Shown: piece by piece, positions 1-30,180 of the stretch
How the letters are laid out: each line of letters starts with the position of its first letter
How positions within the stretch are numbered: position 1 is the first letter of the stretch
From: a virus
Direction: 5' to 3' (one strand)
Virus record (IMG/VR): IMGVR_UViG_3300006030_000071
Span: 1-30,180 of that record
DNA: 30,180 bases
Program-made: the position numbers and the translations under genes
The notes under the pieces: generated by a model
Database searches by the model: none
Told to the model about the DNA's origin: nothing
What the model saw: only the letters and a program-made list of their open reading frames with translations

Positions 1-262
1 TTAAAGTTCCGTTTGGTGCGGTTATGTCATTTGTCGTAACAGTTACATTTGCTAAATTCCAACTGCTAAAATTCTCCGAATTGGTAGCCAAATTCCACGG
101 GCAAACCTCAACCAATCCCGAACTATTTACGCGCGTTGCGTTGGATGCTCTGGTAAAGGTCAAATCTCCGTTGCCGTTGGTAGGAATTTGAGAATATACA
201 ACATCCTCTTTGTATCCGCTTGGTATCATTACAAGCGATGCTTGACTCAATAAGTTGCTCAT
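1..262 (-). CDS. LamG-type tail/receptor-binding protein, N-terminal part (runs off window start)
   Basis: The reading frame opens with ATG at 262-260 and stays open to base 1, giving 87 codons. It begins MSNLLSQASLVMIPSGYKED and contains TRASNATRVNSSGLVE, a segment I associate with phage fibre-type proteins that end in a LamG/concanavalin-like domain. The start shares an ATGA overlap with the small gene before it. Position 1 joins in frame to position 30180, where a LamG-like C-terminus continues, so both pieces may be one gene of about 209 residues. Proteins of this kind are usually longer, so a middle part may be missing from the window. Codon choice (ACC, TCC, TCG, CCG) differs from the other structural genes. 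The role in host binding is inferred. Confidence 0.75.
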   Translation of the reverse strand, partial: MSNLLSQASLVMIPSGYKEDVVYSQIPTNGNGDLTFTRASNATRVNSSGLVEVCPWNLATNSENFSSWNLANVTVTTNDITAPNGTL

Positions 263-405
263 AAGTTGTTAAGTTTACGCAATAGACAAGAAATACCCTC
301 ATAGTACCCACCATCGCTAGTGATACGTGACTTGTAAGCGCGAACGATATCCCACGCTTGACCTTTGTATAGACGGCTTCGTGTGCCAATTCCTACGCCT
401 ATCAT
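259..405 (-). CDS. small structural-module protein, 48 aa
   Basis: This 48-residue frame starts MIGVGIGTRSRLYKGQAW and ends LLRKLNNL. It lies 3 bases after the gene before it, and its TGA stop overlaps the ATG of the LamG protein (ATGA). It resembles small proteins that I recall just ahead of fibre genes in Bacteroidota phages (a glycine-rich start, then a helix with RxxSDGG). No domain is recognised. The tight coupling suggests a tail-tip or fibre-assembly role, which is an inference. Confidence 0.7.
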   Translation of the reverse strand: MIGVGIGTRSRLYKGQAWDIVRAYKSRITSDGGYYEGISCLLRKLNNL

Positions 406-408
406 ATT

Positions 409-669
409 TTAGTATCCGATTACTGAACCTGAAGAGATGACAAATCCTGTGATTTTAGACGCACCACCCGCGGGTAGATACGCGCCTTGTTGAAGAGTCA
501 CACCACTCAAACCACGAGTAGAAAGTACGTTTGTACCATCGACTGAGAATGAAGTGAAGATAGTGTCTTCTTGTACGACAAGTGCGCTATATGCTACGCC
601 TGTCACGGTTGACGCAGAATGGTATTTGAAACCATCACCGCCTGCCATAATGCTTGTTGAGTTGCTCAT
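409..669 (-). CDS. small beta-rich structural protein, 86 aa
   Basis: The protein starts MSNSTSIMAGGDGFKYHSAS and is rich in Ser, Thr, Gly and Val, as expected for a beta-sandwich decoration or tail protein. The phrase GLSGVTLQQGAYLPAGGASK lies in the second half. Its start overlaps the stop of the preceding gene by ATGA (666-669), so translation is probably coupled. Similar short proteins occur next to capsid or tail genes in Bacteroidota phages. Head decoration and tail accessory roles are both possible. Confidence 0.72.
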   Translation of the reverse strand: MSNSTSIMAGGDGFKYHSASTVTGVAYSALVVQEDTIFTSFSVDGTNVLSTRGLSGVTLQQGAYLPAGGASKITGFVISSGSVIGY

Positions 670-995
670 ATTGTGTAGATTTTTTCTGTGAGTGTTGGGG
701 TGTATTGTGTACTAGTGTTTGTTGTTTCTACTTTGAGAATACCTGTTTCGCAAAGTACACCACCGCTTGTAGAAACGCTGTATTCGTGTTCTCCTTCTAG
801 AAGTGTAGCAGTAGTACCTTCAACAAATTGAAATTGATTGTATCGCTCTTTATGCGTTGATACATCACTCAAAGTTCTAGTGACTTGAGTAAATGTTTGG
901 CGATGCGTAAAAGTAAAAACATATGAAGACGCACTTGCAATCTCTGTAAGAGTTAAGTACCAATACTTAGTTTGACCTTTGTTGATTGTAAGCAT
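666..995 (-). CDS. hypothetical structural-region protein, 109 aa
   Basis: The protein starts MLTINKGQTKYWYLTLTE and consists mainly of alternating hydrophobic and polar residues typical of beta strands, ending with a Thr-rich tail. The start codon at 995 follows a leader containing GCTATTTAA, a string also found ahead of other structural genes here. It is the first gene after the terminator at 1029-1060. No catalytic motif is visible. A baseplate or tail-tip accessory role fits the position but is inferred. Confidence 0.72.
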   Translation of the reverse strand: MLTINKGQTKYWYLTLTEIASASSYVFTFTHRQTFTQVTRTLSDVSTHKERYNQFQFVEGTTATLLEGEHEYSVSTSGGVLCETGILKVETTNTSTQYTPTLTEKIYTI

Positions 996-1028
996 CTCAA
1001 TTAAATAGCAACGACCAAAAGATGTAAC

Positions 1029-1060
1029 AAAAAAGAGAGCGCCTTGCGACGCCCTCCTTT
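1029..1060 (-). terminator. Rho-independent terminator with GCAA tetraloop
   Basis: On the minus strand the 13-nt arm AAAGGAGGGCGTC pairs with GGCGCTCTCTTTT (three G-U pairs) around a GCAA loop, followed by a run of T. It lies just after the tail-tube-like gene, so it should end or reduce the transcript covering capsid and tail-tube genes before the fibre group. Confidence 0.8.
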
Positions 1061-1099
1061 TGAAAACTAATATGAATCAAGAACAACTACAAATGTACG

Positions 1100-1606
1100 T
1101 TAAATTCCTAACGCAGTCACTACGCTAGATTGTAATTTGTAGGGTGCTTCTGCTTCGATTGCTGACAAAGTCACTTCGTAACCATTTGAATCGCCCATAG
1201 CAGTACCGCTGTTCGCAACCATTGCAGTCACATCGCATCCGTATTCGTTACCTACTAACCAACAAGTGTCGTTGTTATCTTTCACGATTGTGTAAGTACG
1301 ACCTTGTGCGAGAAGTTTCATCTCGTTTCTTTTGCTAGTAGACAAGCGACGCAATTTGAATGCTACGTCACATTGGTTGAAAGTAGTTCCATTCTCAACG
1401 CTCACGTTTGTAGTGTTAGTCATTGAGCCTGTACCTTTAGGCAATTCGTAGTCATAAACGTCACCACTTACGACGGTGGTTGCAGTAACTTCGCCACTCG
1501 CAATAGTGAACTTTGAAGCAGTCCACGAGATTAAGTGGATGCTTTTAATACCTCCGATTGCATCTTTGCAATCTAGAGTGAAACCTTGAGTGAGAAGACA
1601 AGCCAT
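1100..1606 (-). CDS. major tail tube-like protein
   Basis: The 168-residue protein starts MACLLTQGFTLDCKDAIGGI. The opening CxLTxGFxLDCKD and the alternating beta-strand pattern resemble a widespread tail-tube or major tail protein type of Bacteroidota phages. A segment around residues 75-105 (FNQCDVAFKLRRLSTSKRNE) is helical and charged, as in tube monomers. It follows the major capsid gene by 13 bases and is followed by a strong terminator, which fits an abundant structural protein. The assignment rests on recalled family pattern and position. Confidence 0.72.
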   Translation of the reverse strand: MACLLTQGFTLDCKDAIGGIKSIHLISWTASKFTIASGEVTATTVVSGDVYDYELPKGTGSMTNTTNVSVENGTTFNQCDVAFKLRRLSTSKRNEMKLLAQGRTYTIVKDNNDTCWLVGNEYGCDVTAMVANSGTAMGDSNGYEVTLSAIEAEAPYKLQSSVVTALGI

Positions 1607-1619
1607 TGTTTATGAATGA

Positions 1620-2549
1620 TTAGAGGGTGAAATATACAACTTCGCTAGGGTAAGCAACTTGAACACCATACTTGAAAGTAGTACGGAAACGAACTTCGTC
1701 GTTGTCCTCAGAGTACCACAATTTGTATGACTCTTCTTCGTTTGCTAAGTCAGTACCTACGAAGAAGTTGCTCAAAGAACCTGCAACGATTTTGTTTGTA
1801 CCGCTCAATCCACCAACAGCAATCAACTTCATATTTGTGCCGGGGTAAATCATTTCCATTGCTTCACTTGCTTCAACAGCGTAGTGGAACAAGTTAGCGT
1901 TCTTCAAGTTAACCAACATCAATTTGAAAGCATCAACACCGATGAAGCAAACCAAATCAGATTTAGTAGCAACACGAGCGGGAATGTTAGCGTAAACTTG
2001 GTCAAGGATGTCGTCGATATTTGCGTTTGTGATAGAAGAGAAAGTAGTAGGTGCAGAGTTTGCCAAAGTTGGAGAAGCGGCGGCGATGATTTTATTGAAA
2101 CCATCGAAGCGATTCAAGTTAGGGTTTCCACTTGCGGTGTCACCTTGCCACATTGCGATTTCAATGTTCTCAGCGATGACAGCAGATTTCTCGCTACCGA
2201 TTTGCTCTTCGAAAGGAATCATTGTAGGAGAACCCGCCATAATTTGAGTTTGCATCCACTTTGCTTCAAGAGTCTTAGGACACAAAGTCTCTTCAACTTT
2301 AACAGCACCAACGGTGATGTTTCTCTGAGTGAAAGTAGTAGCACCACTTGGATTGTAACCACAGCCGTCGGCTTGGAAGAAAACGGTAGAAGCCAACAAG
2401 TTCAAAGAAGCAGATGATTTCACACCTACTTGTACTTGACCGGCAGTTTGCAAAGTTGAAGCGGTTTTTGAACCGAACAACGCTTTAACCAACAAGTCAG
2501 TTGACTGCTCGTTGGTGTAGTTGCTGAGGGAAGATACAACGAATGACAT
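1620..2549 (-). CDS. major capsid protein (HK97-fold type)
   Basis: The protein has 309 residues, a usual size for an HK97-type capsid protein without a long delta domain. It starts MSFVVSSLSNYTNEQSTDLL. The middle carries a helical stretch, then an A-domain-like beta region (SDLVCFIGVDAFKLMLVNLK), and the C-terminus has YKLWYSEDNDEVRFRTTFKY and YPSEVVYFTL, which match the late strands of capsid proteins. It follows protease and scaffold genes in the canonical order. A 177-codon open frame lies antisense inside this gene and is treated as a shadow. Confidence 0.88.
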   Translation of the reverse strand: MSFVVSSLSNYTNEQSTDLLVKALFGSKTASTLQTAGQVQVGVKSSASLNLLASTVFFQADGCGYNPSGATTFTQRNITVGAVKVEETLCPKTLEAKWMQTQIMAGSPTMIPFEEQIGSEKSAVIAENIEIAMWQGDTASGNPNLNRFDGFNKIIAAASPTLANSAPTTFSSITNANIDDILDQVYANIPARVATKSDLVCFIGVDAFKLMLVNLKNANLFHYAVEASEAMEMIYPGTNMKLIAVGGLSGTNKIVAGSLSNFFVGTDLANEEESYKLWYSEDNDEVRFRTTFKYGVQVAYPSEVVYFTL

Positions 2550-2575
2550 AGTATTTTTTTGTTTTTTTTATTTGT

Positions 2576-3130
2576 TTATTTTTTCAATGCGTTTGCAAAT
2601 TTTTTCAAGTTCTCGAATTGAGACTCAGTCTTGCTAGGGGCGTGAGGCTTCTTAGTAGGCTCGTCGCTTGGCAAGTCAATTACTTTCTCAACCAATTCTA
2701 CAACCTTAGACATTGCTTCTTTGTGAGAAACACGCTCAGCAACTAGAGACTCGATAGAAGCAGTCAATTGAGCAATCTTAGACTCAAGACTTTCTACTAC
2801 TTCGTTGAAGTGAGATACGGTTGCAAACTCTTCTTTTGCTTCAACTGAGATTTCTACTTCAGGTGCTTCCATTTCAGGCTTCACGATTTCTGTTACAATT
2901 CCGTCAAGAGTAGTGACAAGAGTTCCGTCTTCTAGTTCGTGGGTTGCATTAGGTGCAGGAATATCGCCTTCAGCAGTTTCTACCATTACGATAGTACCTA
3001 CTGACAACTCACCTTCCCATTTTACGATTGTACCGTCTTTCAACATTGCTGTCTCGAAAGAGATACTTTTTTCTTCTTCAAATCCCAACAATGTGCGGAC
3101 TTGCTTCAAAGTTTCTTTTGCGTTCATCAT
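2576..3130 (-). CDS. putative capsid scaffolding protein
   Basis: From the ATG at 3130 the protein has 184 residues; the next codon is also ATG, so 3127 is an alternative start. The first part is a small beta-rich region (about 10-80) with KDGTIVKWEGELSVGTIV; the middle is acidic, and residues about 100-150 form a likely coiled coil (HFNEVVESLESKIAQLTASI). The C-terminus is short and basic, ending FENLKKFANALKK, typical of a scaffold tail that binds the capsid protein. It lies between the protease and capsid genes, the normal scaffold position. Confidence 0.78.
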   Translation of the reverse strand: MMNAKETLKQVRTLLGFEEEKSISFETAMLKDGTIVKWEGELSVGTIVMVETAEGDIPAPNATHELEDGTLVTTLDGIVTEIVKPEMEAPEVEISVEAKEEFATVSHFNEVVESLESKIAQLTASIESLVAERVSHKEAMSKVVELVEKVIDLPSDEPTKKPHAPSKTESQFENLKKFANALKK

Positions 3131-3164
3131 AGTAAAATATATTTTGTTGTTTAGTGTTGCAATT

Positions 3165-4172
3165 TTATTGACCATCCCATTGAGATAAGATGCGCTTGAG
3201 TTGCTCGATGACTTGTAGTTCTTCGTCTAGTTCGCTCACGAAATCAAAGACACCTTCGACAGAGAAACCTTTGAACTCTCCTGCTTTTACTTTTGCCCAC
3301 ACATCGTCGTTGTCTATTAAGTAAGACACGAACCACGAGCCATCTGCTACGTCATCATATCCTTTTGGAGGCATCACACCTCTCTCTCTATCTACAATGA
3401 ATGATTCGAACAAAGACACACCTTCTTCGATTGGTGTTTTGTGATGTGCGTTGACGCTGTCGTACTTGTTTGAACGCGCCCACTTTTTAGCAATCTTGAA
3501 GATAGACTCTTTGTCGAATACAACGTAGTACTCACCACGAATAGCGTCACGACGATAGATTGGCATATCTGCAATCATAGCAACACCACTCACGATGCGC
3601 TTCTCTTCGTCTTGAATCGAGAACTTCTCGCTCTTCAAATCAAGAACTTTCTCGCAATAGCGTAGCATCTCGTCACCACCCCAAAGCAAATAAGAGATAG
3701 TCCCACACGCTTCTGTGTCATTTGCGTTGTAGTATGTTTTCGCTCTAGACAAGTACGAATATGTGCGCTTGATAGTTTCAAGTGACAAGTTCTCGCGCTT
3801 GATTAATTGATTCGCTCTTGCTTTGCCAACTAGAGTTGCGCACTTGTTGTCGACTTTCTCGTTCAAGTCTATGCCACGTTGTGCGTTGTCAATTGCGCCT
3901 TGTGGATAGTCTTCAAAGAATGTTTGTTTGTCTTGATACATAGCGTAGCAGATTGCGACTGCTTGTTCGTTGTCTTTGCCCTCATTTATCATTACAGGTA
4001 TACAACGCGCAACAAACTCTTCTTCGCTCTCGTTTGCTTGTGGTTCTACAAACTCTTGATTGAATGCTTGAAAGTCTCTCTCGACTGCAGGTGCTTCAAC
4101 AAGTGACACGAAGTCAATGCCTGTTTCGTCGTCAAACTCGTTGATGTCTAGTCGGTAGATAGGTAGATTCAT
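3165..4172 (-). CDS. prohead maturation protease, XkdF-like, with extra N-terminal domains
   Basis: The 335-residue protein shows three regions. Residues about 1-75 start MNLPIYRLDINEFDDETGID and include EEEFVARCIPVMINEG with a QAVAICYAMY segment. Residues about 85-175 hold RANQLIKRENLSLETIKRT and SYLLWGGDEMLRYCE, a helical region I have seen fused to phage head proteins. Residues about 190-305 match the XkdF putative serine protease family: VSGVAMIADMPIYRRD, YYVVFDKESIFKIAKKW, SVNAHHKTPIEEG, ESFIVDRE, DGSWFVSYLIDNDDVWAKVK and GEFKGFSVEGVF. The likely catalytic His is in the NAHH segment and the Ser in FSVEG. It precedes scaffold and capsid genes. Confidence 0.85.
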   Translation of the reverse strand: MNLPIYRLDINEFDDETGIDFVSLVEAPAVERDFQAFNQEFVEPQANESEEEFVARCIPVMINEGKDNEQAVAICYAMYQDKQTFFEDYPQGAIDNAQRGIDLNEKVDNKCATLVGKARANQLIKRENLSLETIKRTYSYLSRAKTYYNANDTEACGTISYLLWGGDEMLRYCEKVLDLKSEKFSIQDEEKRIVSGVAMIADMPIYRRDAIRGEYYVVFDKESIFKIAKKWARSNKYDSVNAHHKTPIEEGVSLFESFIVDRERGVMPPKGYDDVADGSWFVSYLIDNDDVWAKVKAGEFKGFSVEGVFDFVSELDEELQVIEQLKRILSQWDGQ

Positions 4173-4187
4173 AGTCTTAAATAGCGT

Positions 4188-5960
4188 TTATTTGACAATA
4201 GATACTTTTTTGTTATTCGATACTCGTTGTTGAGTGCGAGTGATGTCGCCTTCTAGAACGTACACTCGTTGTTGTTGAGTGAGTTGTTCGTTGCCACCTT
4301 GTTGAAGTAGTGAAGAACTTGTTTGAGGTGCGCTCATTTGTGGTACACCACCTCCACTTTGTTGACTAGGTTGTTGTGTATTGAACTTTGTTGCTTTTAG
4401 TTTTGCTACTTGTGCAACACCGAACGCACCTGCGAGACCTGCTTGTATAAAAGGATATGCAGGAACTGCGGCGGTGATAGGTGAATCTTGCGCAGTCTTG
4501 AACGCGTTTTGTACACCCTCGATAGTTGCCATAATAGTCGACGCAATCTTCATCGCTTTTGAGAAGTTGAATGCTTTCTTCTGTGACTCTTCGTCTTTAC
4601 GTGCGAAACTCTCTGCAAGTTCTGCGCTTACATCAAAAAAGTCTTGTGCTAGTTGCAAAAGTTCTGCGTTGTTTACTTGAACAAACAATTTAAACTTCTC
4701 GGAGTCTGTGTATTGTCGACGATATGTTTGCTCTGCAAGTTTGACTTTTGTTTCTTCTCCAAACTTGACGGCGTCTACTTGTTTTGTGATGCCTTTTTCA
4801 GCATTCTTCAAATCTTTCTCACGTAATTCTTGACGCTTGTAGTTGTAGATATTCTCTAAAATTAGAAGTGCTTCTTGATTTTTTGCGTATTGTTTACGAG
4901 CGTCTTCGTACCATTGTTGTATTGCCAATAATTCACGATTTGCTTCGTCTGCTTGAAGCATTCTTAATTGTTGATTGAGACTTCTTATGTCTTCAAGTTC
5001 TGCGTCTCGTTGTGCTTTTCTTTCTTTTGCTCTATCTGCATCGGCTTTATCTTTTGCTTTGTCTTTTTCTTTTTGCTCGTCTTCTAGAGCGCGTATTTCT
5101 TTGTATAGTTTCGTTTGCTCATTGCCTATTTTAGCAGTTCTCAAACTATAATCTGATAATTCCTTTTTTAATCTTTTTTCTCTTTCTTGGTCTGCGTCAA
5201 CTTGCGACAACATACGACCTTGCTCGATTATTTTTAATTCTTTTTGTATGTGAGCGTATCTTTCATCTAGTTTATTTTGTTCATCTAACAAATCATTCAA
5301 CTCACTTTGTTTGCCTGCCAATTCGCCCTTTTCAAGAATCTCTCTCTCTCGATTCAATTCTTTCATACTTTGGTTGTATTTGTCTTGCTCGGCTTTTGCT
5401 TTTTTAGTTTCTTCCGATACACCAAAGATTGCTAGTCTAATGTCTTCCCAATATGTGACAATCGACCCAAGAGCGACAACTAGTAACCCAATTCCTGTTG
5501 ACCCAATACCTGCCTTAATTGCATCAAACGCCTTTTTTGCACCACTAACGACACCACTAAAAATCGCTGTGAATTGTTGCTGAATTTTCCCAAGACCTTC
5601 AAGTCCGTCAGCAAGTGCCATCGCGCCTTGCAATTTGACCATCGTCTTTTGCAAGTCTTCTGTTTCACTTCCAAAAAGAGCCATTGCACCTTGCGCGGCT
5701 TGAAAGCCACGAGAAACACCTTGAACGATTGTTTGTACTTGCGCGAACTTATCGGGATTGACAGCAGAGACTCGGTCATTGAAGTCTTCCATTCTGTCGC
5801 GAAGTTCTGCAAGCCTTTTTTCTGCTTTAATTGCTTCAGGTGAAAATTCACCAAAAGCGCGAACCGCTTCTTGTGCTTCGATTGTTGCTTGACGAATCTC
5901 GCCTTTGAAGCCTTTAAGATTCGATTTGACTTCGAGTTCTACCGTTGATTTTATAGCCAT
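4188..5960 (-). CDS. tail tape measure protein
   Basis: The 590-residue protein is long, helical and rich in Ala, Lys, Glu and Gln. Residues 1-130 resemble the start of tape measure proteins, residues about 150-175 form a hydrophobic segment (GIGLLVVALGSIVTYW), residues about 190-420 are a long charged coiled coil (REREILEKGELAGKQSEL, then KEKDKAKDKADADRAKERK), and a second hydrophobic region lies near residues 500-530. The tail is Gln-rich and basic. By the usual scaling this length predicts a tail of roughly 85-95 nm. Between baseplate-type proteins and head genes, this is an unusual place for it. Confidence 0.85.
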   Translation of the reverse strand: MAIKSTVELEVKSNLKGFKGEIRQATIEAQEAVRAFGEFSPEAIKAEKRLAELRDRMEDFNDRVSAVNPDKFAQVQTIVQGVSRGFQAAQGAMALFGSETEDLQKTMVKLQGAMALADGLEGLGKIQQQFTAIFSGVVSGAKKAFDAIKAGIGSTGIGLLVVALGSIVTYWEDIRLAIFGVSEETKKAKAEQDKYNQSMKELNREREILEKGELAGKQSELNDLLDEQNKLDERYAHIQKELKIIEQGRMLSQVDADQEREKRLKKELSDYSLRTAKIGNEQTKLYKEIRALEDEQKEKDKAKDKADADRAKERKAQRDAELEDIRSLNQQLRMLQADEANRELLAIQQWYEDARKQYAKNQEALLILENIYNYKRQELREKDLKNAEKGITKQVDAVKFGEETKVKLAEQTYRRQYTDSEKFKLFVQVNNAELLQLAQDFFDVSAELAESFARKDEESQKKAFNFSKAMKIASTIMATIEGVQNAFKTAQDSPITAAVPAYPFIQAGLAGAFGVAQVAKLKATKFNTQQPSQQSGGGVPQMSAPQTSSSLLQQGGNEQLTQQQRVYVLEGDITRTQQRVSNNKKVSIVK

Positions 5961-5963
5961 TTT

Positions 5964-8810
5964 TTATCCGTTACCGATTACATAAAAATTTGTACCATCA
6001 CAAACAATCCATTTCTTCTCCCAATGATTGTTGATGACTTCTGTATCTGAACCATTGATTGTTGCTGTCGTTGCTGTGTCTATTGTGATTGAATGCGCTG
6101 AGTTTGTTTTCAAGAATACCCAATGTTTGCCACTTAGATTTGTCGGGTCAGGCAAAGTCACCGTGAATCCTCCGCCTGTGCCATCGCATAGAATCAACCA
6201 ATCGTCTTTTGTGACGTTGTAGTTTGTTGTCTCTGTGCGAACTGCGCCACCGCTCAAGAAGTTTGGATACATCTCGTAGTTACCAATGTACAAAGTGTTT
6301 GGCTTTGTCATTGCAAAGTCGTTGCACACGATAGCAGTCGAATTGTTTGCGCCTTCTAGAACTGATGTATTGATAGAAGAGAAAACGCTTGAGTTGTCGT
6401 TGTTTGACGATTGTACTATTCCATCGCCTACGAATACACCTGAACCGCCACTTGTACCACCTACTGACACGCCCTTGATACCGGGCTTGATTGGTATGTT
6501 TCCACCGGGATAGATGTCACCGTATGTCTCGCCTTGTTGACCTTGACCTGTACCTGCACCGATTGTCTTTTGTGTAATCGTAGCGGGTTGTATAAACTGC
6601 GCAAGTAAGAACTCGCACAAGTACACAGAGTCACCATTTGGGTCGTAGTCTTCTATCTTGTTTAATCGCCAATACTGACCTTCGAAGAAGTATGCGTCTG
6701 CAAAACTCAAGTTCAAATAGTCTTTTGTAGTGATGCGAAAATACGCTCTTAATATCTTCGAGTTCTTTGACGTGATTTCAGTCAAGAAGCGATAGTAGTA
6801 TGTATTGACAAGATTCGCGTTTGTGTATTTGTAACCTGCGCCGAGACCTATCTCACGAGGCATCCCAAAATTGATGTCAAACGTAGGATTTGTGATAGAG
6901 TCAAGATGCGTAGTGATAGGCAATGAGAAGCGATTTGAGCGAGTGAATCCTACACCTGCGTATTGAGCGTATAAGAACCAATTGACACCACTTGCTAGAC
7001 CTGAGTAGTACATCACTCGCAAGTCACCATCTTGAGCGTTTGGTACATACGACAAAACGAAGTTCTTTTGTGAATTGTAAGAGCGTATTTGAGTAGGTGA
7101 GAAAACGACTTCAATCTTCTTCTCTTCTTTGACGAACTGATTCTCGACTTGATATGTACGAGAGCCGTATGTTGTTTGATACGATTCTTGATACAAGACG
7201 TTTGCTTCGTCTTTGCCTTCTTTGTACGCGAACTTGTAAGGGTTTGCTTCTAGTTCACCCATCGGTACAATCTCGACGCTTTGAGAGTAGTCTAGTTTTT
7301 GTGTCCAATTGACTTGTGAGCCATTGTAGAACTCATCTCTTGGAACAATTCTCAACTCTTTAGGATTGTCTCTATCTGCTTCGATGTACAAATTGAACAT
7401 CTTGACAAACGATAGCAATAAGTCGCTTTGTTTGACTTCGCTGTTCAAGAAAACACCAAAGTCTACCGTCTCGCCATAGCCGTAAGTGAACGCAGTCAAA
7501 TTGTTCTCAATGTTTGAACCTATGCCAATAAATAAAGAGAACTGACTATTTGACAAGTTGTATGCGTTTGCGTTGTCGTATACTTGAACGAGTTTGATTT
7601 CTACTACGTCGCCATTGAGCAAAGTGCTAGGCGAGAAGTACAAGTCTATGTTGAAAGCAGGTGAGCCAAAGTCTACCGTCACCGTTGCAGTCGTACGCTT
7701 GACTCCATTGACATACAAACCAAAGACAAGCCATATGTCTTCTTGATACACAGGTGTATAACCCGTTGAGTTGTAGTTGATGTCGAGTGATACATCGAAA
7801 ACGTAGTTGCCTCCAACAGGTGCGGTGTATTGCCCTGTCGTTGGGTTGTAGTTCCCACCATTGTCGTAGTTACCTGCTGTTGAATCGTTCTGAAAAATCA
7901 AAGTCGACAACAAGTCTAGTGATTGCGACGATGTGATTCTAGATGCTTTGAAACGACGTGCTTCTAGTGTTGCACTATCAATAGTCAAAGACGATGGCGG
8001 TGGGATGACTAATCTCTTAAATCTATCGCTGTTGAAGAACGAATCGTTCGTGTAAGTGTACGACGTGTTTGAGAACATCTTGTCGACGATAGTCTTTGCG
8101 TACAAGCAAGGCGTGAACTCGTTAGTCTCCCAAAGTGTAATGTTGCGAGGATGACCTTTGTCAATCATTGCGTACATATAGCCCTCACCATATGCAAACG
8201 CTTGAGTAGCGTTGTTCTTGTAGATTTGAGTCGCCCACGAATCAATGACGTTGCCACTAGAGAGCGTGTGATTGTACTCGCTGAAATCTAGTGCGTTCAA
8301 TTTGCGCTCACTTAGAGTAGTGAACAAGTCAGCGGTTTGACCGTGAAGTGTAACTTCGTAGACGATGTGCGTTGAGTCGTCTACTTTGATAGACAATAGA
8401 CGCAAGAATCCACGCAATTGCTCAACACCATCACTATACAAGATGACATTCGCTTTGAGATTAGGGTTAAAATCAGGCGTGAACTGCACACTCGAAGAGA
8501 TGTTTTGCTCTACTTCGAATAAGTGCGAGAAAATTATGTTGTTATTCTTTGAGCCGGGAAGTTCAATTGTCTTTGACCATTCACTAGAACGCGATTGAGG
8601 CTCTCTAATGTCAGCAATAGAGCGCGTGATAAGCGTTGAGATGTTGTTGTATGTGTCTAGTTTACGATTGACCCACGACCCACCTAGAGCGATTTCTTTG
8701 TTGATACGACACTCTTCACCTTCTTCGACTGCGCTGAGAACACGACTCTCGTAGTTTGCTTCAATTACTTCAAGCAACGAAGCGGGAATTGATACATAAA
8801 TTTCTATCAT
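5964..8810 (-). CDS. large tail/baseplate protein, 948 aa
   Basis: The protein starts MIEIYVSIPASLLEVIEANY and is mostly beta structure. Early segments such as REPQSRSSEWSKTIELPGS and GFLRLLSIKVDDSTHIVYEV resemble a family of large tail-hub proteins in Bacteroidota phages. A Gly-rich linker at about residues 760-800 (GQGQQGETYGDIYPGG and a GGTSGGSG run) precedes a C-terminal domain of about 90 residues (WLILCDGTGGGFTVTLPDP and WIVCDGTNFYVIGNG), a beta domain seen at the ends of fibre and tail-tip proteins. The start overlaps the preceding tail gene by ATGA. A combined hub and tip role is likely but inferred. Confidence 0.75.
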   Translation of the reverse strand: MIEIYVSIPASLLEVIEANYESRVLSAVEEGEECRINKEIALGGSWVNRKLDTYNNISTLITRSIADIREPQSRSSEWSKTIELPGSKNNNIIFSHLFEVEQNISSSVQFTPDFNPNLKANVILYSDGVEQLRGFLRLLSIKVDDSTHIVYEVTLHGQTADLFTTLSERKLNALDFSEYNHTLSSGNVIDSWATQIYKNNATQAFAYGEGYMYAMIDKGHPRNITLWETNEFTPCLYAKTIVDKMFSNTSYTYTNDSFFNSDRFKRLVIPPPSSLTIDSATLEARRFKASRITSSQSLDLLSTLIFQNDSTAGNYDNGGNYNPTTGQYTAPVGGNYVFDVSLDINYNSTGYTPVYQEDIWLVFGLYVNGVKRTTATVTVDFGSPAFNIDLYFSPSTLLNGDVVEIKLVQVYDNANAYNLSNSQFSLFIGIGSNIENNLTAFTYGYGETVDFGVFLNSEVKQSDLLLSFVKMFNLYIEADRDNPKELRIVPRDEFYNGSQVNWTQKLDYSQSVEIVPMGELEANPYKFAYKEGKDEANVLYQESYQTTYGSRTYQVENQFVKEEKKIEVVFSPTQIRSYNSQKNFVLSYVPNAQDGDLRVMYYSGLASGVNWFLYAQYAGVGFTRSNRFSLPITTHLDSITNPTFDINFGMPREIGLGAGYKYTNANLVNTYYYRFLTEITSKNSKILRAYFRITTKDYLNLSFADAYFFEGQYWRLNKIEDYDPNGDSVYLCEFLLAQFIQPATITQKTIGAGTGQGQQGETYGDIYPGGNIPIKPGIKGVSVGGTSGGSGVFVGDGIVQSSNNDNSSVFSSINTSVLEGANNSTAIVCNDFAMTKPNTLYIGNYEMYPNFLSGGAVRTETTNYNVTKDDWLILCDGTGGGFTVTLPDPTNLSGKHWVFLKTNSAHSITIDTATTATINGSDTEVINNHWEKKWIVCDGTNFYVIGNG

Positions 8811-9937
8811 TGTCTTTGTCTCTTACTATCGAACGAATATACGATGTCTAGTTCTAGATTGAAGACTTTGTCTTGAACGTGCTTCTTGACTTCATAGTTT
8901 GCTGTCTCGATGTTTACTGCTACGAGTGTAGTACCATCATAAGCGTAGACGATAGGTGAGTCAATCAAGTCTTTGAGCCATTCGCTTTGTGCTTCTGTAA
9001 TCCAATTCGAGAACATCTTCACACGATGACTTGTGATTGTGTCGTACGTTCTAGAGTTGAAAGAAGATGTTTGATAAGCGTATGTCGCACCTAGCGTGTA
9101 AGGGTTTGCTTTGTACGTCTTGCGTTGTGTGTCGTATGTGTCACGACGAACGCGATTGAATCTGAACGAGTCAAAGCCACCTAAAGAGTTCAAGAAGAAC
9201 AAGTCAGTCGTCTCGTACTTTGAACACTCGTCAATCAAGTTGACACGATAAGTCTCGCTCAATGTTGTGCCACCATTTTTGAGAACGATGTCGTAGTATG
9301 TCGCACCGCTAGGAATTGACAACTGAGAACCGCTAGGAATGCGCACAATCGTTGCGCTAGGTAGTGTCAACGTCTGAGTAGATGCGTTTGAGTATGTGAT
9401 GACTGCGCTTGTCGCTGTGTTGCGAATAGCGTAGAGAAAGTCTTTTTGTGTGCGATGAATAATCTTCGAGCGAATCGGTGTCAAGAACTTGCCGTCGCCA
9501 TCCATTGTGTATTGACCATTGTAGTTGACTAAGTCAATCGCGTTGAGCGAAGCGTTCCACACGTTACCTGTTGCGCTTGTTAAGTTCGTGTATTCTGTGA
9601 TAGAACCTGTCGCGCTAGTTGAGTACTCGTAGCCAAACTCTACTGAATATGACATCGCACTATTTGTGCAACCACTAGCAAGAGTGTCGTTGACGTTGAA
9701 GTCGTATGTGACGTAGTTCTCTAGAATGCGTGAGATGTTGAAGACACCTTTGTTTGTAGAGCCGTAGTAGATAGGTGCTTTGAGTTTCGCTAGTGAAGTA
9801 GTGTTTTGCTTTACTTCACAAATGAACTTGAAATTGTCTTTTGTGTAGATAGCACCGCTTGACTCTGTGATTACAAAGTTCGTATCGTTGTATGCGGGTG
9901 CGTTTGCGTTTGGTTGTTGTGTGATTGAGAGTGCCAC
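8807..9937 (-). CDS. tail protein, distal-tail-like, GTG start
   Basis: The 376-residue protein begins with GTG (MALSITQQPNANAPAYND in translation) and is rich in Thr, Ser, Asn and Tyr with little helix, as in baseplate and distal tail proteins. Segments such as FLNSLGGFDSFRFNRVRRDT and FSNWITEAQSEWLKDLIDSP recall conserved parts of tail proteins in Bacteroidota phages. It begins a block of tail genes and overlaps the 948-residue tail gene by ATGA. The leader carries CGCTATTTTAAGA, close to strings ahead of other structural genes. No promoter with a TAnnTTTG box is visible between it and the terminator at 9978-10002. Confidence 0.75.
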   Translation of the reverse strand: MALSITQQPNANAPAYNDTNFVITESSGAIYTKDNFKFICEVKQNTTSLAKLKAPIYYGSTNKGVFNISRILENYVTYDFNVNDTLASGCTNSAMSYSVEFGYEYSTSATGSITEYTNLTSATGNVWNASLNAIDLVNYNGQYTMDGDGKFLTPIRSKIIHRTQKDFLYAIRNTATSAVITYSNASTQTLTLPSATIVRIPSGSQLSIPSGATYYDIVLKNGGTTLSETYRVNLIDECSKYETTDLFFLNSLGGFDSFRFNRVRRDTYDTQRKTYKANPYTLGATYAYQTSSFNSRTYDTITSHRVKMFSNWITEAQSEWLKDLIDSPIVYAYDGTTLVAVNIETANYEVKKHVQDKVFNLELDIVYSFDSKRQRQ

Positions 9938-9977
9938 TTCTTAAAATAGCGAAGCAACACTCTCGTCTCAAAATGAA

Positions 9978-10002
9978 AAGAGAGACCTTGTGAGTCTCTC
10001 TT
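9978..10002 (-). terminator. bidirectional-type terminator hairpin
   Basis: The arms AAGAGAGAC and GTCTCTCTT form a perfect 9-bp stem around a 7-base loop. Both strands continue into T-rich sequence (CTTTTCATTTT on minus, CTTGTTTT on plus). It closes the small two-gene unit driven from 10543-10572 and separates it from the tail block. Confidence 0.78.
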
Positions 10003-10025
10003 GTTTTAAGATTCTAGGTGTTGAA

Positions 10026-10274
10026 TTATTTATTTGCAATGTTCATCCAATAGTCAACTCCAAACGTCGCCGATTCAAATACAAATGATTGAAATAAGAA
10101 TTGACGCTTTGAATTGTACGTGTCACACAAGAAGCGATAGATGTACGCCTCTGAAAATTCTTGAGAGTAGCCTTTGTAGTGCAAGTCTCTAATGATTGCA
10201 TTCTTCCATTGTGTTTGCTCATTTTCGGTCATACTGCTCAAGTAATTGAATCCGGTGTAGGTTTGCTTTTTCAT
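10026..10274 (-). CDS. hypothetical protein, 82 aa
   Basis: The protein starts MKKQTYTGFNYLSSMTENEQ and is rich in aromatic and polar residues (DLHYKGYSQEFSEAYIYRFL), probably helical. No domain is recognised. It is the second gene of a unit that has its own promoter (10543-10572) and terminator (9978-10002), so it looks like an accessory (moron-type) gene inserted between the packaging/chaperone genes and the tail block. Its function is unknown. Confidence 0.68.
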   Translation of the reverse strand: MKKQTYTGFNYLSSMTENEQTQWKNAIIRDLHYKGYSQEFSEAYIYRFLCDTYNSKRQFLFQSFVFESATFGVDYWMNIANK

Positions 10275-10286
10275 AGTTTGTTTTGT

Positions 10287-10538
10287 TTAGATTATTTTGA
10301 ATGTGCCAACTTGAAGACATACATAGAAAGAATCAATGTTTGACCACATCTTTTTGTGATTTTTATATGTCCCACTTGATGTCATAGATACCTTTTTGCA
10401 ATCTTCAACCGCTGTCATATAAATTCTTTTATCCGACATTTCGTCAATTACATAAGTGCAATTCTCTTTAGTCATAAAAATCAGCATACCTACATAGGGT
10501 TGATTTTGAATGTTTTTTTGTTCTTGTGTCATATTCAT
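10287..10538 (-). CDS. hypothetical protein, 83 aa, first gene of a small autonomous unit
   Basis: Two start codons are possible: ATG at 10538 (MNMTQEQ) and ATG at 10532 (MTQEQ). The promoter -7 box ends at 10543, so the first would be virtually leaderless and the second has a leader of only a few bases. The protein is small and beta-rich with IFMTKENCTYVIDEMSDKRI, and no domain is recognised. It is followed by one more small gene and then a terminator. An anti-host or regulatory role is a guess based only on the layout. Confidence 0.66.
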   Translation of the reverse strand: MNMTQEQKNIQNQPYVGMLIFMTKENCTYVIDEMSDKRIYMTAVEDCKKVSMTSSGTYKNHKKMWSNIDSFYVCLQVGTFKII

Positions 10539-10542
10539 ATAG

Positions 10543-10572
10543 CAAAAGTACTACTTCTTCTGACATATGCAA
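10543..10572 (-). promoter_or_regulatory. Bacteroidota-type promoter of the 10287/10026 unit
   Basis: On the minus strand TTGCATA (10572-10566) is followed after 15 bases by TACTTTTG (10550-10543); the distance from TTG to TACTTTTG is 19 bases, the classic -33/-7 spacing. The same TTGCATA-15-TAnnTTTG layout occurs at 21673-21702 and 23113-23142. Confidence 0.85.
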
Positions 10573-10606
10573 CACTTATCGCAAATTATTTTTCACTTTC
10601 TTTTGT

Positions 10607-10626
10607 TTTATGACAATTCTATGACA
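10607..10626 (-). repeat. TGTCATA direct-repeat operator upstream of a promoter
   Basis: The 20-bp sequence TGTCATAGAATTGTCATAAA (minus strand) holds two TGTCATA half sites 11 bp apart. The identical 20 bp occurs at 21736-21755, and both lie about 34 bp upstream of the TTG of a promoter. This fits an activator or autoregulator site. Confidence 0.75.
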
Positions 10627-10673
10627 ATGAAATAAACCTATAAGTTGATGAAGTGATGAGATTTTTTAACTTT

Positions 10674-10727
10674 AACGTGTCATAAAATACGCAAAATCAT
10701 ATAGTTTAGTACGTTTTATGACAAGTT
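10674..10727. repeat. inverted TGTCATAAAA repeats
   Basis: The arms AACGTGTCATAAAA (10674-10687) and TTTTATGACAAGTT (10714-10727) are inverted copies with one mismatch, 26 bases apart. Both contain the TGTCATA core of the nearby operator repeat. The rest of the 199-base gap 10539-10737 is A/T-rich and holds no gene. Confidence 0.65.
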
Positions 10728-10737
10728 ATACTATTTC

Positions 10738-11501
10738 TTACAGCATCTCATTGAGAACAGCGATGACATAAGGTTGGAAGCCTTTGTTTGCGCTTTGCTC
10801 TAGTCGTTTGTTGCGCTCTTGCGTTTGTGCTTTGTAGTATGCGATAGCGTTGAAGAACTCAATCAATGACATCTCTAGAAAGAAATCCCATTTTGTTCTG
10901 TCACGATTTGCCATCTTGTCGATGAGTTCTAGCCACGAGAAAGGACTTACCTCTACTTTGTCAAGTTGCTCATCTCCTGCTTCAAATAATCGAGGGTAGC
11001 GGTCAACAACATTGGATAGAGTGCCAAGAAAAAAGATGCGTACGAATAAGCGAACGAGCAACTCAAAGTCTTAAAGTCTTCGCATCGTTGTTCGAAGTTT
11101 TGAGCGACTTGACCTTTTGAGATTTTCACGCGATGACCAAAGATGTCGACTTCGTACGACAGCATCGCTAGAATCTTGTGCAAGTTCTCAATGATGTCGT
11201 CTGCTTTGATTTGCTGTAACTCAATAAAGTGATGAGCGTTCATCTCTTGCGCGTTTGTGATAAGACGATAGCGTTTCTTGTAATGCTTGAAAGCGAACAT
11301 AGGTTTGTCGCTAGGTAGTTCGTTCAAGAACGACAACTTCTCTACTTCTTTGAGAATCTGCTCAAGAGACATCTCTTCGACTTCGTCTATATCTAAACGA
11401 TTCACGATAGCGATTTGATGTATGCGTCTCTCTACGCCTTCAAAGTGATTGATAGAAGCGAGTTCTTGTAGTTGTTCGATTGTTATATTTTTCCAATTCA
11501 T
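10738..11501 (-). CDS. tail assembly chaperone GT fusion made by -1 frameshift
   Basis: Reading G from 11501 to the slippery site T-TTT-TTC (11034-11028) and stepping back one base continues into the second frame to a stop at 10738. The fusion has about 254 residues: 158 from G and 96 from T. After the slip the protein reads LGTLSNVVDRYPRLFEAGDE, and later WDFFLEMSLIEFFNAIAYYK, a helical pattern typical of T domains of tail chaperones. The T frame has no convincing start of its own. In lambda-like phages G and GT bind the tape measure during tail assembly. Here the pair lies after TerL, about 5 kb before the tape measure. Confidence 0.8.
10953..11501 (-). CDS. tail assembly chaperone G
   Basis: The start is ATG at 11501 (MNWKNITIEQLQELASINHF), giving 182 residues; an upstream TTG at 11510 is less likely. 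The gene begins just inside the end of TerL (its stop is at 11503). The protein is helical with SYEVDIFGHRVKISKGQ and SYASFFLALYPMLLTATLDY near its C-terminus. The Phe-Phe pair in SYASFF is encoded by the slippery site used to make the GT fusion. It is the zero-frame product and is normally made in excess over the fusion. Confidence 0.78.
   Translation of the reverse strand: MNWKNITIEQLQELASINHFEGVERRIHQIAIVNRLDIDEVEEMSLEQILKEVEKLSFLNELPSDKPMFAFKHYKKRYRLITNAQEMNAHHFIELQQIKADDIIENLHKILAMLSYEVDIFGHRVKISKGQVAQNFEQRCEDFKTLSCSFAYSYASFFLALYPMLLTATLDYLKQEMSNLTK
11028..11034 (-). promoter_or_regulatory. -1 ribosomal frameshift site T-TTT-TTC
   Basis: The minus strand reads T TTT TTC with TTT and TTC as zero-frame codons (Phe-Phe), a standard X-XXY-YYZ slippery heptamer. 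The -1 frame downstream is open for 96 codons, while the zero frame stops at 10953. Confidence 0.82.
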
Positions 11502-11502
11502 T

Positions 11503-12690
11503 CTATGCAAAATAAAAAAGACCGGGTTTGTTCTTCGACTTGCAATCTAAAGCAAGAGCAAGAGAGCAAACGCAGTCGTCGTGTAGTCCGCTAGGTGCAG
11601 AGTATCTGACACCTGTTCTCGTGTACTCGTATTCGAAAGATTCCATCTCGTATCCTATTGGGTCTTCAGGGAAACGTATCTCTGTGCGTTGTACTGCAAG
11701 AACTAGACCCTCGATAAGTTGTTGCTTTGATTGTGATGTGAACTTAAAGCCTTGAGCGCGAGAACACGCTCGTTGTATTTGCTCTACGACAGGGTCTCCT
11801 ACGCCTGTTGAGTCGATAAAAGCGGGTGTGTTTTGTACTAGTTGTATGATTCGTTGTTGAGTTTGCCCCCAATCTGCTTGAAAGCGTTCACAATACGCGA
11901 CGCAATTAGAAGCGTCTAGACCGACTATCACCGTGTAGTCTGTATATTTTGCTAAGTCGATACCATATGCGACGACCTGTGCGTTCGTAGTGCGTTTGTA
12001 GCACGCTCGAATTGAGTCAATACCAAATGGATTTGATTTGTCGTCAGCAGGTTCAGCAAGATACAACTCATCGAACACGTGTTTTGGTAAGTCTCTCTTT
12101 GCTTGTTCTACTTCATCTAGTTGCAAGATACCCTCGTTGACTGCGTCGTACGCTGTAATCTTAAAGTATTCGTAGTCGTGTTCGCCTTGCTTTGCTCGTT
12201 CGCCTAGTTTGTAGAACCAATTCTTTTTTCCTTTGACGTTTCCTATCAACTTGCATTTGCCTTGTGTTGCTGTGAGTGTAGAACGTAGAGCGAACCACGA
12301 CTCTTCTCTTGCTCGTGATGCTTCGTCAAAGACACAAGCGTACACGTCGTCACCATACAAGTTGTCGGGCTTCTCTGCGCTCTTGAACTCTATTCTCGCA
12401 CCTGTTGGCAAAGTCAACAACAACTTCGACTCGTTTGTCAAAAAGAAGTTCTTGTCTGTGACTTGCGTCTTCATACGACGATACGCGATTTCTGCTTGTT
12501 GGTATACAGGTGCAACCCACCACACACTCTGACCATCGCGCAACTTGAGTGCTTGTTCAAAGAGCCAAATGATGTGTGATGCGGTCTTGCCTGTTTTAGT
12601 ACTTGCTGACGTGATTGTGTACCTTGCTTTTGAGTCAAGGATGTTCTTTTGATAAGAAGTCAATCGCGGTCTCACGTACTCTATTTGCAT
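11503..12690 (-). CDS. terL: terminase large subunit
   Basis: The 395-residue protein is the ATP-driven packaging motor with its nuclease. Walker A is SASTKTGKT (residues 28-36), Walker B is YACVFDEAS (about 117-125), and the coupling segment is LIGNVKG (about 148-154). The C-terminal nuclease keeps its acidic residues: Asp245 in YGIDLAKYTDYT, Asp293 in FIDSTGVGD, and Asp371/Asp372 in GLHDDCVCSLALA. The start at 12690 overlaps the glycosyltransferase by 10 bases. Length is at the short end for the family but all motifs are present. Confidence 0.95.
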   Translation of the reverse strand: MQIEYVRPRLTSYQKNILDSKARYTITSASTKTGKTASHIIWLFEQALKLRDGQSVWWVAPVYQQAEIAYRRMKTQVTDKNFFLTNESKLLLTLPTGARIEFKSAEKPDNLYGDDVYACVFDEASRAREESWFALRSTLTATQGKCKLIGNVKGKKNWFYKLGERAKQGEHDYEYFKITAYDAVNEGILQLDEVEQAKRDLPKHVFDELYLAEPADDKSNPFGIDSIRACYKRTTNAQVVAYGIDLAKYTDYTVIVGLDASNCVAYCERFQADWGQTQQRIIQLVQNTPAFIDSTGVGDPVVEQIQRACSRAQGFKFTSQSKQQLIEGLVLAVQRTEIRFPEDPIGYEMESFEYEYTRTGVRYSAPSGLHDDCVCSLALALDCKSKNKPGLFYFA

Positions 12691-13676
12691 ACTCTTTCGT
12701 AGAACTTAAGACGTTCGATGTTCCAAAGTTTGATGTCGTGAAACTTCTTGCAATAGTGAGCGTTGCTAGAACCTAAGTGAGAAGCGTTTAAGAGTGCTTG
12801 TTTGATTGAGTCGTACCACTCGTCATTCTTTGAGAAGATGACACCACCATTGTCGATGTGATTCAAGTATGGTTCACACGCGCTCACAACGATAGGCAAG
12901 TCATACGCACTCGCTTCAATTATCTTCAACTCGCTCTTGCAAGAATTGAACTTTGTAGTTTGCAAAGGTGCGATTGCTACGTCAAAGTGTTTGTAGACTT
13001 CACCGTATGCGTTTGCGTTTGTACCACGTACGATGTGAAACCAATCACCTTTGAACATCGAGCAGATTGAATCCCATATGTCGCTTGGTGTGTAACCGCA
13101 TAAATAGAAGTCAATCAAGCCTTCGTTGCCTAGACGAGTGATGTCATCGACGATGAGTTTCAAGTCTTCGTGATGTGTGATGCCACCGACCCAACCTACT
13201 TTTGGTTTGTCGTTTGCGAGTCGTGAGTGTCTCCATTGCTCGTGTTCGTAGTCTAAGCAGTTAGGCAATACGATTGCATTCTTGTTGTATTGCTTGACTT
13301 GTTCGAGTAGTTGACGAGTTGTGCAAGTGACACCATCAGCGTAGTGAAGAGCGTCTTTGATTGCGTTCTTTATTCCGTTGCGATACGCCCAATAAGCGGG
13401 GTTAAATTTAGGTAGTACCCAATAATCGTCAACGTCTACGATGTACTTTGTCTTCGCTTGTGCTATCTTCTTTAAGATGTCGTAGTGATGCTTTCCGAGC
13501 CAACGATTGAACACAACAAGGTCGTAGTTCTTAAAGTCAACGAGATTCATCATTGTATCGCTGTCTTGAGCGATGTCGATAGTAGCGTAATTGTCGAGTT
13601 GTAGACGCATTAATGGCGTGTATATCCTGTGATACACAACACCATTCATTCCGTCTGCTAGTGCAAGTATTCTCAT
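12681..13676 (-). CDS. glycosyltransferase, GT4-like
   Basis: From ATG at 13676 (ATGA overlap with the preceding gene) the protein has 331 residues and starts MRILALADGMNGVVYHRIYT. The C-terminal half has the GT-B pattern: KVGWVGGITHHEDL at about 168-181, then DFYLCGY, DVAIAPLQTTKFNSCKSELK with the nucleotide-sugar-binding Glu region, and IIEASAYDLPIVVSACEPY. It probably transfers a sugar from a nucleotide donor to a phage structure, DNA or cell envelope; the acceptor cannot be told from sequence. It sits immediately before TerL inside the packaging group. Confidence 0.85.
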   Translation of the reverse strand: MRILALADGMNGVVYHRIYTPLMRLQLDNYATIDIAQDSDTMMNLVDFKNYDLVVFNRWLGKHHYDILKKIAQAKTKYIVDVDDYWVLPKFNPAYWAYRNGIKNAIKDALHYADGVTCTTRQLLEQVKQYNKNAIVLPNCLDYEHEQWRHSRLANDKPKVGWVGGITHHEDLKLIVDDITRLGNEGLIDFYLCGYTPSDIWDSICSMFKGDWFHIVRGTNANAYGEVYKHFDVAIAPLQTTKFNSCKSELKIIEASAYDLPIVVSACEPYLNHIDNGGVIFSKNDEWYDSIKQALLNASHLGSSNAHYCKKFHDIKLWNIERLKFYERVCK

Positions 13677-13858
13677 TCGTTTGGGGCGATAGGTATAGGC
13701 ATCCAATAGCGTACGTGTATCAAGCGATTTGTGTATTCGTCAATCCACATATCATCCATATAACGCGCAAGAGTCACTTCGTCACTTTGATTGATGACGA
13801 GTTTCAAGTCTTCGTCGTGTGGTGGTAACACGTCAGAACCTCTCCAAGTCTTTTTCAT
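13673..13858 (-). CDS. DUF551-like small protein, 61 aa
   Basis: The protein starts MKKTWRGSDVLPPHDEDLKL and ends VRYWMPIPIAPNE. The order of a DxLPP opening, a V-x-R-Y-M-D-D-x-W-I-D centre and a YWMPIP ending resembles the small DUF551 type common in phages. Its ATG shares one base with the stop of the previous gene and its stop overlaps the glycosyltransferase start. Function is unknown. Confidence 0.75.
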   Translation of the reverse strand: MKKTWRGSDVLPPHDEDLKLVINQSDEVTLARYMDDMWIDEYTNRLIHVRYWMPIPIAPNE

Positions 13859-14082
13859 CAGAATGGTACGTCTTCAGTCCTTTTGGGTTGTGGAACACTT
13901 ACAGCGTGAGTCGCTCTTGATTTCTCGTGAGGCGCTTTCATCTTCTTGCAGTTGATTCGAACGTCACCGTATTGATTGACGATAAGTTCACCGCTAGAGA
14001 TAGCGTCGTTTAGTTTCTTGATGTTGATTGAGAGATTGATTCCGTACTCGTTCTCCCATCCGTTGCCGATGTAAGTTGTCAT
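13858..14082 (-). CDS. small protein with SSB-like C-terminal tip, 74 aa
   Basis: The protein starts MTTYIGNGWENEYGINLSIN and ends PKRTEDVPF. The end resembles the acidic tip of bacterial single-strand binding proteins (such as DDLPF or DDIPF), which recruits repair and replication partners. The centre (NQYGDVRINCKKMKAPHEKS) could be a short beta-barrel fragment or a basic nucleic-acid-binding patch. It abuts the small terminase gene. No separate full-length SSB was found in the window, so this may serve that role; this is inferred. Confidence 0.72.
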   Translation of the reverse strand: MTTYIGNGWENEYGINLSINIKKLNDAISSGELIVNQYGDVRINCKKMKAPHEKSRATHAVSVPQPKRTEDVPF

Positions 14083-14448
14083 TTAGTCTAGTTTAAGTGT
14101 TATTTTGATAGGTTCTTCTGTTTTGATTGTTGTCTCTACTTCTTCTTTTGGTTTGCCGTGTACTCTAGTGAGCAACGTCTCAAGTGAGAAGAGTGAGTTC
14201 TTGTCGTGTGATTTAAGCAACGCACCTGCTACGATGCGCTCTAGAATAGTGTAGTCGTTTCCTTTGTCTATCTCTGTGAGTTCTTCACGAGACATAGCGA
14301 CCATATTCATCAAAGTTTGATTGATGTCGTCTTTTGAATAGCCTAATCCTTTGAGTTGCGTGACTAGTTTCTTTGGTCTTCCGTTCGGGTTTGTGACTAC
14401 TCCTTTTTGAAAGGGTTTCAAATTTTTCATTGAGTTCTCGTGTGCCAT
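14083..14448 (-). CDS. terS: terminase small subunit-like DNA-binding protein
   Basis: The 121-residue protein starts MAHENSMKNLKPFQKGVVTN and continues with NPNGRPKK, an opening common in phage small-terminase-type proteins. A central helical part (LGYSKDDINQTLMNMVAMSR) and a region with LETLLTRVHGKPKEEVET match the RxxGKP ending of that group. It should recognise phage DNA for TerL, which lies three genes downstream, and it follows the HNH gene as in many phages. The exact packaging site is not identifiable. Confidence 0.82.
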   Translation of the reverse strand: MAHENSMKNLKPFQKGVVTNPNGRPKKLVTQLKGLGYSKDDINQTLMNMVAMSREELTEIDKGNDYTILERIVAGALLKSHDKNSLFSLETLLTRVHGKPKEEVETTIKTEEPIKITLKLD

Positions 14449-14467
14449 AGTATTCTCTATTTTTTCT

Positions 14468-14728
14468 TTATTTCTGACACTTGCTCAAAGCGATTCGATG
14501 CTTCTCTTTGAGAAAGTCTTTGTATTGTTTTTGGTCTCCAAATTTCGTGTGACATTCTCGACACAACGCTTGAAGATTTGTGATGACATCTTTTGTGTTT
14601 GAGCCACCCATTCCACGTGCTTCGATGTGATGAATGTCGACAGCAGTTCTCTCGCATACTTCGCAAGGTATGAAGTCGCTTATGTCGTAGCCAAAATGAT
14701 TCAAGTATGTCATCGTGTGTTTCTTCAT
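14468..14728 (-). CDS. HNH endonuclease
   Basis: The 86-residue protein carries a compact HNH domain: CEVC (22-25) and CREC (56-59) as zinc-binding pairs, DIHHIEARGMGG (31-42) with the catalytic His, Asn51 in TNLQAL, and His60 after the second Cys pair. Small HNH proteins next to terminase genes help cut DNA during packaging in many phages. The start overlaps the previous stop by ATGA. Confidence 0.9.
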   Translation of the reverse strand: MKKHTMTYLNHFGYDISDFIPCEVCERTAVDIHHIEARGMGGSNTKDVITNLQALCRECHTKFGDQKQYKDFLKEKHRIALSKCQK

Positions 14729-14949
14729 CTCATTTCAAGATTCTCTTCGTTTAGTATGCGACGCAGTTCTTCTCTTGCTTCTTCAAAAGCGTTGATTGCT
14801 TCTTCGTGAACGTCATCACTAGCGTACTTGACTTTTGTTCTCAAGAATTGGTCGAGTTGCCACATAGCGTGTGACCACTTTGAACCATTACAAGCGTCTT
14901 CAAATTGCTCTTGCTCTTCAGGTAGATTGAACTCAAGTATTGCTTTCAT
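14725..14949 (-). CDS. hypothetical acidic protein, 74 aa
   Basis: The protein starts MKAILEFNLPEEQEQFEDAC and contains SHAMWQLDQFLRTKVKYAS followed by a charged helix. This recalls a small protein type that is frequent in phages of many hosts (MKAILEFNLPE start, then W-x-x-D-x-x-L-R). Function is unknown. It overlaps the genes on both sides, consistent with co-translation. Confidence 0.78.
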   Translation of the reverse strand: MKAILEFNLPEEQEQFEDACNGSKWSHAMWQLDQFLRTKVKYASDDVHEEAINAFEEAREELRRILNEENLEMR

Positions 14950-15103
14950 ACATTTTCTTTGCGTACGAGAATCCTGCGTTGTATGCTTCTTGAAGATGTA
15001 TCTTCTCGTCGACTAGTAGTCGCTCTTGCTCTGCTGTGTGAGGCATTGCTTGAGGATACATCGCTCTAAGATAGTCAAATAGTTTTTCTATCGGTGTCTT
15101 CAT
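14933..15103 (-). CDS. small helical protein, 56 aa
   Basis: The start chosen is ATG at 15103 (MKTPIEKLFDYLRAMYP), because this opening plus the EKIHLQEAYNAGFSYAKKMY ending is a familiar small-protein pattern in Bacteroidota phages. Extending upstream to 15178 would add a basic stretch with no conserved look. It overlaps its neighbours on both sides. Function is unknown. Confidence 0.75.
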   Translation of the reverse strand: MKTPIEKLFDYLRAMYPQAMPHTAEQERLLVDEKIHLQEAYNAGFSYAKKMYESNT

Positions 15104-15413
15104 TTGTCTTCTTTCTTCTACGCTTGGGTTGCTCATCGTCTGCGATAGTCGCTCTCTCGATTGCTTGTTGTTTCTCACGCCATTCTGCTTGTTCTTTGAT
15201 TGAGTTAAGTTTCTGCTGACAGAAAATCAACAGCGAGAAGTAACTCTCTACGAAGCAAGTAGAACAAGATGGCATTGAACGACCATACAATGATTGATAG
15301 ATTGTTCTCAAGCGATGTGCTTCTTCAGGGTTTAATGACAACACTTGTGTCTTTTTGTAAGCGTTGTATTTCGGCTCAAGCGATACAACAAACTCGATGT
15401 CTTCAAAGTTCAT
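15075..15413 (-). CDS. hypothetical protein with Cys pair and basic tail, 112 aa
   Basis: The start is ATG at 15413 (MNFEDIEFVVSLEPKYNAYK), in ATGA overlap with the membrane protein gene. A region about residues 40-60 holds SMPSCSTCFVESYFSLLIFC, with CxxC and one more Cys that could bind zinc. The last 25 residues are highly charged and basic (KRRRKK). DNA or RNA binding is possible. No family is recognised. Confidence 0.7.
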   Translation of the reverse strand: MNFEDIEFVVSLEPKYNAYKKTQVLSLNPEEAHRLRTIYQSLYGRSMPSCSTCFVESYFSLLIFCQQKLNSIKEQAEWREKQQAIERATIADDEQPKRRRKKTNEDTDRKTI

Positions 15414-15667
15414 ATTTTTGTTTCTAATAGTGCTACAATAATAGTCGAAATTGACGCATAAAGAACGCCTGTCAATCCGTAGTGATATGTAAAATAACCT
15501 AAGCCAATCCAAAACGACATACAAAATGCGCAGTCGAGAGGCTTCAATCGTTTCCAATTGAATGGATTGCGACCATACAAATAAGCCTTAATGATGTCAG
15601 CAGGTTTGCCAAAGTTGACGAGTATCACGCTGAATGATGCGATACCTAAGATTTCAAGATGTGTCAT
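15410..15667 (-). CDS. small membrane protein with CAFC motif, 85 aa
   Basis: The protein starts MTHLEILGIASFSVILVNFG and has at least two hydrophobic segments (about 5-20 and 60-80). Between them lies LDCAFCMSFWIGLGY, a Cys-x-x-Cys followed by FW that I associate with a small membrane protein type in Bacteroidota phages. It may sit in the inner membrane, for example as a superinfection or lysis factor, but that is inferred. It is coupled by ATGA to the genes on both sides. Confidence 0.75.
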   Translation of the reverse strand: MTHLEILGIASFSVILVNFGKPADIIKAYLYGRNPFNWKRLKPLDCAFCMSFWIGLGYFTYHYGLTGVLYASISTIIVALLETKI

Positions 15668-15915
15668 ACGTAGTTTTCTTTTATGTAAAGTTGTGCTAAA
15701 ATGTTTGACTTTGTAGAGTGAGCGTTGAGTTCTGTCTCGTAGCCGTCTACAAATGCTTTGTGAATGATTTGAGATTCTTCTTCGAGAAGACCTTCAAATT
15801 GTTTGTGAATGCCACGCACTTCGTTTGCGCGTTGTGTGTCGCCTTGCTCATCGTAGAGTTTTGCTAGATTCGTCATAAATCTATCGACGAACGTCATTGG
15901 GGTGAGTTTTTTCAT
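15664..15915 (-). CDS. hypothetical helical protein, 83 aa
   Basis: The protein starts MKKLTPMTFVDRFMTNLAKL and is helical and acidic, with a central EEESQIIHKAFVDGYETEL region. No family is recognised. It overlaps the sigma-like gene by 35 bases and the membrane protein gene by ATGA, so it belongs to the transcript that starts near 16429. Confidence 0.7.
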   Translation of the reverse strand: MKKLTPMTFVDRFMTNLAKLYDEQGDTQRANEVRGIHKQFEGLLEEESQIIHKAFVDGYETELNAHSTKSNILAQLYIKENYV

Positions 15916-16426
15916 ATTGTTCTTGTACTAGTTGTTTCATCAATTTAACGACGCGAAGTATCTCACGAACGCTGATACCTGTCTTGCGATGTAGTGAACG
16001 CGCGGAGTTTCCATCAAGCCACATCTTAAATAGTTCACGCTCATACCAATGAGAACTCTCAATGATAAAGTCGTACGCTCGTATCTTGCTTCGCTCTTGC
16101 TCATAGTCTTCTTCTTCTACTAGATGGTCTTTGTCGTCGCTTTGTAAGTTACACTCATACACGTCAACGCTGTCGTAGATGCGATTCTGTTGAAATGGGT
16201 GACGATTGCCGTTGATGGCTGTGTGAAGTACTTTGATTGCCCACCATTGTAAGTAGCCGTCGTTGTGTAGTTTCTCAACATATGCGTCATCTTTTTCGAG
16301 TAGTAGTAGAAAAAAGTATTGATAGAGTTCTCTTGCTAGTTCTTTATTCTTTGAGATGCGAAGACACGTATCGAATACCCACTTTTGAGTTGTCAAGTTT
16401 TCAATGATTTGCGTCTTCTTCAACAA
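15881..16426 (-). CDS. sigma-70-like (ECF-type) transcription regulator
   Basis: The protein has 181 residues. The N-terminal half (ISKNKELARELYQYFFLLLL, then DGYLQWWAIKVLHTAINGNR) resembles sigma region 2, and the C-terminal part (HWYERELFKMWLDGNSARSL and RKTGISVREILRVVKLMKQL) resembles region 4 with a helix-turn-helix. Such proteins in phages often switch on later genes. No in-frame ATG exists near the start; the reading frame opens with two TTG codons at 16426 and 16423, only 3-6 bases after the -7 box of its promoter, so initiation is non-ATG and nearly leaderless. Sigma identity is likely but not certain. Confidence 0.72.
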   Translation of the reverse strand: MLKKTQIIENLTTQKWVFDTCLRISKNKELARELYQYFFLLLLEKDDAYVEKLHNDGYLQWWAIKVLHTAINGNRHPFQQNRIYDSVDVYECNLQSDDKDHLVEEEDYEQERSKIRAYDFIIESSHWYERELFKMWLDGNSARSLHRKTGISVREILRVVKLMKQLVQEQYEKTHPNDVRR

Positions 16427-16428
16427 TG

Positions 16429-16459
16429 CAAAAATAGAAAGATTATTTGTAATTACAAA
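16429..16459 (-). promoter_or_regulatory. promoter of the sigma-like gene
   Basis: On the minus strand TTTG (16459-16456) is followed after 19 bases by TATTTTTG (16436-16429), matching the Bacteroidota -33/-7 layout. The start codon follows within about 6 bases. The -33 box lies inside a palindrome. Confidence 0.75.
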
Positions 16460-16460
16460 T
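16445..16460. promoter_or_regulatory. 16-bp palindromic operator candidate
   Basis: ATTTGTAATTACAAAT is a perfect 16-bp palindrome, extendable to 22 bp with one mismatched pair. It overlaps the -33 box of the promoter at 16429-16459, so a bound dimer would block transcription of the sigma-like gene. Confidence 0.65.
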
Positions 16461-16496
16461 TATTTTTTCTCAATCGTTACAAAATAGCCGTCTTTC

Positions 16497-17006
16497 TCAT
16501 ATCGTTTCTTCGTGCGCAACACATCGCTCTCTTCTTTCAATATGTGTATCGACGATTGAAGACTCTTCGTCGCGATAAGAATCCAATAGTTCGTGAGTCT
16601 GTTGATAGGTTTTGGAGAATTGTCTGTCATATTCAATCAAGTCGTTTGTTTGTCGTACGCTGTGTATGATGGTAGAATGGTCTCGATTAATGATTCTACC
16701 TATTGACTCAAGAGACATTCTCAATGTGCGTCTACATATATGATTGAATGTGTGTCGAGCATAGAGTATGTGTTGCGTTCTGTTCTTTGAATAGATGTCA
16801 TCAGGCGTGATGTTGTAGATTTGACATACTGCGCGCATTACATCTGCCCATTGTGCGCTAGTTTGTGTTATGTCAATCTTGGGTCTTAAGATTTCACGTC
16901 TTAAATCGTTGACGATTTTCTCGTATTGATTCTTTTGTTCAATGATTAATAGTCTAAGACGACGATTTTCTTGCTTTGCGTTGTGTAAGTCTTGATAGTG
17001 ATTCAT
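16497..17006 (-). CDS. stand-alone DnaA domain IV-like DNA-binding protein
   Basis: The start is ATG at 17006 (MNHYQDLHNAKQENRRLRLL), one base after the ABC-GNAT stop, giving 169 residues. Residues about 5-45 are a charged coiled coil. Residues about 70-125 match the C-terminal DNA-binding domain of DnaA: YSKNRTQHILYARHTFNHI, CRRTLRMSLESIGRIINRDH and STIIHSVRQT. The AAA+ ATPase part of DnaA is absent. It may bind DnaA boxes to bring host or phage replication proteins to the origin, or act as a competitor of host DnaA. It is the last gene of the replication group. Confidence 0.85.
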   Translation of the reverse strand: MNHYQDLHNAKQENRRLRLLIIEQKNQYEKIVNDLRREILRPKIDITQTSAQWADVMRAVCQIYNITPDDIYSKNRTQHILYARHTFNHICRRTLRMSLESIGRIINRDHSTIIHSVRQTNDLIEYDRQFSKTYQQTHELLDSYRDEESSIVDTHIERRERCVAHEETI

Positions 17007-17007
17007 A

Positions 17008-18189
17008 TTAAAATAGAGATATTTGTCTTTGTGAATAATCTTTGTAAGCGTCTGCGCTAAACTCGACAATCTTTGTGTCTATGTTTGTTTGTTCGCCAAT
17101 GTATTTATAAGATTTTGTGATTGATTCTTTGCGTAGTTTTAAGCCATTGTCTTTGCCATCTGCTACTAGTTTCTCATTGATTTTTTTGATTGCTTCTATG
17201 TTGTTATTCTCAAGAACAAGATGCCAATTTTTCTCATTGCGTTGCATCCCCATAAATAGTGAAGGGTTGCTTGTCTTGATGTATAGCGTCTTGCCTATAT
17301 TTTTGTATAGCGACCCGAAATAGTTTAGTAATTTGATACCAAAACCTAGACCTTGGTAATCAGGTAGAACAACCAATCTACTAACACGAAACGCATTTTG
17401 TATCGTACCACTAGGTAGCGGTAAAATAGCAATAAATGCTGTAGGTTTATCGTTCCACGTCAAACAAAAACACTTTGCCGCTTTGTTCAAGTCTTGTGTC
17501 AAATAGTGATGGTGTTTGAATATACGCCAAGTTTCATATCTGCATCGAAATACCGAAAACTCAATTGATGGTCTTGATTGCCGAAGATAGTCGTGTCTCT
17601 CGACACGCCCCTTCAATGGTGAATATGTCCAATCAGGTAGCAACCACTCCATAATATCAAAGTGACAACTAGCGAGAATGATTTTCTTGTTGTTCTTGCG
17701 TATGAATTTTTGAAGCGCATAAGACATCGCTTTTGCTACGTCTCTATCTACGACACTTGTGTACTCATCCACAAGTACAACTTCGTTTTCTTTTGCAATA
17801 CCAACAAGATACGCTAATTGTGCGCGATATTGTTCACCATTCGAGAGCGTACGATATGGTCTCAACCAAGTTGGAACACTTGACAAACCCATTGAAGACA
17901 AAAGTAAACAAGCGTCGCTAGGTTGCAACCAATCAAAGTTTGAGATAAGAGACTTCGATTCGTCAAATTGAATCGTTCTAATCGCACCAAAATGCTTCAA
18001 AAGCGTTGATTTGCCTGTGCCACTACCTCCGTAGATGACTCCAATGTTCCAATCAAAGTTTCTACACTCTGCAAAATTGACAGGTATTTCTACGCTTGTC
18101 TTTGTTGAATCTTGAATGTCAAACGATTCACACACATATCGAGTGTATTCGTCTTCAAGAATGTTGTTCTCTAGTTTTATTGTTTTCAT
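17008..18189 (-). CDS. ABC-type ATPase fused to GNAT acetyltransferase domain
   Basis: The 393-residue protein has two domains. The N-terminal ABC ATPase has Walker A GGSGTGKS (54-61), signature LSNGEQ (115-120), Walker B EVVLVDE (136-142) and an H-loop His in ASCHF (about 176). The C-terminal GNAT domain (about 222-345) has HHHYLTQDLNKAAKCFCL and the acetyl-CoA loop RLVVLPDYQGLGFGIKLL. This domain order corresponds to the COG2401 type. There is no membrane segment, so it is not a transporter subunit. Mu Mom, a DNA-modifying protein, belongs to the same acyltransferase superfamily, so DNA or tRNA modification is possible but unproven. Confidence 0.85.
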   Translation of the reverse strand: MKTIKLENNILEDEYTRYVCESFDIQDSTKTSVEIPVNFAECRNFDWNIGVIYGGSGTGKSTLLKHFGAIRTIQFDESKSLISNFDWLQPSDACLLLSSMGLSSVPTWLRPYRTLSNGEQYRAQLAYLVGIAKENEVVLVDEYTSVVDRDVAKAMSYALQKFIRKNNKKIILASCHFDIMEWLLPDWTYSPLKGRVERHDYLRQSRPSIEFSVFRCRYETWRIFKHHHYLTQDLNKAAKCFCLTWNDKPTAFIAILPLPSGTIQNAFRVSRLVVLPDYQGLGFGIKLLNYFGSLYKNIGKTLYIKTSNPSLFMGMQRNEKNWHLVLENNNIEAIKKINEKLVADGKDNGLKLRKESITKSYKYIGEQTNIDTKIVEFSADAYKDYSQRQISLF

Positions 18190-19418
18190 AAGCGTTCTTT
18201 GTATTCAGTTAGTTTGCCTTCAAATGTAGTAGGTATTGTGCAACACTCTCCGTTTCGATTCTTTGCGATAATTAGTTCCGCTTCTTCTACGTCGGGCTTC
18301 TCTGTGTCGTAGTATGCAGGTCTAAAAGGAAACATCACAATATCTGCGTCTTGTTCTATCGCACCTGACTCTCTCAAGTCTGACAACATAGGTCTTTTGT
18401 CTTGTCGCTCTTCGCTTTTACGTGACAACTGAGCAAGTACGATGACCGTGATTTTCAATTCTTTTGCTAGTAGTTTCAAACCTCGTGAGATTTCTGCTAT
18501 CTCTTGCTCACGATTTGCTTTTGTTCCTTTGATTAGTTGTATGTAATCTATGACGAGTAAGTCTAGACCTTTGCGAGACTTATGCAACTTCGCCTTTGCT
18601 TTGATTTGCGCAATAGATGTATCAACGTCATCGTCAATGAAGAACTCGATTGATTGATTGTTTGCTGTGTTGATGACTTTGTCTATCTCGATTTGTTCTA
18701 GACGACCATTGCGAATCTTCCAATTTTCGATGTTGCCTATCAAAGACAAGTATCGCTTTGCAAGTTGTTCGTTTGACATCTCAAGCGACAAGAAGAGTGC
18801 TTTGTAGTTGTACTTCGCAAAGTCTTTTGTGAGCGTGAGAGCGATTGCAGTCTTACCCATTCCCGGTCTACCTGCTACGACTATCAAATCGCCTTCGTTG
18901 TAACCACCTATGTACTTGTCTAAGTATCGCCATCCTGTTTGTTTGCCTGTTAGCGCACCACCTTTGAGACTATTCTCAACTATTTGGTCAACTACTTTGT
19001 TTGTGACTTTTACTATCGAGTCAGGTTCTTTGTGTGTCGAGAATGTCGTCTCGTCAAGAATCGATTGCAAGTCTTTGACCATCTCATCAAGTTCTTTTGT
19101 CAAGTTCAAGTGTGACAATCTATCAATGAGAGTTGTTTTGATGTAGTTATATTCTAGAGTTTGAAGATGTGTTTTGATGTTTGTCAACCCACTTGCTTCT
19201 TGTTGTATCTTAATAATCTCAAAAACTTCTTTTTTTGTGAAATGCTTTGAGAGCGTCACTAAGTCGACAGGTTGATTGTCGTAGTACAATTGTGTCATCA
19301 CATCTACGATGCGACGTGAGAAGTCTTGTGTGAACCAATTCTTGTTGATTTGTGGTAAGAAGTGTCTTGCATCATTGTAGAACAGCAAGTTTGATAGTAT
19401 CATTTGTTCTAGATTCAT
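18186..19418 (-). CDS. dnaB: replicative DNA helicase, DnaB family
   Basis: The 410-residue protein has the DnaB N-terminal helical domain (about 1-125) and the RecA-like motor. Walker A is GRPGMGKT (183-190), the H1a segment is LFLSLEMS (208-215), Walker B is LLVIDYIQL (287-295), Gln330 lies in VIVLAQLSRK, H4 is ESGAIEQDAD (350-359), and the Arg finger region is AKNRNGE (about 385-391). The start overlaps the initiator stop by ATGA and the end overlaps the ABC-GNAT gene by ATGA. It unwinds DNA at the replication fork after loading by the initiator protein. Confidence 0.96.
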   Translation of the reverse strand: MNLEQMILSNLLFYNDARHFLPQINKNWFTQDFSRRIVDVMTQLYYDNQPVDLVTLSKHFTKKEVFEIIKIQQEASGLTNIKTHLQTLEYNYIKTTLIDRLSHLNLTKELDEMVKDLQSILDETTFSTHKEPDSIVKVTNKVVDQIVENSLKGGALTGKQTGWRYLDKYIGGYNEGDLIVVAGRPGMGKTAIALTLTKDFAKYNYKALFLSLEMSNEQLAKRYLSLIGNIENWKIRNGRLEQIEIDKVINTANNQSIEFFIDDDVDTSIAQIKAKAKLHKSRKGLDLLVIDYIQLIKGTKANREQEIAEISRGLKLLAKELKITVIVLAQLSRKSEERQDKRPMLSDLRESGAIEQDADIVMFPFRPAYYDTEKPDVEEAELIIAKNRNGECCTIPTTFEGKLTEYKERL

Positions 19419-19996
19419 AGTGTTGCAAGTTTATGTTGATTTGTTGACACTTTCAAATTATTTGGTTTCCAAGTTCGAACTGCTGACTTCCAATCTTTCA
19501 TCTTGTTTTTTCCTATCATCCAACCTTTTGATTCATAGAAGTCGAAAAACTTGTTTGATACGTCATTCATTCCTATTGAATCCATATAATCTCTCAACTC
19601 GTCTAGAGTTGGTTTAGTAAAACGTGTAGTCTTTTTATTATTTACATCTTCATTTTCATTTTCATTTTCCATATGTTCATCATATGTTTTACATATGTTA
19701 TTCATATCTTCTTTCTTCTTACGATTATTCGCTCTTGATTCACTATACTTCTTTCTCTTCTCGAACTCTTCTCTCATTCGTTTATTGAAGTATCCTTCTT
19801 CTGTTTTTTCGAATTTGTCAAAGATGTCTTCATCATATGTTTCACATATCTTCAACATATCTTTCTCGCTTAGTACGCCTTTTTGATGTTGAATACAGAG
19901 AAGTCGTATATACTTACCGACTTGCTCGTTTGTCATTAAGGTTGTACCTGTTAAAAAATCACTTGTGTAAAATAACACAGCAGGGTCTTTGCTCAT
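19415..19996 (-). CDS. replication initiator/helicase-loader type protein (DUF1376-like)
   Basis: The chosen start is ATG at 19996 (MSKDPAVLFYTSDFLTGTTL), where family-like similarity begins; an in-frame ATG at 20023 lies inside the terminator stem. The protein has 193 residues: an N-terminal winged-helix-like domain (MTNEQVGKYIRLLCIQHQKG), a charged linker with ENENENED, and a C-terminal DnaD-like part (FFDFYESKGW, WKSAVRTWK). A segment of form DMxxICxTYDE occurs twice in the linker, 51 codons apart, because the DNA there carries iteron arrays. It lies directly before dnaB, as helicase loaders do. Confidence 0.82.
   Translation of the reverse strand: MSKDPAVLFYTSDFLTGTTLMTNEQVGKYIRLLCIQHQKGVLSEKDMLKICETYDEDIFDKFEKTEEGYFNKRMREEFEKRKKYSESRANNRKKKEDMNNICKTYDEHMENENENEDVNNKKTTRFTKPTLDELRDYMDSIGMNDVSNKFFDFYESKGWMIGKNKMKDWKSAVRTWKPNNLKVSTNQHKLATL
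19630..19664 (-). other. A/T-rich tract beside iterons (candidate unwinding element)
   Basis: On the minus strand the four-copy iteron array runs into tandem TGAAAA units and then GTAAATAATAAAAAG, with almost no G/C pairs. In lambda-type origins an A/T-rich region flanks the iterons in the initiator gene and melts first. The role is inferred. Confidence 0.55.
19665..19708 (-). repeat. iteron array 1: four 11-bp repeats
   Basis: Four contiguous 11-mers on the minus strand follow the consensus SATATGNNNAA: GATATGAATAA, CATATGTAAAA, CATATGATGAA and CATATGGAAAA. The 11-bp period is one helical turn and is not a multiple of the codon length. Confidence 0.85.
19829..19861 (-). repeat. iteron array 2: three 11-bp repeats
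   Basis: Three contiguous 11-mers on the minus strand follow the same consensus SATATGNNNAA: GATATGTTGAA, GATATGTGAAA and CATATGATGAA. The unit CATATGATGAA is identical to one in array 1, exactly 153 bp away. Confidence 0.85.
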
Positions 19997-20009
19997 TTCT
20001 TTTTTGCAT

Positions 20010-20059
20010 AAAAAAACCCCCATAGTAGAGTGTCTGCGGGAACAACTCTACCACGAGGG
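20010..20059 (-). terminator. strong terminator/attenuator in the initiator leader
   Basis: The minus-strand arm CCCTCGTGGTAGAGT (20059-20045) pairs along all 15 bases with ACTCTACTATGGGGG (20031-20017), including G-U pairs, and is followed by seven T (20016-20010). The 13-base loop contains CCCGCA. It ends 13 bases before the chosen start codon of the initiator gene. Confidence 0.85.
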
Positions 20060-20117
20060 TACGGTCTTTTGATTTTCAGCAAACCCGCATTTGCTAACCA
20101 ACGCTACAAATGTAGCC
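20010..20117 (-). ncRNA. candidate structured RNA with kissing hairpins
   Basis: Three hairpins follow each other on the minus strand: GCTAC-ATTT-GTAGC (20117-20104), AGCAAA-TGCGGG-TTTGCT (20095-20078, extendable by two pairs) and the 15-bp terminator stem (20059-20017). The loop TGCGGG of the second is the exact complement of CCCGCA in the third loop (20040-20035), so a 6-bp kissing interaction is possible. The RNA could be a leader that controls the initiator gene or a small RNA of about 90 bases. Confidence 0.6.
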
Positions 20118-20137
20118 AATTTCTAGTAAATAGCAAA
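20107..20137 (-). promoter_or_regulatory. possible promoter before the structured leader
   Basis: TTTG (20137-20134) is followed after 19 bases by TACATTTG (20114-20107) on the minus strand, which fits the Bacteroidota layout. The -7 box lies inside a small hairpin, so the same bases may instead be part of a structured RNA transcribed from upstream. Confidence 0.55.
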
Positions 20138-20138
20138 A

Positions 20139-20339
20139 CTATTTTTTCGTTTCAATTGAGTATCTGCCGAATCCTTCTGTCTCATCGCACACGATGTCTA
20201 GTCCTTCTTTGTGACGTAGTACGTGAATCAGCGCGGCGAGTCTAAACGAGCCATACAAATTGAGCGCGTCAATTGGTGTGATAGATTTACCACTCAACAA
20301 GTGACTTTTTACCTTTTTGATTTGAGATTCTTTTTTCAT
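20139..20339 (-). CDS. helix-turn-helix protein, 66 aa (HTH_39-like)
   Basis: The protein starts MKKESQIKKVKSHLLSGKSI and continues TPIDALNLYGSFRLAALIHV, the pattern of a small winged helix-turn-helix group in which an LNLYGxFRLAA recognition region is followed by a short beta wing (GRYSIETKK). It overlaps the deaminase gene by ATGA and is the last gene before the structured leader. It probably binds DNA, perhaps as a regulator of the phage; target unknown. Confidence 0.82.
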   Translation of the reverse strand: MKKESQIKKVKSHLLSGKSITPIDALNLYGSFRLAALIHVLRHKEGLDIVCDETEGFGRYSIETKK

Positions 20340-20728
20340 ATTTGTCTGTAATTGATTTTCAATTTTTGAAGTGCTTTAGTGTCGCGATACAATTCATCGT
20401 ATACGACGCATTTTAAGCCACTCTGTTTGATTATTTTAGCGCACTCAATACAAGGCGACATCGTGACGTACATCGTTGCACCTTGCGTCTTTGTACCCGC
20501 TTTCAAGATTGCATTCATCTCAGCGTGAATCACTTCATCTTTTGTGACATCGTTCTCTTCACACTCGTTGCAAAATCCTGTAGGTGTACCATTGTAGCCA
20601 AATGAGACAATGTTTCCGTCTTTAACTATGATTGCGCCAACTTTTTTACGATTGCACCTAGATAGTTGAGAAACTATGTGAGCGATGTCCATATACATTC
20701 GCTCGAACTGCTCAATCCTGTTCGTCAT
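20336..20728 (-). CDS. dCMP deaminase (zinc-dependent)
   Basis: The start is ATG at 20728 (MTNRIEQFERMYMDIAHIVS), giving 130 residues. Zinc and catalytic residues are visible: HAE (68-70, with Glu70 as proton shuttle) and SPCIEC (91-96, Cys93 and Cys96). FGYNGTPTGF (43-52) is the substrate region typical of deoxycytidylate deaminases of the ComEB/phage type. It converts dCMP to dUMP, the precursor of dTTP, and so supports DNA synthesis. No thymidylate synthase was seen in the window, so the host enzyme probably completes the route. Confidence 0.93.
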   Translation of the reverse strand: MTNRIEQFERMYMDIAHIVSQLSRCNRKKVGAIIVKDGNIVSFGYNGTPTGFCNECEENDVTKDEVIHAEMNAILKAGTKTQGATMYVTMSPCIECAKIIKQSGLKCVVYDELYRDTKALQKLKINYRQI

Positions 20729-20804
20729 ATTTACCACAATAGAAGCCTAGAACAAAAGAGAGTACAATGAATCCTAGCCATACGCAAAATTGAAATTGTG
20801 TCAT
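20712..20804 (-). CDS. membrane microprotein, 30 aa
   Basis: A 30-codon frame starts with ATG at 20804 in ATGA overlap with the stop of the preceding gene, and its stop overlaps the start of the deaminase gene by 17 bases. The product, starting MTQFQFCVWLGFIVLSFVLG, is a single hydrophobic segment followed by a short charged tail (KYDEQD). Tight coupling on both sides supports it as real despite its size. Function is unknown. Confidence 0.68.
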   Translation of the reverse strand: MTQFQFCVWLGFIVLSFVLGFYCGKYDEQD

Positions 20805-21139
20805 AGTAGTTGTGTTTTGAAGATTGTGATAATTTCGTGAAAGTTGTCACCATAGACTTCGTAGTGTGAGTAGAATGAGCCATTTGTAAAGTTGCTCAAA
20901 CTCAAGTCCATTGAATACGATGCTTCTAGTTGGTCTTTTACTTCTTCGATTGTCGGTTCGCTATCAAACGCGCAAATGATGTCGTTGTCTTCGTTGACTA
21001 ACACGTACGCTGTTTTGTTTAGACGATTGACAAATTGTTGAGCGTGATGCTGTTTAGTAAAACGAGCAACTACTTCTTGATTCTCGTAGACACGAAACTC
21101 TAGTTCATTGTTTACGACTGCTTGTACGATTCTTGTCAT
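20801..21139 (-). CDS. hypothetical protein, 112 aa
   Basis: The protein starts MTRIVQAVVNNELEFRVYEN and has alternating beta and helical segments (FTKQHHAQQFVNRLNKTAYV, then EPTIEEVKDQLEASYS). No family is recognised and no catalytic motif stands out. It is coupled by ATGA to a membrane protein gene before it and a 30-residue membrane microprotein after it. Confidence 0.72.
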   Translation of the reverse strand: MTRIVQAVVNNELEFRVYENQEVVARFTKQHHAQQFVNRLNKTAYVLVNEDNDIICAFDSEPTIEEVKDQLEASYSMDLSLSNFTNGSFYSHYEVYGDNFHEIITIFKTQLL

Positions 21140-21348
21140 TTTGCGTTTCCTTTATACATACGATACAACTCTTGACGCTGATGTTGAATTGCTTCGTTGA
21201 AGCCTTCAATCATTTCGTCTCTTTCAAACTGATAAGGAGTCGCTTCTTGAATTTCTTTCTTCGACTTCTTTGTCAACACGTGACTCGCGTACATCACCGC
21301 AATAGTGATAGGAGTCAATAAAATTGGGTATATGATGTCTAGTGCCAT
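21136..21348 (-). CDS. small membrane-anchored protein, 70 aa
   Basis: The protein starts MALDIIYPILLTPITIAVMY with one N-terminal membrane segment (about 4-24), then a basic KKSKK stretch and a charged helix. The topology (membrane anchor, cytoplasmic helix) follows from the positive residues after the segment. It begins after the terminator hairpin at 21364-21381. Function is unknown. Confidence 0.72.
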   Translation of the reverse strand: MALDIIYPILLTPITIAVMYASHVLTKKSKKEIQEATPYQFERDEMIEGFNEAIQHQRQELYRMYKGNAK

Positions 21349-21363
21349 AGTCTTGTAAATAGA

Positions 21364-21381
21364 GGGGGCTGTTACACCCCC
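21364..21381 (-). terminator. terminator hairpin of the one-gene unit
   Basis: GGGGG and CCCCC arms pair around an 8-base loop in an A/T-rich context just after the gene at 21394-21651. On the minus strand the following T content is modest (CTCTATTT), so termination may be partial. Confidence 0.6.
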
Positions 21382-21393
21382 ATTTTGTATCTA

Positions 21394-21651
21394 TTAGAAT
21401 TCGTATTCAGTTAAAAAATCAACAAACTTGCCGGGATAAATTTGACAAAACTTATCGTCGCTTACTCTTACGTAGTCTTTTTGTTTCAACTGAGACAAAT
21501 ATCCTTTTACTTGTTGCTCTGTGAAATTTGTTACAAACTCCATTACTTCATCGAAATATGTGAAGTCGCCACCTGTTGACTTATCAGATGCTTTGACGAT
21601 TGAGTTCAAAATAGAGATTTCGTTTTCGTTTAAGTTGTTGTAGTTTTTCAT
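21394..21651 (-). CDS. winged-helix-like regulator candidate, 85 aa, autonomous unit
   Basis: The start chosen is ATG at 21651 (MKNYNNLNENEISILNSIVK); ATG at 21663 is an alternative with an almost absent leader. The protein has ENEISILNSIVKASD, then FTEQQVKGYLSQLKQKDYVR and a short beta end, which fits the helix-helix-wing order of small winged-helix transcription factors. It has its own promoter (21673-21702), an upstream direct-repeat operator (21736-21755) and a hairpin terminator behind it. It may bind that operator itself; this is inferred. Confidence 0.72.
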   Translation of the reverse strand: MKNYNNLNENEISILNSIVKASDKSTGGDFTYFDEVMEFVTNFTEQQVKGYLSQLKQKDYVRVSDDKFCQIYPGKFVDFLTEYEF

Positions 21652-21672
21652 AGTTTGTTTCATTTGATATAG

Positions 21673-21702
21673 CAAAGATACATCTAGAAAACATATATGC
21701 AA
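21673..21702 (-). promoter_or_regulatory. promoter of the one-gene unit
   Basis: On the minus strand TTGCATA (21702-21696) is followed after 15 bases by TATCTTTG (21680-21673). TTG to -7 box spacing is 19 bases. CTATAT follows the -7 box here and at the 10543 promoter alike. Confidence 0.85.
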
Positions 21703-21735
21703 GTACTTTGCAAACTTTTTTTCTATTTATTTTGC

Positions 21736-21755
21736 TTTATGACAATTCTATGACA
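21736..21755 (-). repeat. TGTCATA direct-repeat operator inside the end of the exonuclease gene
   Basis: The same 20 bp as at 10607-10626, TGTCATAGAATTGTCATAAA, forms the last codons and stop of the exonuclease gene and lies 34 bp upstream of the promoter TTG. Two half sites are 11 bp apart. Confidence 0.78.
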
Positions 21756-22369
21756 CTTTGAAGTAGATGACCTGCGTAGTATAACTTCTCGTCAATCAAG
21801 TCTTTTACGTCGTCAAGCGTGATTTGTACTATGTGCGTACGATGTGAGTCAACGAATCTAGGGTCATAAGAAACAAAGAACGCATTCTCACACGCTGTCG
21901 CTATCATACCCATTTGAACTTGCCAATAGTAGTCAGGATGCAAACTCTTCAAGTCTTCGTTTGTCTTAATAGAGAAGTTGCGTAGATGAATCCCGCTATT
22001 GAAAGGACACTTGAACTCAACGATGAAGTCGTCACCTAGCGCGTCAGGTGAATAACCACCAAAGTCGCCATATTCTACGAAGACGAATGTCTCACCTCCG
22101 TAGTACGTTGCTAGTGTGTTGAAAGGGTCAAACGCTTCATACGCTTGACGTTCGTGTTCTTTTCCCCATTCGAGAGCGCGACCATAGATTTCAGGTCTTA
22201 TGCCTGTCAGTATCTCTGCGCCTTTTTCATAGACGAATGTCTTTGCAGTCTCACTCAAGTACTCCGATTTGTTTCTCGGAGTACCCATCAACTTGTGAAT
22301 CTGTGAAGCAGTAAATCTAGAGCGACGCAATTCTTGCCATTGCTCTTCACTTTGCGTAGTCGTAACCAT
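21737..22369 (-). CDS. YqaJ-type recombination exonuclease
   Basis: From ATG at 22369 the protein has 210 residues and starts MVTTTQSEEQWQELRRSRFT. The YqaJ/lambda-exonuclease core is clear: SRFTASQIHKLMG, LEWGKEHERQAYEAF with Glu71/Glu73, GGYSPDALG with Asp109, VEFKCP with Glu118 and Lys120, and YYWQVQMGM with Gln150. It digests double-stranded ends to give single strands for the ERF annealing protein encoded just before it. A TTG at 22375 is a possible but less likely start. Confidence 0.93.
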   Translation of the reverse strand: MVTTTQSEEQWQELRRSRFTASQIHKLMGTPRNKSEYLSETAKTFVYEKGAEILTGIRPEIYGRALEWGKEHERQAYEAFDPFNTLATYYGGETFVFVEYGDFGGYSPDALGDDFIVEFKCPFNSGIHLRNFSIKTNEDLKSLHPDYYWQVQMGMIATACENAFFVSYDPRFVDSHRTHIVQITLDDVKDLIDEKLYYAGHLLQSVIELS

Positions 22370-22379
22370 TCTCAAACAT

Positions 22380-22913
22380 TCATTTTGCAGTCGACAACAA
22401 TTTGTAGTCTACTTCGTTCAAGTGATACTTGTTTGTGATGTCGCTAATTTTACCACCACGAGTGATGTGTTCTACTGCCTTTGCCCAATTAGCGTGCTTA
22501 GGAGTGAGCGTTTCTTTTTGTGGTGCGCGACCCATTGCTTTCTCACCGTCGTCATCGTCGTCGATGTTGAGTCCTAAGATTGCGCCTAGAGCGTAGCGAC
22601 GTGCGTACGTGATAGCAGAACCCATCGCTTGAGGGTCGTTCTGTTTTGCGACAGGCATCTTGTACGATGCTTCAATCCACTCACCGCTCTCGCTGTGAAT
22701 TAAGATAGTAGTCAACGCGTCGTCGTCAGGTAGTTGCGCAAACGCAAGACCGCAATCGCTGAGAGGTTTTTGAATAGTGTCTAAGATGTTCGCTAGTGAT
22801 GCGTACTTCGACTTGAAGAATGGGTTGTTTGCTTCTTTCGACACTTTGCCGATTGTTGCTTGAAACTTGCACAGAGCAAGTCCAATGTTCTTGATTGATT
22901 CAGATTTGTTCAT
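22380..22913 (-). CDS. erf: ERF-family single-strand annealing protein
   Basis: The start is ATG at 22913 (MNKSESIKNIGLALCKFQAT), one base after the previous stop, giving 177 residues. The ERF core shows NPFFKSKYASLANILDTIQK, then PLSDCGLAFAQL, and GSAITYARRYALGAILGLN, followed by an acidic DDDDDGEKA stretch and a short C-terminal domain. It anneals complementary strands in phage recombination together with the YqaJ exonuclease downstream. Such pairs support circularisation and repair of phage DNA. Confidence 0.93.
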   Translation of the reverse strand: MNKSESIKNIGLALCKFQATIGKVSKEANNPFFKSKYASLANILDTIQKPLSDCGLAFAQLPDDDALTTILIHSESGEWIEASYKMPVAKQNDPQAMGSAITYARRYALGAILGLNIDDDDDGEKAMGRAPQKETLTPKHANWAKAVEHITRGGKISDITNKYHLNEVDYKLLSTAK

Positions 22914-22914
22914 A

Positions 22915-23106
22915 TTAGTTTTCGATTTGTTCAATGATTTCTTTTGCTGTCTTGAATACTTTGACCGCTGTTGGGTGATACACGTCACCTTTCAAGTACT
23001 TACGAATTGTAGGAAGCGAAAGACCTGTTCTCTCGTGAATAGTCTTTTGAAGACCGTGATAGTGCTTGTGTTTTAGTTCTTCTTGAATCTTTTCTATGTT
23101 TGTCAT
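22915..23106 (-). CDS. small HTH DNA-binding protein, 63 aa
   Basis: The protein starts MTNIEKIQEELKHKHYHGLQ and contains TIHERTGLSLPTIRKYLKGD, a clear helix-turn-helix, then a short helical end. It is the first gene after a strong promoter (23113-23143) and its ATG lies only about seven bases past the -7 box. It leads the recombination group and could be an early regulator that acts on its own promoter or others. Confidence 0.87.
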   Translation of the reverse strand: MTNIEKIQEELKHKHYHGLQKTIHERTGLSLPTIRKYLKGDVYHPTAVKVFKTAKEIIEQIEN

Positions 23107-23112
23107 ACATCA

Positions 23113-23143
23113 CAAAAGTACAACAATTTTTTCACTATGCAAA
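23113..23143 (-). promoter_or_regulatory. promoter of the recombination/early gene group
   Basis: On the minus strand TTTG (23143-23140), part of TTTGCATA, is followed after 19 bases by TACTTTTG (23120-23113). It is the only clear promoter between the neck protein gene and the HTH gene, with a predicted leader of a few bases. Confidence 0.88.
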
Positions 23144-23156
23144 CAAAATAGAAAAA

Positions 23157-23705
23157 TTATTTGATGTCTACTGAGAAGATTCTGTTGCCTAGTTTAGTAG
23201 CAAGTTCTGTCGAGATGCCGTCTAGAAGTTGTTGATTCCATACGTTGCGTATGAATTTTGTAGGTTTGATGCCTCGTCGACCTATCGCGTTTGCGATTGC
23301 TTGTGCTTTGTTGCGACGCGCTGTGATAGGGTCTTGACCTTTCGCTGTTCGAGTTTGAATGCCTTTATCGATGAGCCATTGTTCTATCGCTTGTACAGGT
23401 GGGCGTTTACCACGACGACGACCTCCATCGACATACTCAGCGTAGTCTTCCATTCCTAGACGCATTGTCAACGACGTAGGTGTTCTCGTTGTCTCTAGTG
23501 GTTTGATAGATTGACGCAATCGACCACTTGCGTTTGAATCGTATGTGAATTTGCCTCGACGCTTAGGTTTGTCAAGTTGCTCTTCGAGTTGCTTTGTGAC
23601 ACCATTCCAAAAGTTCGCGATGATTTGATTCAACTCGCTGTCTCCTTTTGTGACGAAAGAGTCTGCTCGTTCGCCTAAGCCGTTCAAAAATTCATCAAAA
23701 GTCAT
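23157..23705 (-). CDS. HK97 gp10-like neck/tail completion protein
   Basis: The 182-residue protein starts MTFDEFLNGLGERADSFVTK. The conserved part is RLRQSIKPLETTRTPTSLTM, then DYAEYVDGGRRRGKRPPVQA and IEQWLIDKGI, the typical order for gp10-like proteins that join head and tail. A basic stretch and AQAIANAIGRRGIKPTKFI follow. It lies last in the late block, after the amidase (11-base overlap), and the early promoter follows it. Confidence 0.87.
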   Translation of the reverse strand: MTFDEFLNGLGERADSFVTKGDSELNQIIANFWNGVTKQLEEQLDKPKRRGKFTYDSNASGRLRQSIKPLETTRTPTSLTMRLGMEDYAEYVDGGRRRGKRPPVQAIEQWLIDKGIQTRTAKGQDPITARRNKAQAIANAIGRRGIKPTKFIRNVWNQQLLDGISTELATKLGNRIFSVDIK

Positions 23706-24309
23706 TCAACATTTCTATCAATAGTGGATGTGGGTAGACATCTATCTTGTCTTTGCGTACTGAGTTGTGTGTGAACACTCCATTCTTGCCACTCAATGCA
23801 CGCTTTGTGACTTGCCAAATGTCTTCGTTGTACGTTAAATCAATAGCGTATTTGTCACGCCATAGCAAAAGCAACTCTTTTACACTAGCGATTTGTTCTT
23901 TTGTGTAGTTCTCAAAGTACGTATAACCTTTGTAAGGTGTGTCTAGTTTGCACACATCTTTAACTTCTTTGCCTACGTAGTTATAAAACTTAGAGCCTTT
24001 TTGTGTTAAATATCCCCAATTGCAAATCTCGATACCGATTGAGTTCTTGTCTAGATTCGTGTATGGTAGACCTAAGAAATGAGATGACTTCAAGCCTAAG
24101 TGATAAGCCCAAAACTTAGATTCGAAGCCTTGTACGATTTCACCTGAGCGAGAGATAGCGACACAAGTCGCGACGTTGACTGCGTCTGCATCCCAAAACT
24201 TAAAAGTTGAGATAGCGTCTGCGCCTCCTGCTGTGTGATGAAGATAGATTTGCTTCTTCGTCGATTCTTCTTTATTATAACCCTTGAATGGTGTTTGCTT
24301 GATATTCAT
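23695..24309 (-). CDS. N-acetylmuramoyl-L-alanine amidase endolysin
   Basis: The 204-residue protein has a zinc Amidase_2 domain: YLHHTAGGA (22-30) with the first zinc His, His70 in WAYHLGL, Glu94 in IGIEICNWG, and THNSVRKDKIDVYP (180-193), which supplies the C-terminal His, Lys and an Asp where T7 lysozyme has Cys. It cleaves the amide bond between the glycan and the peptide in peptidoglycan. No signal peptide is visible, so release would need a holin; candidates lie at 28968-29426. It overlaps the DUF3310 gene by 35 bases. Confidence 0.92.
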   Translation of the reverse strand: MNIKQTPFKGYNKEESTKKQIYLHHTAGGADAISTFKFWDADAVNVATCVAISRSGEIVQGFESKFWAYHLGLKSSHFLGLPYTNLDKNSIGIEICNWGYLTQKGSKFYNYVGKEVKDVCKLDTPYKGYTYFENYTKEQIASVKELLLLWRDKYAIDLTYNEDIWQVTKRALSGKNGVFTHNSVRKDKIDVYPHPLLIEMLNDF

Positions 24310-24508
24310 TTGTGAGTCTAGTTAAGTACCAATTTGCTTTCTTTAAGTCTTCAAGACGATTCTTTTTTTCGAATCTCCAAACGTATTTCAACACATTGCC
24401 TTTGAGATAGCCGTAAAATGCTTCTTGTGTCATAGACGCTTTGATTGCTTCGATTGCTTCTACGTCGCCTGTCTTGTAGTGATTTGGATTTATCGCATCT
24501 TTTTCCAT
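24275..24508 (-). CDS. DUF3310 protein, 77 aa
   Basis: The protein starts MEKDAINPNHYKTGDVEAIE and continues KASMTQEAFYGYLKGNVLKY and VWRFEKKNRLEDLKKANWYL, the full DUF3310 pattern (NPxHYK, GDVEAIE, GNVLKYVWR). The family is common in phages and is sometimes called nucleotide kinase-like, without firm biochemical support. It overlaps genes on both sides. Confidence 0.93.
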   Translation of the reverse strand: MEKDAINPNHYKTGDVEAIEAIKASMTQEAFYGYLKGNVLKYVWRFEKKNRLEDLKKANWYLTRLTNEYQANTIQGL

Positions 24509-24723
24509 CGTGTCGCAAAAGTATAGAAGTCTTCGTCAATTATCAATGAGTGACCACCATTTAAGAAGATTTGAGTGTGTTCGTGATACGCGCTTATCGC
24601 TACAACTTGACGCAAGTCGACGAGACCTTCTTCAAGATACTCTATCAACTCAGCATCAACACCAATTTCTAGAAACGCTTGGTCGTTTCTCTCTTCGTGT
24701 ACAATTAAGACATCTACAATCAT
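24490..24723 (-). CDS. hypothetical acidic protein, 77 aa
   Basis: The protein starts MIVDVLIVHEERNDQAFLEI and is acidic and beta-rich with a C-terminal basic end (FATRWKKMR). No family is recognised. The start overlaps the phosphoesterase stop by ATGA and its end overlaps the DUF3310 start, so it is a real member of the operon. Confidence 0.75.
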   Translation of the reverse strand: MIVDVLIVHEERNDQAFLEIGVDAELIEYLEEGLVDLRQVVAISAYHEHTQIFLNGGHSLIIDEDFYTFATRWKKMR

Positions 24724-25559
24724 AGCGTTTTGTGTGTGTAAGCGTGAATCTTTCTCATCATCTTCTCATTGCGATAGGGTTTCATTATTAACCAACGACC
24801 ACCGATAGGCTTTGGAGATGCACCTCGTTCGATGTGCCATCCTTTTGAGCCATCGCCGTACTCTTCTTTGTACGCACTTGTACGAATCATTAGAATATCG
24901 CGCAAGATGACGGTGTCTTGATGCGTCAATTGCTCGACGGTGTAAGTCAACTCGTAGTCTTCGTGAACGTGACCCATCCAAATTGCGTCAGCGCCTTCTA
25001 CGTTGACACTCATTCTATTATGTTGAATTGTTCCTCGTGTTACTGCGCCTCCGCCCCCGAATCCGTGCATATATTTTATTTTGAATGAATGATGACTTGA
25101 GCCATCGTCAAAATTGTAGCGAACCCATCCACCATAGCCACCGACTTGAACATTTGACTCACACTTGTAGTTAAGCAAAGTCACAAATCGCTCAATGATG
25201 TCAGTCTCTTGACGCTTCAAGATTGATGTCTCGTGATTGCCATAGCCTACAAACTTGATAAGATGTGCGTAAGGTGAGAACCATTCGACTGCTGTGTTCA
25301 CAATAGCATCAAAGTAGTTCGCGACGTTGTGTTCTTCACGAATGTCGCTCTTCGATTTACGAGGGTCGTACGCACCTTGCATCAAGCAAAACAAATCGCC
25401 ATTGATGAGAATGTCGTGATTGCCTGCAAGTGCTTCGTCGAGATGCTTCTTGAGTAGCGTTCTGTCACATTTAGGATTGTCCCAATGCAAGTCAGAGATG
25501 AGAAGTACTTTCGTTTCTTCCCAATTTTTTTCGATGCGTACTACGTTATTTTTTTTCAT
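24720..25559 (-). CDS. calcineurin-like metallophosphoesterase
   Basis: The 279-residue protein has all five metal-site motifs: SDLHWD (22-27), INGDLF (52-57), YGNHE (106-110), MHGFGGG (164-170) and GHVHED (196-201). These build a two-metal phosphoesterase site. The substrate could be a nucleotide, nucleic acid or phosphoester; nothing in the sequence decides. It lies between spanin-like genes and the amidase, in ATGA overlap with the genes on both sides. Confidence 0.92.
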   Translation of the reverse strand: MKKNNVVRIEKNWEETKVLLISDLHWDNPKCDRTLLKKHLDEALAGNHDILINGDLFCLMQGAYDPRKSKSDIREEHNVANYFDAIVNTAVEWFSPYAHLIKFVGYGNHETSILKRQETDIIERFVTLLNYKCESNVQVGGYGGWVRYNFDDGSSHHSFKIKYMHGFGGGGAVTRGTIQHNRMSVNVEGADAIWMGHVHEDYELTYTVEQLTHQDTVILRDILMIRTSAYKEEYGDGSKGWHIERGASPKPIGGRWLIMKPYRNEKMMRKIHAYTHKTL

Positions 25560-25882
25560 ATTAGTATACCAAGAACAAAAGCGACAATAGAGAAGACTAT
25601 GACTTGCGATTTAAGCGTCTTCTCGTGCGTTCTAAGCGCATCAATTTCGATTTGCTTAGATTGTATTGTTCGTGATTGAATTGTTCGAATAGAGTCGATT
25701 TGTGCGATTTCGATAGAATCTAGCAAAATCAACTTTTGATATGCAAGAACTTTGCGTCTTGCTTTTGCACCCTCAACGAGATAGTGATTCGCTTGTGAGA
25801 GAGTCGATGTGTCTATGTAAATCGATTGCGCGTTTAAGTCCATCACTAGTACGAGCGAAAGTATCAACATACATCGTGTCAT
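25556..25882 (-). CDS. exported coiled-coil membrane protein, spanin-like partner
   Basis: From ATG at 25882 the product has 108 residues: a signal peptide (MTRCMLILSLVLVMDLNAQS, likely cut after AQ), a helical region (LDSIEIAQIDSIRTIQSR) and a C-terminal membrane segment (VIVFSIVAFVLGILI). No lipobox Cys is seen. The first 110 bases overlap the preceding gene in another frame. A signal plus C-terminal anchor places the helix outside the cytoplasm, as in spanins that bridge or fuse membranes at lysis. The spanin role is inferred from topology and overlap. Confidence 0.72.
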   Translation of the reverse strand: MTRCMLILSLVLVMDLNAQSIYIDTSTLSQANHYLVEGAKARRKVLAYQKLILLDSIEIAQIDSIRTIQSRTIQSKQIEIDALRTHEKTLKSQVIVFSIVAFVLGILI

Positions 25883-26078
25883 ACAAGTAAATAGAATCGC
25901 GAAGAAGTTGTTTCTTAAATCGTACTTTTTCGATAGTGTCTTCATAGTACGAAATAGTCTCAATGTATAGCGGTTCTCTCTCAATCGGTTTGAAAGTGAA
26001 GAACGCATACACGACGCTACACAGGTACAACGCAACTATCAGCCAAGTAAGGAGTAGAAATTTGGAATTGGATGCCAT
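25773..26078 (-). CDS. N-terminally anchored helical protein, i-spanin-like
   Basis: The start is ATG at 26078 (MASNSKFLLLTWLIVALYLC), giving 101 residues. One membrane segment (about 8-28) is followed by an extracytoplasmic charged helix (YYEDTIEKVRFKKQLLRDSI). This is the layout of inner-membrane spanins. The gene overlaps the tail-completion-like gene upstream by about 60 bases and the next membrane protein gene by 110 bases, as overlapping spanin pairs often do. Confidence 0.72.
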   Translation of the reverse strand: MASNSKFLLLTWLIVALYLCSVVYAFFTFKPIEREPLYIETISYYEDTIEKVRFKKQLLRDSIYLYDTMYVDTFARTSDGLKRAIDLHRHIDSLTSESLSR

Positions 26079-26460
26079 AACCTGCGACAATGTCTGTTTT
26101 TGCGTCATAGAAAGGCTCTGCTGTGCTACTCACTATCAACTGAAAGTCTTCATCGTTGTTGTAGTGATAGTCGATTAGAGCCATAATGTCAATTATAATT
26201 TGAGCGGTATCGCTTAAAACTTCTATCGTATTCGACTCGCTCTCGAATACTCTATCAAAAACTAGCAAAGCAAAGCGATAGTTCACGTAGCGACCATCAC
26301 GAGTAGCCATATCAAAGCCGTCAGGAACTAACCACACAAGAGGGTAGAACTTGACCTCGTCGACTGCGAGATTGTACTCAGCACCGACAGAGAACTTGCC
26401 GACCATCTTATGGCTTTCGACTTGAGTCCTGATTTTTGCTATGATTTGATTTAGGGTCAT
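26017..26460 (-). CDS. tail completion/terminator-like protein, 147 aa
   Basis: The protein starts MTLNQIIAKIRTQVESHKMV. A helical start is followed by beta strands with EVKFYPLVWLVPDGFDM and NYRFALLVFDRVFESESNTI, then a helix and a C-terminal strand (IQFQISTPYLADSCVV). The pattern resembles tail terminator and neck proteins of Bacteroidota phages. It is separated from the connector gene by 44 bases. Confidence 0.7.
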   Translation of the reverse strand: MTLNQIIAKIRTQVESHKMVGKFSVGAEYNLAVDEVKFYPLVWLVPDGFDMATRDGRYVNYRFALLVFDRVFESESNTIEVLSDTAQIIIDIMALIDYHYNNDEDFQLIVSSTAEPFYDAKTDIVAGYGIQFQISTPYLADSCVVPV

Positions 26461-26504
26461 TCTTTAAGAATTTGATGAGTTTGGCTTCGTTGTTCTTTTG
26501 CCAC

Positions 26505-27068
26505 TTATTTGTCCGTGTCGGGGAAGTCATAGTTCCAAAAACAATCGTCATAGTCAGTAGGTAAATATATACCGCCTACAAATGTAGTGCTTGAAGGTCG
26601 TATAGTATCGTATGTTGAGCCGGGATTCAAGAACAATGGGTAGTCGTTCGTGTATTCTCTCAAGTAATCTCTCAAACGATTCGCGTAGTATTCTGCTTTG
26701 TCACGATAGCGATTCTCTAAAAGCGTCAACTCGTCTACACTTATTGCTCTAGCGTTGTCACTCTCTCTACTTGCTACGCTCTTATTCATCAATTTGAACG
26801 TCATAGGAAGCATCGCTTCGCACAAAGTATAGTACTTCAAGCAAGGTGCAATATAAGAGTCTAGAAGCGTTGTATTTAAGTTTGTGAGTGTACCTGCAAA
26901 CGCTTGAGATTGCAACTCGTTATATAAGCCACTACCAATGATGTCACGAATGTAGATTTCTTGACTCTCTTTTATCGCGTTCTTTAAGAGTTTGTCGTCT
27001 ACGTTCTCATTGATAGGAGTGTTGTCCTTCAAATATGTGGTCGAAACGAAGTATACAAAGTTTGTCAT
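26505..27068 (-). CDS. head-tail connector-like protein, 187 aa
   Basis: The protein starts MTNFVYFVSTTYLKDNTPIN and is largely helical: LLKNAIKESQEIYIRDIIGS, YIAPCLKYYTLCEAMLPMTF and YRDKAEYYANRLRDYLREY. This order resembles the gp6/DUF6712-type adaptors in Bacteroidota phages, which bind below the portal. The gene overlaps the portal stop by ATGA. Confidence 0.75.
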   Translation of the reverse strand: MTNFVYFVSTTYLKDNTPINENVDDKLLKNAIKESQEIYIRDIIGSGLYNELQSQAFAGTLTNLNTTLLDSYIAPCLKYYTLCEAMLPMTFKLMNKSVASRESDNARAISVDELTLLENRYRDKAEYYANRLRDYLREYTNDYPLFLNPGSTYDTIRPSSTTFVGGIYLPTDYDDCFWNYDFPDTDK

Positions 27069-28951
27069 TTTCTTCTTCTTACTACTTTAGATGCCCAAAT
27101 GTGACGACAAGATGGTCTATGCACAGCAGGTGATGAATCAGGGATTGTGTACCATCCACCGCGACGCTTCCATACGTCATAACCTAGCAACGCACTCATC
27201 GCGTTTATGTCTTCACGAGAATAGACTCTATCTACACGAACGACGCTACGACAAAAGTCACGAGATGTGTCAATGATTATGTCGCCTTTTGTGTTCGGTG
27301 CTTTCTCGTATTTGTAACGAACGAGCAATTCAGTTGCGATGTCTGCGATTTCTTTCAAGCCATCTTCTGTGATTGTCAATCCACCTTCAGCAGGTTGAAT
27401 CATACCTGTCTTGTTCAAGTTGTCTATTGCTTGAGACACTTTTAACAAGTCAGCGTCAATGATGTTTACAACTTCACCGATAGTGATTCCCTTGTTTTCT
27501 TTGATTGTGTTCAAGACTGCTTTCTCGATGTCGCTAGCAAAAGTCATTTTGACTTCTTCAAATAGACTAGCATCTTCACCAAATTGAGCAAACACTTTTA
27601 AGTCACGCTCGTCATCCCATCCAAAAGGATTTGATTTTGATAAAGCGACAGGTGATGCAGTTGGTAGAGCGTCGCCTCCTGCGATAGGTGTAAGACCTGC
27701 AAGTTGACGCTTCTCGTTGATTGTCATATTCGACAATACGTTGTTCGCTACTAAAGGCGACAAAGAATTGATTGCGTCGTTCAAGTTTGATTGAATCTTC
27801 ACTTGTGATAGTTCAGGCAATCCCAACTCTTTACGTGCTTCTTCATTCGAAATCAAGTTTCTAGTGTACAAGTCTAAGTAGTCAAGACCTAGCGGAGGTT
27901 TGTTGATAGTCTCAAGTTTTACAGGCGAAATGAAAGAGAACAAATAAGTCAATTGCTCATCCATTTTCTGTTGACGAGGTTCTACGTATGCTTGTTGAAA
28001 CATCTCGTAGGCTTCAATCATTTCGCTACGACCACCGAGTTGACCTTCTACACGAACACCGAACAACATCGGTGAGTTGACTTTGTGACCTACGAAGATT
28101 TCTTGTTGTACCGTTTTGTTTAAGATGTCAAACTGCTTGTCAAAATCGCTTGGTTGAATGTTCGATACAATCGACTCTCTTTCATTTGGGTCGTTGTACA
28201 TCAAAATCAATCCACCTGCGTTGTCTGTACCTTGATAAGAGTCTTTGAATCTACGCTTTGCTTTTCTTGCTTCTTCAGGCGTTGGAACACCTTTGAACAT
28301 TTGTATCAATGTTTGAGCAGAGAAACCATTCTTAATAGAGTTCAAGTGCCAATTTGATACTTCTGTGTCAATCTCGATGTACTTCAACGCACCTACGTAG
28401 TCAGGTAGTGGATAGATACCTTGACCCGGTCTGTACATCTTGTAGTAGAACAACTGCTTTGACTCACGAGTGTTCTCGTTGAATGGGTTGTAATGTACAA
28501 TCTCTTCACGACGATTCGCCCAATCTTCAGAATAGTAGTAGCAATCGTCTAGACCTACTCGAACATTCTTGAATGGTATGTGATACAACTCAGCGATTTG
28601 AGTCTTTGCGCGATTCCAAATAACTTCGACAGCAAAGCCATTGAACAACTCTAAGTCGTAAGCGATTTTCTGCTTTACTTCTTCGAATGACTCGTATGTG
28701 TTTATTGACTTGAGTTTTGACTCTGCTTTTGCGATGTCTTGTGTGTTCTGTGCTACGATTGCAGTACCTACACCTGATACATATGACGCTTTCGCTGAAA
28801 CAATCGCGTTGTGTTTAGGCGATTTAGAGAACAAGTCAACGAGTAAATCAGGATACAAGTTGTCGTCACCAAAGTTGTAGATGTCTTTCGACTTATTCTC
28901 TTTGAATGTCGGTAGTTTATTCTCGTGAAATTGAAGTCTTTCGAAGTTCAT
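27065..28951 (-). CDS. portal protein with C-terminal winged-helix and MuF-like regions
   Basis: The 628-residue protein starts MNFERLQFHENKLPTFKENK. Residues about 1-420 are portal-like: YPDLLVDLFSKSPKHNAIVS, NGFAVEVIWNRAKTQIAELY, and the clip/wing region EIFVGHKVNSPMLFGVRVEG with a C-terminal portal part (NLISNEEARKELGLPELS). Residues about 470-560 look like a winged-helix domain (GITIGEVVNIIDADLLKVSQ). The last 65 residues (SRDFCRSVVRVDRVYSRED, then GGWYTIPDSS and CRHIWASKVVRRRK) resemble the end of minor head proteins of the MuF/SPP1 gp7 type. It forms the DNA gate at one capsid vertex. Confidence 0.88.
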   Translation of the reverse strand: MNFERLQFHENKLPTFKENKSKDIYNFGDDNLYPDLLVDLFSKSPKHNAIVSAKASYVSGVGTAIVAQNTQDIAKAESKLKSINTYESFEEVKQKIAYDLELFNGFAVEVIWNRAKTQIAELYHIPFKNVRVGLDDCYYYSEDWANRREEIVHYNPFNENTRESKQLFYYKMYRPGQGIYPLPDYVGALKYIEIDTEVSNWHLNSIKNGFSAQTLIQMFKGVPTPEEARKAKRRFKDSYQGTDNAGGLILMYNDPNERESIVSNIQPSDFDKQFDILNKTVQQEIFVGHKVNSPMLFGVRVEGQLGGRSEMIEAYEMFQQAYVEPRQQKMDEQLTYLFSFISPVKLETINKPPLGLDYLDLYTRNLISNEEARKELGLPELSQVKIQSNLNDAINSLSPLVANNVLSNMTINEKRQLAGLTPIAGGDALPTASPVALSKSNPFGWDDERDLKVFAQFGEDASLFEEVKMTFASDIEKAVLNTIKENKGITIGEVVNIIDADLLKVSQAIDNLNKTGMIQPAEGGLTITEDGLKEIADIATELLVRYKYEKAPNTKGDIIIDTSRDFCRSVVRVDRVYSREDINAMSALLGYDVWKRRGGWYTIPDSSPAVHRPSCRHIWASKVVRRRK

Positions 28952-28967
28952 TACTAGTGAATAGCGT

Positions 28968-29132
28968 TTATTCTTTTTTGTCTTTGATAAATAACATCAT
29001 AAAACCACCACCTAAGAAGACGCTCACTTCACTCAACGTAGTCTTCTCAAAGAATACTAGTACAAATGACGCTACGATTACGCCTACACCTAAGATAGTT
29101 GTTTTCCAATTCTTGAAGATTCTATCAATCAT
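28968..29132 (-). CDS. small membrane protein, 54 aa (holin candidate)
   Basis: The ATG at 29132 overlaps the previous stop (ATGA). The product, MIDRIFKNWKTTILGVGVIV and onward to KDKKE, has a basic N-terminus, one membrane segment (about 12-28), a short loop (FEKTTLSEV) and a second weaker one (FLGGGFMMLFI). The type is common in Bacteroidota phages. Holin function is inferred from size and topology. The stop lies inside a repeated AATAAACGCTATT string. Confidence 0.75.
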   Translation of the reverse strand: MIDRIFKNWKTTILGVGVIVASFVLVFFEKTTLSEVSVFLGGGFMMLFIKDKKE

Positions 29133-29248
29133 CGACCTTGACCTTTATACGGCTTTGCGCTTTTGTGTTTGTTCGCGTGTTTTGTATGTCTACGAAGTTT
29201 ATTCTTAGGCTTCGCTCTGAATAATGACTCAGACTTAACCTTTGCCAT
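29129..29248 (-). CDS. tiny highly basic protein, 39 aa
   Basis: From ATG at 29248 the protein reads MAKVKSESLFRAKPKNKLRR and ends KSAKPYKGQGR. It is rich in Lys, Arg and His with a K-x-x-RGQGR-like end, a small-protein type seen in several Bacteroidota phages. It could bind nucleic acid or acidic capsid surfaces. A longer frame upstream reads through the hydrophobic neighbour in another frame and is not chosen. Confidence 0.75.
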   Translation of the reverse strand: MAKVKSESLFRAKPKNKLRRHTKHANKHKSAKPYKGQGR

Positions 29249-29426
29249 CGAGAGAGTCGATTTTTTTAGCGTAGTAACGAATCGCAAACAAACCCGAAAC
29301 AATACCAACGATAGCCAAAATAAGCGAAAACAAAGGTTGCCAAGTAGTCGCAAAATGTAAGACAGCAGACGAACAAGAAATACCTGTTGCAATGTTCGCG
29401 ATTGTATCGTTCTCAAAATGTTTCAT
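29235..29426 (-). CDS. small membrane protein, 63 aa (holin candidate)
   Basis: The start is ATG at 29426, sharing one base with the previous stop (TAATG). The protein starts MKHFENDTIANIATGISCSS and has a strong membrane segment (FSLILAIVGIVSGLFAIRYY, about 33-53) with a basic, charged tail. A weaker hydrophobic part precedes it. Two consecutive small membrane genes next to a fibre gene suggest holin and antiholin roles, but the lytic enzyme is 5 kb away, so this is tentative. Confidence 0.75.
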   Translation of the reverse strand: MKHFENDTIANIATGISCSSAVLHFATTWQPLFSLILAIVGIVSGLFAIRYYAKKIDSLDGKG

Positions 29427-29809
29427 TATTTGATAGGTTCGGGGATTACACAATAAGGCGAGTCAGGAAACTTGTCACAATAAGACTTCAAGTACAAAGA
29501 GTCATCACCTGAGAAAGTGTGAATACCCATCGGTGGTGGATAGACCTCGTAAGAAGCAAACTCTTTCGGTGGTTCGGTGTAAAACAAAATGTCGACCGCC
29601 CATTTGTCGCTTAAAACTGCGGGTGTTTTTACCTCCATCCCGTCATAAACTGCGGGGGTAATTGGCAAAAATCCCAACTCAACAACTGCACAATCTTTCC
29701 AACTTGTAACGGGTTCGCCCTCGGGGTTGGTTGTGGTTTGTTCAATTAACTTGCGAAGCGTTGCCCATTCGGTGGGGGTGCATTCATATTTGCGAAAAAT
29801 CTTTGTCAT
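29426..29809 (-). CDS. companion protein of the LamG fibre gene, 127 aa
   Basis: The protein starts MTKIFRKYECTPTEWATLRK and has many Pro and aromatic residues (GFLPITPAVYDGMEVKTPAV, then EVYPPPMGIHTFSGDD). No domain is recognised. It follows the LamG gene by 3 bases, and codon use (CCC, GGG, TCG) matches that gene and not the rest of the window, so the two probably move together. A fibre chaperone or accessory role is inferred. Confidence 0.72.
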   Translation of the reverse strand: MTKIFRKYECTPTEWATLRKLIEQTTTNPEGEPVTSWKDCAVVELGFLPITPAVYDGMEVKTPAVLSDKWAVDILFYTEPPKEFASYEVYPPPMGIHTFSGDDSLYLKSYCDKFPDSPYCVIPEPIK

Positions 29810-29812
29810 TGC

Positions 29813-30180
29813 TTAAATTGTTGTGAGTGATGCAAGTTCTGCGTTGGTTAATCTTGACGGAAAGTGTGTGTATTGATTAAATACAAATTCGCACATTTCA
29901 GTTCCATTGAACTGACCAATTTGCAAATCTACATTGTCTTTAGGTGTTCCACTAGATGCCGTTGCAACGCTTACGCCATTGACATATAAAGCAAAATCAT
30001 TCGGGGCGTAAACTAATGCGACTTTGTAGCGTGTATTTGGTTGGAATGCGGTCGCATAACTTAACGAACCCCAATTTGAATTGGTTACAATTTGATTACT
30101 ATTATTCAAAAACATATAACTTTGAGCCGATGCCGAATCCACATAATAGCAAAATTGCTTGTAGTTTGCCGAACTTAAAA
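29813..30180 (-). CDS. LamG-type tail/receptor-binding protein, C-terminal part (runs in from window end)
   Basis: The frame is open from base 30180 to the TAA at 29813-29815. The protein contains LSYATAFQPNTRYKVALVYA, NDFALYVNGVSVATASSG and TNAELASLTTI, a familiar concanavalin/LamG-like end in phage fibre proteins: an FALYVNG strand, then LPTRLTNAELAxLTT. It probably binds a surface sugar of the host. The N-terminal piece at 1-262 continues this frame if the ends are joined. Confidence 0.8.
   Translation of the reverse strand, partial: LSSANYKQFCYYVDSASAQSYMFLNNSNQIVTNSNWGSLSYATAFQPNTRYKVALVYAPNDFALYVNGVSVATASSGTPKDNVDLQIGQFNGTEMCEFVFNQYTHFPSRLTNAELASLTTI

Follow-up and report, generated by a model that had tools for sequence, protein, structure and literature searches.

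For most environmental phages, it is not known where replication begins. A 30,180-bp record from IMG/VR (IMGVR_UViG_3300006030_000071, whose full length is referred to here as the window) raises the question of whether such an origin can be located within a replication initiator gene, where an initial annotation had picked out two arrays of short repeats with an A/T-rich flank as a candidate. The larger genes of this record lie nearly all on the minus strand, and its source is a tailed phage of roughly 30 kb, probably with a Bacteroidota host. Related sequences are designated below by L numbers.

The initiator gene and its neighbors

The initiator gene (19415-19996, minus strand) encodes 193 amino acids from the ATG of MSKDPA, a start common to its homologs, within an ORF that is readable from 20023. 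It is located directly upstream of the gene for a DnaB-like replicative helicase (18186-19418, minus strand; Pfam DnaB_C, 3e-89; phrog_19), which overlaps its end. The gene directly downstream of the helicase (17008-18189, minus strand) encodes an ABC-type ATPase domain fused to a GNAT acetyltransferase domain, and its product matches phrog_11143, a family of unknown function, over its full length (E 8e-131). Elsewhere in the window, the C-terminal third of the portal protein (27065-28951, minus strand) weakly matches winged-helix-like families (HTH_24, RPA_C).

The initiator scores 19.3 bits against Pfam DUF1376 (PF07120), under the gathering cutoff of 30.1, and the best score among its relatives (L252, 28.3 bits) is also under this cutoff, which makes the protein at most a diverged DUF1376 relative on sequence grounds. 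Its PHROG matches are to families annotated as primosomal proteins. NCBIfam returned no match, and no iteron plasmid Rep family was matched in Pfam, NCBIfam or PHROG. The AlphaFold model comprises an N-terminal domain of high confidence, a linker (residues 114-131, pLDDT <50) that is predicted to be disordered, and a small C-terminal domain. The N-terminal domain contains helices at residues 32-48, 53-60 and 65-68, followed by a wing and a further helix at 81-103, and is thus predicted to be wHTH-like, with a helix-turn-helix-wing order. As a search of the PDB by fold gave no significant match, the term winged helix is taken here from this order of elements. A weak PDB sequence match to a glutamate-tRNA ligase (E 5e-4) was uninformative and was set aside.

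Two arrays of 11-bp repeats within the initiator gene

Seven 11-bp units of the form AASATATGNNN are found on the minus strand of the initiator gene, grouped in two arrays. Array 1 (19831-19863) lies in the code of the N-domain (DMLKICETYD) and contains three units, which read AAGATATGTTG, AAGATATGTGA and AACATATGATG from 19863 down to 19831. Array 2 (19667-19710) lies in the linker code (DMNNICKTYDEHME) and contains four, AAGATATGAAT, AACATATGTAA, AACATATGATG and AACATATGGAA, from 19710 down to 19667. Tandem Repeats Finder (TRF) returned a period of 11 for both arrays, and a repeat search gave spacings of 11, 11, 131, 11 and 11. The arrays of four and three described in the initial annotation are therefore real, their positions having been placed to within about 2 bases, though not at the exact limits given here. 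AASATATG occurs nine times in the window, against 2.55 expected, a count reached by none of 100 shuffles, and seven of the nine copies are the array units.

The seven units use all three reading frames, consecutive units being in different frames. With the protein held fixed and the codon usage that of the phage, none of 20,000 recodings reached seven units or five phased pairs, and permutation of the codons within the gene gave P = 0.0015. A looser measure, counting ATATG, is not used as main evidence because it gave P = 0.03 for the window under codon permutation and no excess in relatives with in-frame 12-bp arrays. Since the unit pattern was picked after the sequence had been seen, we turned to homologs as independent evidence.

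Conservation of the repeats at the DNA level

Scans of viral contigs and genomes yielded 97 distinct initiator genes with an N-domain of the window type; a homolog search with L054 matched L054 alone. Both arrays are in place in most of the 97 genes, and no recognizable arrays were found in the homologs L055, L232, L253 and L255. The spacing is 11 bp in close relatives and 12 bp, in frame, in a deeper branch of the L062 type (GTCATATGACC, peptide HMTSHM). Phased pairs of the CATATG type number 222 in 63 kb of initiator genes and zero in 396 kb of flanking DNA. The same confinement is seen in five related records of 30-32 kb, where every cluster falls at one place and three isolated single matches lie elsewhere.

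Codon choice within the units departs from that of neighboring ORFs. The dipeptide HM uses CATATG in 128 of its 130 occurrences in units versus 2 of 13 in neighboring ORFs, IC has ATA for its isoleucine in 24/27 versus 18/65, and TY is written ACATAT in 20/23 versus 25/153. The bias is present in each array taken alone: in array 1 of the homologs it holds for DM (19/19), IC (21/23) and HM (46/48), and in array 2 HM is CATATG in 82 of 82 occurrences in homolog linkers. The P values obtained from such comparisons overstate independence because the homologs are related, and serve as guides. The 12-bp in-frame arrays of the L062 type show no excess over codon shuffling, so the case for this branch rests on codon choice and on the co-change of its arrays, described below. 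Judged by these patterns, the repeats are kept by selection on DNA and not on protein only. An alignment of homologs had been suggested as a check on whether the 11-bp phase is kept while the amino acids vary, and the phase and both arrays persist across this diverse family. The claim that protein coding does not explain the 11-bp period is likewise borne out by the use of three frames, the recodings and the codon bias relative to neighboring genes.

The two arrays change together and follow the N-domain

The unit sequence differs between branches, and the two arrays are alike within each branch: AASATATG in that of the window, GGTCATATGACC in that of L062, CCATATGGCG in L190 and AGCATATGCT in L252. 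Lineage variants of the unit include GTCATATGACC, GCCATATGGC and AGCATATGCT. Domain and linker arrays resemble each other more within a genome than between genomes (P<1e-4; 10,000 permutations, n=42). With spacers included, the longest stretch identical between the arrays measures 31 bp in L150, 28 bp in L062 and 14 bp in the window. The last of these, AAACATATGATGAA, contains the shared unit noted initially at a distance of 153 bp. The long identities in L150 and L062 suggest that sequence was copied from one array to the other in such relatives. The in-frame duplication proposed for the window is plausible though unproven there, and is well supported in relatives such as L150 by the 31-bp identity.

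Comparison of initiators with exchanged domains revealed which part of the protein the repeats accompany. L034 and L038 have the N-domain and the iterons in common and differ in their C-domains, while L065, L067 and L077 carry the same C-domain with other N-domains and have no CATATG arrays. Across these sequences, the iterons go with the N-domain and not with the C-domain. Because they track the N-domain through domain swaps, we take this as indirect evidence that the N-domain may be the part that reads them. The swaps in both groups are clean exchanges of a C- or N-terminal domain around the linker with its iterons and A/T-rich tract, and the linker behaves as if it were a recombination joint. 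In L062, L150, L190 and L252, the domain array opens with a unit that is perfectly palindromic around CATATG (GGTCATATGACC, GCCATATGGC, AGCATATGCT), which suggests a symmetric site or a dimer.

An A/T-rich tract follows array 2

Array 2 is followed by an A/T-rich tract (19610-19669, minus strand; 77% A/T), coding for ENENENEDVNNKK, which is a candidate DNA unwinding element. No other 100 bp of the window are as A/T-rich as 19630-19729 (79%), and 30 bp at 19633 reach 87%. The A/T-rich flank of the four-copy array is therefore present, although its initial description as nearly G/C-free was slightly too strong. Across the family, the 60 bp after array 2 have a median of 82% A/T versus 63% for the loci. 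Asparagine is encoded in the family tract by AAT 193 times and by AAC twice, compared with 339 and 203 times in the rest of the genes, and aspartate is GAT in 50 of 50 cases in the tract. These counts indicate that synonymous codon choice holds the code of the NENENEN linker at a high A/T content, which would be expected of an unwinding element.

A probable leader RNA upstream of the initiator gene

The sequence ahead of the initiator gene (20010-20099, minus strand) is predicted to form a leader RNA. It consists of a hairpin and a second, longer one that is terminator-like and ends in a U run, and the apical loops of the two are complementary. The loops are 6-8 nt long and perfectly complementary; the window has the pair TGCGGG/CCCGCA, and relatives have GTGCGAG/CTCGCAC, GTACAAG/CTTGTAC, GTCGCAG/CTGCGAC and others. 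Pairing in the loop-loop helix amounts to 96% among 19 leader variants, and four of the seven pairs in this helix have changed on both sides. Over all pairs, changes on both sides occur at 26 of 33, a covariation reached by none of 500 shuffles. The fold has a z of -5.3, and the RNA model matches the window with an E of 2.9e-7, the window sequence being included in the model. The presence of G-U pairs on the minus strand suggests that the leader acts as RNA rather than as DNA.

Just before the leader RNA lies the promoter element TACATTTG (TAnnTTTG; 20107-20114, minus strand). TAnnTTTG is found 14-18 nt before the leader in 18 of the 19 variants, against a background of about 1%. This motif is the -7 element of Bacteroidota promoters, and it suggests Bacteroidota hosts. 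The initiator operon begins with this promoter and leader, which in some relatives precede the start of the initiator by 220-545 nt, and further copies of the leader were found at L002 2920-3006, L034 957-1045 and L058 2567-2656. Rfam gave no match for the window region or for ten relatives. Model R1 found none in 251 genomes from the family to which L140, a Flavobacterium, belongs, but this search had no positive control and is therefore uninformative. The leader likely serves either in attenuation of the initiator operon or as a short terminated RNA. Such a kissing-hairpin, terminator-like leader appears to be undescribed in the part of the literature that we searched.

The arrays as a probable replication origin

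The locus combines direct repeats within an initiator gene with an adjacent A/T-rich tract and an adjacent helicase gene, which are the features looked for in an in-gene origin. We consider it very likely, from sequence comparison, that the arrays and the tract form the replication origin of the phage inside its own initiator gene. The N-terminal winged-helix-like domain would bind the CATATG-type iterons, and since these are one helical turn apart, the bound copies would line up on one face of the DNA. These sites are split, with one array in the code of the DNA-binding domain and the other in that of the floppy linker. Once filled, the arrays would open the A/T-rich tract that lies beyond array 2, and DnaB, the product of the next gene, would be recruited by the C-terminal domain, allowing replication to start. 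GC skew did not corroborate this placement, as the values were small and the skew did not turn at the site with the sign expected of an origin.

The arrays could instead be initiator sites for autoregulation or for fork arrest, like oriR of SPP1, with replication starting elsewhere. Binding-site arrays of this kind would give the same conservation and co-change, and the promoter and leader RNA are only about 240 bp upstream of array 1. However, the arrays lie within the coding region and not at the promoter, autoregulation does not need an A/T tract selected at synonymous sites after array 2, and the layout equals that of experimentally tested origins in initiator genes. We therefore regard this explanation as improbable.

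A still smaller probability attaches to a repeat selected in the protein, through peptide motifs such as HM, TYDE and NEN, with the DNA period as a by-product. The in-frame relatives of the L062 type fit it, since codon shuffling reproduces their 12-bp repeat (HMTSHM). It is already contradicted by the three frames used in the window and most close relatives, by a codon choice in the units far from that of neighboring genes and by the absence of phased pairs from the flanks, and the linker that would bear such motifs is predicted to be disordered. Iteron-like arrays also act as centromeres and packaging sites, and a role in partition or packaging is a further alternative. Throughout the family, however, the arrays keep their place within the initiator gene next to DnaB, none of the window proteins scanned stood out as a partition protein, and the A/T tract fits an origin. 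We give this explanation the lowest probability.

Initiators with the same C-domain and other N-domains

The comparison was extended to a set of 70 non-redundant initiators that have the C-terminal domain in common and mostly carry other N-domains. Identical 7-mers 11 bp apart number 229 in this set, versus 16 by codon shuffling, and at least three such pairs occur in 31 of the 70 initiators (44%), compared with 2 of 269 neighboring ORFs (0.7%). Spacings of 12, 18 and 24 are raised too, but are confounded by in-frame low-complexity codons. The arrays lie mostly in linker code, and their units differ by gene: GGGCACAGCAG four times in L104, AACAAACGATT four times in L211, GAAACGCAAAC-like units five times in L069 and ACCAAACCGAT-like units seven times in L135. 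Arrays of other sequence at 11 bp were also found in L112, L129, L134, L090 and others, which have the same C-domain and other N-domains. About 22 arrays are strong, among them those of L163 and L172, which belong to the window-type (CATATG) N-domain family; several others have only two copies. Following strong arrays, the adjoining 45 bp have an A/T fraction of 0.72, higher than the 0.63 of the 45 bp that precede them (P = 0.0006).

These results lead us to propose, tentatively and with somewhat less than even confidence, a large undescribed class of phage replicons. Its initiators would have interchangeable N-domains, each with its own iterons at a common spacing of 11 bp (one turn) in the linker code, followed by a melting tract. 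In the CATATG branch, a second array in the code of the DNA-binding domain would co-evolve with the first, and in aquatic phages of the Bacteroidota type, a kissing-hairpin RNA with which the operon begins would gate synthesis of the initiator as an attenuator. No description of this initiator family was found in literature on DUF1376, DUF4373 and in-gene iterons, of which our coverage was partial.

If the rule holds that 11-bp phased linker repeats in a modular initiator are followed by an A/T tract, origins and initiators could be found by sequence in many genomes, and a DNA site could be predicted for each initiator domain. With its two co-evolving arrays, one of them in DNA-binding-domain code, the gene clearly exemplifies two constraints acting simultaneously. 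Confirmation of the kissing-hairpin leader would add a new form of RNA control to phage replication.

Comparison with known origins in initiator genes

Tested origins inside initiator genes include the lambda ori in gene O (PMC7466680). As in lambda, the initiator gene of the window has iterons and an A/T-rich tract in its middle, where they separate the DNA-binding and C-terminal parts, with a helicase-related gene next to it, which is a helicase-recruiting gene in lambda and the phage DnaB in the window. The lambda iterons, however, are 18 bp long, spaced at 20-24 bp and confined to one array, whereas the window has two arrays of one-turn, 11-bp spacing, one of them in DNA-binding-domain code. 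No similarity between the window initiator and lambda O was detected (hhalign probability 0.6%), and this value and the 11-bp spacing place it outside the lambda O family. The lambda-type design proposed initially therefore applies to the layout, but not to the protein or to the spacing, which is one turn and not about two.

SPP1 oriL, a tested origin within gene 38 (gp38), likewise has in-gene direct repeats, an A/T-rich DUE and a phage DnaB helicase in the system of gp38, gp39 and gp40 (PMC6316719). SPP1, compared here by description only, differs from the window in its second origin and its separate helicase loader. In TP901-1 (ORF13) and Tuc2009 (Rep), repeats inside the replisome organizer gene were shown to be the origin (PMC8965321). 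In contrast to the window, the dominant repeat period of TP901-1 is 15 bp and that of Tuc2009 is 15/5, alongside some repeats at 11, and both proteins are DnaD-like.

YdaU (DUF1376) of the E. coli Rac prophage is a distant relative, with an ATPase gene next to it and repeats in its linker region, but its gene has no CATATG arrays. In E. coli K-12 ydaU (L259 4120-4977), the linker repeats are AAGCAGATGTTCAAAC-like and 33 bp apart, and they are a possible site of the Rac origin oriJ. Compared with the tested origins in initiator genes, the window is distinct in the one-turn spacing of its repeats, in units that run through three frames, in an array within the code of the DNA-binding domain, and in a phage DnaB gene directly downstream.
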